From: Flavobacterium pisciphilum
Lineage (GTDB): Bacteria > Bacteroidota > Bacteroidia > Flavobacteriales > Flavobacteriaceae
Assembly: GCF_020905345.1 (NCBI RefSeq)
Contig: NZ_JAJJMO010000001.1
Location: 1,426,001 to 1,490,000 of the forward strand
Length of the DNA: 64,000 bases
Direction of reading: 5' to 3'
Shown: positions 1 through 64,000 of the stretch, one piece after another
Numbering within the stretch: the first letter of the stretch is position 1
Layout: each line of letters starts with the position of its first letter
Position numbers and translations under genes: made by a program
Notes under the pieces: model-generated
What the model saw: the letters and a program-made list of their open reading frames with translations, nothing else
The model's database searches: none
What the model was told of the DNA's origin: nothing

Positions 1-275
1 TCTTTTTCTTCTTCAAAAACTATATCCTTTTGAACTGTATTCTTTTGTATAGCAGCTTTCTTTACAGGAACAATTCGAACTCTTTTTGGCTTATCATCTT
101 CAACTACATTAACTTTTTGTTCCACTGCTGATTTTGCAGTTTCTTCTTGATGGGATAAAATATGACCTATTAATGTCTCCTTTTTTACACCGTTAAATTT
201 TATTGTTTTAGCTAACTTAGCTATTTCTTGAAGCTCAGAAAGCTTCATTTCTTTTAATGCAGAAATATCAAACAT
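1..275 (-). CDS. rho: Transcription termination factor Rho, N-terminal part (partial)
   Basis: The minus-strand frame opens at an ATG at 275-273 and runs off the window with no stop, giving the first ~91 residues. It begins MFDISALKEMKLSELQEIAK, which fits the Rho N-terminal SAP-like helical domain. A charged, low-complexity linker follows (lysine, glutamate and valine rich), typical of the long N-terminal extension of Bacteroidota Rho. The RNA-binding and ATPase domains lie outside the window. It is divergent from the DUF4293 gene, a common neighbour of rho in flavobacteria. The identity rests on the N-terminus and this context. Confidence 0.85.
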   Translation of the reverse strand, partial: MFDISALKEMKLSELQEIAKLAKTIKFNGVKKETLIGHILSHQEETAKSAVEQKVNVVEDDKPKRVRIVPVKKAAIQKNTVQKDIVFEEEK

Positions 276-440
276 GAATGTTCTATGAGTTTAATTAATT
301 TTAAGAAATACTGTAAAAGAATAGGTAGTATCTTTATTTTTTTTAGTTGAATCAACCGCAGTATGAAGTGCTTACGGTATTATGATGCAATAATACGAAT
401 AAAATTTTATCATACAATAGTATTTTAAAAAAAGAAAATA

Positions 441-448
441 TATTTTTG
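441..448 (+). promoter_or_regulatory. Bacteroidota -7 promoter box
   Basis: TATTTTTG fits the TAnnTTTG -7 consensus and lies 20 nt before the ATG of the DUF4293 gene. I see no convincing -33 TTG at the usual spacing. Confidence 0.45.
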
Positions 449-468
449 TAAAACAATTACCAACTATA

Positions 469-882
469 ATGATACAAAGAGTTCAAACTATATATTTAAT
501 TTTAACATTTGCAGTTACAGGCATATTAATGTTTTTTGTTCCACTTTGGATAACTGCTGATGCTAAGCCATATTATTTCATGCAAAATCAACTTTATGTT
601 ATTTTGTTTGGACTAAGCACTATGCTTTCTATAGTAAGTATCATTTCATACAAAAAAAGACAAAACCAGTTTGTCATGGGCAGACTGAATATCATATTAA
701 ATTTAATTTTATTAGGATTATTTGTATATCACTCACTAAACTTATCTGGAGAAACACCTGCTGTTTCGGAGAAAGGTATTGGGATGTTTCTACCTATAGT
801 TGCTATCGTATTATTAGTATTAGCTAATAAAGCCATCAAGAAGGATGAAGATCTTGTAAAATCTGTGGATCGATTGAGGTAA
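469..882 (+). CDS. DUF4293 family membrane protein
   Basis: This 137-residue integral membrane protein has four hydrophobic segments at about residues 7-27, 41-60, 72-88 and 104-120, and a charged C-terminal tail. It starts MIQRVQTIYL, the usual opening of the DUF4293 family, which is restricted to Bacteroidota and commonly sits next to rho. The biochemical function is unknown. It is a single-gene unit with its own -7 box upstream and an intrinsic terminator downstream. Confidence 0.85.
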   Translation: MIQRVQTIYLILTFAVTGILMFFVPLWITADAKPYYFMQNQLYVILFGLSTMLSIVSIISYKKRQNQFVMGRLNIILNLILLGLFVYHSLNLSGETPAVSEKGIGMFLPIVAIVLLVLANKAIKKDEDLVKSVDRLR

Positions 883-913
883 ACCTATAAACTTAATTTA
901 TTTTGTGCGAAGA

Positions 914-944
914 AAACCCGAATTGTATGATTCGGGTTTTTTTG
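914..944 (+). terminator. Intrinsic terminator
   Basis: The hairpin AACCCGAAT / ATTCGGGTT has a 6-nt loop and is followed by a T-run. It lies about 30 nt after the DUF4293 stop. Confidence 0.85.
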
Positions 945-1020
945 TGGAAAATATATTACCATTAATGCAATAAAAAACAAAATAAACCCCTACAAACACT
1001 CGCATTCTCTTATTTTTACC

Positions 1021-1028
1021 TAAATTTG
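1021..1028 (+). promoter_or_regulatory. Bacteroidota -7 promoter box
   Basis: TAAATTTG is a full match to TAnnTTTG, 22 nt before the response regulator ATG. No clear -33 element is visible. Confidence 0.45.
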
Positions 1029-1050
1029 AAACTAAATAGTCATCATTTTT

Positions 1051-1713
1051 ATGAAAAACAAAATACGAGTACATCTAGCCGACGATCATCAGGTACTTAT
1101 CGATGGGCTTACTAATTTATTACATACTGTTTCAGACTTTGAAGTTGTGGGTTCGTCTTTAAACGGAATGAATATTTATAATGATGTAGCTTCAAACAAT
1201 ACTAGCATCTTAGTTTTAGATATAAGTATGCCACAAAAAGATGGCATCGAAGTCCTTAAAGAATTCTCAGAAAAAGGGTTCCCTTGTAAAGTAATAATCC
1301 TTTCTAGCTATGATGATTTAAAAATCATCAAAGAAGTCATGAACCTAGGAGCCAGTGGTTATCTAACCAAAAAATGTGCTGGTGAAAATATCATAGAAGC
1401 CATTGAAGCTGTCAATAAAGGCGAAGAATATTTCTGTGACTCCGTTAGAGAAAAGATTTTTACCACATTTACAAAAGGCAATCCTAAACTTAATGAGCGT
1501 ACTCGAGAAGAGAACTCAATACTAAGTTCACGTGAATTAGAGATAATCACCTTGATTTCTCTTGAGTATAGTGGTAAAGAAATTAGTGAATTACTTTTTA
1601 TCAGTACCAATACTGTAGAAACACATCGCAAAAACATCATGAAAAAGCTAAAGACCAAAAACACTATTGGTCTGGTAAAATATGCAATTAAAAACAATTT
1701 AATAAAATCTTAA
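1051..1713 (+). CDS. NarL/FixJ-family response regulator
   Basis: The 220-residue protein has an N-terminal receiver domain (about 5-120) and a C-terminal LuxR-type helix-turn-helix (about 155-218). The acidic pair D11-D12 and the phospho-acceptor D57 (VLDISMP) are present, as is the conserved lysine in GYLTKK. The output domain carries LSSREL at its start and the recognition-helix motif STNTVETHRKNI. It is expected to be phosphorylated and to bind DNA as a dimer. The TPR sensor kinase encoded immediately downstream on the same strand is its probable partner; targets are not visible here. Confidence 0.9.
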   Translation: MKNKIRVHLADDHQVLIDGLTNLLHTVSDFEVVGSSLNGMNIYNDVASNNTSILVLDISMPQKDGIEVLKEFSEKGFPCKVIILSSYDDLKIIKEVMNLGASGYLTKKCAGENIIEAIEAVNKGEEYFCDSVREKIFTTFTKGNPKLNERTREENSILSSRELEIITLISLEYSGKEISELLFISTNTVETHRKNIMKKLKTKNTIGLVKYAIKNNLIKS

Positions 1714-1841
1714 AAAACAAAGTAGCAATCTAGAACACATTTAATTAAGTAAAATAGGTTATTAACAAATCACAAAAGTGATTTAACTAAATTTGCTTTC
1801 TATGTGTAACTTAATGTACTTTTAACGGCTAATATTTTTCT

Positions 1842-3539
1842 ATGTCTTCTACTCGGATTATTGCCTTACTACTCTTTCTTATCCAAAGCTATGGTAATGC
1901 TATTTTTGGACAAGAAAAGAAATTAACAAAACAAGAGCTAGAAAGACTCTCTGATGAATCTGTAAAAATGATGCGTGAAGGACATCACGAAAAGTCATTA
2001 ACACAATCCCGAATTATTTTAAACTATGCTATTAACAATAAAGACATCAATCTTATTGCAAAATCGTATAATACAATTGCAGCCAATTTTGATGAGTTAA
2101 CAGAACCTGACAAAGCATTATTCTATTATAACAAAGGATTAATGTATGCAGAAAAAACCAATAACGGCGAACTTAAAAATTGGCTTTATAATAATTTAGG
2201 AAATATCTACTGCTTTAATAAAAAGGAGTACGAGAAAGGAATTTCATTCTACAAAAAATCACTTTATTACAGCACTAGAATAAAAGATTCAGTGCAAATT
2301 GTTTTCACAAAATTAAATATCGCTTGGGCATATTTTGATATTGGCGGTTATAATGACGGCTATCCATACCTAAGCTATATTAATAAATACCATTCAAAAC
2401 ATGGCGATGAGTCTACTTTGGTAGTATTAAACATGCTTAATGGAATGTATCACAATCATACCAATGAAAACAAAAAAGCTGATTTCTTTTTTAACAAAGC
2501 CATAGAAATTGGTAGCAAAGGAAATGAAAAATCAGACTTGTCCTTTACCTATCTGGAATATTCAAAATTCTTATCAAAAATTGGACAGGATAAAGCCGCC
2601 TACAAAAACCTTGCTCTTTATAATGCTTTAAACGAAGAATTAAGCAATGAAGATAAATTACGAAAGGTTGATGTTGCAGGTCTTAACCTAGAAGTGGATG
2701 AATACAAAAGAGATATCGATAAGATTGGAAGTCAATACAAATCCAATCAGCAATCCTTATTGTTGGAGCAATCTCGAAACAAAAAAGTGGTTAGTATTAT
2801 GATTTCACTATTTGTTATTAGTATCATCTTATTTTATTTCTTCTATCAAAATACTAAACTGAAACAAAAAAACAGATTAAAAGACATACAAGGTAAAATT
2901 CAACAGAATATAATCAACGCCAGTATCGATGGTCAAGAAAGCGAACGCAAGAAAATTGCCTTATTCTTACACGACAATATTAGCGCATTATTATCCTCTG
3001 CCGGAATGCATTTAAACGTTTTTTCTACTCAAAACGAACCTGTTTCTGAAGAAATTCTAAAAACAAAATTCATCCTCGAAGAAGCACACGACAAAGTACG
3101 TGATTTATCTCATGAACTTTTGCCTACACTACTGGTTCGATTTGGATTGTTTTACGCTTTAGAAGATTTATGCGAAAAAAACTCTAACTCGACAATGCTA
3201 TTTGAATACAACTGCTCGATTCCTTCCAAAACACGCTATCATGAAAAATTTGAAATGAGAATCTATTTCATTATTTCAGAACTTTTAAACAATATTATCA
3301 AACATAGCGAAGCTAGCATTGCAAACATTTCATTAACAGAAGACAACTCCAACTTGATTATTAATGTAAATGATAACGGTAAAGGTTACAAAACAAATAA
3401 ATTCCATATCATAGAAGGTTTTGGCCTGAATCAAATTAGAGCAAGGATAAAGAATTTAAAAGGAGAAATAACTGTTAAGTCTATAATTGATATGGGTACC
3501 TCAATTAGAGTAGAAGTTCCTATAATGTATCAGGTATAA
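1842..3539 (+). CDS. TPR-containing sensor histidine kinase (HisKA_3 type)
   Basis: The 565-residue protein starts with a signal peptide-like hydrophobic stretch (residues 6-23). A periplasmic region of tetratricopeptide-like helical repeats follows (about 35-265), then a coiled segment, one transmembrane helix (about 319-338) and a cytoplasmic kinase core. H377 in the ALFLHDN box is the likely phosphorylated histidine of the HisKA_3 dimerisation domain. The HATPase domain carries the N box ELLNNIIKHSEA, the DNGKGY G1 box and GFGLNQI. This is the NarX/DesK architecture that pairs with NarL-type regulators, consistent with the gene 128 nt upstream. Its stop lies one base from the stop of the convergent metallophosphoesterase gene. 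The signal it senses is unknown. Confidence 0.9.
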   Translation: MSSTRIIALLLFLIQSYGNAIFGQEKKLTKQELERLSDESVKMMREGHHEKSLTQSRIILNYAINNKDINLIAKSYNTIAANFDELTEPDKALFYYNKGLMYAEKTNNGELKNWLYNNLGNIYCFNKKEYEKGISFYKKSLYYSTRIKDSVQIVFTKLNIAWAYFDIGGYNDGYPYLSYINKYHSKHGDESTLVVLNMLNGMYHNHTNENKKADFFFNKAIEIGSKGNEKSDLSFTYLEYSKFLSKIGQDKAAYKNLALYNALNEELSNEDKLRKVDVAGLNLEVDEYKRDIDKIGSQYKSNQQSLLLEQSRNKKVVSIMISLFVISIILFYFFYQNTKLKQKNRLKDIQGKIQQNIINASIDGQESERKKIALFLHDNISALLSSAGMHLNVFSTQNEPVSEEILKTKFILEEAHDKVRDLSHELLPTLLVRFGLFYALEDLCEKNSNSTMLFEYNCSIPSKTRYHEKFEMRIYFIISELLNNIIKHSEASIANISLTEDNSNLIINVNDNGKGYKTNKFHIIEGFGLNQIRARIKNLKGEITVKSIIDMGTSIRVEVPIMYQV

Positions 3540-3540
3540 A

Positions 3541-4038
3541 TTAATTGCGTTTTTCGATTTCGATAATCTCTAAATCTTTTATTTTGTCTCCCTCAATTAC
3601 AAAACGAAGCATGGTACGCACTTGATGGAAACCACTCTTTCCTGCTGCTCCCGGATTCATGTGTAGTAAATTATTCTTTTTATCAAACATGACCTTAAGA
3701 ATATGCGAATGTCCACAGATAAATAATTTAGGTGGATTTAATGCCATCTCTTCCTTAATAGCAGGACTATATTTTCCTGGATAACCACCAATATGAGTAA
3801 TCCAAACTGAAACATCTTCGCACATAAACCGATTATTTAAAGGAAATTCTAAACGCGCCTTAGCATCATCTATATTCCCATAAACACAACGCAATGGTTT
3901 TATTGCTTTTATAGCATCAGTTACCAATAAATCACCAATATCACCCGCATGCCACACTTCATCCGCCTGTGAAACGTATTTTAAAATAGTGTCATCAATA
4001 TGACTGTGGGTATCGGAAAGTAAGAGGATTTTTTTCAT
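3541..4038 (-). CDS. YfcE/MJ0936-type metallophosphoesterase
   Basis: The 165-residue calcineurin-like phosphoesterase has the family's metal ligands: SDTH (D9, H11), AGDIGD (D33), YGNID, ITHIGG and the C-terminal CGHSH. The length fits the small YfcE/MJ0936 family, whose members hydrolyse phosphodiesters with Mn/Ni-type dimetal centres. The physiological substrate is unknown. It has no signal peptide, so it is probably cytosolic. It is convergent with the sensor kinase gene, and a CTAAG array begins two bases upstream of its start codon. Confidence 0.88.
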   Translation of the reverse strand: MKKILLLSDTHSHIDDTILKYVSQADEVWHAGDIGDLLVTDAIKAIKPLRCVYGNIDDAKARLEFPLNNRFMCEDVSVWITHIGGYPGKYSPAIKEEMALNPPKLFICGHSHILKVMFDKKNNLLHMNPGAAGKSGFHQVRTMLRFVIEGDKIKDLEIIEIEKRN

Positions 4039-4039
4039 T

Positions 4040-4079
4040 CTAAGTGACTAAGATTCTAAGTTGCTAAGGTACTAAGATT
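4040..4079. repeat. (CTAAGnnn)x5 array, strict 8-nt period
   Basis: CTAAG occurs at 4040, 4048, 4056, 4064 and 4072, exactly every 8 nt, with variable triplets between (TGA, ATT, TTG, GTA, ATT). The array abuts the start codon of the metallophosphoesterase gene. It faces an opposed CTTAG array at 4264-4300. The intervening 184 nt (4080-4263) hold nothing I can name. Confidence 0.85.
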
Positions 4080-4263
4080 TCTCACTACACATACAAAAGA
4101 AGGCGTCTTTCCTGCCTTTCTATATAAAAAACCCAATTCACCCTCGTAAACTGAACCTCTAAATCTTATACTAAATGTAATACTGTATATCTTTAAAATT
4201 CATTTCTATAAAAAACATTCTATCTTAGAACCTTAATTTTTTTTAAACCCACTTTGAGAAAAC

Positions 4264-4300
4264 CTTAGCTACTTAGGACCTCTATAACTAAGCTCCTTAA
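4264..4300. repeat. CTTAG-type array, 8-nt period
   Basis: Units start at 4264 (CTTAG), 4272 (CTTAG), 4280 (degenerate CTCTA), 4288 (CTAAG) and 4296 (CTTAA), all in the same 8-nt phase. It lies directly upstream of the truA -7 box. The first units are complementary to the CTAAG array at 4040-4079. Confidence 0.7.
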
Positions 4301-4312
4301 AAAAATCCTTTG

Positions 4313-4320
4313 TACCTTTG
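4313..4320 (+). promoter_or_regulatory. Bacteroidota -7 box of truA
   Basis: TACCTTTG fits TAnnTTTG exactly and would place the transcription start near 4326. It overlaps the GTG at 4320 that opens the longest reading frame, so that GTG is probably not the start codon. Confidence 0.55.
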
Positions 4321-4346
4321 TGATTCAAAACATTTGCACCTATACT

Positions 4347-5087
4347 TTGAGATATTTTATACAATTTGCATACAACGGCACACATTATCATGGCTGGCAA
4401 TACCAACCTAATGCATCATCTGTTCAGGAAACGCTTAACAAAGCCCTTTCGGTTTTATTAAACACACCTATTAATTTAATGGGAGCTGGACGTACAGATA
4501 CTGGTGTTCATGCTAAAGAAATGTATGCACACTTTGATTATGATTCTCCTATTGAGGTTCCAAATTTGATACACAAACTCAATTCCTATTTACCAAAAGA
4601 CATTGCTATCTATGATATTATCTTGGTTCAAGACGAAGCACATTGTCGTTTTGATGCAACCAAACGCACCTACGAATATCATATCAATACCGTAAAAGAT
4701 CCATTTCTGGAAGAGCTAAGTTGGTATTTTCATCAGTATTTAGATGTCCCTCTAATGAACGATGCTGCTAAAATTTTGTTAAATCATACCAACTTCCAAT
4801 GCTTTTCAAAGGTCAATACTGATGTAAATACATTTGATTGTAGTATTTTTGAAGCCTATTGGAAAACTGAAAACAATAAACTAATCTTTACTATTTCGGC
4901 CAATCGTTTTTTACGAAATATGGTTCGCGCTATTGTTGGCACATTGATAAATATTGGTTTGCATAAAATTACGCTAGACGATTTCGAAAATATTATTGCT
5001 AGTAAAAACCGAGACAAAGCTGGTTTTTCAGTTCCCGCTCACGGATTATATTTAACTAAGATTAAGTACGATTACATTACTAAATAG
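4347..5087 (+). CDS. truA: tRNA pseudouridine(38-40) synthase TruA
   Basis: TruA isomerises uridines 38-40 in the tRNA anticodon stem to pseudouridine. The catalytic motif GAGRTDTGVHA is present, with its aspartate at residue 51 when counted from the TTG start. YNGTHYHGWQ near the N-terminus and the C-terminal FLRNMVRAIVGTL are also family hallmarks. I chose the TTG at 4347, which gives LRYFIQFAYNG, the usual beginning of flavobacterial TruA. The longest frame opens at GTG 4320, but that codon overlaps the -7 box. The product is a ~246-residue cytosolic enzyme. An ABC exporter gene follows after a dispersed repeat. Confidence 0.92.
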   Translation: MRYFIQFAYNGTHYHGWQYQPNASSVQETLNKALSVLLNTPINLMGAGRTDTGVHAKEMYAHFDYDSPIEVPNLIHKLNSYLPKDIAIYDIILVQDEAHCRFDATKRTYEYHINTVKDPFLEELSWYFHQYLDVPLMNDAAKILLNHTNFQCFSKVNTDVNTFDCSIFEAYWKTENNKLIFTISANRFLRNMVRAIVGTLINIGLHKITLDDFENIIASKNRDKAGFSVPAHGLYLTKIKYDYITK

Positions 5088-5171
5088 CCCTGATTGAAGT
5101 GGAAATCCTTTATTGTTTTGCTGCCAAAACAATAAAGATTGTAGCAAAAAGCAGGAAATAGCTCCAAAATA
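5088..5171 (-). repeat. Dispersed intergenic repeat (GGAGCTATTT type) with hairpin core
   Basis: Read on the minus strand, the spacer begins TTTTGGAGCTATTTCCTGCT and ends TCAATCAGGGCTA. The core is a perfect 13-bp inverted repeat, CTTTATTGTTTTG / CAAAACAATAAAG, with a 4-nt loop. I recall similar elements between genes in other Flavobacterium genomes. Related but degenerate sequence is seen at 10178-10258, and the first 14 nt recur near 37417. Confidence 0.55.
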
Positions 5172-5173
5172 AA

Positions 5174-6928
5174 ATGAAAGCAAAAGCATTTGACACCGGC
5201 TTATTTAAACGAATTCTTACTTATACAAAGCCTTATAAATGGCGTTACAATGGAGTGATTATCTTCGCTGTTTCGCTCTCTATTTTTGCTGCCCTTCGCC
5301 CCTATTTACTTAAAGAAACAGTAGATGGATACATTAAAACACACGACCAATTAGGATTGCTTTTTTATATAACCCTAATGGGAATCGTCCTTTTATTGGA
5401 AGTATTCTCTCAGTTTTATTTTGTGTATTGGGCTAACTGGCTCGGGCAAGATATTGTAAAAGATATCCGAACGAAGTTATTCAAGCACATCTTGAGTTTT
5501 AGAATGAAATACTTCGATTTGGTTCCTGTTGGGCAATTGGTTACTCGTTCAGTTTCAGATATTGAGTCAATCGCAAGAATTTTTAGCCAAGGTTTATTCA
5601 TGATTATTAGCGACTTGATGAAAATGCTTGTGGTCTTGATTTTCATGTTCTATATGAACTGGAAACTTACTTGGATTGTTGTTATCGCAATGCCTATTTT
5701 GGTTTATATTACTCGAATTTTCCAGCGTAAAATGCAAGTTGCTTTTGAAGAAGTTCGTACCCAAATTGCAAATATGAACTCCTTTGTTCAAGAGCGTGTT
5801 ACAGGTATGAAAATTGTTCAGCTTTTTAATCGTGAAAATACCGAATATGAAAGCTTCAAGGAAATAAACGGAAAACATAAAAAAGCATGGATAAAGACGA
5901 TTTTATATAACTCGATCTTCTTCCCTATTGCTGATATTATCTCATCGCTTACATTAGGCTGTATAGTTGTTTTTGGAGGTTTTAAAATCCTGAATGGAGA
6001 TAATTTTACCACATTTGGAGATTTATTCTCTTACACGATGTTTATCGGAATGTTGTTTAACCCCTTGCGTCAGATTGCAGATAAATTCAACGAGATGCAA
6101 TTAGGAATGATTGCAGCCAACCGTGTTTTTGATATTATCGATACACAGGATCACATACAAGATACTGGAACCATCGAAGCTCCTATTTTTAATGGAACAA
6201 TAGAATTTAAAGAAGTTCGCTTTGGTTATATTCCAGAAGAAGAAGTTATAAAAGGAATAGACTTATCTGTCGAAGCTGGGCAAACAGTCGCAATTGTAGG
6301 CTCAACAGGAGCTGGAAAATCGACTATAATAAACCTATTGAATCGCTTTTACGAAATTAATAGCGGTACTATTTGTATTGACGGACACAATATCGAGAAC
6401 TATACTTTGGCTTCATTACGCAAGCAAATCGCTGTAGTTTTACAAGATGTCTTTTTATTTGCCGATACAATTTACAATAACATTACTCTGAATAATCCAG
6501 AAATAACCAAAGCTCAGGTTCTAGAGGCAGCCAAGGTAATTGGTGTTCACGATTTCATCATGAGCTTGCCCGATAATTATGATTTTGATGTAAAAGAACG
6601 TGGAGTGATGCTGTCTTCAGGACAACGTCAGCTTATTGCCTTCTTGCGCTCGTATGTAAGCAATCCAAGTATTTTAATTTTGGATGAAGCAACTTCTTCT
6701 ATAGATACCTACTCTGAAGAAATGATACAGCGTGCCACCGAAACAATTACCAAAGGAAGAACTTCAATCGTTATTGCGCATCGATTGGCAACAATTGTTA
6801 ATGCCGATAAAATTGTGGTTATGGATAAAGGTCTTATTGTAGAACAAGGAACGCATCAAGAACTGATTAATCGTGCCAATGGGTATTATAAAAATTTATA
6901 TGACTCCCAATTTGTGGTTGCAAATTAG
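5174..6928 (+). CDS. ABC exporter, fused permease and ATPase (MsbA/MdlB-like)
   Basis: The 584-residue half-transporter has six predicted membrane helices in its first ~320 residues and a C-terminal nucleotide-binding domain. Walker A is GSTGAGKS (376-383). The Q-loop is VLQDVF, and the signature is LSSGQ (from 480). Walker B is ILILDEA with D504 and the catalytic E505, and the switch histidine is in IAHRLA. This fits a homodimeric type IV exporter for lipids or drugs; the substrate cannot be read from sequence. It stands alone between truA and lpdA. Confidence 0.88.
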   Translation: MKAKAFDTGLFKRILTYTKPYKWRYNGVIIFAVSLSIFAALRPYLLKETVDGYIKTHDQLGLLFYITLMGIVLLLEVFSQFYFVYWANWLGQDIVKDIRTKLFKHILSFRMKYFDLVPVGQLVTRSVSDIESIARIFSQGLFMIISDLMKMLVVLIFMFYMNWKLTWIVVIAMPILVYITRIFQRKMQVAFEEVRTQIANMNSFVQERVTGMKIVQLFNRENTEYESFKEINGKHKKAWIKTILYNSIFFPIADIISSLTLGCIVVFGGFKILNGDNFTTFGDLFSYTMFIGMLFNPLRQIADKFNEMQLGMIAANRVFDIIDTQDHIQDTGTIEAPIFNGTIEFKEVRFGYIPEEEVIKGIDLSVEAGQTVAIVGSTGAGKSTIINLLNRFYEINSGTICIDGHNIENYTLASLRKQIAVVLQDVFLFADTIYNNITLNNPEITKAQVLEAAKVIGVHDFIMSLPDNYDFDVKERGVMLSSGQRQLIAFLRSYVSNPSILILDEATSSIDTYSEEMIQRATETITKGRTSIVIAHRLATIVNADKIVVMDKGLIVEQGTHQELINRANGYYKNLYDSQFVVAN

Positions 6929-7096
6929 AAAAACACACTGTTAGTACAGTCGCAGATTCACTGCTGTTTTCGCAAAAAAAAGTCAATTATTCGCTTAATT
7001 TTAGCAAATTATATCGCTTTTATTTTAATCTCTGTGAAATAGCCAATGTAAATTGACCTTGAAATAAAAATTAAACCTTTTTTTAAAATAAATCCT

Positions 7097-7104
7097 TAAA
7101 TTCG
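7097..7104 (+). promoter_or_regulatory. Near-consensus -7 box of lpdA
   Basis: TAAATTCG differs from TAnnTTTG at one position. It would give an ~80-nt leader before lpdA. Confidence 0.3.
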
Positions 7105-7188
7105 CAATCTCTATTCATTGTTGAAAAATAGAAAATGAAAAGCGTTTTTACAGCTTTTAATTTTAAAAATAAAATAAATACTTAAAAA

Positions 7189-8577
7189 ATGAAATACGAC
7201 GTTATTGTTTTAGGAAGTGGTCCAGGCGGATATGTTACTGCCATTAGAGCATCACAATTAGGATTTAAAGTAGCCGTAGTTGAAAAAGAAAACTTAGGTG
7301 GTGTATGCTTAAACTGGGGTTGTATCCCAACCAAAGCATTGCTTAAATCGGCGCAGGTTTTTGATTATCTAAAACACGCTTCCGATTACGGATTGACTGT
7401 TTCTGAATTCGATAAAGATTTCCCAGCAGTTGTACAACGCAGTCGTGGTGTTGCAGAAGGAATGAGCAAAGGTGTTCAATTCTTGATGAAAAAAAATAAA
7501 ATTGACGTTATTGAAGGTTTTGGAAAATTAAAACCAGGAAAAAAACTTGACGTTACTGATAAAGACAATAAAGTTACTGAATATAGTGCTGACCATATCA
7601 TCGTTGCTACTGGAGCTCGTTCTCGTGAGTTACCAAACTTACCTCAAGATGGAGTAAAAGTAATAGGATACCGTCAAGCAATGACATTACCAACTCAACC
7701 AAAATCAATGATAATCGTTGGTTCTGGAGCTATTGGAGTTGAGTTTGCACATTTTTATAATTCAATGGGAACTCAAGTTACTATTGTAGAATTTATGCCA
7801 AACGTAGTTCCTGTAGAAGATGAAGATATCTCAAAACAATTTGAGCGTTCATTGAAAAAAGCTGGAATTAAAATTATGACAAACTCATCAGTTGAGCGTA
7901 TTGATACAACTGGTGCAGGAGTAAAAGCTTTTGTTAAAACTGCAAAAGGTGAAGAAGTTCTTGAAGCTGACATCGTACTTTCGGCTGTTGGAATCAAAAC
8001 TAACATCGAAAATATCGGTCTTGAAGAAGTAGGAATCGCTGTAGACAGAGATAAAATCTTAGTAAACGCTTACAACCAAACAAATATCCCTGGATATTAT
8101 GCAATTGGTGATGTTACTCCAGGTCAAGCTTTGGCTCACGTAGCTTCTGCAGAAGGAATTAACTGTGTAGAAAAAATTGCTGGATTACATGTACAACCAA
8201 TCGATTACGGAAACGTTCCTGGATGTACGTATGCAACTCCAGAAATTGCTTCTGTAGGTTTAACAGAGAAACAAGCTAAAGAAAAAGGATACGAATTAAA
8301 AATTGGTAAATTCCCATTCTCAGCTTCAGGAAAAGCAAAAGCGGCTGGAACTCCAGACGGTTTTGTAAAAGTAATCTTCGATGCTAAATATGGCGAATGG
8401 TTAGGATGTCACATGATTGGTGCTGGTGTTACAGATATGATTGCTGAGGCAGTTGTAGCTCGTAAACTAGAAACTACAGGACATGAAATCTTAAAATCTA
8501 TTCACCCTCACCCAACTATGAGCGAGGCTGTTATGGAAGCTGTTGCAGATGCTTACGGCGAAGTAATTCACTTGTAA
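7189..8577 (+). CDS. lpdA: Dihydrolipoyl dehydrogenase
   Basis: This is the FAD-dependent E3 subunit, which re-oxidises dihydrolipoyl groups of the 2-oxoacid dehydrogenase complexes or the glycine cleavage system. The 462 residues start with the FAD-binding GSGPGGY motif. The redox-active disulfide is C40-LNWG-C45. An NAD-binding GSGAIGVEF lies near residue 180. The C-terminal catalytic dyad is H441 and E446 in HPHPTMSE. No E1 or E2 genes are adjacent, so it may serve several complexes. It ends at an intrinsic terminator and appears monocistronic. Confidence 0.95.
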   Translation: MKYDVIVLGSGPGGYVTAIRASQLGFKVAVVEKENLGGVCLNWGCIPTKALLKSAQVFDYLKHASDYGLTVSEFDKDFPAVVQRSRGVAEGMSKGVQFLMKKNKIDVIEGFGKLKPGKKLDVTDKDNKVTEYSADHIIVATGARSRELPNLPQDGVKVIGYRQAMTLPTQPKSMIIVGSGAIGVEFAHFYNSMGTQVTIVEFMPNVVPVEDEDISKQFERSLKKAGIKIMTNSSVERIDTTGAGVKAFVKTAKGEEVLEADIVLSAVGIKTNIENIGLEEVGIAVDRDKILVNAYNQTNIPGYYAIGDVTPGQALAHVASAEGINCVEKIAGLHVQPIDYGNVPGCTYATPEIASVGLTEKQAKEKGYELKIGKFPFSASGKAKAAGTPDGFVKVIFDAKYGEWLGCHMIGAGVTDMIAEAVVARKLETTGHEILKSIHPHPTMSEAVMEAVADAYGEVIHL

Positions 8578-8627
8578 TAAAAATACGCAGCAATGCGTTT
8601 TTACAGTTATATATAATTTTCAATAAA

Positions 8628-8662
8628 AAAATCCGATTTGTGAAAGCAAGTCGGATTTTTTT
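8628..8662 (+). terminator. Intrinsic terminator, ATCCGATTTG family (copy 1)
   Basis: The hairpin AATCCGATTTG / CAAGTCGGATT has a 6-nt loop and a T-run, downstream of lpdA. Near-identical terminators follow at 9355 and 10132. Confidence 0.85.
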
Positions 8663-8809
8663 ATGCCTTACTGCCAAAAGGAAAAATCAACCTCAGTTTC
8701 ACTTTACATTAAAACAATAAAATAGTAACATTTTTACACCTAATTACAGAATATTTTATGACAATAAAGTGTTATTTTCGCGGCACCAAAACTAACCTAC
8801 AGTACTAAG

Positions 8810-9319
8810 ATGAAAAAAGCATTCCTCATTATTACAATTACCTTATTCTCATTAAATAGTTTTTTTGCCCAAACAAATAAAACTGCGAATCCAACCTCCG
8901 AAACACAAAATATCTTTTCGAAAACATATAATTATGTAAATGATTTCGAAAAAATATTGACTCAAAATCAAGTAGACGCTCTAAAAAACACCTTAAAATC
9001 ATACGAAACGAGCTCTAAAAATAAAATCATCATCGTTACAACCTCTTCGATAACCCCTTATACAAACATCCCTGAATATGCGTTGGGTTTAAACACATAT
9101 TTAGCCAATCAATTAAAATTAAATACTACTGTTTTAATTATCCTAAGCAAAGGATTAAGACAAATTCAAGTTCAGGGTAACGAGCAAATACGTAATAAAC
9201 TAAACTACGATGAAATTAAAGATATCATATCCAGTACAGCAATACCAGAGCTTAAAAAAGGTGATTACCATAAAGGATTAGAGGAAACAGTTTCTCAAAT
9301 AATAAAAAAACTGAATTAG
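8810..9319 (+). CDS. TPM-domain protein (TLP18.3/Psb32/MOLO-1 family)
   Basis: The 169-residue protein has a signal peptide (hydrophobic residues 4-20, ending SFFAQ). It consists of one TPM domain, with the core beta strand KIIIVTTSSI and the later VLIILSKGLRQIQVQ. TPM domains are extracytoplasmic folds whose role in bacteria is unclear. In many Bacteroidota they are paired with LemA; no LemA gene is visible here. There is no C-terminal membrane anchor, so the mature protein is probably periplasmic. Confidence 0.8.
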   Translation: MKKAFLIITITLFSLNSFFAQTNKTANPTSETQNIFSKTYNYVNDFEKILTQNQVDALKNTLKSYETSSKNKIIIVTTSSITPYTNIPEYALGLNTYLANQLKLNTTVLIILSKGLRQIQVQGNEQIRNKLNYDEIKDIISSTAIPELKKGDYHKGLEETVSQIIKKLN

Positions 9320-9354
9320 CCCTTAGAGACAATCACCTCTTAAACAATACCATA

Positions 9355-9389
9355 ACATCCGATTTGTAAAAAACAGATCGGATTTTTTA
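9355..9389 (+). terminator. Intrinsic terminator, ATCCGATTTG family (copy 2)
   Basis: ATCCGATTTGT pairs with ACAGATCGGAT around a short A-rich loop, followed by TTTTTT. It lies after the TPM gene and nearly repeats the lpdA terminator. Confidence 0.85.
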
Positions 9390-9431
9390 TTGTCAAATTC
9401 ACGAACAAATTATTTTGTAAGCATAAAGCTA

Positions 9432-9439
9432 TATATTTG
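9432..9439 (+). promoter_or_regulatory. Bacteroidota -7 promoter box
   Basis: TATATTTG matches TAnnTTTG, 22 nt before the SUFU-domain gene. A TTTTG lies 14 nt further upstream, closer than the usual -33 spacing. Confidence 0.45.
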
Positions 9440-9461
9440 TTTTTTCATAACATAAAAACAA

Positions 9462-10112
9462 ATGCAGATGACGTTAGAAGAATACAAAAAAGAGTTTTCA
9501 GAAGATGATGCTGTTGGATGGCTATCAATTGATAAAGAATTTGAAAAACTTTATCCTAATCAAGAGCCCAAACATTTTGCCCCGCCAATACCTTATATTC
9601 TTGGTGGCGAAAATCCTCTTGATGGTGTAAGTTTTTATAACAGTACAAAACAATCAGATCATTATCATTTCATAACTTATGGTTTTTCAGAATTATATTA
9701 TGCCGAAGAAAAAATAAACGGAGATTATAGCAAATGGGGATTTGAACTTACCTTTAGATTAAAACCATTTGGAGAAGATACCGAAAACCCAAACTGGGCA
9801 ATTGCACTATTACAGAATATTGCTAAATATGTTTTTAGCAGTGGAAAATGGTTTGAAGAATTTCATTACATGCCTGCCAATGGTCCTATTCGGCTTGATA
9901 CAGAAACAGAAATTACAGCAATAATTTTTGTATCAGATCCAGAAATCGATAAAATGCAGACTCCTCATGGTGAAGTTTCATTTTTACAAATTGTAGGAAT
10001 AACTACAGCTGAATATAACGATATAAAAGAAGGCCGCAAAACAGTTGAAGGATTAGCAAATCAATTAAAAAAAGATAACCCTTTATTAATAACCGATCTG
10101 ACAAGAAAATAA
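9462..10112 (+). CDS. Suppressor-of-fused (SUFU) domain protein
   Basis: The 216-residue cytosolic protein resembles the bacterial SUFU-domain family. Recognisable stretches are PYILGGENPLDGVSFY, DHYHFITYGFSELYY, GFELTFRL and a C-terminal VSFLQIVGIT. In bacteria, SUFU-like proteins are known mainly as immunity or anti-toxin partners of polymorphic toxins, besides many orphans. No toxin gene is visible next to it, so its job here is open. It is monocistronic, bounded by a -7 box and a terminator, and marks the start of the accessory stretch. Confidence 0.78.
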   Translation: MQMTLEEYKKEFSEDDAVGWLSIDKEFEKLYPNQEPKHFAPPIPYILGGENPLDGVSFYNSTKQSDHYHFITYGFSELYYAEEKINGDYSKWGFELTFRLKPFGEDTENPNWAIALLQNIAKYVFSSGKWFEEFHYMPANGPIRLDTETEITAIIFVSDPEIDKMQTPHGEVSFLQIVGITTAEYNDIKEGRKTVEGLANQLKKDNPLLITDLTRK

Positions 10113-10131
10113 AATTATCGCTTTCATATAG

Positions 10132-10166
10132 AAATCCGATTTGTAAAAACAGGTCGGATTTTTTTA
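10132..10166 (+). terminator. Intrinsic terminator, ATCCGATTTG family (copy 3)
   Basis: AATCCGATTTGT pairs with ACAGGTCGGATT, followed by seven T. This is the third near-copy of the same terminator within 1.5 kb. Confidence 0.85.
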
Positions 10167-10177
10167 TGACATGATCC

Positions 10178-10258
10178 GAAAATGGGTCAACCTTTCGGTT
10201 TTATCTTTTGTTTTGCTCCGCACACAAAAGGATATCGCCTCAATCCTTCACGCAAAAC
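10178..10258. repeat. Degenerate dispersed repeat with hairpin core
   Basis: The spacer contains GGGTCAACCTTTCGG, then TCTTTTGT / ACAAAAGGA as an interrupted inverted repeat, then GGATATCGCCTCAATCC. The layout (hairpin core followed by a CTTCAATC-like end) parallels the minus-strand repeat at 5088-5171. It looks like a decayed member of an intergenic repeat family. Confidence 0.4.
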
Positions 10259-10282
10259 TCTAATAAATTCATTTTTTAATTC

Positions 10283-10290
10283 GTATTTTC
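10283..10290 (+). promoter_or_regulatory. Near-consensus -7 box
   Basis: TATTTTCG differs from TAnnTTTG at one base. It lies 79 nt before the chosen methyltransferase start and precedes the upstream alternative ATG. Confidence 0.3.
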
Positions 10291-10369
10291 GTTAAGCTAA
10301 AAACGTTCCAATAAATGATGTAGCAAAATGCTACTGCAATTTATAAAAAACATTAACCTAACGAAAAAC

Positions 10370-10993
10370 ATGAAAGATTCTTGGACCGAAAGATGGGATG
10401 ACCGATACAGTACAGACGAATTTGCATATGGCATACATCCAAACAATTATTTAAAAGAGCAATTAGAAAAACTAAATACAGGAGCAATACTATTTCCTGC
10501 TGAAGGAGAAGGACGAAATGCCGTTTTTGCAGCCAAACTTGGTTGGACAGTTTCAGCATTTGATATAAGCATCGAAGGAAAAAACAAAGCTTTACAACTT
10601 GCCAAATCCAATAACGTAACAATCGACTATCAGGTTGGTGAACTACAAACATTAGACTATACTCCTGAACAATTTGATGCTATCGCTTTAATCTATGCAC
10701 ACTTTCCAGGTGACATTAAATCGTCATACCATAAAACACTCAGTAACTTTTTACGCAAAGGAGGTCTACTAATTTTTGAAGCCTTCAGTAAAAAACACAT
10801 CGAGTACAATTCTAAAAATGAAAAAATTGGTGGGCCAAAAGAATTGGATATGCTATTTTCTATTGATGAAATAAAAGCTGACTTTCCAGATTACGAAATA
10901 ATCGAATTGAAAGAAACAGAAATTGAATTAAACGAAGGTCTTTTTCATAACGGAAAAGGATCTGTAATACGATTTGTGGGAAGAAAAAAATGA
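10370..10993 (+). CDS. Class I SAM-dependent methyltransferase (TehB-like)
   Basis: The 207-residue protein starts [14 protein letters not shown], the usual beginning of this family. An in-frame ATG at 10328 would add 14 residues and is less likely. The SAM-binding glycine motif is degenerate ([15 protein letters not shown]), and the acidic residue after beta-2 is in [18 protein letters not shown] marks motif II. These features resemble the TehB/tellurite-resistance-type group that methylates small molecules; the substrate is unknown. It overlaps the start of the phzF-like gene by 4 nt (ATGA), so the two are translationally coupled. Confidence 0.85.
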
Positions 10994-11892
10994 AAAGAAG
11001 AATAACATATCAAATTGATTCTTTTACAAAAGAAAAATTCAAAGGAAATCCAGCGGGAGTAGTTGTGAATGCCGAAGGAATGAATGATTACCAAATGCAA
11101 CAAATTGCAAGAGAATTAAACAATTCTGAAACTGCTTTTCTATTCCCTCCTGATACTGATGATTGCGATGGCGTTATACGGTACTTTACTCCAAGTACCG
11201 AAGTCCCAATTTGCGGACATGCCACAATCGCTGCAATGTATGCAAAAGCACTTGAAGACAATTTGGATTCTTGTGTATTACGATTTAAAACTAAAATTGG
11301 AATTCTTCCTTTTGAAATAATCAAAGATAATGCAGATTATCAAATTCTAATGACACAAGGAGCCTTCGAGCTTAGTCCAGCTTTTGATAAGGATATAACA
11401 AGCAGAATGATACCTGCATTAGGGCTAGAAGCAGCAGATATCGATGAAAGATGTCCCATTCAGATAGCCTCTACAGGACATTCAAAAGTCATGATAGGAA
11501 TTAAAACTCGAAAAAAACTAAACAGTTTATCTCCAAACTACAATGCATTAGCCGAATTGAGCGAAGAGATTAATTGCAATGGCTACTTCGTTTTTACTCT
11601 TGATTCCGATGACAAGAATATTCTAACTTATGGTCGAATGTTTGCTCCCGGAATTGGTATAAATGAAGACCCTGTTACTGGCAATGCAAACGGACCTCTT
11701 GGAGGATATTTAGTTCAAAATAAAATTGTAGATTTTAAAGACAATACTTTTGAATTTAATGGCAGGCAAGGTGAAAAAATTGATAGACTTGGTTTAATAA
11801 AAGTCAAAGTTGAAATCGAAAACAACAAACCAAAATTGATACAAATAAAAGGAGATGCTGTGGCTGTATTTAGAACTGAAATCTTATTATAA
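10990..11892 (+). CDS. PhzF-family isomerase/epimerase
   Basis: The 300-residue protein has the diaminopimelate epimerase-like fold of PhzF proteins. The N-terminal signature [11 protein letters not shown] and NNSETAFLF (containing the catalytic-type glutamate) are present, as are [10 protein letters not shown] and the C-terminal [13 protein letters not shown]. There are no phenazine genes nearby, so this is one of the many PhzF homologues of unknown substrate, probably an amino-acid-like compound. It is coupled to the preceding methyltransferase by the 4-nt overlap. Confidence 0.88.
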
Positions 11893-11986
11893 AAGTAAAT
11901 CCTCTTAAATAAATGCATAAATATTGTTTTTAATACTAGAGATCTAAAAAGTACCAAAAACAATAAATACAATTCACAAATCGGTT

Positions 11987-12445
11987 ATGAGAACATTTCA
12001 AAATGAAACAAAAATTGAGCTGTTAAATGCTATGGATGAATTTAAAACAATGGCTAAACAACTAATTCATAAAGTAATCAATGAAACGAATCAACCTGAA
12101 ATTGAAGCAATAAAAAAAGGAGATTACTACGAAATTGAAAATGCCGATCTTTTAAACAGACAAGAAACATTATCCGATAATTGGCTTTATGATGTTCATG
12201 GAGAACATTGTTTATTTGAGAATACAATAACTGGGCAGACGATAGAAGTTTCCCTAGGGAATAAAGATCACGTTACTAATATGGATCCTTATTTTTTCTA
12301 TAATTTTCTTAAAACAACAACACATCTTGCACATCTTATTGAACATTTTAAAAATCCTTTTAAAGACATGTTGAATTTATTTGAACATTTTGAGGAGGAA
12401 AAATTATTAGAACATATTCATACCATTGAATATCGAAAAATATAA
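11987..12445 (+). CDS. Hypothetical protein (possibly DUF6896)
   Basis: The 152-residue cytosolic protein is predicted to have helical ends and a beta-rich centre. The central block NWLYDVHGEHCLFENTITGQ followed by IEVSLGN is reminiscent of the DUF6896 pattern (W-x-Y-x-x-HG-x-x-C). I am not certain of this assignment. The C-terminus is rich in histidine and glutamate. It has no signal peptide. Such proteins are often found among toxin-immunity genes, but no toxin is seen here. Upstream spacing is 94 nt, so it may have its own promoter. Confidence 0.7.
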   Translation: MRTFQNETKIELLNAMDEFKTMAKQLIHKVINETNQPEIEAIKKGDYYEIENADLLNRQETLSDNWLYDVHGEHCLFENTITGQTIEVSLGNKDHVTNMDPYFFYNFLKTTTHLAHLIEHFKNPFKDMLNLFEHFEEEKLLEHIHTIEYRKI

Positions 12446-12494
12446 ACTAGAATTGACATTTACAAAAAACTCTTAATCTTAAATATCGAATGTT

Positions 12495-13034
12495 ATGAAA
12501 TTAGATTTTAATAAATTTCCTAAATTGACAACTGAAAGATTAGTTTTGAGAAAAATTGAAAATCAAGATTTTGAACGCATTCATAAATTGCATTCTAATC
12601 CTATAGTAAATGCATTTGTAGGTCGGGATAATTCCTCCAACTTAGAGAAAGCAAAAGCATATATAATCCGAATAAATAATTTAGTTGCCAATAATGAATG
12701 TATTTATTGGGTAATCACAACAAAAGAAAACAACAATCTTATAGGTTCTATTTGTCTATGGAATTTTGATTTAGAAAACAAGATTGCCGAAATCGGATAT
12801 GAGATGTTAGCTGAATACCAAGGAAAAGGATATATGTCAGAAGCATTAAAAGAGGTTATAAAATATGCCTTTGAAGAAATAAATTCATCTATTATTGCAG
12901 CATATCCATCATCTGACAATATAAACTCAGTATCAATTTTAAAGAAACTTAATTTTGAATACGAAGACAGACTTTATAATAATACACATCAAAATATACA
13001 AAACCTTGTAACCTATACATTAAGAAAAGTATAG
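12495..13034 (+). CDS. GNAT N-acetyltransferase (RimJ/RimL type)
   Basis: The 179-residue single-domain acetyltransferase opens with TERLVLRKIENQDFERI, the RimJ/RimL-type start. It has IGSICLWNFD (beta-4), the acetyl-CoA pyrophosphate loop EYQGKGYMSEAL, and the late helix NSVSILKKLNF. Members acetylate protein N-termini or small amines; the substrate is unknown. It lies 49 nt after the hypothetical gene, on the same strand. Confidence 0.87.
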   Translation: MKLDFNKFPKLTTERLVLRKIENQDFERIHKLHSNPIVNAFVGRDNSSNLEKAKAYIIRINNLVANNECIYWVITTKENNNLIGSICLWNFDLENKIAEIGYEMLAEYQGKGYMSEALKEVIKYAFEEINSSIIAAYPSSDNINSVSILKKLNFEYEDRLYNNTHQNIQNLVTYTLRKV

Positions 13035-13072
13035 GTTACAAGAATTCACATTTACAAAAATTAGTATCACAC

Positions 13073-13807
13073 ATGAAACAGAATAAATATGACGATGAAT
13101 CTTTCTTTGAGAATTATGGCAAAATGCCACGTTCTGTCGAAGGATTAAATGCTGCAGGAGAATGGTATGTTTTACGTGAAATGTTACCTCTATTTCAAAA
13201 CAAGAACGTACTTGACCTTGGTTGTGGTTATGGTTGGCATTGTATTTATGCCAAAGAACAAGGGGCAGAGAAAGTCATTGGCATTGATTTGTCTCAAAAA
13301 ATGATTCGAAAAGCTAAAGAAAATTCAAAAGACTTAGCAATAGAATACAAACAAATGGCAATAGAAGATATCGACTTTCAACCTGAGGCGTTTGATATTG
13401 TGATTAGCTCCCTAGCATTTCATTATGTAGAGAATCTAAAATCTATTTTTGATAAAATTAATACAAATCTAAAAAAAGGGGGCAGTTTTGTTTTTTCAAT
13501 GGAGCACCCTGCCTTCACAGCACGAGAAGAACAAGATTGGTTTACGGATAATGATGGAAATCGTTTGCACTGGCCAATTGATAATTACCAAAACGAAGGT
13601 ATCAGACACACTCAATTTTTAGGTCATGAAGTAATTAAATACCACCGAACTTTTGAGACTATTGTTAACACCTTAATCAATGCTAATTTCTCGATTAAAC
13701 AAATATCCGAGCCTAAACCGTCTGAGGAAATAGTAAACAAATATCCCGAAATGATAGACGAAGCCAGAAGGCCAATTTTTATATTGATTTCGGCAATTAA
13801 GAATTAA
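13073..13807 (+). CDS. Class I SAM-dependent methyltransferase
   Basis: The 244-residue protein has a clear SAM-binding motif I, VLDLGCGYGWHCIYA, with the ribose-binding acid in VIGIDLS. It also has FDIVISSLAFHYV as motif II and a Methyltransf_11/25 core. The N-terminal YDDESFFENYGKM is typical of a group common in Gram-positives and Bacteroidota. The substrate is unknown. Its stop overlaps the stop of the convergent alpha/beta hydrolase gene. Confidence 0.87.
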   Translation: MKQNKYDDESFFENYGKMPRSVEGLNAAGEWYVLREMLPLFQNKNVLDLGCGYGWHCIYAKEQGAEKVIGIDLSQKMIRKAKENSKDLAIEYKQMAIEDIDFQPEAFDIVISSLAFHYVENLKSIFDKINTNLKKGGSFVFSMEHPAFTAREEQDWFTDNDGNRLHWPIDNYQNEGIRHTQFLGHEVIKYHRTFETIVNTLINANFSIKQISEPKPSEEIVNKYPEMIDEARRPIFILISAIKN

Positions 13808-14835
13808 TACATTCTCGATTTTAAAAAACACAACGTTTCAGCATACAATTGTTTTCGGCTTTGTTCCAAATGCATAACATGAGTACCTTTTTCTAAAACA
13901 ACGTATTTTTTTGATTTAGCATTTTCAAGGGAAATAAATAAATTCTCAGCATCAGCATTATTAGGGTATTTATCCCACTCCCCTCTTATTATCAATGTTG
14001 AAGATTTGATATCTCTAGGATTGTAATAGGATTTATTGTGCAATAAATCTTCAACATCTTGATTTGGACCTGATGGAAAACGAATGCTTTCAGTTTTAAA
14101 TTTTATAAGTAACGGATCGCTTTTCTTCCAAATTTCTCCCCAATTAGTAAAAACTTCCTTTTCTAATTGACATATTTTACCATCAGGAGTTAAATTCGCC
14201 ATAGCATCAATTCTTTGTTTAGGCGTCATTTCATCATAAGAGCCTTGAATCTTTTCGACCACATCATTCTCGTTTCTAGCTGTTATTGTGGCAAATAAAA
14301 CTAGCTTTTCGATTTTATCAGAGAATTTCGATGCATAGAGCGAAGCAACAGTTCCACCCCATGAATGCCCAATTAAATAGACTTTACTTTTACCCGTCTT
14401 TTTTATAATTAACTCAACCGCTTTATCAACATCTAAGAATACATCTTGAGCACGACCAACTACTTTACTTTCTTTAGTATTATTCTCCATTTCTGGATAT
14501 CTATCCGAATTTCCGTAACCCAAGAAATCCAATGAAAATACATCATACCCATTCTCAGCTAAATTGGTCATCCAAGATGCATTATTCATTTTAAAATCAA
14601 AAGAGAGAGCCGTTGGAAATGACGAACCATGTAGAAAAAGTACCGGATAATCATCCGAAATCACATTGGGTTTGGTATGATTAATTGCAATACTTAAATT
14701 ACTAATACGACTTTCTATCCTTAAAACTTCAGTAGAATTCATTGTATTTGTTTTTGAACTGGTCATACTATTTTGTGCATTTATTTGATATAGCCCTAAA
14801 AGACAAATCAATATATTTGTTTTATATCTTACCAT
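13804..14835 (-). CDS. Secreted alpha/beta hydrolase
   Basis: The 343-residue protein has a signal peptide (residues 5-20, ending INAQ). The hydrolase domain shows the oxyanion motif LHGSSFP (from 68), the nucleophile elbow GHSWGG with S158, an acid in IIRGEWDKY, and the histidine in KGTHVMHLE (H319 or H322). A periplasmic or surface esterase or epoxide-hydrolase-like function is plausible; the substrate is unknown. It is the only minus-strand gene in the accessory stretch. Confidence 0.85.
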   Translation of the reverse strand: MVRYKTNILICLLGLYQINAQNSMTSSKTNTMNSTEVLRIESRISNLSIAINHTKPNVISDDYPVLFLHGSSFPTALSFDFKMNNASWMTNLAENGYDVFSLDFLGYGNSDRYPEMENNTKESKVVGRAQDVFLDVDKAVELIIKKTGKSKVYLIGHSWGGTVASLYASKFSDKIEKLVLFATITARNENDVVEKIQGSYDEMTPKQRIDAMANLTPDGKICQLEKEVFTNWGEIWKKSDPLLIKFKTESIRFPSGPNQDVEDLLHNKSYYNPRDIKSSTLIIRGEWDKYPNNADAENLFISLENAKSKKYVVLEKGTHVMHLEQSRKQLYAETLCFLKSRMY

Positions 14836-14854
14836 GTTACTATTCTATTTTGTC

Positions 14855-14862
14855 CAAAAATA
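14855..14862 (-). promoter_or_regulatory. Bacteroidota -7 box (minus strand)
   Basis: On the minus strand this reads TATTTTTG, a match to TAnnTTTG, 19 nt before the hydrolase start. Confidence 0.4.
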
Positions 14863-14993
14863 AAAACTCAATATCTTTAATACTTCATTTATCACTTAAC
14901 TATGATTACATAAACACGAATTATACAATAACAAGCATCCAATATTTTTTGTAACAAAAAAATTATATCACGTCTTATAAAAAAATCATCATC

Positions 14994-16484
14994 ATGACAA
15001 TCAAATCAATCAACCACTATTTTCTACTGCTATTCTTAGCTTCATTCTCTTTATCAGCACAAGTTGATAAAAACTCCGATTTATATAAAACTATCATTTC
15101 TAAAGATAGTTTGCTCTTTAAAATTGGTTTTAATACTTGCGATGCAAATCAATTTGAAACATTACTAACCGAAGATTTCGAGTTTTATCATGACAAGGAC
15201 AGCATATCCGACAGGAAAAAATTCTTGCATGATTTTCGTAACGGAATATGTCTTCCGTCTAGAAAATACTATGTCAGAAGGGAATTAGTAGCGGGAAGCA
15301 CTGAAATTTATCCACTTTATAAAAACAAAACACTCTATGGTGCCGTCCAAATTGGGATGCATCGTTTTTATGAATCTACACTTGGAACAAAAGAAATCCC
15401 TGGAAGTACAGCCCGATTTACACATTTATGGCTGTTGCAAAAAGGAACATGGAAACTCGCTCGATCTCTCAGTTATGACCATATAAACAACCCAGTTACT
15501 AATAAAACAGCTATTTTTGATAATGATTCAGAGATTGAGAAATGGCTCAAAGAAAATAATGTTCCTACACTTGGTTTGGGGATAATTAATAATGGAAAAC
15601 TTCAACAAATTAAAGTTTTTGGCGAAATAAAAAAAGGAGCAACAGCACCATACAATACTATTTTTAATGTTGCCTCACTCACCAAACCAATTACTGCAAT
15701 GGTAACCTTAAAACTAGTTAGTTTAGGTAAATGGAACTTAGATGGGCCTCTTTACAAATATTGGATAGATCCAGATATCGCAAACGATCCAAAAACAAAA
15801 AAAATAACTACAAGATATGTTTTAAGTCATCAAACAGGTTTTCCAAATTGGCGTTGGAACAATCCTGATAAAAAACTAAACTTCCAATTTGAACCTGGAA
15901 CAAAATACCAATATTCTGGCGAAGGTTTTGAATATTTGCGAAAAGCATTAGAAAAAAAATTCAATAAAAACCTGAATCAATTAGCCAAAGAATTAATTTT
16001 TAATCCTTTGCAAATGACAGACACCAATTATATATGGGATACTAAAACTGATGAAACTCGCTTTGCTATTGGATATGACCCAAAAGGGAAAGCATACGAG
16101 ATAGACAGGCATAAAACAATAAATGCTGCTGATGATTTATTAACAACCATCGAAGATTACGGAAAGTTCTTAGTTAGTTTTATGAACGGTGATGGGCTAT
16201 CTAAAAAAGTTTTTGAAGATTTAAAAACAAATCAAGTCGAGACAAAAGCAGGGAAACATTTTGGATTAGGTTTTGATATTTATGATTTAGGAAACGGAGA
16301 AACGGCATTGTCACATGGTGGTGCAGATCAAGGCGTACAAACTATCTTCTTTATACTTCCAAAAACAAAACAAGGTATTCTAATTTTTACCAATGTAGAT
16401 GATGGATATAAAATATATGAAAAGTTGCTTACCCACTACTTAGGAGAAAAAGGCAAAAGAATAATCGAAATCGAAACAAAGTAA
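14994..16484 (+). CDS. DUF4440-serine beta-lactamase-like hydrolase fusion
   Basis: The 496-residue secreted protein has a signal peptide (8-22, ending LSAQ) and two domains. Residues ~30-165 are an NTF2/DUF4440-like domain (ITHLWLLQKGTW-type end). Residues ~180-490 are a class C beta-lactamase/serine hydrolase domain. The catalytic S228-xx-K231 sits in VASLTKPI, the tyrosine motif is YSGEGF, and the third box is SHGG. Such proteins are usually esterases or D-aminopeptidases rather than true beta-lactamases. The two domains often occur separately; the fusion suggests the NTF2-like part binds a ligand. The function is inferred only. Confidence 0.85.
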   Translation: MTIKSINHYFLLLFLASFSLSAQVDKNSDLYKTIISKDSLLFKIGFNTCDANQFETLLTEDFEFYHDKDSISDRKKFLHDFRNGICLPSRKYYVRRELVAGSTEIYPLYKNKTLYGAVQIGMHRFYESTLGTKEIPGSTARFTHLWLLQKGTWKLARSLSYDHINNPVTNKTAIFDNDSEIEKWLKENNVPTLGLGIINNGKLQQIKVFGEIKKGATAPYNTIFNVASLTKPITAMVTLKLVSLGKWNLDGPLYKYWIDPDIANDPKTKKITTRYVLSHQTGFPNWRWNNPDKKLNFQFEPGTKYQYSGEGFEYLRKALEKKFNKNLNQLAKELIFNPLQMTDTNYIWDTKTDETRFAIGYDPKGKAYEIDRHKTINAADDLLTTIEDYGKFLVSFMNGDGLSKKVFEDLKTNQVETKAGKHFGLGFDIYDLGNGETALSHGGADQGVQTIFFILPKTKQGILIFTNVDDGYKIYEKLLTHYLGEKGKRIIEIETK

Positions 16485-16519
16485 TCGCTTTATAAACCAA
16501 AATCAATCAAAGAATAACT

Positions 16520-16717
16520 ATGAATACGATTAACCAAACCGAACCAATTCAATGTCCGAGATGCAAATCGACACAAATATATATAGATAAAAAAGGGTTT
16601 AGCGGAAAGAAAGCTTGCTGTGGGGCAATTTTAGCTGGTCCTTTGGGATTGTTATGTGGTACACACAAAGCCAATAAAATCAGAGTAACTTGTCTAAAAT
16701 GCAAACATACTTGGTAA
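16520..16717 (+). CDS. Small zinc-ribbon protein
   Basis: The 65-residue protein has paired cysteines at each end, CPRC near residue 12 and CLKC at the C-terminus, flanking a hydrophobic glycine-rich hairpin. A LITAF-like or zinc-ribbon fold with a membrane-touching loop is likely. Its stop codon directly abuts the start of the DUF2085 gene, so the two are coupled. Confidence 0.75.
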   Translation: MNTINQTEPIQCPRCKSTQIYIDKKGFSGKKACCGAILAGPLGLLCGTHKANKIRVTCLKCKHTW

Positions 16718-17041
16718 ATGAAACTAAATGAATTTACTTTAGGTTGTCACGGAATTCCCGAAAGGTGTTTTAAAATTAATGAAAAACACATGCCTTTTTG
16801 TGCAAGGTGTTTAGGCGCTAGTATTGGCCATATCTTTTGTGCAATTTGTTACTTTTTTTATTTCCTACCACCCTTTTATTTTTCGATTATTGGATTGGCA
16901 TTCATGCTTGCAGATTGGTATTTTCAAAACACATTAAACAAATACCATAGCAATTTCATGAGACTGGTAACAGGTACAATAGGCGGTTTTTCGATGGGAA
17001 TAATCATCTGGAAAACATTTGATTTAATATTGAAATTTTAA
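16718..17041 (+). CDS. DUF2085 small membrane protein
   Basis: The 107-residue protein has the DUF2085 signature: CHGIPERCF at the N-terminus and MPFCARCLGASIGH before three predicted membrane helices (about 33-50, 54-68 and 82-103). The cysteines suggest a metal site at the membrane face. The function is unknown. It begins immediately after the zinc-ribbon gene's stop and is followed 2 nt later by the ClbS-like gene, so the three form a tight operon. Confidence 0.85.
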   Translation: MKLNEFTLGCHGIPERCFKINEKHMPFCARCLGASIGHIFCAICYFFYFLPPFYFSIIGLAFMLADWYFQNTLNKYHSNFMRLVTGTIGGFSMGIIIWKTFDLILKF

Positions 17042-17043
17042 AC

Positions 17044-17556
17044 ATGGCTGTACCTCAAAACAAAACAGAATTATTAAGTGATATCGAAAAAACGTACAAA
17101 AAACTCCAAAGTGATTTAAAGACTATTCCTGTTGAGTTCACAAACGAGAAAACACTCGATGGACATGCAAAAGATACAATGATGAGTGTAAACAACTTAA
17201 TTTCGTACTTAATTGGTTGGGGAGAATTGGTATTAAAATGGCATCATAAAAAGAATAATAACCAAACTGTGGATTTCCCAGAAACGGGTTATAAATGGAA
17301 TGAACTCGGCAAACTTGCTCAGAAATTTTATTCTGATTATCAAGATTTAGATTTTCTACAATTACAAGAAAAATTAGAAACAACGGTAAATAACCTGCAA
17401 ACGTTGATTAAAAACTATGATAACGAAACGCTCTATAAACAAGAGTGGTATGAAAAATGGACAATGGGAAGAATGATACAATTTAATACCTCATCTCCAT
17501 ATAAAAATGCCAGAGGTAGAATAAGACAATGGAAAAAAGAAAATAGCTTGAAATAA
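17044..17556 (+). CDS. ClbS/DfsB family four-helix protein
   Basis: The 170-residue protein resembles ClbS/DfsB (formerly DUF1706). It has the DinB-like helical bundle opening NKTELLSDIEKTYKKL, ISYLIGWGELVLKW in helix 2 and MGRMIQFNTSSPYKNARGRI near the end. ClbS itself is a cyclopropane hydrolase that protects producers from colibactin; most homologues have no assigned substrate. It is the last gene of a three-gene unit that ends at a terminator. Confidence 0.85.
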   Translation: MAVPQNKTELLSDIEKTYKKLQSDLKTIPVEFTNEKTLDGHAKDTMMSVNNLISYLIGWGELVLKWHHKKNNNQTVDFPETGYKWNELGKLAQKFYSDYQDLDFLQLQEKLETTVNNLQTLIKNYDNETLYKQEWYEKWTMGRMIQFNTSSPYKNARGRIRQWKKENSLK

Positions 17557-17573
17557 GTTACTTAAAAACTATT

Positions 17574-17613
17574 AAATTCCCGAACCTATATGAATTAGTT
17601 CGGGAATTTTTTT
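17574..17613 (+). terminator. Intrinsic terminator
   Basis: The hairpin AAATTCCCGAAC / GTTCGGGAATTT is followed by eight T, after the ClbS-like gene. Confidence 0.9.
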
Positions 17614-17674
17614 TGACATACATCAATGTTTTCCCTTTATTATTTAAACAATTTTGTCATATTAAATTTTAATC

Positions 17675-17778
17675 ATGAACAAAAAGTATTCGAATATGGT
17701 ACCATTTTATTGGTTGCAACCTGCCTAATGATGATCATAACATTTGTGATTTCTACACACAATTATTCTTCATACTAG
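17675..17778 (+). pseudogene. Frameshifted remnant of a small membrane peptide
   Basis: From 17677 one frame reads EQKVFEYGTILLVATCLMMI and on through a hydrophobic helix to a TAG at 17776-17778, but it has no in-frame start codon. An ATG at 17675 lies one frame off (MNKKYSNM) and stops after 17 codons. A single-base indel in the A-run at 17681-17685 would join them into a ~35-residue single-helix protein. It could be a decayed gene or chance; no homologue is recognised. Confidence 0.35.
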
Positions 17779-17805
17779 AAAACTAGTTCAAAAAACAACT
17801 TCAAA

Positions 17806-18474
17806 ATGATTACTGCAATAGAAAATGAAAATCCGTTATTATTATTTGGTACAAATAGTCAAGAACGTGTTGAGAATGCAATTAAAGAACTTAAAATAGG
17901 TAAAGGAATTTTATTAATAGATGATAAAGACCGTGAAAATGAAGGCGACTTAGTTTTTTCAGCACAACATATGTCTGTTGCTGATATGGCGCTAATGATT
18001 CGGGAATGCAGCGGAATCGTATGCCTTTGTCTTACGAATGAGAAAGCTGATGAATTAAAATTACCTTATATGGTCAAAGAAAACACTAGCCTTTTCCAAA
18101 CTCCATTTACAGTATCAATAGAAGCTAAAGAAGGTGTCACAACCGGTCTTTCGGCATCAGATAGAATTCAAACGATAAGAACAGCCTCTGTTGATTTTGC
18201 CAAACCTACAGATCTAGTAAAACCAGGGCATATTTTTCCGCTAAGAGCAAATGACAAGGGTGTCCTACAAAGAAATGGTCATACAGAGGGAAGTATCGAT
18301 TTAATGAAATTGTCTGACCTAAAACCTCAAGCTGTATTATGTGAATTAATGAATCCTAATGGAACTATGGCAAGGTTACCTGAGATTTTATCATTTGCTA
18401 AGAAACATCAAATGGTTGTTTTAACAATAGAGGATATCGTACATTATCGTAAGTTTGTTAGAGATTTTATTTAA
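17806..18474 (+). CDS. ribB: 3,4-dihydroxy-2-butanone 4-phosphate synthase
   Basis: The 222-residue enzyme converts ribulose 5-phosphate to dihydroxybutanone phosphate plus formate, the four-carbon donor of riboflavin synthesis. The acidic metal and substrate loop is [15 protein letters not shown], and [10 protein letters not shown] and [16 protein letters not shown] are also diagnostic. It is a stand-alone RibB without the GTP cyclohydrolase II domain usually fused in flavobacterial RibBA, so it may be an extra copy. I see no FMN riboswitch upstream. A Crp-family regulator starts 3 nt after its stop. Confidence 0.92.
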
Positions 18475-18477
18475 AAC

Positions 18478-19047
18478 ATGAAAGAGCAATTAGCTAAATA
18501 TATAAAAGAGGTATCTTCAGTTACAGATGAAGAGCTAGATAAGATTCTTAATTATTTCAATCCTTTGGAGATAGAAAAAAATGAACTCTTAGTTATTCAG
18601 GGACAAACTACCCAACGAATGTACTTTATTTGTAATGGTTGCTTGCGTATATTTTTTATAACAGAAGAAGGGCAAGAAGCAACACGATATCTAGGTTTCG
18701 AGAATAATTTTGTAACTGCTTTATCTAGCTTTGTATTAAGTGAGCCTTCTTTGGAATTTGTTCAAGCATTAGAGCCTACAGAATTACTTTATATCTCTCG
18801 TCAGGATTTTTATCATTTGCTAGAAAGCATCCCAAATTGGGGCAGTTTTTACAGACACTATATGGAAATGGCCTATGTAACCAATACCAAAAGGCTTATG
18901 TCATTCTTAACCCAAAATGCCACCGAAAGATACAAACACCTGCTAGATACTAATCCAAAAGTAACACAACGTTTATCAAACAAAATAGTTTCTTCCTACC
19001 TCAACATTTCACAAGAAACATTAAGTAGAGTAAAATCTAAACCTTAA
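18478..19047 (+). CDS. Crp/Fnr-family transcriptional regulator
   Basis: The 189-residue protein has an N-terminal cyclic-nucleotide-binding-type beta-barrel (about 25-115, with GQTTQRMYFICNGCLRIFF). The C-terminal helix-turn-helix ends in YLNISQETLSRVKS. The PRSA phosphate-binding signature of true CAP is absent, as usual for this small Bacteroidota group, so the ligand is unknown. The 3-nt gap to ribB suggests a bicistron, with the regulator possibly controlling ribB or itself. Confidence 0.85.
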   Translation: MKEQLAKYIKEVSSVTDEELDKILNYFNPLEIEKNELLVIQGQTTQRMYFICNGCLRIFFITEEGQEATRYLGFENNFVTALSSFVLSEPSLEFVQALEPTELLYISRQDFYHLLESIPNWGSFYRHYMEMAYVTNTKRLMSFLTQNATERYKHLLDTNPKVTQRLSNKIVSSYLNISQETLSRVKSKP

Positions 19048-19070
19048 ATTTAGTTTCATCTCAAAAAAAA

Positions 19071-19114
19071 CAAAAACAGGCAATACTAGTTTCTAGCAAT
19101 TGCCTGTTTTTGTT
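19071..19114 (+). terminator. Intrinsic terminator
   Basis: AAAACAGGCAAT pairs with ATTGCCTGTTTT, followed by a T-rich tail. It closes the ribB-crp unit. Confidence 0.85.
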
Positions 19115-19173
19115 TATATACACAGCTATATTTTTCATAACTTCGTTTACTGCCACAAAGGCAATTAAGCGTA

Positions 19174-19502
19174 ATGAATCAATCAAATATCAACATACCA
19201 GCCAATAAAGCAATTAGTCTGCAAATGGTCGAAATCCCTCAAGGTGAAATCACATTAAGAGACGATCGTATTAAAAACACATGGACAGTTCGCATAGAAT
19301 CTTTTTTAATGGCAAAATATGCCGTGACTCAGGACTTGTATTTTGAAATCACTCAGCAATCACCAAGTACTTCTAAAGGAAATCAAAAACCTGTCGAAAC
19401 GGTGTCTTGGAAAGAGGCTGTATGGCAAAAAACCGTAGAAGAAGTCATCCTATCTCATTTAAAATTGATGACTTAGGATTTCGATTGGCTAGAAACTTAT
19501 AA
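19174..19502 (+). pseudogene. Internally deleted formylglycine-generating-enzyme (SUMF1/FGE) family gene
   Basis: Residues 1-82 (to 19419) read like the beginning of an FGE-sulfatase domain: LQMVEIPQGEI, FLMAKYAVTQDLYFEIT and PVETVSWKEAV. The frame then becomes unrelated and stops at 19476. In another frame the sequence reads KNRRRSHPISFK then IDDLGFRLARNL, ending at TAA 19500-19502, which is the C-terminus expected of the same family. The middle of the domain, with the catalytic part, is missing. I infer an internal deletion with loss of frame. The 100-residue product is unlikely to be active. Confidence 0.8.
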
Positions 19503-19520
19503 TACTATATAAAATTAAAT

Positions 19521-20102
19521 ATGAACCGAATTACCGTTTTTTGTGGATCAAGTTTTGGAAATAAAAAAGAATATGAAACTCAAGCTTTTCAGCTTGGGCA
19601 AATAATGTCCGAAAATAAAATAGACTTAGTTTATGGCGGAGCCAATGTAGGACTTATGGGAGCTGTTGCTGATGGTGTTTTAAATAAAAATGGAAAAGTG
19701 ATTGGTGTTTTACCAGACTTTTTGAGAAACAAAGAAATTGCACACGATAATTTAACTGAGTTAATTATTGTGAAAAGTATGCATGAAAGAAAAACAAAAA
19801 TGAACGATTTAAGCGATGGTGTAATTGCTTTACCGGGTGGGTTTGGAACATTAGAAGAGTTTTTTGAAATGCTTACATGGGCACAACTAGGTCTACATAA
19901 AAAGCCAATTGGAATTTTGAATATCGATGGTTTCTATGATTTATTATTGGAATTTATTATGAAAATGGTAAACGAAGGTTTCCTAAAAGAGATAAACCAA
20001 CAAATGATAATCGTAAGCAACAACTCTCAAGAGTTACTTGATAAAATGAAAAATTACGTAGCCCCTGAGGTGGGTAAATGGATTAAAAAAGGAAATGAAT
20101 AA
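19521..20102 (+). CDS. LOG-family cytokinin riboside 5'-monophosphate phosphoribohydrolase
   Basis: The 193-residue Rossmann-fold protein starts NRITVFCGSSFGNK, with the nucleotide-binding YGGANVGLMGAVADG. The LOG signature is PGGFGTLEEFFE, preceded by the catalytic-type arginine in MHERK. The bacterial TIGR00730 family cleaves nucleoside 5'-monophosphates to base and ribose 5-phosphate. It starts 18 nt after the FGE remnant and is followed by a shared AATAAATCAT motif at its stop. Confidence 0.9.
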   Translation: MNRITVFCGSSFGNKKEYETQAFQLGQIMSENKIDLVYGGANVGLMGAVADGVLNKNGKVIGVLPDFLRNKEIAHDNLTELIIVKSMHERKTKMNDLSDGVIALPGGFGTLEEFFEMLTWAQLGLHKKPIGILNIDGFYDLLLEFIMKMVNEGFLKEINQQMIIVSNNSQELLDKMKNYVAPEVGKWIKKGNE

Positions 20103-20120
20103 ATCATTAAAATCAAAAAT

Positions 20121-20669
20121 ATGCCTACCGATAATTTAAATTTAGAAATCCCAAAATTGATTTTTAATGCAAGTGGAGAATTAATAATCCTCCCTTCCCC
20201 TACTTCATCTAAAGATGATTTTGATTTTTTTCAGGGGAAATCAAATATTATAAATAAAAAACTAAAATACCGATTTTCTAATTGCAGGGAATGGATTGAA
20301 TTTCCATCGACTCAGGAAATGTACAAAGTCCTTAACGGAATTGGTAATATCGATAATTTCCTTGCAGAATTTAACGGAGAACCTTTTGAAGGGATGACAG
20401 TTCGGTTATTTAACCCAGAAACAAAACTGTGGAGTATTTATTGGTCAGATTCTAATACAGGAGTTCTCGACAAACCTGTTATAGGTTCATTCGAAAAAAA
20501 AGTAGGTCATTTTTTTTCAAGAGATATTTATGAAGGAAAAAAAGTAATTCAACTATTCCGTTGGGATGCAAGAGATAAAAACAATCCTATTTGGAGCCAA
20601 GCAATGTCTGCCAATAATGGTGAAACTTGGGAATGGAATTGGTATATGTACATGACCAAAGTAAAATAA
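20121..20669 (+). CDS. Hypothetical protein, DUF1579-like
   Basis: The 182-residue cytosolic protein is predicted to be mostly beta structure. The opening DDFDFFQGKSNIINKKL and later EWIEF, GIGNIDNF, LWSIYWSD and ETWEWNWYM follow the layout of a widespread family of calycin-like proteins (DUF1579-type) that I recognise by pattern only. The function is unknown. The neighbouring LOG and VOC genes are 18 and 22 nt away on the same strand. Confidence 0.75.
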   Translation: MPTDNLNLEIPKLIFNASGELIILPSPTSSKDDFDFFQGKSNIINKKLKYRFSNCREWIEFPSTQEMYKVLNGIGNIDNFLAEFNGEPFEGMTVRLFNPETKLWSIYWSDSNTGVLDKPVIGSFEKKVGHFFSRDIYEGKKVIQLFRWDARDKNNPIWSQAMSANNGETWEWNWYMYMTKVK

Positions 20670-20691
20670 AAAAACTCCTTTTAAATTAAAT

Positions 20692-21072
20692 ATGAAAAAC
20701 AAATCAAATCCGGTTGTTTATTTTGAGATTCCTGTAAACGATATGGAAAGAGCCGTGCAATTTTATTCGGCAGTTTTTAATTTTGAGTTTGAAAGAGATG
20801 TTATTCATGATAACGAAATGGCATTTTTTCCACTTTCCGAAGACAATAGCGGAATTTCTGGAGCTTTGGCAAAAGGAGAAATATACAAGCCTACAATAAA
20901 CGGAACACTCATTTATTTTAAAACTGAAGATATTGATGCAACTTTAAACTTAGCATTGAAAAATGGTGCTGAAGTTTTATTTCCAATAACCTCAAATGGA
21001 GAATTTGGTTCAGTAGCCGAATTTAAAGATTGCGAAGGAAACAGAATTGCATTACATATGGCTAATAAATAA
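20692..21072 (+). CDS. VOC-family (glyoxalase/bleomycin-resistance-like) protein
   Basis: The 126-residue protein has two beta-alpha-beta-beta-beta units: PVVYFEIPVNDMERAVQFYSA at the N-terminus and LIYFKTEDIDATL in the second half. It ends FKDCEGNRIALHM, which carries the usual metal-ligand region. VOC proteins form dimers that bind metals and small ligands. A short partial repeat of this gene's 3' end lies just downstream (21119-21147). Confidence 0.87.
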   Translation: MKNKSNPVVYFEIPVNDMERAVQFYSAVFNFEFERDVIHDNEMAFFPLSEDNSGISGALAKGEIYKPTINGTLIYFKTEDIDATLNLALKNGAEVLFPITSNGEFGSVAEFKDCEGNRIALHMANK

Positions 21073-21147
21073 TGTCATTAAAGAAGAAACCCTTGAAATA
21101 CAAATTCGCCAGATGAAGGCATTACATATACCTACTAAATAAATCAT
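21049..21147 (+). repeat. Short direct repeat of the VOC gene 3' end
   Basis: GCATTACATAT followed by a near-match ending in AAATAA occurs at 21049 (encoding ALHMANK-stop) and again at 21119 (encoding ALHIPTK-stop). The second copy could be the C-terminal stub of a lost gene. The frame before it reads KEETLEIQIRQMK without a start codon. Confidence 0.45.
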
Positions 21148-21747
21148 ATGAACTCATTAAAAAGCATCAAAGCTGTTTTAAAAACTGGTGAAGAAAAGCT
21201 TACTTATAATGAAAAAAACTTAAATTTTTCATTGCTCGATTTTTGGCGCTGGAGTGTTTCTGATATTGTAAGTAATGCTACTCGTGGACGTCTTGCTGAA
21301 TTCATCGTAGCAACTGCGGTAAACATTGATATAAAAGAAATTAGAGATGAGTGGGGAGCTTTTGATTTAGAAACATCAGAAAACATAAAAATAGAAGTAA
21401 AATCTGCTGCTTATATTCAGTCTTGGGAACAAAAAAAGCTATCAACAATTAGTTTCAGTACAAAACCATCACAACCTTGGAGTTCAGAAATTGATAAACG
21501 CTCAACAATTGCGATTCGAAGTGCAGATGTGTATGTTTTTTGCCTTTTACATCATTCCGACAAATCAACAATAAATCCTCTAAATCTAAATCATTGGGAA
21601 TTTTATGTTTTATCAACTGAAAAATTAAATAACTACAAAAGAAGTCAACATTCAATAACAATAAAATCTTTAAGGGATTTAACCGCTCCTGTTGAATATG
21701 ATAAATTAAAAAGTAAAATAGAGCAAACAACAAAGCATTTAGTATAG
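21148..21747 (+). CDS. Putative PD-(D/E)XK-fold protein
   Basis: The 199-residue protein has the spacing of a restriction-endonuclease-like core. E51 is in RGRLAEFIVA, D73 in WGAFDLE, and E83-x-K85 in KIEVKSAAY, followed by QSWEQKKLSTISFS. The active-site residues appear intact. A later segment, SADVYVFCLL, resembles the conserved strand after the core. No DNA methyltransferase or helicase partner is adjacent, so it is an orphan nuclease-like gene. The fold assignment is by motif only, and the target is unknown. Confidence 0.75.
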   Translation: MNSLKSIKAVLKTGEEKLTYNEKNLNFSLLDFWRWSVSDIVSNATRGRLAEFIVATAVNIDIKEIRDEWGAFDLETSENIKIEVKSAAYIQSWEQKKLSTISFSTKPSQPWSSEIDKRSTIAIRSADVYVFCLLHHSDKSTINPLNLNHWEFYVLSTEKLNNYKRSQHSITIKSLRDLTAPVEYDKLKSKIEQTTKHLV

Positions 21748-21771
21748 TTTAATAGAAACAATCCATTAAAA

Positions 21772-22164
21772 ATGTCAGGAGAAAAAGATTTAGAAAAATT
21801 ACTCAAAAGCATGAAACCCAAACACAATGTTGGTGATTATGTTTTTTGCACCATAAAAAGCCTTGAAAATATAGCTACCAAAGATGTCGTAATGTCATTT
21901 GTAGAAAGTGAAGGCATTACTTTAATCTTAAAAAAAGAAATTGCTGACGAATTAAAACTCAATTATTCTGTTGTGATGTCGTGGATAACGCTTACTGTAC
22001 ATTCTTCTTTGGAAGCTGTAGGTTTAACTGCTGCATTCGCAAAAGCGCTTTCGGATAATGAAATTAGTTGTAATGTTGTTGCGGCATTTTATCACGATCA
22101 TATCTTTGTAAATAAAAGAGATACGGACCAAGCGATTGCTATTTTAAATAAATTTTCAGAATAA
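21772..22164 (+). CDS. ACT-domain protein (COG3602-like)
   Basis: The 130-residue protein looks like two ACT-type halves. The first holds DYVFCTIKSLENI and the second WITLTVHSSLEAVGLTAAF and NVVAAFYHDHIFV. Such stand-alone ACT proteins probably bind amino acids or related ligands; no enzyme domain is attached. It lies 24 nt after the PD-(D/E)XK-like gene. Confidence 0.82.
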   Translation: MSGEKDLEKLLKSMKPKHNVGDYVFCTIKSLENIATKDVVMSFVESEGITLILKKEIADELKLNYSVVMSWITLTVHSSLEAVGLTAAFAKALSDNEISCNVVAAFYHDHIFVNKRDTDQAIAILNKFSE

Positions 22165-22211
22165 AAACTAGTTATTATTGCATAAAAAATTAAATTTTTA
22201 ATTATTATTCC

Positions 22212-23069
22212 ATGACAACAGACATCATAGAATTGAACAACTTCATCGTTTTAATCGAGCAATCAAATACCGAAAAAACTATTATTGAAAAATGTGAAAT
22301 CGATGGTGATGTTATAGGTTTTGCCTTCTATGGCTCAGGAAATGTTGAATTAGAAATTACTTACGAAAATAAAAACATCGTTATAAACAATACCACAGGA
22401 ATTGCAATTTCCTTTTTTGGTAATAGCAAAGTAGGATTTGCACATAAAATATCTCCTAATAAACCATTGCAATCGATTAGTGTATTTATGAAAATAAAAA
22501 ATCTAAATACACTACCTGAACGTGAAAGTGAAATTTTCACTGAATATTTACAACAACTTCTTCATCCTGAAGCTAATTTTGTCAAAGGTCCAAGTTTTTA
22601 TATGTCCCCCGATATGCAAAACGCAGTCCAAAAAATATTCAACACCCAATATAAAGGAGATACTAGATTAATGTTTCTTAAAAGTCAGATAACTGAATTA
22701 CTAGCACATTTCTTTGCTTTTCTTGCTGCTGATAAAGAAGAAAGCATAAAAGAAACTGACCGAGAAAAGCTATTTCAAGCAAAAGAAATCATAACTCAAA
22801 ATATTGCTACACCACCCTCATTAAGCGAATTGTCAAAACTAATTGGGCTTAACAATAACAAACTCAAAAAGAATTTTAAAGAGCTCTTTGGTATTCCTGT
22901 ATTTAAATACCTTCAAGACCAACGACTGAATAAAGCACATGAATTATTAAGCAATACAGATAAAAACATTCAAGAAACTGCTTGGTTTGTGGGCTACGAA
23001 AGTTTAAGCTCTTTCTCGAATGCCTTTCATAAAAAATTCGGGCTTCGACCAAGCGAACTGAAAAAATAA
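22212..23069 (+). CDS. AraC-family transcriptional regulator
   Basis: The 285-residue protein has an N-terminal cupin-like sensing region (to about 150) and a C-terminal double helix-turn-helix (about 190-285). The second HTH shows the conserved IQETAWFVGYESLSSFSNAF and ends KFGLRPSELKK, the AraC signature. The first HTH is SLSELSKLIGLNNNKLKKNF. It may control the following DUF1772 gene, which lies 89 nt downstream; this is inferred from order only. Confidence 0.9.
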   Translation: MTTDIIELNNFIVLIEQSNTEKTIIEKCEIDGDVIGFAFYGSGNVELEITYENKNIVINNTTGIAISFFGNSKVGFAHKISPNKPLQSISVFMKIKNLNTLPERESEIFTEYLQQLLHPEANFVKGPSFYMSPDMQNAVQKIFNTQYKGDTRLMFLKSQITELLAHFFAFLAADKEESIKETDREKLFQAKEIITQNIATPPSLSELSKLIGLNNNKLKKNFKELFGIPVFKYLQDQRLNKAHELLSNTDKNIQETAWFVGYESLSSFSNAFHKKFGLRPSELKK

Positions 23070-23158
23070 TTCTTTTCGAACAAATTTTAATACTTCTCAA
23101 ACAAACATCTGATAATCAATTGTTCTAATTTTACTTTGTTAACTAAAACAATCTAATT

Positions 23159-23671
23159 ATGGAACCATTTATTATCGATACAAAAACTATAGTACTACTA
23201 CTTACTACATTACTAACAGGTCTTTTGGCTGGAATCTTTTTTACTTGGACAAATGCCGTAACTCCAGGTATCGGACATCTTGATGATATTAATTATCTGA
23301 GGGCTTTCCAGAATATGAATCGAAGCATTGTAAACCCACTATTCTTAATTGTTTTTTTAGGGCCTGTATTACTATCGTTTGTTACAGTTTACCTTTATAA
23401 ATCAAATCATCATTATATTTTATGGCTGCTATTATTAGCTGCAATCATTTATTTAATTGGCGTTTTTTTGATAACAATTATGGGGAACATTCCACTTAAT
23501 AGCCTTTTAGACAAAACCGATTTAACCAATATAACATTAGAGGATGCTAAAAGTTTAAGAGATCAATTTGAAGTAAAATGGAACTTCCTGCACTTGATAC
23601 GAACCATAACTGCAACGCTATCTTTTTTATTATTAATTATTGTGTGCTTGTTTAAAAACTGCTCTTTTTAG
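23159..23671 (+). CDS. DUF1772 (anthrone oxygenase-like) membrane protein
   Basis: The 170-residue integral membrane protein has four helices (about 10-30, 58-78, 86-108 and 145-165). FTWTNAVTPGIGHLDDINYLRAFQNMNR after helix 1 is typical of DUF1772, and the invariant MGNIPLN follows helix 3. Fungal relatives include anthrone oxygenase HypC; the bacterial function is unknown. It follows an AraC regulator, a common pairing. Confidence 0.85.
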   Translation: MEPFIIDTKTIVLLLTTLLTGLLAGIFFTWTNAVTPGIGHLDDINYLRAFQNMNRSIVNPLFLIVFLGPVLLSFVTVYLYKSNHHYILWLLLLAAIIYLIGVFLITIMGNIPLNSLLDKTDLTNITLEDAKSLRDQFEVKWNFLHLIRTITATLSFLLLIIVCLFKNCSF

Positions 23672-23889
23672 TAGTAAATCCAAATAAAATTGCAGGTTTG
23701 ATTATAGTCACGACTGCTTTACTACTTGATGCATTAATAACAGCCCCTTTTGCCATAATTCCAAATCATGGCAGTTACCATCGTTTTTTTACTAGTAAAT
23801 TACTCTGGATTCTTGTTGCAGAGAATCTTACGATTGTATACTTTTATTGGAAATTAAAAATTAAATCACATACATATCGTTCGTATTAA
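23656..23889 (+). pseudogene. 5'-truncated remnant of a multi-helix membrane protein (DUF5367-like)
   Basis: After an in-frame TAA at 23653, one frame reads KLLFLVVNPNKIAGLIIVTT and continues through LLLDALITAPF and a final hydrophobic helix to a stop at 23887-23889. It looks like the C-terminal half of a small multi-helix membrane protein; DUF5367 comes to mind. There is no ATG, only a TTG at 23698 inside the predicted helix. It overlaps the DUF1772 gene by 16 nt. I read it as a remnant whose N-terminal helices are lost. A short functional protein from the TTG cannot be excluded. Confidence 0.6.
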
Positions 23890-23921
23890 AATTAAAGTAA
23901 TCAATAAAATTTTAGATAAAA

Positions 23922-24614
23922 ATGCAAACATTAGGTCTTATTGGAGGAATTAGTTGGGTGTCTACAGTCGATTATTACAAACTAATCAACGAAGGAATAA
24001 ATGAGAAACTAGGAGGATTAAACTTCTCTCAGTGTATTATTTATTCTTTTAATTATGAAGATATTAAAAAGAATAATGATGCCAATGATTGGGAAAAAAC
24101 CTTTCAAATGCTTTATACTGCCTGTAATCATCTAAAATCTTCTGGAGCAACAGCAATTGTATTATGCGCCAACACTATGCATCACATTGCCGACCGACTC
24201 GAGAAAGAAATAGGAATTCCGCTTATTCATATCGCTACAGTAACCGCATCAGCGATTGAAAAAACAGGATTGAAAAAAGTAGGTTTGCTAGGAACAAAAT
24301 TTACAATGGAACTTGACTTTTTTAAATCTAAACTTACCGATAAAGGAATAGAAACCCTAATCCCAAATGACGAAGACAGAGATTTTGTACACATGACTGT
24401 TTTTGAGGAATTAGGAAGAGGAATAGTGACTGAAGAAACAAAGAAGAGATATCTAATCATAATAGAGGAATTAATAAAAAAAGGAGCCGAAGGAATTATT
24501 CTTGGTTGTACAGAAATCCCATTGGTGATAAAACCTGGAGATGTCTCAGTTCCTACATTTGATACCTTATTATTGCATTCAAAAGCGGCAGTAGAGTTTT
24601 CATTAAAAGAATAA
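23922..24614 (+). CDS. Aspartate/glutamate racemase family protein
   Basis: The 230-residue enzyme has both catalytic cysteines of the family: C82 in VLCANTMHH and C196 in LGCTEIPL. The N-terminal GLIGGISWVSTVDYYKLIN and SFNYEDI are typical of the YgeA/RacX group, which interconverts L- and D-amino acids without cofactor. Substrate preference cannot be told. The gene ends with the shared AATAAATCAT motif. Confidence 0.9.
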   Translation: MQTLGLIGGISWVSTVDYYKLINEGINEKLGGLNFSQCIIYSFNYEDIKKNNDANDWEKTFQMLYTACNHLKSSGATAIVLCANTMHHIADRLEKEIGIPLIHIATVTASAIEKTGLKKVGLLGTKFTMELDFFKSKLTDKGIETLIPNDEDRDFVHMTVFEELGRGIVTEETKKRYLIIIEELIKKGAEGIILGCTEIPLVIKPGDVSVPTFDTLLLHSKAAVEFSLKE

Positions 24615-24669
24615 ATCATTACCGTACGAAATCATATTGTGCTCTTTTAAATAACAACAAATAATTAGG

Positions 24670-25407
24670 ATGAATGTAATCTGTAAAAACTGTAAACAAC
24701 ATTTTAAAGGGCATTATTGCAGTAACTGCGGGCAACCTGCAGAAACCCATAAACTCGATTTTCATTTTCTTATGCATGACATCCAACATGGGTTAATGCA
24801 TTTTGACAAAGGAGTACTATATTCTGCCAGACAATTATTTACACGACCTGGAGACAGCATAAGAGATTTTATAGAAGGAAAACGAATTAAACATTTTAAA
24901 CCCATCTCATTGGTTGTTATACTAGCTACTCTTTATGGATTTCTTTATCATTATTTTCACATAAACCCAATAATAGATACATCTGGAGACGAAACAGATG
25001 CAGTGTTTAACTTTAAAAATGTTAATGAGTGGATGGCTACTCATTTTTCATGGCTAACACTGGCAACTATACCACTCTATACTTTAGGAACCTATATTGC
25101 TTTCAAGAAACAAGGATATAATTATATCGAATATTTTATACTCAATACCTTCAAAGCATCGCAACGACTTTTTGCTCATCTGGCATTGTTTCCGCTACTC
25201 TATTATTTTAACGGAACCCCACATATAAAAACGGTCATTGGATCTCTTTACGTTTTAGATGTCATATTAATATATTGGACAAACATGCAGTTTTTCAATA
25301 AATTGACCAAAACCAAAGCCTTTTTATTATCTGTATTGAGTCACTTCATTTTCCTAATTAGTTTTTTCATAATTTTAGTCATTATTGCATTAATTCTAGA
25401 CAATTAA
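24670..25407 (+). CDS. DUF3667 membrane protein
   Basis: The 245-residue protein begins with a zinc-ribbon-like CKNCKQHFKGHYCSNCGQ. DIQHGLMHFDKG and FTRPGDSIRDFIEGKR follow, the signature of DUF3667, and then about five membrane helices. This family is common in Bacteroidota and has no known function. It appears to be transcribed with the racemase gene 55 nt upstream. Confidence 0.87.
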   Translation: MNVICKNCKQHFKGHYCSNCGQPAETHKLDFHFLMHDIQHGLMHFDKGVLYSARQLFTRPGDSIRDFIEGKRIKHFKPISLVVILATLYGFLYHYFHINPIIDTSGDETDAVFNFKNVNEWMATHFSWLTLATIPLYTLGTYIAFKKQGYNYIEYFILNTFKASQRLFAHLALFPLLYYFNGTPHIKTVIGSLYVLDVILIYWTNMQFFNKLTKTKAFLLSVLSHFIFLISFFIILVIIALILDN

Positions 25408-25471
25408 AGGCTATTTTTTAGCTCTTCTAATTACTACAAATAATAAAATCATTTAAAGAAAACCACAACCA

Positions 25472-27211
25472 ATGAAAGTATTTCTGAATTTTATTTTTAT
25501 TTTTCTAATCGTCCACAATACAACTGGACAACAAACAAATAACACAAAAATAGAGAACTCTAAAGCGCTTTATGACATTCAAGATGATGTTCTGATAAAA
25601 ACCAAAGATGGAGCGTTAATTTCGGCCATTGTAGTTCGCAAGAAAGGAATAACTACACCTCAACCCGTTATTTTGCAATTTACAATTTACGTTCGTAATC
25701 GAGATATCAAAAGTTTAAAAGAAGCTGTAGATAATGGTTACATTGGAGTGATGGCCTATTCAAGAGGAAAAAGATTCAGTCCTGATGAAATAGCTCCTTA
25801 TGAACACGATGGTAAAGATGCTTACGATGTTATCGATTGGATAAGCAAGCAATCATGGTGTAATGGGAAAGTAGGAATGTATGGTGGTAGCTACAATGGA
25901 CTTACACAATGGGCATCAACAAAAAAACTACATCCTGCACTTAAAACAATTGTCCCCTATGTTGCCAACAGAGCTGGAATGGGGTTACCAATGGAAAATA
26001 GCATATTTATAAATCCAAATTACGAATGGACCTTTTATGTAACCAATAATAAAACATTAGATACCATTGTTGGGAATGACAGAAAACGTTTCCGAACAAT
26101 GCAAGACAAATGGTGGAACTCAGGTGTTGCTTACCGCAAAATTGACAGCATCGATGGGACACCAAATAAATACCTACAAAGATGGTTGTTGCACCCTGGA
26201 TATGATAAATACTGGCAAGACATGGTTCCATACAAAGAGGAATTTGCTCAAGTAAATATCCCTGTTCTCTCTTTTGATGGATATTATAATGATTCCCAAA
26301 TATCTAGTTTGTATTATTTAAGAGAACACGTTAAATACAATAAAAATGCGGAACATTATTTAATCATTGGACCATACGGGCACTTTGGTGCTCAAACAGG
26401 TGGAGATCCAATTTTAAACGAATACAAAGTCGATTCAATTGCCATAATTAATACTAAAAAAATCACTTACGAATGGTTTAATTATATTCTTAAAGGTGCT
26501 CCCAAACCTGCCATTTTAAAAGATAAAATAAATTATGAAGTAATGAGTGCTAATGAATGGAAACACTCCCCTTCATTGGAGAAAATGAGCAATGCTTCTC
26601 TAAAATTATATTTGACCGATACAAAATCGAAAGACAAATATTCATTATCAAATAAAAAACCAACCAAATCTGGGTATTTATCTCAAGAAGTGAATTTTGC
26701 CGACAGACAAATTAGCAATAACGATTATTATCCCGATCCAATAATCCGCAAAGAATTGGATACTATCAATGGGTATTTTTTTATAAGCGAACCATTTAAA
26801 GAGGCTATATCTGTTAACGGTTCTTTTGAAGGAGAAATTAAGGCTAGCATCAATAAAAAAGACATGGATATTGGTGTCGTGTTATATGAAGTTTTGCCTA
26901 ATGGCGAATACTTCCACTTGTCCTATTTTTTAGGTAGAGCTAGCTATGCAAAAGATATAACAACTCGAAATCTTCTAGTTCCAAATAAAATAGAATCTAT
27001 ACCTTTTACAAATACAAGGTTAGTAAGCAAACAATTAAGTAAAGGAAGCCGCTTGCTAGTTGTCATAAATGTAAATAAAAATGCTTACTCTCAATTAAAT
27101 TATGGGACTGGCAAAGATGTGAGTGACGAAACCATCAAAGATGCTAAAGAGCCTTTGAAAATAAAATGGTATAATGACAGTTTTGTTAAGATTCCAATCT
27201 GGAAAAATTAA
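25472..27211 (+). CDS. Secreted CocE/NonD-family hydrolase
   Basis: The 579-residue protein has a signal peptide (about 3-20). The X-prolyl dipeptidyl-peptidase/CocE core carries nucleophile S140 in GMYGGSYNG, the acid region SFDGYYNDSQ, and the histidine in IIGPYGHFGAQ. The C-terminal ~200 residues form the jelly-roll beta domain (PepX_C). Family members hydrolyse esters or acylated amines, such as cocaine esterase and alpha-amino acid ester hydrolases. The location is periplasmic or secreted, and the substrate is unknown. Confidence 0.9.
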   Translation: MKVFLNFIFIFLIVHNTTGQQTNNTKIENSKALYDIQDDVLIKTKDGALISAIVVRKKGITTPQPVILQFTIYVRNRDIKSLKEAVDNGYIGVMAYSRGKRFSPDEIAPYEHDGKDAYDVIDWISKQSWCNGKVGMYGGSYNGLTQWASTKKLHPALKTIVPYVANRAGMGLPMENSIFINPNYEWTFYVTNNKTLDTIVGNDRKRFRTMQDKWWNSGVAYRKIDSIDGTPNKYLQRWLLHPGYDKYWQDMVPYKEEFAQVNIPVLSFDGYYNDSQISSLYYLREHVKYNKNAEHYLIIGPYGHFGAQTGGDPILNEYKVDSIAIINTKKITYEWFNYILKGAPKPAILKDKINYEVMSANEWKHSPSLEKMSNASLKLYLTDTKSKDKYSLSNKKPTKSGYLSQEVNFADRQISNNDYYPDPIIRKELDTINGYFFISEPFKEAISVNGSFEGEIKASINKKDMDIGVVLYEVLPNGEYFHLSYFLGRASYAKDITTRNLLVPNKIESIPFTNTRLVSKQLSKGSRLLVVINVNKNAYSQLNYGTGKDVSDETIKDAKEPLKIKWYNDSFVKIPIWKN

Positions 27212-27292
27212 GCGATGTAAAAAAATATATTTCTTAACTTCGTTATCTACATAAAAAGCTACTGTAAATTAAGTAACCAACAACTAATTCTT

Positions 27293-28051
27293 ATGGCATG
27301 GAATCCTGAAAAATATAACGAATTTAAAACTCTTCGATACAAACCTTTCTTTGATTTGGCTGCCCATATTTTGGACAAACCAAATATCAACGTTATTGAT
27401 TTAGGTTGTGGAACTGGTGAGTTAACAAATATGCTATCTGAGAGACTTACCAATCCTACTGTAAAAGGTATCGACTCTTCAGAAGAAATGCTGGAAAAAG
27501 CCAAAGAATTCTCTTCAATACAGTTTGAACAAAAAACAATCGAAGAACAAATTAATACCGGAGAAAAATGGGATTTAATTTTTGCTAATGCTTCCATTCA
27601 ATGGGTCGATAATCATGAACTCTTATTCCCTAAAATTATAGCACTATTAAATCCAGACGGACAACTTGCCATTCAGATGCCATGTCAGAATGAAAATTTA
27701 CTCAACCAAATTGTAATCGACTTAGTGCAAGAAGAACCATATCGAACTGCTCTTAATAATTGGAAACGACTATCTCCTGTGCTTACAATGGATGATTATG
27801 CGCAGATTTTATTCGAAAATGGAGGAACAGACATCATTATCTACCAAAAGGTATATCCTATGATAGCCAAATCACATGACGAATTATATGAGTTTATCTC
27901 AGGCTCAACATTAGTTCCTTATTTTGAGAGATTCGAAGAGTCAATTAAAAATCAATTCATCAAAGAATTTAAAAATAGAATCGAAAAAAGGTTTAGCAAA
28001 ACACCTTCATTATATGCATTTAAAAGAATCCTTTTGTATGCACGATTCTAA
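27293..28051 (+). CDS. Methyltransferase resembling trans-aconitate 2-methyltransferase
   Basis: The 252-residue class I methyltransferase begins AWNPEKYNEFKTLRYKPFFD, a start shared with Tam. Motif I is VIDLGCGTGELTNML, the acid is in VKGIDSSEEM, and WDLIFANASIQWV follows. Tam methylates trans-aconitate at the 6-carboxyl group. The similarity in the N-terminal block makes this plausible, but it is not proven. It lies 19 nt upstream of the SRPBCC gene, so probably in one unit. Confidence 0.85.
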   Translation: MAWNPEKYNEFKTLRYKPFFDLAAHILDKPNINVIDLGCGTGELTNMLSERLTNPTVKGIDSSEEMLEKAKEFSSIQFEQKTIEEQINTGEKWDLIFANASIQWVDNHELLFPKIIALLNPDGQLAIQMPCQNENLLNQIVIDLVQEEPYRTALNNWKRLSPVLTMDDYAQILFENGGTDIIIYQKVYPMIAKSHDELYEFISGSTLVPYFERFEESIKNQFIKEFKNRIEKRFSKTPSLYAFKRILLYARF

Positions 28052-28069
28052 ACTATAACAATAAAAACG

Positions 28070-28540
28070 TTGATTATGAATAGCAATCCAAAATCTGTTG
28101 AAGCTCAAATGCTAATCAGAAAACCCGCAGCAATTGTTTTTAATGCCTTTATAGATCCTAGTATCACCAAGCACTTTTGGTTTACAAAAGGAAGTGACAA
28201 ACTAGTTGTTGGTAAAAACATAATATGGGAATGGGAGATGTATAATGTATCCTCCACTGTTTTTGTAAAAGAAATTATCGAAAACGAAAAAATTTCTATC
28301 GAATGGAATGACCCCAAAACAACTGTCGATTTTGAATTCAAAAAAATAAGTGAGGACACCACTTATGTCGTTATTAAAAACTATGGTTTTAATAAAGAAG
28401 GTGACGAACTCTTAAACAGTATAAAAGATTCTACTGGAGGATTTACTACTGTGCTCGATGGATTAAAAGCCTATTTAGAACACAATATCAACCTAAACCT
28501 TATAGCAGATAAATTTCCAAAAGAAGCTTTTAACAAATAA
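28070..28540 (+). CDS. SRPBCC-family (AHSA1-like) protein
   Basis: The 156-residue protein has the START/Bet v1-like pattern. It opens VEAQMLIRKPAAIVFNAFIDPSI, continues with a beta-rich middle (WEWEMYNVSSTVFVKEI) and ends with the long C-terminal helix GGFTTVLDGLKAYLEH. Members bind hydrophobic ligands or act on signalling; the function is unknown. An alternative start lies two codons in. Methyltransferase genes lie on both sides. Confidence 0.85.
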   Translation: MIMNSNPKSVEAQMLIRKPAAIVFNAFIDPSITKHFWFTKGSDKLVVGKNIIWEWEMYNVSSTVFVKEIIENEKISIEWNDPKTTVDFEFKKISEDTTYVVIKNYGFNKEGDELLNSIKDSTGGFTTVLDGLKAYLEHNINLNLIADKFPKEAFNK

Positions 28541-28574
28541 AAAAAACAGCATCTAATTATACCTAAAAGAAAAA

Positions 28575-29375
28575 ATGAGTCTAGAAAATAATTATATCGA
28601 AGTAAACAAACAATCTTGGAACAGCCGAGTAGAGTCGCATCTTAAATCTGAATTCTATGATATAGAAGGTTTTCTAAAAGGAAATACTTCCCTAAATAGT
28701 ATCGAATTAGAGCTACTTGGAGATGTAAAAGGAAAATCAATTTTACATTTGCAATGTCATTTTGGTCAAGATACCATATCTCTAGCTAGACTTGGCGCAA
28801 ATGTTACTGGAGTCGATTTGTCTGATAAAGCAATTGATAGTGCAAATAATCTAGCAAAAGAAGCAAATGTAGAAGCTTCATTTATATGTTGTGATATCTA
28901 TGATTTACCAAATCATCTAAATAAAAAATATGATATTGTATTTACAAGTTACGGAGCGATTCCATGGCTACCAGACTTAGATAGATGGGCTAAATTAATT
29001 TCGACTTTTCTTAATCCAAATGGTAAATTAGTCTTTGCCGAATTTCATCCTGTTGTTTGGATGTTTGATGATAATTTTGAGAAAGTAACCTATAATTATT
29101 TCAATTCAGAGGCAATAATAGAAACTCAAGAAGGGACATACGCTGATAGAGATGCTCCAATACAATTAGAATATGTATGTTGGAACCATGGCATGAGCGA
29201 AGTTGTGAACAGCTTAATTAAAAACGGGCTTGAACTAAATTCTCTTAATGAATTTGATTACTCCCCTTATGATTGTTTCAATAATACAGTTGAATTTGAG
29301 CCAAAGAAATATAGAATAAAACAACTCGATAATAAAATTCCAATGGTTTATTCAATACTGGCTACAAAAAAATAG
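28575..29375 (+). CDS. Class I SAM-dependent methyltransferase
   Basis: The 266-residue protein begins NNYIEVNKQSWNSRVESHLK. The SAM motif is SILHLQCHFGQDTISLARLG, in which the usual GxGxG is replaced by QCHFGQ. The acid is in VTGVDLSDKAI, followed by YDIVFTSYGAI. This variant with HLQCHFGQD is a recognisable subgroup in Bacteroidota and Firmicutes. The substrate is unknown. It is the fourth methyltransferase of the accessory stretch. Confidence 0.87.
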   Translation: MSLENNYIEVNKQSWNSRVESHLKSEFYDIEGFLKGNTSLNSIELELLGDVKGKSILHLQCHFGQDTISLARLGANVTGVDLSDKAIDSANNLAKEANVEASFICCDIYDLPNHLNKKYDIVFTSYGAIPWLPDLDRWAKLISTFLNPNGKLVFAEFHPVVWMFDDNFEKVTYNYFNSEAIIETQEGTYADRDAPIQLEYVCWNHGMSEVVNSLIKNGLELNSLNEFDYSPYDCFNNTVEFEPKKYRIKQLDNKIPMVYSILATKK

Positions 29376-29403
29376 TAATTCAAAAAATATAACTTTCTAC
29401 AAT

Positions 29404-29829
29404 ATGCAAACAACAATTGGACTTCTTTTATTCTTGATCTTTTTATTTTTGTCTATAATTCATGTCTATTGGGGATTAGGTGGAAAATGGGGAAACGATG
29501 CTGCTATTCCAACAAATGAAAACAATGAAAAAGTAATTAATCCAAAACTAAAAGAATGCATGGTTGTTGCCATTGTGCTCCTGTTATTTTGCTTATTGGT
29601 CTTAAAGAAATCAGAAATGATACTCTTTAACATACCTAGTTGGTTACAAGAATATGGTCTTTTAAGTATTTCAATACTATTCATCGTCAGAGCTATTGGA
29701 GACTTTAAATATGTGGGCTTTTTCAAAAAAATTAAAACAACAAAATTTGCACAAATGGACACAAAATATTTCTCTCCATTGTGTTTACTAATTGCAATTT
29801 TAGGAATAACATTAACAACAATAACATAA
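29404..29829 (+). CDS. DUF3995 membrane protein
   Basis: The 141-residue protein has four predicted membrane helices. The motif IHVYWGLGGKWG after helix 1 and the late VRAIGDFKYVGFFKK are the DUF3995 signature. The function is unknown. It follows the methyltransferase by 28 nt. Confidence 0.87.
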   Translation: MQTTIGLLLFLIFLFLSIIHVYWGLGGKWGNDAAIPTNENNEKVINPKLKECMVVAIVLLLFCLLVLKKSEMILFNIPSWLQEYGLLSISILFIVRAIGDFKYVGFFKKIKTTKFAQMDTKYFSPLCLLIAILGITLTTIT

Positions 29830-29838
29830 TTTTCGAGT

Positions 29839-29846
29839 TACTTTTG
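29839..29846 (+). promoter_or_regulatory. Bacteroidota -7 promoter box
   Basis: TACTTTTG matches TAnnTTTG and lies 33 nt before the GyrI-like gene. Confidence 0.4.
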
Positions 29847-29879
29847 CATAGAATAACAGTATAAATTGAAATAAAACAA

Positions 29880-30335
29880 ATGGAACAAATTACTATCGAT
29901 ACTTTTTTTATTATAGGATTATCAGTGAGAACTACAAATGAAAACGGACAATCTGGAACTGATATTCCAGCACTTTGGAATAAATTCATGACTGAAAATA
30001 CAATCGAAAACATTCCTAATAAAATTGATAATTCTATTTATTGTATCTATACCGAATACGAGAAAGATTACACAAAACCATATACCACAATTTTGGGATG
30101 TAAAGTTTCAACTTTAGACAATATCCCAAATGGAATGATTGGTAAAACAATCGAGAAAGAAACGTATAACCAATATATTGCGGAAGGGAATTTATCCGAA
30201 GGTGTAGTATTTCAGAAATGGACAGAAATATGGAATTCTGACCTCAATAGAAAATATACTGCTGATTTTGAAATATACGGAGAAAATGCATCCAATCCAG
30301 AAAATGCAATAGTTCCTATTTTTATAGCTATTTAA
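29880..30335 (+). CDS. GyrI-like / effector-binding domain protein
   Basis: The 151-residue stand-alone domain resembles the effector-binding domain of AraC/MerR regulators (GyrI/SOUL-like, Cass2 type). It opens ITIDTFFIIGLSVRTTNENG and continues with IPALWNKFMTEN, IYCIYTEYEKDYTKPYTTILG and the terminal YTADFEIYGENA. No DNA-binding part is attached. It probably binds a small hydrophobic or cationic ligand, as a sink or enzyme. It lies directly upstream of a Crp-family regulator. Confidence 0.83.
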   Translation: MEQITIDTFFIIGLSVRTTNENGQSGTDIPALWNKFMTENTIENIPNKIDNSIYCIYTEYEKDYTKPYTTILGCKVSTLDNIPNGMIGKTIEKETYNQYIAEGNLSEGVVFQKWTEIWNSDLNRKYTADFEIYGENASNPENAIVPIFIAI

Positions 30336-30358
30336 TAAATCATATCTAAAAACAAATA

Positions 30359-30931
30359 ATGCAACCAAAACTAATTGACCATATAAAAAAGTACGTCAAA
30401 CTTAATGATGAGCAAACTCAATTAGTTTTGGATAACATAAAACCCATAACTCTAAAAAAGAAAAACTTTTTACTAGAAGAAGGACAAGTATGTTCTTCTA
30501 TTTATTTTGTAGAAAAAGGGTGTTTGCGTTTCTTTTTTATCAATGATAAAGGAGTCGAACAAATTACACAATTTGCAATCGAAAATTGGTGGATTACCGA
30601 TTATATGAGTTTTGATACACAATCACCATCACAGTTTTATCTCCAAGCAGTAGAAAACACTACAGTGTATGCTTTTGATCACCAGAAGCAAGAAAAAGTA
30701 TTTGACCAGTTACCACAACTAGAACGCTACTTCCGACTCGTTTTGCACCGAGCCTATTCGGCATCACAAATACGAATAAAATATTTATACGATTATTCGA
30801 AAGAAGAGAGTTACCAACATTTCTCTTCTAAGTTTCCCGAATTTATTCAACGAATTCCACAGTATATGCTGGCTTCTTACTTAAATTTGACCCCTGAATA
30901 TTTAAGCGAAATCAGAAAAAAGAATTCATAA
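30359..30931 (+). CDS. Crp/Fnr-family transcriptional regulator
   Basis: The 190-residue regulator has a cyclic-nucleotide-binding-like barrel (about 25-120, with VEKGCLRFFFINDKGVEQ). The C-terminal helix-turn-helix is MLASYLNLTPEYLSEIRK, the common flavobacterial variant. The ligand is unknown. It is followed 81 nt downstream by an AhpD-like gene with its own -7 box, a frequent neighbour pair in which the regulator likely controls the enzyme. Confidence 0.88.
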   Translation: MQPKLIDHIKKYVKLNDEQTQLVLDNIKPITLKKKNFLLEEGQVCSSIYFVEKGCLRFFFINDKGVEQITQFAIENWWITDYMSFDTQSPSQFYLQAVENTTVYAFDHQKQEKVFDQLPQLERYFRLVLHRAYSASQIRIKYLYDYSKEESYQHFSSKFPEFIQRIPQYMLASYLNLTPEYLSEIRKKNS

Positions 30932-30978
30932 AAACTCATTTCTTAAACCAGCTTAAGTTTTTTTGATTTTCATCTAAA

Positions 30979-30986
30979 TACCTTTG
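30979..30986 (+). promoter_or_regulatory. Bacteroidota -7 promoter box
   Basis: TACCTTTG matches TAnnTTTG and lies 26 nt before the AhpD-like start. A TTTTG lies 13 nt upstream, shorter than usual. Confidence 0.45.
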
Positions 30987-31012
30987 TCTTATAATATTAA
31001 AACAAAGAAATT

Positions 31013-31459
31013 ATGAGCAATCGAATCAAAATCGCACAAACCCAGCCTGCAGCAGTAAAAGCAATAGCAGGTCTAAATGTTTATTTGCAATCAACTTCAT
31101 TAACAAACACTCATCACGAATTAATAAAGATCAGATCTTCACAAATAAATGGTTGTGCATATTGCATTGACATGCATACAAAAGATGCACGCAAATATGG
31201 AGAAACAGAACAACGTATTTATTTATTAAATGCTTGGAGAGAAGTTGATTTTTACACTGAAGAAGAAAAAGCAATTTTAGCTTTAACTGAAGAAATTACA
31301 TTAATAAGTAATGGAGGTGTTACGAATGAAACCTATCAAAAAGCAGCTAGCTTATTTGATGAAAATTACCTTTCCCAAATTATAATGGCAATTATCACAA
31401 TAAATGCTTGGAACAGAGTTGCGGTAACAACCGAAATGAAACCACAATTAAGTTACTAA
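31013..31459 (+). CDS. Carboxymuconolactone decarboxylase / AhpD-like peroxidase
   Basis: The 148-residue protein has the AhpD-type active site C48-AY-C51 with H55, in INGCAYCIDMHT. This favours alkylhydroperoxidase or disulfide-reductase activity over decarboxylation. The C-terminal helix IIMAIITINAWNRVAV is typical of the family. It probably responds to oxidative or electrophile stress under the upstream Crp-family regulator. It ends at a strong terminator, which closes the accessory stretch. Confidence 0.9.
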   Translation: MSNRIKIAQTQPAAVKAIAGLNVYLQSTSLTNTHHELIKIRSSQINGCAYCIDMHTKDARKYGETEQRIYLLNAWREVDFYTEEEKAILALTEEITLISNGGVTNETYQKAASLFDENYLSQIIMAIITINAWNRVAVTTEMKPQLSY

Positions 31460-31490
31460 TAGCTTTAAAAACCCATATTACTCCTATCAT

Positions 31491-31530
31491 AAACTCATCT
31501 AAAACCTTGAAGTTTAGATGAGTTTTTTTA
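31491..31530 (+). terminator. Intrinsic terminator
   Basis: AAACTCATCTAAA pairs perfectly with TTTAGATGAGTTT (13 bp), followed by a T-run. Confidence 0.92.
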
Positions 31531-31689
31531 TGTAAAAAAATTAAGAGCCTATTTCTATACATAAGCAAAATATTATAAACAATATTTTTTACATTATTAT
31601 TTTATTGCCAAATTATTAAAATTAAATACAAATTTTAATAAATACGCAACATTAACAATTTATCATTTAAATTCATTGCATTATTCAAT

Positions 31690-31697
31690 TATCTTTG
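31690..31697 (+). promoter_or_regulatory. Bacteroidota -7 box of sdaA
   Basis: TATCTTTG is a full match to TAnnTTTG, 21 nt before the sdaA start codon. Confidence 0.5.
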
Positions 31698-31718
31698 TGT
31701 AAATAAAATTATAGTATA

Positions 31719-33146
31719 ATGGAAGAATGTATATCGGTTTTTGATATGCTTAAGATTGGTGTAGGACCTTCAAGTTCGCACACTCTAGGACCTTGGCGTG
31801 CAGCAGAACGTTTTCTTGCTGAATTAAAAAGTGAAAATCTGTTTTCTCAAATCACTCGTGTAAAAGTAGATTTGTATGGTTCTCTTTCCTTAACCGGAAA
31901 AGGACATGCTACAGATCTAGCAGTTATGTTAGGATTAAGCGGTCAAGATCCCGAATATATCCCAATAAATGATATTGCTGGAATTATCAAATCTATCGAA
32001 GAAACCAATACAATTGTACTTGGAAACGAGATTACAATTCCGTTTTTCTTTTTGCAAGACATTGTTTTTAATAAAGAGTTCTTGCCTTTTCATGCTAATG
32101 GTTTAAAATTTACAGCTTACGACCAAAATGATTCTGAGTATGAATCTATTTTCTATTCTATTGGAGGAGGCTTTGTAGTAAAAGAAGAGCGTGAAAATGC
32201 TAAAATTAAATCGGAGATAAAATGTGCTTTTCCATTTCCTATACAAAACGCTGCAGAACTTTTAAATTATACCGTTACTCAAAACAAATCCATTTCGGAA
32301 ATTGTTTATGAGAATGAAAAATCAATGCGTTCCGAAGAATTCATTAATAACGAATTAATGCGTATTTGGAATACAATGCTAGAATGCATGTATATTGGTT
32401 GTCACTCTGAAGGAATACTTCCGGGTGGATTAAATGTACGTCGTAGAGCATTTGATATGCATCAAAACCTCATCGGTTTATCTAACTACAATTCTCCACA
32501 AACATGGTTAGAAGAAATAAGAAAAACCGAAGTTAAATTTCGTCAAATCCTAAAATGGGTAAGCTGCTTTGCACTTGCAGTAAACGAAGTAAACGCTGCA
32601 TTAGGTCGTGTAGTAACTGCACCAACTAATGGAAGTGCTGGTGTAATTCCTGCCGTTTTAATGTATTATTTAGTAATCGAAAATCATAACGCAGGCGAAA
32701 AAGAAATCAAACAATTCTTGATGGTAGCTGGCGAAATAGGAAGTATATTCAAAAAAGGGTCTACAATTTCTGCCGCAATGGGTGGTTGTCAAGCTGAAAT
32801 TGGTGTTTCATCATCAATGGCTGCAGCAGCACTTTGCGAACTAATGGGCGGAACTCCTGCACAAGTTTTAATGGCTGCCGAAATCGCTATGGAACATCAC
32901 TTAGGTTTAACCTGCGATCCTATCGGAGGCTTAGTTCAGATTCCGTGTATCGAAAGAAACACAATGGGAGCAATAAAAGCTATCAACGCAGCTGAATTAG
33001 CTCTAGAAACTGATTCAAAAAATGCAAAAGTGCCTCTTGATAAAGTTATCGATACTATGTGGCAAACTGCAAAAGATATGAATTCAAAATATAAAGAAAC
33101 TTCTGAAGGAGGATTAGCAATTGCTGTGAATATGGCGGATTGTTAA
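31719..33146 (+). CDS. sdaA: L-serine ammonia-lyase (iron-sulfur)
   Basis: The 475-residue enzyme deaminates L-serine to pyruvate and ammonia using a [4Fe-4S] cluster. It is the single-chain form. The N-terminal beta domain ([20 protein letters not shown]) is followed by the alpha domain with [33 protein letters not shown] and [19 protein letters not shown]. The cluster-ligand cysteines lie in these last blocks. It is monocistronic with a -7 box and shares a bidirectional terminator with the convergent kinase gene. Confidence 0.95.
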
Positions 33147-33149
33147 TAT

Positions 33150-33216
33150 GTGAAACGTTTTCAGTAAAAAGTAATCCGTATTATCGGCTATTCACTTTTT
33201 ACTGAAAACTTTTTAC
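33150..33216. terminator. Bidirectional terminator
   Basis: A perfect 16-bp inverted repeat (33157-33172 with 33194-33209, containing TTTTCAGTAAAAAGT) has a 21-nt loop and T/A runs on both sides. It lies between the convergent sdaA and histidine kinase genes. Confidence 0.75.
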
Positions 33217-33221
33217 TTTAA

Positions 33222-34940
33222 TTATGCTTTAACCAATTTAAACCAGAAAGAGCTACCAAGTCCTAATTCGCTTTCTACACCAATTGTTCCATTTTGTGCT
33301 TCAATAAATTCTTTACTTATCGATAGACCTAATCCTGTTCCTGATTTATGACTTCCGGGAATTTGAAAAAACTTATCGAATACTTTAGACTTATAGTGAC
33401 TATCGATTCCTTTTCCGGTATCTACAACCTCAAAAACAATCTGATTTTTTTCTTTTTTTAGTTTAACTGTAATGCTACTTTTTTCATATGAATACCGAAT
33501 TGCATTCGTCAAGAAATTAATCATCACCCAAGTCGTTTTCTCAGAATCAGCTTTTATATCTACAAGGTTGGGTTCGCTTTCAATAATAAGTTCAATTTGT
33601 TTTTGTTCGGCTTGTACTTTCACAGCCTCAATCGCATATTCAATTACTTTATACGGGCTACATTGCCCAATATTAAGCTTGATATTACCTGTTTCTAGTT
33701 GTGCCAAGTCTAGCAATTCACCTGTAATTTTAAGCAAGCGTTGACTGTCATCCTTAATACTATCAATTAATTGTTTTTGCTCCTCATTGATGCTACCTGT
33801 ATTTGGTTTTTCTAATAATTGAAGACTTAATTTAATTGATGAGATAGGTGTTTTTAACTCGTGAGAGACTGTTGCTATAAAATTGGTTTTTGCAAAATCA
33901 AGCTCTTTAAACAGTGTTATATTTCGTAAAATAATTACTTCTCCTATATTAATCGATTCGTCCTCTCCCGTTGGAGTAATTGCAATATTAACTTTCTCTT
34001 TATCAAAATAACTTTCTTTCCCATCGGCAAAAATCTTCATCGGATGTGCTTTGGTACTTTCCATATCATTGATAATTAAAGATTTCATCAAGTCATTTTT
34101 TAAAGCTAAAGTGGTAGCCAATTCACCGATTACCTCTTCAGATTTCATTCCAATAATCTTAAGTGCTTCATCATTTACAAACAAAACTGTCCCTTGATTA
34201 TCCAGCCCAATTATTGGGTCATGCATATTATTTATCAAAGTCTCTAATCGTTTCTTCTCAAATGATAACTTATATAAATTACTATCATGATATTCCTTGA
34301 GCTTCTCTGCCATTGTATTAAACGATTTTGCTAAATCACCAAACTCATTATGATTCAGAAAATGCACGCGTTCCAAATAGTTTTTATTGGCAATTTGTTT
34401 AATACTCTCCGTCAATTCTTTAATTGGATTTGCAATATTGTTGGGCAAATTAATCAATAAATTAAATGCAATCAAAAAACAAAGTGTACCAACAATTGCA
34501 ATAGAAAAATTAGCAGTTTCAGCAGTTTTCTTTGCAATATCACCTTTCAGTTTCATTGCATCCATATTGAGTTTCATAATAGCGAAAATATCTTGGCGCA
34601 CCTGACTTTTTAATGTCTCGTTATTCCAATTATTTTCTAGCTTGTTAAAACTTTCCTGTAAATTTCTTGTTGCTTTATCTTCACCATTTTCGGTCACATT
34701 AGCAATTTGCTTTGTCAAATTATCTTTAAAAAAAACAATTGATTTATTTTCAGTATCATTTGCCACATCAAGTGAAGTCAGCATATTCCTAGAATATTCT
34801 AATGTGTTATAATTTGCTTTCAAAATATTTTCAGTGTCCTCTTTTATCAAAAAAATATAAAAGGCGCTTACTAATGAAAGAATAATTATCATTAAAAATA
34901 ATAATCCAACACCCAGATTTAATTTTGTTTTAATTTTCAT
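33222..34940 (-). CDS. Membrane histidine kinase of the kdp locus (HAMP-PAS-HisKA-HATPase)
   Basis: The 572-residue kinase has two membrane helices (about 8-30 and 148-168) around a helical periplasmic region. A HAMP domain (about 168-222), a PAS domain (about 232-350), HisKA with H360 in TVSHELKTP, and a HATPase domain (NFLTNAIRYS, DTGKGI, GTGLGLSI) follow. It lies downstream of the gene for the KdpD sensor half. I infer it supplies the kinase activity missing there, and signals to the sigma54-type regulator at the other end of the locus. Confidence 0.88.
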   Translation of the reverse strand: MKIKTKLNLGVGLLFLMIIILSLVSAFYIFLIKEDTENILKANYNTLEYSRNMLTSLDVANDTENKSIVFFKDNLTKQIANVTENGEDKATRNLQESFNKLENNWNNETLKSQVRQDIFAIMKLNMDAMKLKGDIAKKTAETANFSIAIVGTLCFLIAFNLLINLPNNIANPIKELTESIKQIANKNYLERVHFLNHNEFGDLAKSFNTMAEKLKEYHDSNLYKLSFEKKRLETLINNMHDPIIGLDNQGTVLFVNDEALKIIGMKSEEVIGELATTLALKNDLMKSLIINDMESTKAHPMKIFADGKESYFDKEKVNIAITPTGEDESINIGEVIILRNITLFKELDFAKTNFIATVSHELKTPISSIKLSLQLLEKPNTGSINEEQKQLIDSIKDDSQRLLKITGELLDLAQLETGNIKLNIGQCSPYKVIEYAIEAVKVQAEQKQIELIIESEPNLVDIKADSEKTTWVMINFLTNAIRYSYEKSSITVKLKKEKNQIVFEVVDTGKGIDSHYKSKVFDKFFQIPGSHKSGTGLGLSISKEFIEAQNGTIGVESELGLGSSFWFKLVKA

Positions 34941-35041
34941 GAAATTAATTTTGTGAAAGTTTTTTGTAAATGGTAAAACGAACTTTTAATCCCTATCCTA
35001 TTTATGGCGGCTATTTTATATTTCTTATAAAACATCTCCCT

Positions 35042-36169
35042 TTAAGATAAAACAACAAGGTCAACATTCGATAAAGAAAGACGGCTCAATAAACGCCTAA
35101 AAATTGATGTTGCCAAAATTACCTTAAATAGATTAAAATGTGGCTTCCCAATGCAAACAGTTGTAATTTGTTTTTCTTCTACAACAGTAAGTATCGTATC
35201 CGTAATATTAGTACTTGCTAATTTAATTACTTCGGCACCGAGTTCAGTTGCTAATTTAAAATTATTAATCAAATGGCGTTGTTTATCAAGTGCTATTTTA
35301 TCACTACTTTCTTTTGGTAATTGTACATATAACACATACCAATCACTATTATAATAACTAGCCAATCGAGCTGTTTTTCTAATAATATTCTTTGCTGTTT
35401 TATCATTACTACTGATACATGCCAATAATTTTTCGTGTCGTAACGCCTGAGTCTTTGGAACCTCATTTTCTACTTTTCGAACAACCTGACTCGCTACTTC
35501 TTTAAGAGCCAATTCTCGAAGTTGCAAAATTTGATCGGACTTAAAAAAGTTGTTTAATGCAGTCTGAATTTTATCTGCTGTGTAAATTTTTCCTTCTTTC
35601 AAGCGATCAATCAAATCTTCTGAGGTCAAATCGATATTTACAACCTCATCTGCCAATCGCAATACATTATCAGGAATGCGCTCTTTAACATCAACATTTG
35701 TAATTCGTTTTACGTCTTGGTTTAAACTTTCAATATGCTGAATATTAACTGCCGAAATAACATTTATTCCAGATTCTAAAATCTCCAAAACATCTTGCCA
35801 ACGTTTTTCATTCTTGCTCCCTTCTATATTCGTATGTGCTAATTCGTCTACAATTACCACCTCTGGTCGCAAATTAATAATGGCTTGCACGTCCATTTCC
35901 TCCAATTGCTTCCCTTTATAAAAAATAGAGCGACGAGGAATAACAGGCAAACCATCCAACAATTCATGTGTTTCCTTACGATTATGCGTTTCTATGTATC
36001 CAATTTTTACATCAATTCCATTTTTCAATAACGTATGCGCTTCCTGTAGCATACGAAAAGTTTTGCCTACACCAGCACTCATGCCAATGTAGACCTTAAA
36101 CTTTCCTTTACGGGATTTTTGAATTAAATCAAGGAAGTGCTTGACGTTATTTTCCTTTTCGTTATCCAT
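35042..36169 (-). CDS. kdpD: KdpD N-terminal sensor half (KdpD domain plus universal-stress domain)
   Basis: The 375-residue protein corresponds to the cytosolic N-terminal part of KdpD. Its KdpD domain has Walker A GMSAGVGKT (29-37) and Walker B VVIVDELAHTN (D108, E109). A universal-stress-protein domain follows (about 245-370). The four membrane helices, GAF and kinase domains of full-length KdpD (~890 aa in E. coli) are absent. The frame ends cleanly, so this is a split gene rather than a truncation. It probably senses K+ or ionic strength or nucleotide and acts on the separate kinase encoded next. Confidence 0.9.
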   Translation of the reverse strand: MDNEKENNVKHFLDLIQKSRKGKFKVYIGMSAGVGKTFRMLQEAHTLLKNGIDVKIGYIETHNRKETHELLDGLPVIPRRSIFYKGKQLEEMDVQAIINLRPEVVIVDELAHTNIEGSKNEKRWQDVLEILESGINVISAVNIQHIESLNQDVKRITNVDVKERIPDNVLRLADEVVNIDLTSEDLIDRLKEGKIYTADKIQTALNNFFKSDQILQLRELALKEVASQVVRKVENEVPKTQALRHEKLLACISSNDKTAKNIIRKTARLASYYNSDWYVLYVQLPKESSDKIALDKQRHLINNFKLATELGAEVIKLASTNITDTILTVVEEKQITTVCIGKPHFNLFKVILATSIFRRLLSRLSLSNVDLVVLS

Positions 36170-36254
36170 TATTTTATTGCGTTATGCTATAAGCAGTAAG
36201 CTTTAAACAACATGACTTTTAAAAACCTATTGCTTAAAGCTTACTAACCTAAAG

Positions 36255-37331
36255 TTAAAGAGAAATTGCCAAAGAAGTCGTCAAAAACACGTTACTATTC
36301 GTTGGATTATTATTTTTCAAAAAGATATCATCTTTACTATTCAAAGTTCGCGCTTCTAATCTAAACATCACATTATCTGCCGCTAAATAATCAAAATTTG
36401 CTGAGAACCCATAAGTTTTAAATCCATTTAGAGTTTCGGTTGCGATAATAACACCTTTTTTATCTTGATAATACTCCCCTCTTGCAGCAATCTGAATTTT
36501 ATTTGTTGGTTTATACTGAGCCATAACAATTGGAGCATACCAAACATCATAATCAGAACTACCATTAGTCGTTTGCTGTAAACCAATATCAATACCTGCA
36601 ATTAAATTCACGTTTTCTGAGACTTTAAATTGTCCGAAGAAATCATTAAAATACCTCCATTTTCTATCTACATCAGGTTGTTCATTCCCTACATAAGTAC
36701 TCCAGTTTAATGTAACTGCCGAAGTTGGCTTGTAAGTAACCTGAGTCCCAAAAGCTGGAGTTTGGTTGCCTTCTACTTTTTGAATACGCTGCCATCCGTT
36801 TAAATACATCACAGCCAAATACCATTTTTCACTTTTAGAAGTATAGCCAATCTTGATTCCAGCTTCATAATAAGGAGAATTCTCAGCTAGAATACTTCGT
36901 GTCAAAGTCATACAATCTTTTCCAATGGCACTTTCAAAACCAATATGCGAAGGCATGATTCCAGCATCAATCCATAAGTTATGCTCTTTGGAGATTTTCA
37001 CTCCTACATTAGCCTCGTATACATTTTTTAATAGTCCCTGTTCCGAAGCCAAGTTATATTCAGCATACGTTCCTGCCATTATTGCTAGATTAGCACGAAC
37101 ATTATCTTTAGCATAATTTACTTTCCCTAATCCTAAATTCAAGTTTACCTCATTGTGTTTGTTATAATTATAAAGGAAACCTGGTCGAGTATGATTCTCA
37201 GGGTTTCCAAAATCATAACTATAATAAGTATCTATATACCCCGAAAAAGTAAACGGACTTTTAGCTTCTTCTTGGGCATTAACTGTTGTATATCCGATTG
37301 CTATTAAAGCAGTAAGTATTATTTTTTTCAT
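36255..37331 (-). CDS. Outer-membrane beta-barrel protein (BBP2-like porin)
   Basis: From the ATG at 37331 the product has 358 residues; the longer frame from 37349 adds six residues before the signal peptide. The signal peptide (KKIILTALIAIGYTTVNAQ) is followed by FTFSGYIDTYYSYDFGNP and alternating beta strands ending FLTTSLAISL, as in BBP2/OprB-like barrels. Its place between kdpC and kdpD suggests it lets K+ or a counter-ion across the outer membrane; this is inferred from context. Confidence 0.85.
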   Translation of the reverse strand: MKKIILTALIAIGYTTVNAQEEAKSPFTFSGYIDTYYSYDFGNPENHTRPGFLYNYNKHNEVNLNLGLGKVNYAKDNVRANLAIMAGTYAEYNLASEQGLLKNVYEANVGVKISKEHNLWIDAGIMPSHIGFESAIGKDCMTLTRSILAENSPYYEAGIKIGYTSKSEKWYLAVMYLNGWQRIQKVEGNQTPAFGTQVTYKPTSAVTLNWSTYVGNEQPDVDRKWRYFNDFFGQFKVSENVNLIAGIDIGLQQTTNGSSDYDVWYAPIVMAQYKPTNKIQIAARGEYYQDKKGVIIATETLNGFKTYGFSANFDYLAADNVMFRLEARTLNSKDDIFLKNNNPTNSNVFLTTSLAISL

Positions 37332-37354
37332 TTTATAAGGGGGATCCAAACCCC

Positions 37355-37373
37355 ACAGGTTTTTAAAACCTGT
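37355..37373. repeat. ACAGGTTTT palindrome (copy 1)
   Basis: ACAGGTTTT-T-AAAACCTGT is a 9-bp perfect palindrome around one base. The same core recurs in the longer hairpin at 37480-37506. Confidence 0.7.
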
Positions 37374-37479
37374 AGAGTATGATTAAATTTAATTTGTTAT
37401 TAGTTTTTTGGAGCTATTTAATTCATCAGTTCGCTTCCACCTGAGCTAAAACACTTGGGACAACAAGGGCTTTAGTTAT

Positions 37480-37506
37480 CCTAACAGGTTTTGGAAACCT
37501 GTTAGG
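37480..37506. repeat. ACAGGTTT palindrome (copy 2)
   Basis: CCTAACAGGTTT and AAACCTGTTAGG form a perfect 12-bp stem with loop TGG. It is not followed by a T-run, so it is more likely a dispersed palindrome than a terminator. Confidence 0.75.
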
Positions 37507-37611
37507 CATTAAAAAGAAATCTCAGATAAAGTCACTACAAGTTTATCTATATTTTAGTCTTGGATTATCCTACTTACAAGGCACTAGAAACCTTGCTAAC
37601 AGATTCCTGCT

Positions 37612-37694
37612 TGCCATTTCGACAGAGCAGAAATCATATTAGATATTCGAATATTTTGATTCACAAGTGTATTTTCTCCTTCGTCAAAATGACA
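37612..37694. repeat. MITE-like element with imperfect terminal inverted repeats
   Basis: The left end TGCCATTTCGACAGAGCAGA matches the reverse complement of the right end (TGTCATTTTGACGAAGGAGA) at about 15 of 20 positions. The element is 83 bp with no coding potential. It resembles the TGTCATTnnGACGAAGGA-type intergenic repeats I recall from many Bacteroidota genomes. Confidence 0.6.
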
Positions 37695-37722
37695 AAGAAA
37701 CTCACGATAATTTTAAAAGAAA

Positions 37723-37743
37723 CTTAGATACTTAGAGCCTCAC
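37723..37743. repeat. CTTAGnnn array (short)
   Basis: CTTAG occurs at 37723 and 37731, then CTCAC at 37739, in exact 8-nt phase. Confidence 0.6.
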
Positions 37744-37775
37744 GTTTATCTATTTTACAATCTTAAAACAAAAAA

Positions 37776-37812
37776 CTTAGATACTTATCCGCTTAGCTAC
37801 TCAGAACCTCTT
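37776..37812. repeat. CTTAGnnn array, strict 8-nt period
   Basis: Units start at 37776 (CTTAG), 37784 (CTTAT), 37792 (CTTAG), 37800 (CTCAG) and 37808 (CTCTT), every 8 nt. The array abuts the stop codon of kdpC. Confidence 0.8.
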
Positions 37813-38367
37813 TTATTTCAAAGCATCCAAAGCTACATTTAGCTCTAGGACATTGACCATTGCAGTCCCCATAACCTTAGGAGTATTGATATTAGCTTCA
37901 ACCAAAGCTTTTACTTTATCTTCGGCTAATTTTCTTTCTTTGGCAACACGTTTCACTTGAACCAATGCTCCTTGAGGAGATATATTTGGATCCAATCCAC
38001 TACCAGAAGCAGTAACCATATCAGCAGGAATGTCTGATTTTTTTAAATACGGGTGAACAATTAAAAAAGTATCAATTCTCTTCTGAACCAAAGCCAAATA
38101 TTCGGCATTACTTGGTCCTTTATTACTTCCACCACTTCCTGCAGCATTATAATCTACAGCCGAAGGACGCCCCCAGAAATAATTAGGCTTATCAAATTTC
38201 TGACCTATTTTTTGATACCCTACTACTTTACCGTTAACCGAAATAGTTTCTCCTTTACCGTGGTTTGGAGCAAACTGTGCAATTCCATAAATTGCCAACG
38301 GATAAATAACTGCAAACAGAACCACCATTAGTAGGGTAAATTTTAATATTGAAAATATATTTTTCAT
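37813..38367 (-). CDS. kdpC: Potassium-transporting ATPase subunit KdpC
   Basis: The 184-residue subunit has one N-terminal membrane helix (about 8-28) and a periplasmic domain. It has the family hallmarks KPNYFWGRPSA, YNAAGSGGSN, the conserved ASGSGLDPNISPQGA and the C-terminal VNVLELNVALD. KdpC is a non-catalytic subunit thought to stabilise the complex and assist ATP binding by KdpB. It is separated from kdpB by a spacer containing a CTAAG/CTTAG ladder. Confidence 0.95.
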   Translation of the reverse strand: MKNIFSILKFTLLMVVLFAVIYPLAIYGIAQFAPNHGKGETISVNGKVVGYQKIGQKFDKPNYFWGRPSAVDYNAAGSGGSNKGPSNAEYLALVQKRIDTFLIVHPYLKKSDIPADMVTASGSGLDPNISPQGALVQVKRVAKERKLAEDKVKALVEANINTPKVMGTAMVNVLELNVALDALK

Positions 38368-38387
38368 TTTATTTTATTTTTGAGTTC

Positions 38388-38459
38388 CTGAGCAGCTAAG
38401 GGCTAAGTTTCCAAGTTTTTTTCCCAGTTTCTTAGCGTCTTAGTACCTCAGAATCTTGT
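38388..38459. repeat. Opposed CTAAG / CTTAG arrays able to form a ladder hairpin
   Basis: The left half has CTGAG (38388), CTAAG (38396), CTAAG (38403) and CCAAG (38411). The right half has CTTAG (38431), CTTAG (38439), CTCAG (38447) and CTTG (38455) with exact 8-nt period. CTGAG-CTAAG-CTAAG can pair with CTTAG-CTTAG-CTCAG as 5-bp rungs separated by small internal loops. It occupies most of the kdpB-kdpC spacer. Confidence 0.75.
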
Positions 38460-38462
38460 TAT

Positions 38463-40520
38463 TTACATGAATAAAGCTACAACTAAGTCAATTAGTTTAA
38501 TCCCTATAAAAGGAATAATTAATCCTCCTAAACCATATATCAGCAAGTTTCTTTTTAAGATTGCACTCGCTCCGATTGGTTTATAATCAACTCCTTTCAA
38601 CGCTAGTGGAATCAAGATTGGAATGATAATCGCATTAAAAATCACCGCCGATAAAATGGCACTTTCTGGGCTATGCAAATGCATAATATTTAAACCTTCA
38701 AGAGCTGGGATTGCAGTAATAAAAAGAGCAGGAACAATAGCAAAATACTTCGCTACATCATTCGCAATAGAGAAAGTGGTAAGCGTTCCTCTTGTCATTA
38801 ACAACTGTTTTCCAATTTCAATAACCTCAATTAACTTAGTTGGATCATTATCAAGATCAACCATATTTCCAGCTTCCTTAGCCGCTTGAGTTCCACTATT
38901 CATCGCAACACCAACATCAGCTTGAGCAAGAGCGGGAGCGTCATTCGTACCATCTCCCATCATTGCAACGAGTTTACCCATTTGTTGCTCATTCTTAATG
39001 TAATTCATTTTATCCTCAGGTTTCGCTTCGGCAATAAAATCATCAACACCAGCAGCTTCAGCAATAAACTTAGCTGTAAGTGGATTATCTCCAGTAACCA
39101 TTACCGTTTTTACACCCATTTTTCTCAAACGATCAAAACGTTCTTTCATTCCCGTTTTAATGATATCTTGCAATTCGATAACACCTTGCACTTGACTATT
39201 TTTAACAACTATCAACGGTGTTCCCCCTTTAGAAGAGATATCAATTACTCTTTGAGCTGTATCTTCTGGGAAACTATTCCCAGCTTGGAGCGCAATGTTT
39301 TTTGCAGCATCCTGAGCCCCTTTTCTAATATTAGTACCATCTTTTAAAACAACACCACTAGTTCTTGTTTCAGCAGTAAACTTAATTGTTTGTGAAATGT
39401 TATCGGTAAGAAGTGAGATACCTGCTTCCATTTTACCAGTCACATCTAACATTTTACTTAGCTCAATAATACTTTTTCCCTCTGGAGTATCATCAGCAAG
39501 AGAACTTAATACTGCAGATTCAATAAAATCTTTTTCCGAAATACCCTGAGCAGGATAGAAATTAGTCGCTTTTCTATTTCCTATAGTAATTGTTCCTGTT
39601 TTATCTAGAAGCAATACATCTATGTCTCCAGCAGTTTCTACTGCTTTTCCAGATTTTGTGATTACGTTAGCACGCAATGCTCTGTCCATACCCGCAATAC
39701 CAATTGCAGAAAGTAAACCTCCAATTGTTGTTGGAATTAAACACACAAAAAGAGAAATGAAAGCAGCAATTGTTATTGGTGCATTGGCATAATCAGCAAA
39801 CGGTTTTAAAGTAACACAAACGATTACGAAGATCAGTGTAAATGCTGCTAACAAAATAGTTAATGCAATTTCATTTGGTGTTTTCTGACGACTTGCCCCT
39901 TCTACCAAAGCAATCATTTTATCAAGAAAGCTTTCTCCAGGCTCAGATGTTACAATTACTTTAATTTTATCTGACAATACTTTTGTACCTCCAGTTACTG
40001 ATGATTTATCTCCACCAGCTTCACGAATTACAGGAGCACTTTCTCCAGTAATCGCACTTTCGTCAATAGTAGCCAAACCTTCGATGATTTCACCATCAGT
40101 TGCAATTAAATCTCCTGCCTCACAAACAAAAACATCTCCTTTCTTTAATTCCGAAGAGCTAATGTTTTTAATCTCCCCATTTGCTAAGATTTGTCTTGCT
40201 GGTGTCTCTTCACGTGTTTTTCTTAAACTATCCGCTTGTGCTTTCCCCCTAGCTTCTGCAATTGCTTCAGCAAAATTGGCAAACAAAAGTGTTACTAGTA
40301 AAATTAAAAACACAATTAAATTATAAGCAAAACTACCTTGGTCTTGTGCTCCAAATAAGATGGAAACACAAACAGCAAACATAATGGCAGTTCCTATTTC
40401 TACGGTAAACATTACCGGATTTTTAATCATCAATTTGGGATTAAGCTTCACAAAAGATTGCACTAAGGCATCTTTTACTTGCTTACTTTCAAACAATGAA
40501 TTGGATTTATTGTTAGTCAT
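38463..40520 (-). CDS. kdpB: Potassium-transporting ATPase subunit KdpB (P-type ATPase)
   Basis: The 685-residue catalytic subunit hydrolyses ATP to drive K+ uptake through KdpA. D306 in DKTGT is the phosphorylation site. The actuator loop is TGES (158-161), and [21 protein letters not shown] and [20 protein letters not shown] are present. The number and placement of helices fit the P1A class. It is transcribed between kdpA and kdpC. Confidence 0.97.
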
Positions 40521-40659
40521 TTTTTATATTATTTTATTTAGTTGACAGTTCCTTTTAATACATAAAAACATAGAATCTGATTGCAATTTCTTTTTTATCT
40601 ATTTTTTCCTATGCTACTTTGTCTTTTTAAATTATTGTCAATCATTTAAAAATGAATTA

Positions 40660-42381
40660 TTATTTTAGTGTAAAATATTCTGCCAAAGGACCTAAAGCCA
40701 ACGCTGGAAAGAATGATAAGGCTGCAATAATTGCGATTACAGCAAAAACCATTACTCCAAAAATAGAAGTATCTGTTTTTAAAGTTCCAGCACTTTCAGG
40801 TATATACTTTTTATTAGCAAGTAAACCAGCAATAGCCAATGGTCCAATTATAGGAATAAAACGACTCAATAGTAATACGATTCCTGTAGTAATATTCCAA
40901 AACGGATTGTTATCTCCTAGCCCTTCAAAACCAGAACCGTTATTGGCAGCACTAGAAGTATACTCATATAACATTTCAGAGAATCCATGATTTCCAGGAT
41001 TGTTTAGCCAACCAGTTGCATTTCCGCTAAACCAAAACCCCATAGCAGTATCATTTGCTGCAAAATAAGAAGCCAAAGCCGTTCCTGATAATATTAACAA
41101 AGGATGAAGAATAGCTATAAAAGCAGCTATTTTAACTTCTCGAGCTTCAATTTTCTTTCCTAGAAACTCAGGAGTTCTACCAACCATTAATCCAGAAATA
41201 AATACAGCTAGAATAATGAAAACATAAAAGTTTAGAATACCAACTCCGCAACCACCATAAAATGCATTGACCATCATGGCAAGCAATTCCATAGCACCAG
41301 ACATAGGCATAGAACTATCATGCATACTGTTAACAGAACCCGTAGAGATTACTGTTGTAGCAATGCTCCAAAAACCTGAAATAGCGGGTCCAAAACGAAC
41401 TTCCTTACCTTCCATAGCCCCTGTTGCTTGGGCAATCCCCATTCTTTCGATAGCCGGGTTTCCATTAATTTCACTAATAACTGTTGGAATAACTAGCAGT
41501 AAAAATCCTAGCGTCATAACGCCAAAAATCATATATGAAAACTTTCTTTTCTTTAAATAAAAGCCCAAGGCGAAAATCATTCCGAATGGGATAATTAATT
41601 GCGCCCACAATTCGACCGCATTCGAAAAATAACTAGGATTTTCTAAAGGATGCGCTGAATTGGACCCGAAAAATCCTCCTCCATTTGTACCGATGTGTTT
41701 TATGGCAATAAATGATGCTGCAGGTCCACGAGAAACTTCTACAGTATCTCCTTGTAAAGTCGTAATTGCATCTTTACCCTCAAAAGTCATTGGTGAACCG
41801 CTAAATACCAAAGCAGTTGCTACAATAGCCGAAAGTGGTAATAAAATACGAGTACAGCTTTTTATAAAATAATTATAAAAGTTCCCTAATTTATCAGTAG
41901 TTCTATCTTTCATGGCAGTAAAAACCATAGCTGCCGCAGCCATTCCAACACCTGCTGAAACAAATTGCAAAAACATTAAGAACATTTGAGATAAATAAGA
42001 GACCCCACTTTCTCCCGAATAATGCTGTAAATTACAGTTAACTAAAAACGAAATAGCAGTATTAAATGCTAAATCTGGGCTCATCGATGGGTTGTTGTCA
42101 GGGTTTAAAAATAGCGACCCTTGAAATAATAGAATAAAAAAGCAAAGAAAAAACCAAACCATATTTATACTTAAAAGAGCTTTTAAGTGTTGTTTCCAGT
42201 TCATTTCTTCAGTAGAATTTATACCACTGATTTTAAAAATAAATTTTTCAATTGGATTGAAAATCGGATCAAGTAGTGTTTTATCCCCCAAATAAACTTT
42301 AGCAATATATTTCCCCAAAGGAATGGCTAAAACTATCGTAAGAATAAAAATACTGATGACGCCAAATAATTCTGTGTTCAT
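40660..42381 (-). CDS. kdpA: Potassium-transporting ATPase subunit KdpA
   Basis: The 573-residue channel-like subunit belongs to the superfamily of K+ transporters, with about ten membrane helices. Selectivity-filter-type segments include NCNLQHYSGE, GTNGGGFFGSNSAHPLENP and the later AANNGSGFEGLG. K+ enters here and passes to the KdpB site. The spacer to kdpB is 139 nt, unusually long for kdpAB, and holds no recognised feature. Confidence 0.97.
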   Translation of the reverse strand: MNTELFGVISIFILTIVLAIPLGKYIAKVYLGDKTLLDPIFNPIEKFIFKISGINSTEEMNWKQHLKALLSINMVWFFLCFFILLFQGSLFLNPDNNPSMSPDLAFNTAISFLVNCNLQHYSGESGVSYLSQMFLMFLQFVSAGVGMAAAAMVFTAMKDRTTDKLGNFYNYFIKSCTRILLPLSAIVATALVFSGSPMTFEGKDAITTLQGDTVEVSRGPAASFIAIKHIGTNGGGFFGSNSAHPLENPSYFSNAVELWAQLIIPFGMIFALGFYLKKRKFSYMIFGVMTLGFLLLVIPTVISEINGNPAIERMGIAQATGAMEGKEVRFGPAISGFWSIATTVISTGSVNSMHDSSMPMSGAMELLAMMVNAFYGGCGVGILNFYVFIILAVFISGLMVGRTPEFLGKKIEAREVKIAAFIAILHPLLILSGTALASYFAANDTAMGFWFSGNATGWLNNPGNHGFSEMLYEYTSSAANNGSGFEGLGDNNPFWNITTGIVLLLSRFIPIIGPLAIAGLLANKKYIPESAGTLKTDTSIFGVMVFAVIAIIAALSFFPALALGPLAEYFTLK

Positions 42382-42485
42382 AGTTTAATTTTTTTATGAG
42401 TAAGAAGTAATCTGTGAAAAGTTAAATGATTGTGGCAAAATTATTTTCTTGACATTTTACATTTTACAATCCACATTTTACGCTG

Positions 42486-42563
42486 TTAAAATTTTTCGGG
42501 TTTGATTAATACATAAATCAAATAGCCAAAAACGGCAAGAGCAATGATAAATAGTGCAGTCAT
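42486..42563 (-). CDS. kdpF: KdpF, small subunit of the Kdp complex
   Basis: The 25-residue peptide MTALFIIALAVFGYLIYVLI plus KPEKF is a single membrane helix with a basic tail, which matches the KdpF pattern. KdpF is thought to stabilise the complex at the membrane. It starts 3 nt after the stop of another micro-ORF. A 104-nt spacer separates it from kdpA. Confidence 0.88.
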   Translation of the reverse strand: MTALFIIALAVFGYLIYVLIKPEKF

Positions 42564-42566
42564 GAT

Positions 42567-42653
42567 TTAAATTTTTTCAAAAAATTCGACAGATTTAAAA
42601 CAAATCGCAAACAGCAAAACAGCCAATGCGAGTAAAAGAATAGTGATTAACAT
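42567..42653 (-). CDS. 28-residue membrane micropeptide upstream of kdpF
   Basis: The frame ATG 42653 to TAA 42567 encodes MLITILLLALAVLLFAICFK followed by SVEFFEKI, a single hydrophobic helix with a charged end. It is in tandem with kdpF, 3 nt apart, and resembles it in size and layout but not in sequence. I infer a second small accessory subunit or a leader peptide of the operon. No named family is recognised. Confidence 0.6.
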   Translation of the reverse strand: MLITILLLALAVLLFAICFKSVEFFEKI

Positions 42654-42742
42654 AGGTTATAGATTAAAATGGTGAAATGTTCTTTGTGATGTGTGAAATG
42701 TGAATCAGTAAAACCTTTTTACTAAAAAACACATTTCAAGAG

Positions 42743-43024
42743 TTATACCCCCGAAGAGTTAATTTGCTTTATGTATTCTGCTTTCAACAATTTTGGAAAC
42801 AGATCTGAAATAGTACAATGACGCAACTCCATAAAAGAAGAAACGGAGAAAACATACACATTCGAAATAGCGCTTTTAGTTTCGTAGCTTCCCGTAATAT
42901 ATAGTCGCTCTGCAAGTGCGAGACATTTTTTTGCTCTAAGAATATTTCCAGTAATGATTGCTGTCTTAGTGATTTCTGCAAAACGTTCTGCTTGTTTATA
43001 AATCGTGGTGACTTGATTTTTCAT
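42743..43024 (-). CDS. Small hypothetical protein of the kdp locus
   Basis: The 93-residue helical protein starts MKNQVTTIYKQAERFAEITK. The longer open frame to 43153 runs through the terminator of the regulator gene, so I chose the ATG at 43024. The sequence shows two helical halves (ILRAKKCLALAERLY and VYVFSVSSFMELRHC) with three cysteines. No family is recognised with confidence. Its fixed place between the regulator and the structural kdp genes suggests a role in the same system. Confidence 0.7.
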   Translation of the reverse strand: MKNQVTTIYKQAERFAEITKTAIITGNILRAKKCLALAERLYITGSYETKSAISNVYVFSVSSFMELRHCTISDLFPKLLKAEYIKQINSSGV

Positions 43025-43137
43025 AAGAATGATTTTTATGTTCTCTTCCCTTATGCCAAAATACATTCCAAAAAAAAATAAAAACCACAAAACACTACAA
43101 ACTAAGACCTTATCTGATTTCCTTTGAAATAGGCCAT

Positions 43138-43166
43138 AAAAAAAGCCTATCAAAATGATAGGCTTT
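43138..43166 (-). terminator. Intrinsic terminator of the response regulator gene
   Basis: On the minus strand, AAGCCTATCA pairs with TGATAGGCTT and is followed by TTTTTT, about 20 nt after the regulator's stop. Confidence 0.88.
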
Positions 43167-43186
43167 TCTCAAAATAGTATGTTCTA

Positions 43187-44527
43187 TTAATGAATATTAT
43201 ATTCGTCTAATTTTCGATAAAGAGTGGCGACACCTATTTCAAGTAAGCGTGCCGTTTCAGCTTTATTGCCTTTAGTATAATTGAATACTTTCTGAATATG
43301 AAGTTTTTCTACGCTCTGCATAGAGAATGCAGAAACTATTTTATTTGTTTTATCTATTTGATGTTGCATTTCATAAGGCAAAACATCTGAGGTTAAAACA
43401 TCACCATTTACCAAAATAACAGATCGCTCTATGACGTTTTTCAACTCACGAACATTTCCTGGCCATTGGTATGATTCCATTTTTTGCATAAATCCTTCAT
43501 CAATAGACAATGCTTTCTTATTGGTTTTATCAGAGAATTGCTTTACATAATAATGAGTCAATGGTTCGATATCTTTTGCTCTTTCTCGTAAAGATGGAAT
43601 TTTAATTTCAAAAATATTCAACCTAAAATATAAATCTGAACGAAAGCGATGTTCTTCACTTTCTGTTTTTAAATCTTTATTGGTTGCTGCAATTAATCTA
43701 AAATTAGATTTACGAGGTGTGGTGTCCCCTAACTGTATGTATTCGTTGCTTTCCAAAACGCGCAATAATTTAGCTTGCAATTCTAATGGCATTTCACCTA
43801 TTTCATCAAGAAATAGAGTACCTCCATTGGCTTCCTCTATAAAACCTTTTTTATCCTTAATTGCCCCTGTAAAAGCACCTTGCTTATGTCCAAACAATTC
43901 ACTTTCGAGGATTTCTTTACTGAAAGTACTGCAATTTAGTGCCACGAATGATTTTCCAACTCTATTACTATTTTCATGAATAGACTGAGCAAAAACTTCT
44001 TTACCAGTTCCAGTCTCTCCAGTTAAAAGTACTGTCGAATCTGTTTTAGAAACTCTTCGAGCCAAATCAATCACTTGCTCCAGTCCTTTTGATTTTCCTA
44101 TAATATTATCAAATGAATATTTATCAGAGATACGTTTTTCTAATTGTTTAACTTTCTTTTGTAATTGTACTTTTTCTAAAGCTTTATATAGAAGCGGAAT
44201 AATTTTATCATTATCATCCCCTTTCACAATATAATCGAAGGCACCATTCTTCATGGCTTGAACACCATCAGAAATTTTACCATAAGCAGTTAACAAAATA
44301 ACTTCTGTAAGAGGAAATGCTGTTTTAATTTTTTGAAGAAAATCAACTCCATTTCCATCAGGAAGCTTAACATCACAAAGCACAACATCAATATCATTCT
44401 GTTCCAATTTCTTGTAACCAGATTTTAAATCTGGTGCTTCAAAAACTTCGAAACCTTCCGAACGTATAATTCTAGCGAGAAGATTGCGTAATTTTTCTTC
44501 GTCGTCAATAATAAGAGTCTTTTTCAA
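43187..44527 (-). CDS. Sigma54-dependent (NtrC-family) response regulator of the kdp locus
   Basis: The 446-residue protein has a receiver domain (D52 in VVLCDVKLP) and an AAA+ domain. The AAA+ domain carries Walker A GETGTGKE (170-177), the sigma54-contact loop GAFTGA (217-222) and Walker B GGTLFLDEIG. A C-terminal Fis-type helix-turn-helix follows (NKAETARLLEIGVATLYRKLDE). Classical kdp operons use the OmpR-type KdpE, which is absent here. I infer that this regulator activates kdp from a sigma54 promoter, although I could not find a clear -24/-12 element. Confidence 0.9.
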   Translation of the reverse strand: MKKTLIIDDEEKLRNLLARIIRSEGFEVFEAPDLKSGYKKLEQNDIDVVLCDVKLPDGNGVDFLQKIKTAFPLTEVILLTAYGKISDGVQAMKNGAFDYIVKGDDNDKIIPLLYKALEKVQLQKKVKQLEKRISDKYSFDNIIGKSKGLEQVIDLARRVSKTDSTVLLTGETGTGKEVFAQSIHENSNRVGKSFVALNCSTFSKEILESELFGHKQGAFTGAIKDKKGFIEEANGGTLFLDEIGEMPLELQAKLLRVLESNEYIQLGDTTPRKSNFRLIAATNKDLKTESEEHRFRSDLYFRLNIFEIKIPSLRERAKDIEPLTHYYVKQFSDKTNKKALSIDEGFMQKMESYQWPGNVRELKNVIERSVILVNGDVLTSDVLPYEMQHQIDKTNKIVSAFSMQSVEKLHIQKVFNYTKGNKAETARLLEIGVATLYRKLDEYNIH

Positions 44528-44552
44528 AATAGAATTTTGTGAATTTATTTTT

Positions 44553-44560
44553 CAAAATTA
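44553..44560 (-). promoter_or_regulatory. Bacteroidota -7 box (minus strand)
   Basis: On the minus strand this reads TAATTTTG, matching TAnnTTTG, 25 nt before the response regulator ATG. Confidence 0.45.
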
Positions 44561-44747
44561 GTTATTTTAGTTATTTGTTAATAAAATACTTCTAAATACT
44601 TTCCATTAATAGTAATTCTTCAAAACTATTACTTCCCATTTTTATATTCCCAATTAAAATTGGATTTAAAAAAATTCTATTTGTTACCTTTACGGGTTCA
44701 AAATATAAATCAATCCCGATAATATCGGACCTAAATCATAGATTACA

Positions 44748-45566
44748 ATGTCTGTAGCAAAAAAAGATTATAAAAGAATTACAACTAAATCATTAATTGA
44801 AATGAAAGCCAATGGGCAAAAAATTTCAATGCTTACGGCTTACGATTATACCATGGCCAAAATTGTTGACACTGCTGGAATTGATGTAATTCTTGTAGGA
44901 GACTCTGCATCAAATGTGATGGCAGGACATGAAACTACATTACCAATTACCTTAGACCAAATGATTTACCATGCCTCATCTGTAGTAAGAGCTATCGAAA
45001 GAGCATTGGTTGTTGTTGATTTACCTTTTGGAAGTTACCAATCGGATCCAAAAGAAGCTTTACGTTCTGCTATCAGAATTATGAAAGAAAGCGGTGGTCA
45101 CGCAGTAAAACTAGAAGGTGGAAAAGAAATTAAAGAATCTATAAAAAAGATATTAAACGCTGGAATTCCTGTTATGGGACATTTAGGTTTAACACCACAA
45201 TCAATATACAAATTCGGAACCTATACTGTTCGTGCTAAAGAAGAAGATGAAGCAGAAAAACTAATTGCTGATGCCAAAATGCTAGAGAAAATTGGTTGTT
45301 TTGCTTTGGTTCTAGAAAAAATCCCTGCACATTTAGCTCAAAAAGTAGCTGAAAGTATCTCAATCCCAGTAATCGGAATTGGAGCTGGTGGTCAAGTAGA
45401 CGGTCAGGTTTTAGTAATTCATGATATGCTAGGAATGAACAATGAGTTTAGTCCACGTTTTTTAAGACGATACATGAACTTATACGAAGGAATGACAACT
45501 GCAATTAGCCAGTACGTAGACGATGTAAAATCTGGAGATTTCCCTAATTCTAGTGAGCAGTACTAG
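44748..45566 (+). CDS. panB: 3-methyl-2-oxobutanoate hydroxymethyltransferase
   Basis: The 272-residue enzyme adds a hydroxymethyl group from 5,10-methylene-THF to ketoisovalerate in pantothenate synthesis. Diagnostic blocks are [66 protein letters not shown] and [21 protein letters not shown]. The N-terminal lysine-rich extension is short. No other pan genes are adjacent. Confidence 0.96.
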
Positions 45567-45575
45567 ATTGTTGGA

Positions 45576-45622
45576 TTTTTAGACTAGCTTAGATATTTAG
45601 ACTAACTTAGACTTCTTAGATT
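45576..45622. repeat. TTAG-unit array, left arm of a long stem
   Basis: TTAG occurs at 45579, 45589, 45597, 45607 and 45616. Its reverse complement matches 45702-45749 perfectly over 16 nt at one end and 19 nt at the other, with a 12/13-nt divergent middle. It begins 10 nt after the panB stop. Confidence 0.85.
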
Positions 45623-45701
45623 GCGAATGTTTAAATTTATTAAAATTTTATATTGCTTAATTAATCATAAAATTTAAAGATAAATTACAAAAATAATAGA
45701 A

Positions 45702-45749
45702 AATCTAAGAAGTCTAAATCGTTACAAAAAATCTAAGCTAGTCTAAAAA
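45702..45749. repeat. CTAAG-unit array, right arm of the stem
   Basis: CTAA units start at 45705, 45714, 45733 and 45743, with one degenerate unit near 45724. The array runs into the ATG of the four-helix gene. It is the inverted partner of 45576-45622 and a direct-repeat partner of 46095-46137. Confidence 0.85.
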
Positions 45750-46099
45750 TGCATCAATTTAAAGAATTAGGAATATGGAAAAAAAGTAGATTATTTTGCT
45801 CTAAAATTTATGAAGCAACATCTACTTTTCCTAATGAAGAAAAATTCGGAATAACAAATCAATTAAGAAGAGCAGCTGTCTCAATTCCTTCTAACATAGC
45901 CGAAGGATCTTCTAGAAATTCAAATAAAGATTTTGCTAGGTTCTTAGAAATTGCCATTGGTTCTGCCTATGAAGTCGAAACACAACTTCTAATTTCTTCA
46001 GATTTAGGATTCATCAATGAAGAAAAAACAATTGAACTAACAAAATTACTGGAAGAAATTATTAAAATGACATCTAGATTTAGAACCACTTTAATCTAA
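45749..46099 (+). CDS. Four-helix-bundle protein (23S rRNA intervening-sequence/S23 family)
   Basis: The 116-residue protein shows the TIGR02436-type pattern: KELGIWKKSRLFCSKIYEAT, FGITNQLRRAAVSIPSNIAEG with the invariant SIPSNIAEGSSR, FARFLEIAIGSAYEVETQLL and a final helix. S23-type proteins are encoded in intervening sequences of 23S rRNA in some bacteria and are related in fold to Avd of diversity-generating retroelements, which binds nucleic acid. This copy is far from any rRNA. Its ORF is bounded on both sides by CTAAG arrays that touch its start and stop codons, and also the start of the next gene. Base composition is like the neighbours. Confidence 0.92.
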   Translation: MHQFKELGIWKKSRLFCSKIYEATSTFPNEEKFGITNQLRRAAVSIPSNIAEGSSRNSNKDFARFLEIAIGSAYEVETQLLISSDLGFINEEKTIELTKLLEEIIKMTSRFRTTLI

Positions 46100-46137
46100 A
46101 AAGTCTAAAATTCTAAGCCAGTCTAAGTAAGTCTAAA
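46095..46137. repeat. CTAAG-unit array between the four-helix gene and the pseudouridine synthase
   Basis: CTAA units start at 46096, 46105, 46113, 46123 and 46133. The first overlaps the stop codon of the four-helix gene and the last runs into the next ATG. The beginning matches the array at 45704 in 15 of 18 positions, as a direct repeat. Confidence 0.8.
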
Positions 46138-46827
46138 ATGAAGATACTATCTAACAAAAATAACTTGCAAATTTTGCATGAAGACAACCATATTATTGTG
46201 GTTAATAAGCGTGTAGGCGATATTGTACAAGGTGATAAAACAGGCGACAAACCTCTTTCTGATATTGTAAAAGAATATATAAAAGATAAATACAACAAAC
46301 CTGGTGATGTGTTTTTGGGAGTTATTCATCGTTTGGATCGTCCTACAACTGGAATAGTTGTTTTTGCTAGAACGAGCAAAGCATTAACGCGTATGAACGA
46401 ATTGTTTAGTAATCGCGAAACTCAAAAAACGTACTGGGCAGTTGTCAAAAATAAGCCTAAAGAAACGACAGCCAAATTGGTTCATTTTTTAAAAAGAAAT
46501 GAGAAAAACAATACTTCAAAAGCACATTTAAAAGAAGTTCCTGACAGCAAATTAGCTAGTTTAGATTATACCGTTTTTAAAGAACTACAAAATTATGTAG
46601 CATTAGAAATCAATTTACATACAGGCAGACATCATCAGATTAGAGCCCAACTTTCGGCAATTGGTTCGCCTATAAAAGGAGATTTAAAATATGGCTTCGA
46701 CAGAAGTAATCCCGATGGAGGAATTCACCTGCATGCTCGAAAACTCACTTTTATACATCCAGTAACCAAAGAATCACTTACTATTATCGCTCCTACTCCA
46801 GATGAAGTCATATGGAATGCACTATGA
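46138..46827 (+). CDS. RluA-family pseudouridine synthase
   Basis: The 229-residue enzyme has the RluA catalytic block IHRLDRPTTGIVVFARTSKA with the essential aspartate. An opening LQILHEDNHIIVVNKRVGDI and the C-terminal LHTGRHHQIRAQLSAIGSPIKGD are also present. It lacks an S4 domain, as in RluA/RluC-like short forms and TruC. The RNA target is unknown; tRNA or 23S rRNA is expected. The start codon directly follows a CTAAG array. Confidence 0.92.
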   Translation: MKILSNKNNLQILHEDNHIIVVNKRVGDIVQGDKTGDKPLSDIVKEYIKDKYNKPGDVFLGVIHRLDRPTTGIVVFARTSKALTRMNELFSNRETQKTYWAVVKNKPKETTAKLVHFLKRNEKNNTSKAHLKEVPDSKLASLDYTVFKELQNYVALEINLHTGRHHQIRAQLSAIGSPIKGDLKYGFDRSNPDGGIHLHARKLTFIHPVTKESLTIIAPTPDEVIWNAL

Positions 46828-46900
46828 TTTTTAGAGAAAAACTATTTTATTTGATATTTTAAAATTAACTTGCATAGTGCTAAACTAAGCTGATTTAAAA

Positions 46901-48229
46901 ATGGACTATAAAAATGACATCGGTTACAGAAAAGAGACGCTTAAAAAACTATTGTTCAACATACAAAAAAGCGAAGATTTAATTATTAAAGCCCTGTATG
47001 ATGATTTCAAGAAACCTGCTTTTGAAGCTGTTCTAACCGAAACTAATTATGTCATTTCTGAACTAAAAGACACCATAAAGAATATTCACAGTTGGGCAAA
47101 ACCTCAGCGTATATTCCCATCAATACTTAACTTCCCTTCTTCTGATTATATCTACAAAGAACCTTACGGAAAAGTATTAATCCTTGCTCCTTGGAACTAT
47201 CCTTTTCAATTGGCATTATGTCCTTTAATTTCAGCTGTAGCTGCAGGAAATAAGGTTGTTTTAAAACCATCTGAACTGACTCCTAAAACTGCAGAGATAA
47301 TAAACGAAATTATCCAGAAAACCTTCCACATCAATCATGTCGAAGTAATACAAGGCGCTGCCGATGTTTCACAAAAACTTTTAGAAAAACGTTGGGATTA
47401 CATATTCTTTACTGGAAGTGTAGCTGTTGGGAAAATTGTTGCAAAAGCTGCAGCCGAGAATCTGACTCCTGTTACGCTAGAGCTTGGAGGAAAAAATCCA
47501 TGTATTATTGATGAAACTGCTGATTTAAAATTAGCAGCAAAAAGGATTGTATGGGGTAAATTTATAAATGCTGGGCAAACATGCATTGCTCCCGATTATA
47601 TCTTGATTCATAAAGACATGAAAGCTCATTTTATAGGATATCTAAAAGATGAAATTAATAAAGCTTATGGTCAAAATCCACAAGAGTCCCCTGATTTTGC
47701 AAGGATAGTCAATACCAAAAACTGGGTAAGACTGGACAGCATGATTGAGCCTGCTAAAGTGATTTTTGGAGGACAAACTGAGGCAAAAAACCTTTACATC
47801 GCTCCAACCCTTATTGATGAACCGACCATAGAAAGTAATATCATGCAAGAAGAAATTTTTGGACCGATATTGCCTATCCTCTCCTACAAAACAGAAGCTG
47901 ACATAAAAAACGTCATCGATCAATACGAAAAACCGCTTGCACTATATGTATTTAGTGATAATAAAAATTTCACTAAAAAGATAATTGCACGTTACTCATT
48001 TGGTGGAGGATGTATTAACGACACAATTGTACATTTTTCAAATAAAAGACTTCCTTTTGGAGGTGTTGGCCATAGCGGTATTGGAGCTTATCATGGAAAA
48101 TTAAGTTTTGATACTTTTTCTCATCATAAAGGCATTGTCAAAAAAGCCAACTGGCTAGATTTACCAATGCGATACGCACCATATAAAGATAAATTAGCTA
48201 CCATAAAAAAATTATTAGACTGGATGTAA
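46901..48229 (+). CDS. Aldehyde dehydrogenase (NAD(P)+, class 3-like)
   Basis: The 442-residue enzyme oxidises aldehydes to acids. The catalytic cysteine is C228 in NAGQTCIAPDY and the general base is E194 in TLELGGKNP. PWNYPFQLAL and VLKPSELTP are the usual substrate and cofactor loops. The length (about 440) and lack of an N-terminal extension fit the class 3 group that handles fatty or aromatic aldehydes. It is not in an obvious operon. Confidence 0.92.
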   Translation: MDYKNDIGYRKETLKKLLFNIQKSEDLIIKALYDDFKKPAFEAVLTETNYVISELKDTIKNIHSWAKPQRIFPSILNFPSSDYIYKEPYGKVLILAPWNYPFQLALCPLISAVAAGNKVVLKPSELTPKTAEIINEIIQKTFHINHVEVIQGAADVSQKLLEKRWDYIFFTGSVAVGKIVAKAAAENLTPVTLELGGKNPCIIDETADLKLAAKRIVWGKFINAGQTCIAPDYILIHKDMKAHFIGYLKDEINKAYGQNPQESPDFARIVNTKNWVRLDSMIEPAKVIFGGQTEAKNLYIAPTLIDEPTIESNIMQEEIFGPILPILSYKTEADIKNVIDQYEKPLALYVFSDNKNFTKKIIARYSFGGGCINDTIVHFSNKRLPFGGVGHSGIGAYHGKLSFDTFSHHKGIVKKANWLDLPMRYAPYKDKLATIKKLLDWM

Positions 48230-48419
48230 ACACATCCAATTCTAACTATTATTAGCCAAATTAGACGTTCATAGTAAATCAAATAATTGCGCTAAATCCT
48301 ACGCCAAAATTTTTTTTTTAGCTTGGTCAAGTTAAAAAATATATTATATTTACTACTGATATTTTCAAATAAATGATCTAAAAAAACTAAATATAATCGA
48401 ATAACTACTCTAAAAAATT

Positions 48420-49217
48420 ATGAATCTTACGCAACAACGAATTGAAGAAATCAAAAAAATTGGTTATGAATTAGATTTTTCAAATGTGTTTAATCATGCA
48501 TTCGAAAATTATAAGAAAATAGCTCTTTATGCAGGATCGTTTATAATTATCTTTTACTTTTTACTTGGTGTTTTTGGATCTGGTCTTGTAATCTCAATTT
48601 TTGGAATCGAAAATTTCACAAGAGAATCTTTAGAAAATGTACAAAACATAAAATTATCTGGACAACCACTTGTAATTTATATGGCAAGTATCCTTTTATT
48701 AGCACTAATTATTGCCCCATTTACTGCTGGTTTTTTAAAGATGGCAAATTGCGCAGATAAGGGCGAAGAGTTTAAAGTATCTACAATCTTTTATTACTAC
48801 AGATTACCATACCTAACAAATATTAGTGTAGCTACATTACTTATATCAATTGTAAATATTCCTGTATCGGTGATAACACAAAACTTGAACTTATCATTTT
48901 TAGGAACAGTAATTTCATTGTTAATTTCGCTTTTTACTTATCTAACAATACCATTAATTATTTTTGGTAATTTCAATGCCGTAGATGCAATTAAAACCAG
49001 CCTTATGATTGTCTCAAAACAACCATTAATGCTTACTGGATTATTAATTGTTTCTGCATTAGGAGCTATGGTTGGATTTATTGGATGTTGTATTGGAGTA
49101 ATTTTTACTATTCCTTTTATTTACTCTATGACTTATGCAATCTATTCATCAATTATTGGTACAGATGCATTAGAAGAAATTGAAGAATCTAATTCAGGGC
49201 CAAAGACCTTTCTATAA
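48420..49217 (+). CDS. Integral membrane protein of unknown function
   Basis: The 265-residue protein has about six membrane helices (about 37-60, 84-107, 130-150, 160-182, 200-222 and 225-245). A cytosolic N-terminus reads IEEIKKIGYELDFSNVFNHA. Homologues in flavobacteria have been labelled beta-carotene 15,15'-monooxygenase in databases, in my recollection. Nothing in the sequence supports that label. The function is unknown. Confidence 0.8.
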   Translation: MNLTQQRIEEIKKIGYELDFSNVFNHAFENYKKIALYAGSFIIIFYFLLGVFGSGLVISIFGIENFTRESLENVQNIKLSGQPLVIYMASILLLALIIAPFTAGFLKMANCADKGEEFKVSTIFYYYRLPYLTNISVATLLISIVNIPVSVITQNLNLSFLGTVISLLISLFTYLTIPLIIFGNFNAVDAIKTSLMIVSKQPLMLTGLLIVSALGAMVGFIGCCIGVIFTIPFIYSMTYAIYSSIIGTDALEEIEESNSGPKTFL

Positions 49218-49281
49218 AAGATAGAATTAATATAATATTTCCAAAAATATATTTAATTAAACCTAAATATCTCCAAAATCT

Positions 49282-52200
49282 ATGGTTTTATACTATAGTT
49301 TTATAGCAATGATATCTTCATGGCCAAGCCCGTTGGGTTTGGCCATAAAATTATTGTTATTTAACGAGATAGTAAGTAATAAAATATTCATATTCTATAA
49401 CAGTCCTAAATTTCCTGCTCTAGGGCTAGCCCTATTTGGGTTTATTGTTTTCTTAATCTACCATTTCTTCAATATAAAAAAGCAGTTAGGCAATTTTATT
49501 GAAAAGGAAAAAGAGAACAATACTACTGACAAAGAGTACCTACTCTATTTCTTATTTTTAGGAATCACCGTTATATTAATAGAAATCATTAATGAGATAT
49601 TTAAAGTAAGACCTGAGAGCTTGCTTATCATAAATACCTCAATTGGACTATCTCTTTTATTGTTCTATTTTATAACTACAAAAGTTGACTACTTACGTAA
49701 AAATGTGCAATATATCTTTATCACATTATTTTTACTCTTATTTAGTCATATAGTACGCAATGTTATAATTTACCCCAATGATACCATCCCCATAATTAGC
49801 TTTATTGTATCTTTTTACTTTTCATATAGCGTTTTAAAACCCATAAAATTATATTGGCTTTTTTCGGCTTTATTGTTCTTGTTTTTAATTGATGTAACAA
49901 TATCACAGCTAGTTACTTTAAAAACATCCATCATTTTAATCAACTTTTCTCTTATCATATTTGTCGTTAATTATGTAAAATATGCAGTCTTATTAAACGA
50001 AAACGATAAATTTCGTTTTTCTAATGCAGTTGTACATAAGGGAAATTCGCTTACTATTGCAAGCAATCGTAAAGGAGAAATTTTATTTTGCAGTGAAACC
50101 ATAACTAATATTCTTGGATATACCCCAGAAGAAGTCATGGGAATGGGATTTTGGAACCTTACTGAGGATCCTGAGTTTATTCCTGAGGAATACCATTTAA
50201 ATTATACTGACGACAAACTCTACATTCGGAAATTAAAATGTAAAAACGGAGAATACAAACACATTCAATGGAAAGACAAAAAATTTTCTGAGGACTTAAT
50301 AATTGGAATTGGACAAGATATTACAGAACAAATCAACACCAAAGATTTGTATAAAAATCTAATTCAATCAGCCACCGATTTAATTTTTGAAACCGACGAT
50401 GATGGTAATTTTACTTTTATCAATGAATTTGCAATTTCAACGTTAGGATATTCTGAATCAGAAATTATTTCTCATAATTATTTAGAATTCATTCGACTAG
50501 ACTACATCACTAATACGATGAGCTTTTATGAAAATCTAGAAGACAATCTCAAGAAAAAAGAAAGTGATTTTCCCGCTATAGAAATTCCTTTACTAACAAA
50601 AAATAGGGAAGAGTTATGGGTTTCTCTTAAAGTTATTATCCGCAAGAATGATTTAGGAGAAATAATAGGTTATGCTGGTATCGCAAGAGATATCACTAAA
50701 CTGAAAAATATTGAAATTGAAAACAAAATCAGGCAAGAAAAAATCGAAGATTACAATACGGTATCCAAAAAATTGTCGACTACCAATTTTAGTAATTATA
50801 ATGACATCGACAGTGTTGTTGAACTAATCATCAAAGAAGCTGCAATAGCTTCAAAAGCCAACCGAGTTAGTTATTGGAAATATACAGAAGACGCAATTAC
50901 CTGTACAAACCTATACGGCACAGATAACCATAAACTTGACAAAAAAAGAGTCCTAAAAAAAGAAGCCTATCCGATCTATTTTAATTCTATAAAAAGTAAA
51001 GCTATAATTAATGCTCCAGACGTATTCAATCAATTAGAAATATCTGAATTTACAAAAGATACTTTCTTAAAGAATAATATTAAGTCAATGCTGGATGTCC
51101 CTATTTTTACAAATGGACAACTAACAGGTATTCTTTGTTTTGAATCTACTCCGAACAAAAGAATTTGGGATAATGAAGACATTAGTTTTGGTCGAACAAT
51201 TTCAGATATTATTTCTCTGGCCGTTTCCTCCCAAATGAGATTAATAGCAGAGAAAAAACTAGAATTCAAGAGTCAGTTATTATCTGCACTGGCATTATGC
51301 ACCGAAAAGTTTTTACTGAGTAAAAGCACCTCTAAAATGTTTGAAGAAACCTTTGACATAATAGGAAAAGCTACAAAAGTAGATCATATGTTTTATTATG
51401 AAAGAGATACCAATACAAATCTTGTAAGTCAAAAATACAAATGGGCAAGAAAAGGAATTATAAAGCAAATCACAAAACTAAGAGGTTTTAGCACCGAAAA
51501 CTTACATGAAATATTTGCTCAAGCACAAAACAAAAAAATATTAAATACACTAACTTCTAAACTTAAAGATTCTTTTTTTAAGGAATTATTGATCGCTAAT
51601 GAGATCAAGTCTATTTTGATTCTTCCACTATATATAAATGATGAATTCACAGGATTTATAGGATTTGATGATTGTACTAATGAGAAAAAATGGACCGAAG
51701 ATGAAATTTATATCCTCCAGTCTCTTGCAAATAACATTTCTTCAACCTTAGAAAGAAATAGAAACGAAACTAGAATTCACGAAAGTGAAGAAAAATTTAA
51801 ACTAATAGCCAATAACATTCCTGGTACGGTTTATTTATCAAAATTTGATGAGCTATCAACCAAAGTATTCCTAAACGACGAGATAGAAAATTTAACTGGA
51901 TACCCAAAATCTGAGTTTCTAGAAAACAAATTATCTTTCCTTTCATTAATACATCCAGATGATAAAGAAAACATCATTAAAAGTCAGGTTTCCGATTTAA
52001 AAAGAGGGATACCAATACACTATGTTTACAGAATAAAAAGAAAATCTGGTGAATATATTTGGGTAGAAGAATTTGGTGATGTAATCAAAAAGGGAAATAC
52101 TATTGATTTTGTTGGTGGAATTTATTTTGACATTACAAGCAAAAAAGAAACTGAAGACGCTATAAAAGCGAAACAATTGGCTGAGGCAGCAAATAAATCA

Positions 52201-53343
52201 AAATCTGATTTCTTAGCTAATATGTCTCATGAAATACGGACTCCTCTAAACGGTATTATTGGTTTTACCAATTTGTTGATGAAAACAAATCTTGAGGAGA
52301 TTCAACAAAAATATATGATTACTGTTAATCAGTCAGCACAATCATTACTAAATATTATAAATGACATTCTTGATTTCTCTAAAATAGAAGCTGGAAAACT
52401 AGAGCTAAATATCGATCAATATAATATTAGAGAAATACTCAACCAAGTGGTCGATTTAATATTATACGAATCCAACCTTAAAAATCTCACATTAGAACTT
52501 AACATCAATGAAGACATACCAAGTTGCTTCTGGATAGATGTAGTTCGAATAAAACAGATTCTAATTAATTTACTCGCAAATGCAGTTAAGTTTACCGAAA
52601 AAGGTACTATAAAACTCAATGTAACGATACTAGACAGAATAAACGATACCTACACAATACGGTTCTCTGTTTCTGATACTGGCATCGGAATACTCGAAGA
52701 AAACAAGAAACGTATTTTTCAAGCTTTTTCACAAGAAGACAGTTCTACCACTAGAAAATTTGGAGGTACAGGACTTGGACTAACTATTTCGAACAAGCTA
52801 CTCAGCTTAATGGACAGCCATTTAAAATTAGAAAGTAAAGTAAACGTAGGAAGTACCTTTTATTTCGACCTCGACATACAAAGCTGCGACATACATGATC
52901 CTGTATTTTTTGAAAACACAATTGAAGACAGCAACAATACAAACTATGTTTTAACAGAAGAGCAACTTGCCAAAGAAATAAAATTCCTGATCGTAGAAGA
53001 CAATAACGTCAACAGATTATTACTAAGAGCTACTATAAAAAACCTGTTTATAAATGCTATCATATACGATGCTGAGAACGGTAAAGAAGCTGTTGAACTG
53101 TACAAAACGGTAGATCCAGATATCATATTCATGGACATACAAATGCCTGTTATGAACGGATATGAAGCTACCGTAGCGATACGTAAATTAAAATCAGGAA
53201 AAAAAATACCTATAATTGCTGTAACTGCTGGGGCAGAAAAAGATGAAAAGCAAAATTGTATCAATGCAGGAATGACAGGTTATATATCAAAACCAATCAT
53301 TAAAGGAAGCATCGAAAAAGCCATAATCAAATCTATTATCTAA
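49282..53343 (+). CDS. Multi-sensor hybrid histidine kinase/response regulator
   Basis: The 1353-residue protein has six to eight membrane helices in its first ~235 residues. In order it then has PAS (about 255-350), PAS (355-475), GAF-like (495-650), GAF-like (660-825) and PAS (835-955). HisKA has H983 in ANMSHEIRTPLNG. HATPase has SDTGIGI and GGTGLGLTIS. The C-terminal receiver has D1285 in IIFMDIQMP. It is a self-contained hybrid that would pass phosphate to its own receiver; the downstream HPt or output partner is not adjacent. The start is uncertain: MISSWPS at 49309 is an alternative. A strong palindrome covers codons 14-22. Confidence 0.88.
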   Translation: MVLYYSFIAMISSWPSPLGLAIKLLLFNEIVSNKIFIFYNSPKFPALGLALFGFIVFLIYHFFNIKKQLGNFIEKEKENNTTDKEYLLYFLFLGITVILIEIINEIFKVRPESLLIINTSIGLSLLLFYFITTKVDYLRKNVQYIFITLFLLLFSHIVRNVIIYPNDTIPIISFIVSFYFSYSVLKPIKLYWLFSALLFLFLIDVTISQLVTLKTSIILINFSLIIFVVNYVKYAVLLNENDKFRFSNAVVHKGNSLTIASNRKGEILFCSETITNILGYTPEEVMGMGFWNLTEDPEFIPEEYHLNYTDDKLYIRKLKCKNGEYKHIQWKDKKFSEDLIIGIGQDITEQINTKDLYKNLIQSATDLIFETDDDGNFTFINEFAISTLGYSESEIISHNYLEFIRLDYITNTMSFYENLEDNLKKKESDFPAIEIPLLTKNREELWVSLKVIIRKNDLGEIIGYAGIARDITKLKNIEIENKIRQEKIEDYNTVSKKLSTTNFSNYNDIDSVVELIIKEAAIASKANRVSYWKYTEDAITCTNLYGTDNHKLDKKRVLKKEAYPIYFNSIKSKAIINAPDVFNQLEISEFTKDTFLKNNIKSMLDVPIFTNGQLTGILCFESTPNKRIWDNEDISFGRTISDIISLAVSSQMRLIAEKKLEFKSQLLSALALCTEKFLLSKSTSKMFEETFDIIGKATKVDHMFYYERDTNTNLVSQKYKWARKGIIKQITKLRGFSTENLHEIFAQAQNKKILNTLTSKLKDSFFKELLIANEIKSILILPLYINDEFTGFIGFDDCTNEKKWTEDEIYILQSLANNISSTLERNRNETRIHESEEKFKLIANNIPGTVYLSKFDELSTKVFLNDEIENLTGYPKSEFLENKLSFLSLIHPDDKENIIKSQVSDLKRGIPIHYVYRIKRKSGEYIWVEEFGDVIKKGNTIDFVGGIYFDITSKKETEDAIKAKQLAEAANKSKSDFLANMSHEIRTPLNGIIGFTNLLMKTNLEEIQQKYMITVNQSAQSLLNIINDILDFSKIEAGKLELNIDQYNIREILNQVVDLILYESNLKNLTLELNINEDIPSCFWIDVVRIKQILINLLANAVKFTEKGTIKLNVTILDRINDTYTIRFSVSDTGIGILEENKKRIFQAFSQEDSSTTRKFGGTGLGLTISNKLLSLMDSHLKLESKVNVGSTFYFDLDIQSCDIHDPVFFENTIEDSNNTNYVLTEEQLAKEIKFLIVEDNNVNRLLLRATIKNLFINAIIYDAENGKEAVELYKTVDPDIIFMDIQMPVMNGYEATVAIRKLKSGKKIPIIAVTAGAEKDEKQNCINAGMTGYISKPIIKGSIEKAIIKSII
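49320..49346. repeat. 12-bp palindrome inside the start of the hybrid kinase ORF
   Basis: ATGGCCAAGCCC and GGGTTTGGCCAT form a stem with one G-U pair and a GTT loop. There is no T-run after it. It may be an RNA structure that affects translation or an attenuator behind the upstream gene. If the true kinase start lies further down, it is intergenic. Confidence 0.5.
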
Positions 53344-53440
53344 ATGTTAAAGAAATAGAAGATTGAAACCATTATTTCGAAAAATATATATAAATTCGTG
53401 TATAGTAAAACTTGAACTAAAACATTAAAACCATATAATT

Positions 53441-54295
53441 ATGAAATGGCAAGGCAGAAGACAAAGTGATAATGTTGAAGACAGAAGAGGAATGTCATCA
53501 GGTGGAAAAACTCTTGTAGGAGGTGGAATCATTGGTATTATAATTTTACTAGTGAATGTTTTTGGTGGTGAAAATGCGCAATTTATAACTCCCGTCTTAG
53601 AACAAATGCAAGGCTCTCAGCCGAGCCAAACCGAAGCTGCAGCACCATTAAGCAAAGAAGATGAAGAAATGGGCAACTTTGTTAGAGTGAATTTGGCCGA
53701 CAATGAAGACATATGGGGTAAAATATTTGCCGAAAACGGAATGACCTATAAAAACCCAAAACTAGTACTTTTTAGAGGTTCTGTAGAAACTGCTTGTGGA
53801 GGTGCTACAGCAGCATCAGGTCCTTTTTATTGTCCGGGAGACCAAAAAGTATATATGGATTTAGCCTTCTTTGAGGAACTAAAATCTAGATTCGGTGCCG
53901 AGGGTGGGGATTTTGCAATTTCGTACGTTATAGCGCATGAAATTGGCCACCACATACAAACATTATTAGGAACATCGGCTAAAATGCGCAAAGCACAAGA
54001 AGGAAAAAGCGAAGCTCAAGCCAATAAACTATCTGTTGCATTAGAACTTCAAGCCGACTTTTACGCAGGAGTTTGGGCACATTACAATGAGAAAAACTTA
54101 GATTCAGGTGATATTGAAGAAGCATTGAGTGCTGCAAATGCTGTTGGTGATGACGCAATACAAAGCAAGATGCAAGGACGAGTAGTTCCAGACTCATTTA
54201 CACATGGTACTTCAGAACAACGAATATATTGGTTCAAAAAAGGATTTAGTACAGGAGATATCAAACAAGGAGATACTTTTGCAGAGATTAGATAA
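53441..54295 (+). CDS. Neutral zinc metallopeptidase (YpfJ family)
   Basis: The 284-residue protein has a charged N-terminus (MKWQGRRQSDNVEDRRG), one membrane helix (about 25-41) and an extracytoplasmic peptidase domain. The zinc-binding motif is HEIGHH (166-171) with the third ligand in LELQADFYAGVW. YCPGDQKVYMDLAFFEEL is typical of PF04228. Substrates are unknown for this family. It is monocistronic and ends at a strong terminator. Confidence 0.9.
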   Translation: MKWQGRRQSDNVEDRRGMSSGGKTLVGGGIIGIIILLVNVFGGENAQFITPVLEQMQGSQPSQTEAAAPLSKEDEEMGNFVRVNLADNEDIWGKIFAENGMTYKNPKLVLFRGSVETACGGATAASGPFYCPGDQKVYMDLAFFEELKSRFGAEGGDFAISYVIAHEIGHHIQTLLGTSAKMRKAQEGKSEAQANKLSVALELQADFYAGVWAHYNEKNLDSGDIEEALSAANAVGDDAIQSKMQGRVVPDSFTHGTSEQRIYWFKKGFSTGDIKQGDTFAEIR

Positions 54296-54328
54296 CAATG
54301 CCTCTTTTCTCCAAAGAAAGAAACAATT

Positions 54329-54365
54329 TAAAGCAGCTATTCTACAATAGCTGCTTTCTTTTTTT
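54329..54365 (+). terminator. Intrinsic terminator
   Basis: AAAGCAGCTA pairs with TAGCTGCTTT across an 8-nt loop, followed by TTTTTTT, behind the metallopeptidase gene. Confidence 0.92.
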
Positions 54366-54507
54366 AGAGCTCATTATATAATTTGTATTTTATATAATGC
54401 TGCCTATATTGCCTAGCTAATTCATGATGATACTATTTTTAAAAAGTGGTTTTTTTCTTTTACCTCACACTTCTTTTTAAGTAGCATTTTTCAAGAAATA
54501 TAAACGC

Positions 54508-54542
54508 ACAAAAAAAGCCTCGAATAAATTCGAGGCTTTTGC
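54508..54542 (-). terminator. Intrinsic terminator of tRNA-His
   Basis: AAAAGCCTCGAA and TTCGAGGCTTTT form a 12-bp stem with a 4-nt loop. On the minus strand it is followed by a T-run, just downstream of the tRNA. Confidence 0.85.
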
Positions 54543-54547
54543 TTTTG

Positions 54548-54621
54548 GGTGGATGACCGGGTTCGAACCGGCGACCCTCGGTACCACAAACCGATGCTCT
54601 AACCAGCTGAGCTACAACCAC
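54548..54621 (-). tRNA. tRNA-His (anticodon GTG)
   Basis: The cloverleaf is complete: D-arm GCTCAGCTGGTTAGAGC, anticodon stem TCGGT/ACCGA around TTGTGGT with GTG at 54587-54585, and T-arm GCCGG-TTCGAAC-CCGGT. The His identity pair is encoded: G-1 at 54622 opposite discriminator C73 at 54548. The acceptor stem GTGGTTG/CATCCAC has one T-T mismatch (5-68). The CCA end is not encoded in full. Confidence 0.95.
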
Positions 54622-54638
54622 CATTTGCTTAGCGGTGG

Positions 54639-54668
54639 CAAAGATACAACTAAAGTTTAGTTGTGCAA
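54639..54668 (-). promoter_or_regulatory. Promoter of tRNA-His (TTG-N19-TATCTTTG)
   Basis: On the minus strand, TTG at 54668-54666 is followed 19 nt later by TATCTTTG at 54646-54639. This is a complete Bacteroidota -33/-7 promoter about 17 nt ahead of the tRNA 5' end. It is the best promoter match in the window. Confidence 0.75.
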
Positions 54669-54685
54669 GCAAAAAATAAAAAAAT

Positions 54686-55402
54686 TTACAATAAATTTTC
54701 TAAACTATTGACTGCCAAACACCTCTCAACAGTAAATCCTTCAGCAAAATCTACCCCAACTAACCTACCTAGATCTTGTGCACGATAATTTAGGCTTTCA
54801 AGGAAGTTTTTACTCGTTATTGGAGTAGCAGGCTCCTTAGAATTTGCATCATAAAACTGCGAACCATACGCCAAAATAGATTCAATCTTCTTTTCAGTGA
54901 ATCCTGTGATGTCTACAACGAAGTCTGGCTCTATATTTTTCCATTGGATATAATGATAAACTACTTTAGGACGCCATGCTGTTTGCTTCTCTCCATCAAG
55001 AGTAGTTCCTATTTTCATTAAACCAGATAAGAAACAAGCATCAGAAACTAATTTACTTCCTTTTCCATGATCAATATGACGGTCATCGATTGCATTACAC
55101 AATACAATCTCAGGTTTATACTTACGGATCATTTTTATTACTTCTAATTGATGCTTTTCGTCATTAACAAAAAAACCATCACGCATTGCTAAATTCTCTC
55201 GCACAGAAACGCCCAATATGTTTGCTGCAGCTGCAGCTTCTAAATCTCTAAGTTCAGCAGATCCACGTGTTCCTAATTCACCACGAGTTAAATCTACAAT
55301 CCCTACTTTTTTCCCTAGAGAAATCTCTTTTAAAATTGTTCCAGCACAACCTAACTCTACATCATCTGGATGTGCTCCAAAAGCTAATATATCTAATTTC
55401 AT
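54686..55402 (-). CDS. bshB1: Bacillithiol biosynthesis deacetylase BshB1
   Basis: The 238-residue PIG-L/LmbE-type zinc hydrolase removes acetate from GlcNAc-malate, the second step of bacillithiol synthesis. The metal motif AHPDDVELGCAG is at 10-21 (H11, D13, D14) and the second ligand region is DDRHIDHGKGS (near 106-116). DLTRGELGTRGS matches BshB1 closely. bshA and bshC are not in the window. It follows menF by 81 nt on the same strand. Confidence 0.93.
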   Translation of the reverse strand: MKLDILAFGAHPDDVELGCAGTILKEISLGKKVGIVDLTRGELGTRGSAELRDLEAAAAANILGVSVRENLAMRDGFFVNDEKHQLEVIKMIRKYKPEIVLCNAIDDRHIDHGKGSKLVSDACFLSGLMKIGTTLDGEKQTAWRPKVVYHYIQWKNIEPDFVVDITGFTEKKIESILAYGSQFYDANSKEPATPITSKNFLESLNYRAQDLGRLVGVDFAEGFTVERCLAVNSLENLL

Positions 55403-55483
55403 TCTTCTAATTATTTCAAGTTTTTATTGTTTCGGGTTTCAAGTTGCTGCTACAACTGAAAACTGTCAGTAAAAACTAATTAC

Positions 55484-56551
55484 TTATTTTATATTCAAAA
55501 CTCTTTTCATCGTCATCGACTTATTCACGCTTTCCTCCCACTCGTTTTCAGGAATACTCTCTTTTGTAATTCCGCACCCCATATATAAAACTGCTTCAGA
55601 ATTGCGTATTTGCATGCTTCGTAAATTTACAAATAAATCAGAGCTTATCGAGTCAGAAGTAAAGCTACTATTTAATTCACCTAGAAAACCAGTATAAAAA
55701 GTCCGATTATAATTTTCATTTTCCAAAATAAAAGTTCGTGATTTCTTTTTAGGATAACCACAAACAGCAGGAGTTGGATGCAATAAATCAATTACTTCTT
55801 CTAAACTAGAATCTGTTTTTAAAGCTCCCGAAATATCAGTTTTAATATGCCAAATACTTCCCGCATTAGCACTATAAGGCTCAGTAACCTCAACCGAAGA
55901 AGCGACATCCTCTAATCTTTTTACAATAAAATCAGTAACATATTGCTGTTCGTCTTTTTCTTTTTGGTGCCAAACTACTTCTGTTGCCAAAGTAGCTTTT
56001 TGAGTTCCTGCTAAGGCAGTGGTTTCAAAAACATTCCCATTTGCTTTAAGCAATTGCTCAGGTGTTGCTCCCATCCAAAAACCAACTTCAGGATGAAAGA
56101 AACAATAAGCCAATGTTGTTGGGTATAAATTGGCTAGATTTTGAAAAGTTTCGATAAAATCAAAATCACTCAAAGAAACAATTTCACTACGTGATAAAAC
56201 TACTTTTTTGAATTCCTCATTCTTAATAGCATTAACACCATTCTCAACTAATGCTTCAAATTGTTTTTTAGCCTCAGTATCAAAGTTCAAATTAACGACA
56301 TCAACTAAACTTACAGACTTTGCTTCTAACTTGCTAGTACAAATTTCAGATTCATTTTCAGGAATAAGAACAATTTGTTTTTTATCAAAAGAAGCAAATA
56401 CAAAACCTTTTTCTTTATAATCGACAACTTTATGCAACGTTTTATTTTGTTGCAACAAAGCAATAATTTCATCCGACTTAGGTTTCTTATAAAGCACAAA
56501 AGGCATATCCTGCTCTTTGTGTTTTTTAATTTTAGAAAAAAAATGATTCAT
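55484..56551 (-). CDS. menF: Isochorismate synthase
   Basis: The 355-residue chorismate-binding enzyme converts chorismate to isochorismate, the entry step of menaquinone synthesis. Signature blocks include EFKKVVLSRSEIV, GFWMGATPEQLL, TTALAGT, LHPTPAVCGYPKK and RTFYTGFLGELN. The active-site glutamate and lysine regions are in place. The thioesterase gene starts just upstream with 7 nt between them, so they form an operon. Confidence 0.92.
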   Translation of the reverse strand: MNHFFSKIKKHKEQDMPFVLYKKPKSDEIIALLQQNKTLHKVVDYKEKGFVFASFDKKQIVLIPENESEICTSKLEAKSVSLVDVVNLNFDTEAKKQFEALVENGVNAIKNEEFKKVVLSRSEIVSLSDFDFIETFQNLANLYPTTLAYCFFHPEVGFWMGATPEQLLKANGNVFETTALAGTQKATLATEVVWHQKEKDEQQYVTDFIVKRLEDVASSVEVTEPYSANAGSIWHIKTDISGALKTDSSLEEVIDLLHPTPAVCGYPKKKSRTFILENENYNRTFYTGFLGELNSSFTSDSISSDLFVNLRSMQIRNSEAVLYMGCGITKESIPENEWEESVNKSMTMKRVLNIK

Positions 56552-56558
56552 GTCTGGA

Positions 56559-56987
56559 CTACTTTTTTTGTCTATCTAAAACCATATTCGTCAGTTTACA
56601 CAATGAAACCAAATTACCTTCTTCATCAGTAATTTTTATCTCCCAAAGGTGCAAGCTTCTTCCTTTATGGATAATTCGCGCAGTTCCATAAACAAAACCT
56701 TCACGAATACTTTTTAAATGATTTGCCGAAATTTCGATTCCGCGTACTTCTTGTAATTCAGGATTTATATAAAAAAAGGATGCTGCACTTCCTACACTTT
56801 CTGCAAGTGCTACTGATGCTCCACCGTGTAATAATCCCATTGGCTGATGAACAGCTGGATTTACAGGCATTTTGGCTACTAAAAAATCTTCTCCAGCATC
56901 TATATATTCAATTTTAAGCGTTTGCATCAAGGTGTTTTTAGAAAACTGATTGCAATGCTCTAATATTTGTTCTTTACTAAAATTCAT
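56559..56987 (-). CDS. PaaI/MenI-type hotdog thioesterase
   Basis: The 142-residue hotdog-fold protein has NPAVHQPMGLLHGGASVALAE, the conserved active-site segment of the YdiI/MenI and PaaI groups, and GIEISANHLKSIREG later on. Because it is cotranscribed with menF, I infer that it hydrolyses 1,4-dihydroxy-2-naphthoyl-CoA in menaquinone synthesis. Confidence 0.85.
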   Translation of the reverse strand: MNFSKEQILEHCNQFSKNTLMQTLKIEYIDAGEDFLVAKMPVNPAVHQPMGLLHGGASVALAESVGSAASFFYINPELQEVRGIEISANHLKSIREGFVYGTARIIHKGRSLHLWEIKITDEEGNLVSLCKLTNMVLDRQKK

Positions 56988-57112
56988 TTGTTTGGCTTTA
57001 AAATGTAAAATTAAATAAAAGATAAGTCACAAAACAGGAAATACAATTCTAAATTAAAAATGATACGTTAATCGAATTACTTTTTTGCTATTTTTACATA
57101 AATTCTATTCAA

Positions 57113-58609
57113 ATGCGTACTTTTTTTTTACTATTTACTATCGGAATACTTTTAGCTACAAGTTCATGTCGAAGTGATTTTGAAACCGTTGCCAGTACTG
57201 GAGATTTAGTTTTCTCAAAAGACACCGTGTATCTAGATACTGTTTTTACCAATATTGGTTCAAGCACCTACCAACTAAAAGTATACAACAAAAGCAAAAA
57301 AGACATTACGATTCCAACAATCAAATTAGGCAAAGGCTTAAGTTCAAAATACAGAATGACTGTTGATGGTATGCATGGAACTGATGGTAAAATCTTTAAC
57401 AACGTAACATTGTTAGCCAAAGACAGCATGTATGTTTTCATAGAAACAACAGCAGCAATTACAGACGCAAATCCAACTGATTTTTTATATACCGATCAAA
57501 TCCAATTTGATAGTGGTGCAAATCTTCAAAATGTAGAATTAGTAACACTCATCCAAGATGCAACTTTTTTATATCCAAAACATTTTGCCGATGGAACCAC
57601 CGAAACGTTACCAATAGATGGCAAAGAAGTAGAAGGCTTTTTTTTAGAGGATAACGAATTACAATTTACAAATCAAAAACCATACGTCATATATGGTTAC
57701 GCAGCTGTTCCCGAAGGAAAAACCGTTACGTTTGATGCTGGTTCAAGAGTTCATTTTCACTCCAACTCAGGGCTTTTAGTTAGCAAAAAAGCAAGTATTA
57801 ATGTAAATGGAGCAATATCATCAACAGAAAAATTAGAAAAAGAAGTCATTTTTGAAGGGGATCGTTTAGAGCCTTTATATTCAGATATCCCTGGACAATG
57901 GGGAACTATCTGGCTTGCTAATGGAAGTACAAACAACACCATCACTAATCTGACTATTAAAAATGCAACTACTGGTTTGTTTATAGAAAATAGCGACCAA
58001 ACTACGGTGCGTATTAAAAACACACAAATCTACAATTCTGTAAATCATGGTATTTTAGCACAAAACGGTAAAATAAAAGGCGAAAACATTGTAATAAATC
58101 GTGCAGGATTGTCAAGTTTAGCTTGTTTGTATGGTGGTAATTACGAATTTACACATTGTACTTTCAATAACAATTGGCAAAGCTCTCAACAAAGCACAGT
58201 TTCTCTTAGCAACACACTTGCAGGTGCGAGTCCAGAAACCAGAGATCTAACACAAGCTACTTTCAATAATTGCATCATTTACGGCTCAAATACCAACGAA
58301 TTATCATTAGACAAAAAAAGCAATTCCGCTTTTGTGTACCAATTCAATAACTCATTAATTAAGCATAGTAGCACAAGCACAAACCCCGATTATCAATTCA
58401 ATACAGATACCCAGCATTATAATGGGATTATACTAAATCAAGATCCAAAATTTTACAAAGTATCACAAAACAAATTTAATATCGAGGCAAATTCTAGTGC
58501 TTTCGCAAAAGGAAATCAGTCTTATATTATCCCGTTGGATATTATAGGAAACACCAGAACTTCTCCACCCGATTTAGGAGCTTACCAGAGTATGCCTTTC
58601 CCTAAATAA
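57113..58609 (+). CDS. Right-handed beta-helix lipoprotein
   Basis: The 498-residue protein has a lipoprotein signal peptide with C19 in the lipobox region LATSSC. The N-terminal ~170 residues are a beta-sandwich-like domain (DLVFSKDTVYLDTVFTNIGS). From about 215 the sequence becomes a repetitive beta-helix, with runs such as NNTITNLTIKNATTGLFIEN and HGILAQNGKIKGENIVINRAG. It ends TSPPDLGAYQSMPFPK, as in parallel-beta-helix proteins of this phylum. It is likely at the cell envelope. The function is unknown. Confidence 0.85.
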   Translation: MRTFFLLFTIGILLATSSCRSDFETVASTGDLVFSKDTVYLDTVFTNIGSSTYQLKVYNKSKKDITIPTIKLGKGLSSKYRMTVDGMHGTDGKIFNNVTLLAKDSMYVFIETTAAITDANPTDFLYTDQIQFDSGANLQNVELVTLIQDATFLYPKHFADGTTETLPIDGKEVEGFFLEDNELQFTNQKPYVIYGYAAVPEGKTVTFDAGSRVHFHSNSGLLVSKKASINVNGAISSTEKLEKEVIFEGDRLEPLYSDIPGQWGTIWLANGSTNNTITNLTIKNATTGLFIENSDQTTVRIKNTQIYNSVNHGILAQNGKIKGENIVINRAGLSSLACLYGGNYEFTHCTFNNNWQSSQQSTVSLSNTLAGASPETRDLTQATFNNCIIYGSNTNELSLDKKSNSAFVYQFNNSLIKHSSTSTNPDYQFNTDTQHYNGIILNQDPKFYKVSQNKFNIEANSSAFAKGNQSYIIPLDIIGNTRTSPPDLGAYQSMPFPK

Positions 58610-58755
58610 AACTCGCGAAGCCACAAAGCCTCAACAAACTAATATCTCATAGATATAGCTTACAAAAAACACAAAGAAACAAGGCAATAATTTAGAATAA
58701 GAAAAAAGCTGCAATAAATTAAACATCTCTTAACGCAAGGCATCCTAAAAATATG

Positions 58756-58763
58756 TAGATTTG
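58756..58763 (+). promoter_or_regulatory. Bacteroidota -7 promoter box
   Basis: TAGATTTG matches TAnnTTTG and predicts an ~80-nt leader for the endonuclease gene. The rest of the 58610-58847 spacer shows only short AT-rich sequence. Confidence 0.35.
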
Positions 58764-58847
58764 TTTTAAAGTAAAACTAACCCATTCAAAATCAGTTTTT
58801 TGAAATAGTTTCACAAGCCCCTTTTTTAACCTTAAACCAATTAAATT

Positions 58848-60698
58848 ATGAAGAAAATCTACTCTTCCCTTTTTCTATTGCTCTTTACTATTGCAACTTT
58901 TGCTCAAATTCCATCAGGATATTACAACACGGCAACTGGAACAGGTTACACCCTGAAAACTCAATTATACAATATCATTAAAGGACATACCGATAATGGA
59001 TACGCTGGTTTATATACCACGTATCAAACATCTGATATTGATAATTTTTTCGAAAATGACGGAAGTGTCTTAGACATGTATTCTGAAAATCCATCAGGAA
59101 CTGATCCGTATAACTATAGCATAGGAACGACACAAAGATGTGGTAATTACGTATCAGAAGGAGATTGTTATAACCGCGAACATATAATTCCACAATCGGT
59201 ATTTAGCGAAAAAGCTCCGATGGTATCGGATGCACATTTCATCACACCTACAGATGGAAAAGTAAATGGAATACGATCTAATTATCCCCATGGAGTGGTA
59301 AATACACCAACATATATTTCTCAAAATGGTGGAAAACTAGGCGCCAATTCTACATCTGGGTATTCAGGAACTGTTTTTGAACCTATCAATGAGTTTAAAG
59401 GAGATATTGCTAGAATGTATTTTTATTTTGCAACACGTTATGAAAATACCGTTGCTGGTTATAGTTATCCTATGTTTGATGGTTCAGGAAACAAAGTATT
59501 TACTGCTGCTTTCTTGAATATTCTTTTAGCTTGGAATGCACAAGACCCAGTAAGTCCAAGAGAAATTGCAAGAAACAACGCCATTTATGCACGTCAGAAT
59601 AATCGAAATCCATATATCGACCATCCAGAATATGTAAATCAAATCTGGAACCCATCTGCTGACACACAAGCACCAACAATACCAACAAGTTTAGCGAGTA
59701 CTTCTAAAACAGCCACTACTATTTCTTTAAGCTGGACTGCATCTACAGACAATGTAGGAGTTACAGGTTATAACGTTTATACAAATGGTGTTTTAAAAAC
59801 TACCGTAACAGGATTAACTGCTACCATAACAGGGTTGACAGCTGCAACAAGTTACAATATTACTGTCACTGCAAGAGATGCTGCAGGAAATACTTCAGCA
59901 GTAAGCAATACTATCACAGTAGTTACAGATACAAGTGGCGGACCTGGACCTGGAACTAACACTGACTTATTATTTACGGAATACATAGAAGGTTCTGGAA
60001 ACAACAAAGCATTAGAAATCCTGAACTCAACTGGAAGTCCTGTAAATTTATCTAATTACAGCATCAAAAGACAAACTAACGGAACTGGTGCATGGAGCTC
60101 AGGACTTACTTTGAGCGGAACCTTAAATACTGGAAGCAAATTCACCATTGTAAATAATTTAATGGCATCAAGCTGTTTCCCGACAAGCTCAGCCAATCTT
60201 TCAACAACTGCCCCAGAACTTACCTTTAATGGAAACGATCCTGTAGGTTTATTCAAAAACGGTGTACTTATCGATATTATCGGAACTTTTAATGGTGGAT
60301 CTGCAAACTTTGCTGTCGATGTAACTTTAAGAAGAAAATCAACTATCACCTCTCCGAGCACAACCTTTAACTTAAGTTCTCAATGGGATTCCTTTAGCGT
60401 TGATACTTGCAATAATTTAGGAAATAAAACTTTGGGGGTTACAAAAGAAAAGATCGTTTCAGATTCAAATGAAATCTTACTATATCCAAACCCTTCAAAT
60501 GGTAATTTCTTTATCAGTTTCGACAATTCAAACGCTCCATATTCAATTGAAATAATTTCGGTAACAGGTCAAAAAGTGTTCGAAAAACAAAGCACAACAC
60601 AACAATCTATAGCTGTAAGTAATCTTCCAAAAGGATTATACGTAATAAAAGTGATTAAAGAGGAAAAAACTCTCATTAAAAAGATAATAATCAACTAA
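58848..60698 (+). CDS. Secreted endonuclease I with FN3, lamin-tail and T9SS sorting domains
   Basis: The 616-residue protein has a signal peptide (1-19, ending FAQ) and an endonuclease I domain (about 20-270). Its catalytic-type block is NREHIIPQSVF, with DAHFITPTDGKVNGIRSNYP. A fibronectin type III domain (about 277-362) and a lamin-tail domain (about 374-525, LLFTEYIEGSGNNKALEI) follow. The C-terminal type A T9SS sorting domain (about 545-616) has LLYPNPSNG and ends in KKIIIN. It is exported by the gliding-associated secretion system and probably degrades extracellular DNA or RNA for nutrients. Confidence 0.93.
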   Translation: MKKIYSSLFLLLFTIATFAQIPSGYYNTATGTGYTLKTQLYNIIKGHTDNGYAGLYTTYQTSDIDNFFENDGSVLDMYSENPSGTDPYNYSIGTTQRCGNYVSEGDCYNREHIIPQSVFSEKAPMVSDAHFITPTDGKVNGIRSNYPHGVVNTPTYISQNGGKLGANSTSGYSGTVFEPINEFKGDIARMYFYFATRYENTVAGYSYPMFDGSGNKVFTAAFLNILLAWNAQDPVSPREIARNNAIYARQNNRNPYIDHPEYVNQIWNPSADTQAPTIPTSLASTSKTATTISLSWTASTDNVGVTGYNVYTNGVLKTTVTGLTATITGLTAATSYNITVTARDAAGNTSAVSNTITVVTDTSGGPGPGTNTDLLFTEYIEGSGNNKALEILNSTGSPVNLSNYSIKRQTNGTGAWSSGLTLSGTLNTGSKFTIVNNLMASSCFPTSSANLSTTAPELTFNGNDPVGLFKNGVLIDIIGTFNGGSANFAVDVTLRRKSTITSPSTTFNLSSQWDSFSVDTCNNLGNKTLGVTKEKIVSDSNEILLYPNPSNGNFFISFDNSNAPYSIEIISVTGQKVFEKQSTTQQSIAVSNLPKGLYVIKVIKEEKTLIKKIIIN

Positions 60699-60721
60699 TT
60701 AAAAATTAGACAATCAATAAT

Positions 60722-60753
60722 TAAAAAGTAGCAAATTGCTACTTTTTTTTTTG
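60722..60753 (+). terminator. Intrinsic terminator
   Basis: AAAAAGTAGCAA pairs with TTGCTACTTTTT, followed by a long T-run, after the endonuclease gene. Confidence 0.88.
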
Positions 60754-60765
60754 ATCTTAATTAAC

Positions 60766-60773
60766 TAAATTTG
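60766..60773 (+). promoter_or_regulatory. Bacteroidota -7 box of purL
   Basis: TAAATTTG matches TAnnTTTG, 29 nt before the purL ATG. Confidence 0.45.
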
Positions 60774-60802
60774 CAACTAAATACAACAAACTACACAACA
60801 CA

Positions 60803-63800
60803 ATGATTCATTTCTTTGAAAACCAAAGCAAAACTGTTTTTGCAGTACAAACGCAAAACGAAATTTCGGCTCAAGACATTTCAAAATTAAACTGGCTTTT
60901 TGCCAACTCCAATAAAATAGAAAAATCCGTACTAACGGATTTTTTTGTTGGTCCTCGTGCCACTATGATTACCCCTTGGAGTACCAATGCTGTAGAGATT
61001 ACTCAGAATATGGGGATTTCTGGCATCATCAGAATTGAAGAATTTTATCCGGCAACTTCTGATTTTTCAGATTTTGACCCGATGCTTTCGCAAAAGTATA
61101 CTGAATTGAATCAAGAAATCTTCACTATCAACGTACAACCAGAAGCAATTTTGGATATCGATGATATTGCTGCTTACAACAAAACCGAGGGGTTAGCTTT
61201 AAGCCAAGAAGAAGTAGATTATTTAGACAATCTAGCGATTAAACTAGGACGTAAATTAACTGACTCTGAAATTTTTGCTTTCTCACAAGCGAATTCTGAG
61301 CACTGTCGTCACAAAATTTTCAACGGAACTTTTGTAATTGATGGAGAAGAAAAAGAAACGTCTTTATTCAAATTAATCAAAAAAACATCTCAGGAAAACC
61401 CTAACGATATCGTTTCGGCTTACAAAGATAACGTAGCTTTTGTAAAAGGACCACGCGTACAACAGTTTGCTCCAAAAACAGCCGACAAACCTGATTTTTA
61501 TGAACTAAAAGAATTTGATTCTGTTATTTCATTAAAAGCCGAAACACATAATTTCCCTACAACTGTGGAGCCTTTTAACGGTGCTGCAACAGGATCGGGA
61601 GGAGAAATTCGTGACCGTCTTGCAGGAGGACAAGGTTCATTGCCACTAGCAGGAACTGCTGTTTATATGACATCTTACTCACGTTTAGCAAAAGACCGTG
61701 AATGGGAAAATGCTGTTGACGAAAGAAAATGGTTGTACCAAACTCCAATGGATATCTTGATAAAAGCTTCAAATGGAGCATCAGATTTTGGAAATAAATT
61801 TGGTCAGCCATTAATTACAGGTTCCGTTTTAACTTTTGAACATGAAGAGGATAACCGCAAAATTGGTTACGATAAAGTAATCATGCAAGCTGGTGGAATC
61901 GGTTACGGAAAATTAGACCAAGCCATAAAAAAGAAACCACAAGAAGGAGATAAAATCGTTATTCTTGGTGGAGAAAATTATAGAATTGGAATGGGTGGAG
62001 CTGCAGTTTCATCTGCAGACACAGGAGCTTTTGGTTCAGGAATTGAATTAAATGCAATCCAACGTTCTAACCCAGAAATGCAAAAACGTGCTGCCAATGC
62101 CATTCGTGGTTTGGTAGAAAGCGATAACAATCCAATTGTATCTATTCACGATCACGGGGCTGGAGGACACTTAAACTGTCTTTCAGAATTAGTAGAAGAA
62201 ACTGGAGGTTTAATCGACTTAGACAAATTACCTGTTGGTGACCCAACACTTTCTGCTAAAGAAATAATCGGAAACGAATCTCAAGAAAGAATGGGATTAG
62301 TAATTGGTCAAAAAGATATTGATATCCTACAAAGAATCGCTGATAGAGAGCGTTCTCCAATGTATCAAGTTGGGGATGTTACTGCTGATCACCGTTTTAC
62401 TTTTGAATCTAAATCGACTGGAGTAAAACCAATGGATTATGCTCTTGAAGACTTCTTCGGAAGTTCTCCAAAAACTGTAATGACCGATAAAACTATCGAT
62501 AGAAATTATGCTGCTGTAGCTTATACTGCAACTGATTTCGAAAATTATTTGCAAAATGTTTTACGTTTAGAAGCTGTAGCATCTAAAGATTGGTTAACAA
62601 ACAAAGTAGACCGTTGTGTAGGTGGAAAAGTTGCCAAACAACAAAATACAGGACCATTACAATTGCCTTTAAACAATTGTGGTGTAATGGCTTTGGATTA
62701 TTTAGGAAAAGAAGGAATTGCAACTTCTATTGGGCATGCTCCTATTGCAGCTTTAATTGATCCCGTTGCTGGAAGTCGTAATGCTATTGCAGAGTCATTA
62801 TCAAATATTGTTTGGGCTCCAATCAAAGGTGGAATGAAAGGAATTTCGTTATCTGCAAACTGGATGTGGGCTTGTAAAAACGAAGGTGAAGATGCTCGTT
62901 TATATGCTGCTGTAGAAGGTTGTTCTGAATTTGCTATCGAATTAGGAATCAATATTCCAACAGGAAAAGATTCTCTTTCAATGAAACAAAAATACCCAAA
63001 TGATGAAGTAATTGCACCGGGAACGGTTATTATTTCAGCAGGTGGAAATTGTACTGACATTAAAAAAGTAGTAGAGCCTGTTTTACAAAGAAATGGTGAT
63101 TCTATTTATTATATCAATTTATCACAAGATGCGTTCAAATTAGGAGGTTCTTCATTTGCACAAATCAGAAACACAATAGGAAACGAAACATCAACTATAA
63201 AAAATGCTTCGTTCTTTAAAAATGCATTTAATACAATTCAGGAATTAATAGAAGACAATCAAATCCTTGCAGGACACGATATCGGAAGTGGTGGATTAAT
63301 CACTACTTTATTAGAAATGTGTTTTGCTGATGTGAATTTAGGAGCTAAAATTGATTTCTCTGCTTTCGCTGAAAAAGATCTTTTAAAAATTCTTTTCGCA
63401 GAAAATATCGGAATTGTTTTCCAAGCAAAATCTGATTCAGCTGTTGAAGCTAAATTAAACACAAACAATATCGAATACTTCAAAATTGGAGCTGTAACAA
63501 CTACAGAAACTTTAGAAGTTGGAGATTGGTCTTTAAACATTCCAAAATACAGAGACATTTGGTTTGAGACTTCTTATTTATTAGATCAAAAACAATCTAA
63601 AAACGGAAGAGCTCAAGCACGTTTCGAAAATTACAAAAACCAAGTTTTAAACTATACATTCCCAGCACATTTTACAGGAAAAAAACCAGTAATCGATGCT
63701 TCGAAGCCAAAACCAAAAGCAGCTATTATTCGTGAAAAAGGAAGTAATTCTGAGCGCGAAATGGCAAATGCAATGTACTTGGCTGGTTTTGATGTAAAAG

Positions 63801-64000
63801 ACGTTCACATGACCGATTTAATTTCTGGTCGCGAAACACTTGAAGACATTCAGTTTATTGGTGCAGTTGGGGGATTCTCTAATTCAGATGTTTTAGGTTC
63901 TGCAAAAGGTTGGGCTGGAGCTTTCTTATATAATGAAAAAGCAAAAACGGCGCTGGATAACTTCTTCAAGAGAGAAGACACACTTTCAGTAGGAATCTGT
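60803..64000 (+). CDS. purL: Phosphoribosylformylglycinamidine synthase (large single-chain form), 3'-partial
   Basis: The frame is open from ATG 60803 to the window end (1066 codons). PurL converts FGAR plus glutamine and ATP to FGAM in purine synthesis. Visible landmarks are the linker FSQANSEHCRHKIFNG, the FGAM-synthase core KAETHNFPTTVEPFNGAATG, GGEIRDRLAGGQGS, HDHGAGGHLNCLSELVEE, and the start of the glutamine amidotransferase domain (KAAIIREKGSNSEREMANAM). The window ends at SVGIC; the next residues should complete the amidotransferase nucleophile motif GxCNGCQ. It is the ~1200-residue fused type. Confidence 0.97.
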   Translation, partial: MIHFFENQSKTVFAVQTQNEISAQDISKLNWLFANSNKIEKSVLTDFFVGPRATMITPWSTNAVEITQNMGISGIIRIEEFYPATSDFSDFDPMLSQKYTELNQEIFTINVQPEAILDIDDIAAYNKTEGLALSQEEVDYLDNLAIKLGRKLTDSEIFAFSQANSEHCRHKIFNGTFVIDGEEKETSLFKLIKKTSQENPNDIVSAYKDNVAFVKGPRVQQFAPKTADKPDFYELKEFDSVISLKAETHNFPTTVEPFNGAATGSGGEIRDRLAGGQGSLPLAGTAVYMTSYSRLAKDREWENAVDERKWLYQTPMDILIKASNGASDFGNKFGQPLITGSVLTFEHEEDNRKIGYDKVIMQAGGIGYGKLDQAIKKKPQEGDKIVILGGENYRIGMGGAAVSSADTGAFGSGIELNAIQRSNPEMQKRAANAIRGLVESDNNPIVSIHDHGAGGHLNCLSELVEETGGLIDLDKLPVGDPTLSAKEIIGNESQERMGLVIGQKDIDILQRIADRERSPMYQVGDVTADHRFTFESKSTGVKPMDYALEDFFGSSPKTVMTDKTIDRNYAAVAYTATDFENYLQNVLRLEAVASKDWLTNKVDRCVGGKVAKQQNTGPLQLPLNNCGVMALDYLGKEGIATSIGHAPIAALIDPVAGSRNAIAESLSNIVWAPIKGGMKGISLSANWMWACKNEGEDARLYAAVEGCSEFAIELGINIPTGKDSLSMKQKYPNDEVIAPGTVIISAGGNCTDIKKVVEPVLQRNGDSIYYINLSQDAFKLGGSSFAQIRNTIGNETSTIKNASFFKNAFNTIQELIEDNQILAGHDIGSGGLITTLLEMCFADVNLGAKIDFSAFAEKDLLKILFAENIGIVFQAKSDSAVEAKLNTNNIEYFKIGAVTTTETLEVGDWSLNIPKYRDIWFETSYLLDQKQSKNGRAQARFENYKNQVLNYTFPAHFTGKKPVIDASKPKPKAAIIREKGSNSEREMANAMYLAGFDVKDVHMTDLISGRETLEDIQFIGAVGGFSNSDVLGSAKGWAGAFLYNEKAKTALDNFFKREDTLSVGIC

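Follow-up and report, generated by a model that had tools for sequence, protein, structure and literature searches.

A four-helix-bundle gene of the S23 family between inverted repeat arrays in Flavobacterium: a candidate mobile cassette of operon spacers

Why is a small gene between two operon neighbours enclosed by three arrays of the same short repeat, and is this arrangement peculiar to one place? The locus lies in the window analysed here, the whole stretch of 64,000 nucleotides at positions 1426001-1490000 of contig C1 in the 5.46-Mb Flavobacterium pisciphilum genome. On the forward strand, panB (44748..45566) is followed by a gene for a four-helix bundle protein of 116 aa (45749..46099), a member of PF05635 / TIGR02436 (S23, the 23S rRNA IVP family), and then by a gene for an RluA-family pseudouridine synthase (46138..46827). 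An initial annotation had described three arrays of CTAA/TTAG units around the four-helix gene, and all three were recovered on that strand: a 5' array of TTAGA/CTTAG units (45564..45622) that begins within the last-codon region of panB, a middle array of TCTAAG units (45702..45761) that extends over the four-helix gene's first codons, and a 3' array of TCTAAG units (46093..46137) that overlaps its end. The two right-hand arrays are, as had been noticed, direct repeats of each other (D1, D3), and each leads into an ATG (45749 and 46138).

The left array is the inverted partner of both others. Its pairing with the middle array is perfect over 16 nt (45607-45622 against 45702-45717, 16/16) and reaches 89% over 35 nt further out (45564-45598 against 45727-45761); its pairing with the right array is looser, at 15/16 (45607-45622 against 46093-46108), and in both respects the initial reading was borne out. 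In local alignment, the left and middle arms score 71 and the left and right arms 35, against a best score of 26 elsewhere in the window (2,940 stretches of 72 nt, same local alignment score). The left and middle arrays together are predicted to form a long hairpin (45563..45762, forward strand) with the start of the four-helix gene in its stem: folding of 45560-45765 gives -65.9 kcal/mol (z -10.7), a value equalled by none of 200 shuffles, and the larger fold that includes the whole gene (45560-46145) has a z of -5.4. The CTAAG bracketing of this gene is thus far from chance.

What is unusual at the locus is the arrangement of the arrays and not the abundance of the bare word. In the window AGTCTAA shows no enrichment (11 occurrences against 10.05 expected, a count that 41 of 100 shuffles match or exceed), and TCTAAGNNAGTCTAA occurs ten times in the genome, five of them at this locus (reversed control, 0). 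A known RNA family was rejected: in an Rfam scan of 44700-47000 there was no rRNA match and nothing at gathering score, with one CRISPR repeat match below threshold. Elsewhere in the window, gene-less CTTAG/CTAAG arrays lie on either side of an ORF at 37813-38367 (37700-37815 and 38380-38455), the second of them with inverted units that make a short hairpin; a tandem repeat of 22-23 nt (2.4-2.5 copies) at 60675-60731 is unrelated to the CTAAG arrays.

The protein matches PF05635 at 140.1 bits (cut-off 33.8; E 3.7e-41) and TIGR02436 at 134.2 bits (cut-off 24; E 1.9e-39), a newer precomputed list also assigns PF22296 to these proteins, and its nearest relatives are Flavobacterium proteins. An AF2 model made with 22 aligned relatives shows four helices (pLDDT 97.4), and among solved structures the protein is closest to 2gsc (TM up to 0.96) and 2rld (up to 0.84); these two entries have five chains each. 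The 2gsc structure is reportedly a pentamer, and a five-fold ring is likewise the form that we would expect of the window protein. Avd (4dwl, TM 0.81) and DGR ribonucleoprotein entries (about 0.80) are also similar in fold, with weak Foldseek E values (0.05-0.28). PF05635 and, weakly, bAvd (23.9 bits, under the cut-off of 40) are the sole matches of the window gene, which shows no HUH (Y1) transposase domain; the Avd equivalog profile gives 21.7 bits, under its cut-off of 80.

Bracketing was then scored across the genus by aligning the 200-nt flank upstream of each gene to the reverse complement of the downstream flank, with a threshold of at least 30. The loci were the higher-scoring among the matches listed (124 matches, 108 without repeats, 105 with full flanks). 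The family was present in 60 of 61 sampled genus genomes and had no match in 14 control genomes. Inverted arms were found at 68 of the 105 sampled genes, against 3.0% of mismatched flank pairs, and direct repeats at 22.9% (mismatched, 0.7%); the other 37 genes scored below 30. The control was blind and consisted of 639 random genes from forty 20-kb stretches in eight genus genomes: only five had such arms (Fisher p 1.1e-62), and a four-helix gene, a GIY-YIG gene and a GxxExxY/PDDEXK_3 gene were among those five. Thus the enrichment of arrays near four-helix genes, for which the initial annotation had proposed a check, is real for inverted arrays. Among control genes under 450 nt, 4 of 116 scored at least 30, and among the other genes of the window 3 of 60. 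An earlier control, now superseded by the 639 genes, had 8 of 129 genes at or above the threshold; judged by coordinates, six were four-helix genes, and the flanks of the other two ran into such a gene. The idea that the S23-type gene sits in an inverted-repeat loop, with the geometry of an rRNA intervening sequence (IVS), is supported, and the unit occurs at many sites.

Inverted bracketing is general for four-helix genes; the word is not. CTAAG, taken at first as the word, is specific to one clade, and others carry GTATTAAG, AGTGATT, AAAGTCT, GGGAACA and more. As a special word it was rejected, since the genus set contains 25 word clusters, 12 of them made up of a single locus, and CTAAG falls in just one. 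The window genome itself has eight family matches, two of them partial, and the flanks of the rest bear other words. Nor is a three-arm switch the general design: the form with an upstream hairpin and a downstream arm, seen in the window, is a minority one, and the switch was rejected because an upstream hairpin was found at only 13 of the 105 sampled genus genes.

The flanks are periodic. In each of four taxon sets, autocorrelation of 130-nt flanks was highest at lag 7 and echoed at 14 and 21. The observed/expected ratios at lag 7 (upstream/downstream) were 1.22/1.19 in the genus (lag 8, 1.14/1.15), 1.31/1.31 in other Bacteroidota, 1.47/1.50 on cyanobacterial plasmids and 1.53/1.32 outside Bacteroidota, against 1.00/1.03 for control genes. 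A periodic flank that beat 60 of 60 shuffles was found at 73 of 105, 47 of 66, 12 of 14 and 25 of 28 loci of these sets, respectively, and at 31 of 114 control loci, mainly with period 8, a figure inflated because some control loci had been chosen for CTAAG arrays. A second periodicity detector picked 44 of the 105 sampled genus genes and 34 of the 639 random genes. The median number of units per arm is 4.4 (123 of 140 arms), with period 7 in 77 and period 8 in 37, and the arms lie at a median of 32 nt 5' of the start codon and 11 nt 3' of the stop. Their polarity is fixed: the upstream arm is G-rich at 111 loci, C-rich at 15 and neutral at 14 (n=140). The CTAAG word of the window is itself spaced by about 9-10 nt.

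These two properties, heptads and polarity, distinguish the four-helix family from other bracketed families. The nuclease matches in the blind control (L411:14793-15167 and L427:1704-1994) have relatives in the genus that are often bracketed as well: 17 of 29 GxxExxY genes and 17 of 30 GIY-YIG genes scored at least 30, with mismatched rates (11% and 5.8%) that are high because loci share words. Thus, inverted bracketing is common to several small gene families. However, neither nuclease set shows a peak at lag 7 (GxxExxY 0.91/0.97, GIY-YIG 1.08/1.06) or an arm polarity (9 versus 8 of 19, and 8 versus 9 of 20), and their words are of other kinds, GCAAAG/CACAAAG and the TTCGACTCCGCTCAG type (L437-L466, L467-L496). 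At one place in a Flavobacterium genome (G022:C1:181321-182930) five GIY-YIG genes stand in a row, their starts 350 nt apart.

The pattern is spread over phyla. Across the phylum, the family was found in 88 of 118 genomes, and 10 of 28 loci scored at least 30 against 0.5% of mismatched pairs (28 of 29 matches used, a few of them from Flavobacterium itself); among GTDB species it was 34 of 74 loci against 2.4% (74 of 80 loci used). Five of the eight GTDB loci taken by title as non-Bacteroidota, one of the eight being titled just 'bacterium', scored at least 30, as did 13 of 28 loci from ten such genomes (mismatched, 0.4%; 28 of 30 loci used, some repeating the GTDB species loci). PLSDB has 29 matching records, of which 23 are cyanobacterial; among the 14 of these 23 that were analysed, eight loci scored at least 30, with a mismatched rate of 8.8% that reflects homology between some loci. 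The cyanobacterial plasmid arms are plain heptads, for example GGGAACA / TGTTCCC. Three plasmid genes lie inside annotated CRISPR operons, twice as cas6-gene-cas4 and once as cas10-gene-cmr3 (L323, L329, L332). A phage origin was rejected, as 50,697 phage records searched with two queries (E 1e-5) held no family match.

The word of the arrays follows the protein across sites. We compared loci with an arm score of at least 28, 74 for the genus alone and 140 (73 from the genus) in a wider set. Among pairs at different sites, the word was shared by 5 of 5 pairs at a protein identity of at least 0.8, 31 of 45 at 0.7-0.8, 16 of 56 at 0.6-0.7, 6 of 121 at 0.55-0.6 and 135 of 9,119 below; sharing with the opposite strand was 0-4.4%. 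In the genus alone, none of 2,000 permutations gave an association of word and protein as strong. The initial annotation had counted freely varying arrays against a link to the gene, an objection that applies only in part: the arrays do vary, but they do so in step with the protein clade.

Individual sites show the same (names are by eye except for panB, the RluA family and the annotated plasmid genes). At fadB-fadA, one clade (3 loci) has TGTATAAT and another (5 loci) has GTATTAAG; at the site before MINLFNTH, CTAAG and CAAAG words are largely, not wholly, split by sub-clade. Conversely, a single clade and word are common to sufC-sufD and nuoF-nuoG, and another clade and word to gmk-nadD and two more sites. 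On a quick genus tree, in which many forks are open, the 25 word clusters require 26 changes (73 rows) and the 29 sites 29 changes (105 rows). Each site is thus nearly monophyletic; jumps between sites are therefore rare, and linkage alone could hold word and protein together.

The genes point the same way as their surroundings, which holds for 99 of 102 downstream neighbours and for 100 of 104 upstream ones. Over 241 four-helix genes there are 98 site clusters. Comparison of the panB-rluA spacer between strains, as the initial annotation had suggested, gave a patchy picture: of the 52 genomes that could be resolved, the window genome counted, 12 have the gene (5 of 57 have no panB upstream). 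Spacers with the gene measure 443-741 nt (median 547.5) and the 40 spacers without it a median of 50.5 nt. The orthologues at this site have a median dN/dS of 0.116 (54 of 66 pairs usable), which indicates purifying selection.

Arrays are also common without the gene. At panB-rluA, 20 gene-less spacers reach 45 nt, and 8 of these are periodic. The closest relative at this site, whose RluA-family protein is 97% identical, has a gene-less spacer of 205 nt with a different word, and gene-less spacers of close relatives bear a word other than that of the gene. In six gene-less spacers (L049, L052, L053, L055, L056 and L059) there are CTAAG arrays and, by eye, a common palindrome of the GCCTCCAGCTTTAGCTGGAGG kind or a variant of it where the gene would be. 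L016 has inverted arrays around a short loop without a gene. In one genome, two four-helix genes that are 97% identical and have like words lie at two sites 2.8 kb apart (L109 and L110, G040:C17:27597-30791), possibly a recent copy event.

Solo arrays are loosely tied to the cognate gene. Of the 14 genomes that have the cognate gene, 8 contain solo arrays of the CTAAG word, versus 10 of the 47 that lack it (p 0.018), or 7 of 14 versus 10 of 47 once the gene's own flanks were excluded (p 0.047); for GTATTAAG the counts were 5 of 6 versus 14 of 55 (p 0.009), and 3 of 6 versus 14 of 55 without own flanks (p 0.34). These genome numbers are hand counts, and the reversed-word control was itself array-like (18 matches in G021, 10 in G008) and hence not clean. 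Array density did not correlate significantly with gene copy number over eight genomes (rho 0.42, p 0.30). The sister genome G004 has 36 matches to the CTAAG-clade word and no cognate gene, so arrays may outlast their gene, or expand without it.

The reading that we think somewhat probable is that the 5' array, the four-helix gene and the inverted 3' array make up a small mobile and probably selfish cassette, whose ring protein reads its own words. Such a cassette would have spread into the spacers of co-transcribed operons, moving as a unit. Its ring-forming protein would recognise its own arrays by their heptad (or octad) word, binding that word specifically, and protein and word would for that reason diverge together. 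In the polycistronic RNA, the inverted arms may fold the insert out into a stem whose loop contains the gene, and the RNA could be processed; folding out would make the insert tolerable, as with the S23 intervening sequences of 23S rRNA, which would then be a special case of the cassette. In its favour are the inverted bracketing, the period of 7 nt, the polarity, the word that follows the protein clade from site to site, the patchy presence at panB-rluA, the shared direction with neighbours, the purifying selection, the fold and the spread over phyla. Against it stands the coding content of the unit, which encodes no transposase, nuclease, RT or recombinase, and any enzyme that would move it is inferred. 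Also against it are the near-monophyly of the sites, the 37 genus genes below 30, the many gene-less arrays with their loose tie to the cognate gene, and the array density, which does not significantly track copy number.

The gene-less arrays might instead come first. Arrays could arise by themselves in operon spacers, through slippage or hairpin copying, and the gene could home or recombine into spacers of like word, the match being one of target choice. Gene-less arrays are indeed common and only loosely tied to the cognate gene, they flank the ORF at 37813-38367 in the window, they surround the short loop of L016, and in the sister genome the panB-rluA spacer consists of them, with a different word. 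However, the gene-less arrays of the close relatives at panB-rluA have a word other than the gene's, the 40 gene-less spacers there are mostly short and only eight are periodic, and target choice leaves unexplained the parallel change of word and protein in the orthologues of a single site. We regard this account as unlikely. That small spacer genes are often flanked on both sides simply because AT-rich spacers are rich in low-complexity hairpins is very improbable. Such an ordinary origin can point to the 34 of 639 random genes whose flanks count as periodic when the threshold is relaxed, to the 3 of 60 other window genes and to the two bracketed nuclease families; yet inverted arms at 4 of 116 short random genes, at 5 of all 639 and at 3.0% of mismatched pairs fall far from 68 of 105, other phyla show the same pattern, and the two nuclease sets lack both period 7 and polarity.

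An immobile, long-lived regulatory unit would account for other features. Its arms would process or stabilise the operon mRNA, its protein would autoregulate, the arrays would co-evolve by selection and the sites would differ mostly by loss. The near-monophyly of the sites, the purifying selection, the placing of the arms (at a median distance of 32 nt from the start codon and 11 nt from the stop) and the strong hairpin at the start codon of the window gene all fit, as does cleavage by RNase III at such repeats in the Coxiella IVS, described in the available text of PMC4990558. In contrast, 98 site clusters among 241 genes, presence in 12 of 52 genomes at panB-rluA, one clade at unrelated operons and plasmid copies within cas operons speak against such a unit, and we consider it quite unlikely.

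The mobile, word-reading cassette can be extended. More tentatively, and we consider it possible and no stronger, S23-type genes would be the coding partners of bacterial heptamer repeats, with rRNA IVS, operon cassettes and solo arrays as three states of one element. In that case the word would be rewritten in concert in both arms as the ring protein changes, and the GIY-YIG and GxxExxY genes would be parallel gene-word pairs, giving a class of word-reading cassettes. A statistically strong link between S23 genes and heptads, with a testable code from protein clade to word, opens both the function of S23 and the origin of the heptamers to study. If true, it would be a pairing of gene and repeats in which no transposase or nuclease is recognised, and its cassettes lie in core operons: panB-rluA and, by eye, groES-groEL, sufC-sufD and nuoF-nuoG, besides cas operons on plasmids.

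Several known systems resemble this one in part. The likeness to REP/RAYT (TnpA-REP) elements lies in a single gene between inverted repeats that are found alone as well. The window protein, however, belongs to PF05635 and has no HUH/Y1 transposase, and the dependence of solo arrays on the cognate gene is weak; the strict analogy was rejected on these two grounds. Of the REP/RAYT-like logic put forward initially, the part that stands is that gene and repeats recur at many sites, and the part that is weaker than was put forward is the dependence of gene-less arrays on a cognate gene, borderline for the CTAAG word and not significant for GTATTAAG. The DGR protein Avd shares the fold (4dwl, TM 0.81; DGR ribonucleoprotein about 0.80; Foldseek E 0.05-0.14); it differs in that the window protein falls below the Avd and bAvd cut-offs, the PF22296 assignment of the newer list notwithstanding, and has panB and an RluA-family gene as neighbours. 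TRAP is a ring protein that reads evenly spaced NAG repeats. As a ring on evenly spaced short cores it may serve as a mechanical analogue, although its fold differs and the units of the four-helix family are longer and worded.

Published intergenic heptamers are a further comparison. They include TAACTGA (PMC4679880), GGGAATC and GGGGA(C/T)T (PMC4692102) and the Calothrix heptanucleotides cited in PMC4692102, and the available text of PMC4679880 and PMC4692102 places them in cyanobacteria, Xanthomonas, Beggiatoaceae and Bacteroidetes, with about four units typical of the Xanthomonas arrays. The period of 7 nt, the intergenic position and the occurrence in cyanobacteria and Bacteroidetes are shared; in contrast to the arrays described here, those arrays are, in the text available, not tied to any gene, and the comparison made here is one of period. 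The words 'S23' and 'four helix' are absent from PMC4679880 and PMC4692102, and in searches of an open-access library we recognised no paper that joins four-helix genes with heptad arrays; in the available text of PMC4990558 and PMC4692102, the S23 family is without a settled function and the intergenic heptamer repeats without a known maker. The unit is of the kind of the S23 IVS. The Coxiella IVS, of 428 nt, ends in inverted repeats that make a 28-bp stem, and its S23 ORF is preceded by tandem heptamers, according to the available text of PMC4990558. It thus has in common with the present unit the protein family, an ORF between inverted repeats capable of forming a stem and heptamers before the start. 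It differs in its place, since the window unit lies in a protein-coding operon, between panB and an RluA-family gene, and not in rRNA, and in that the arrays of the operon cassettes are worded by clade.
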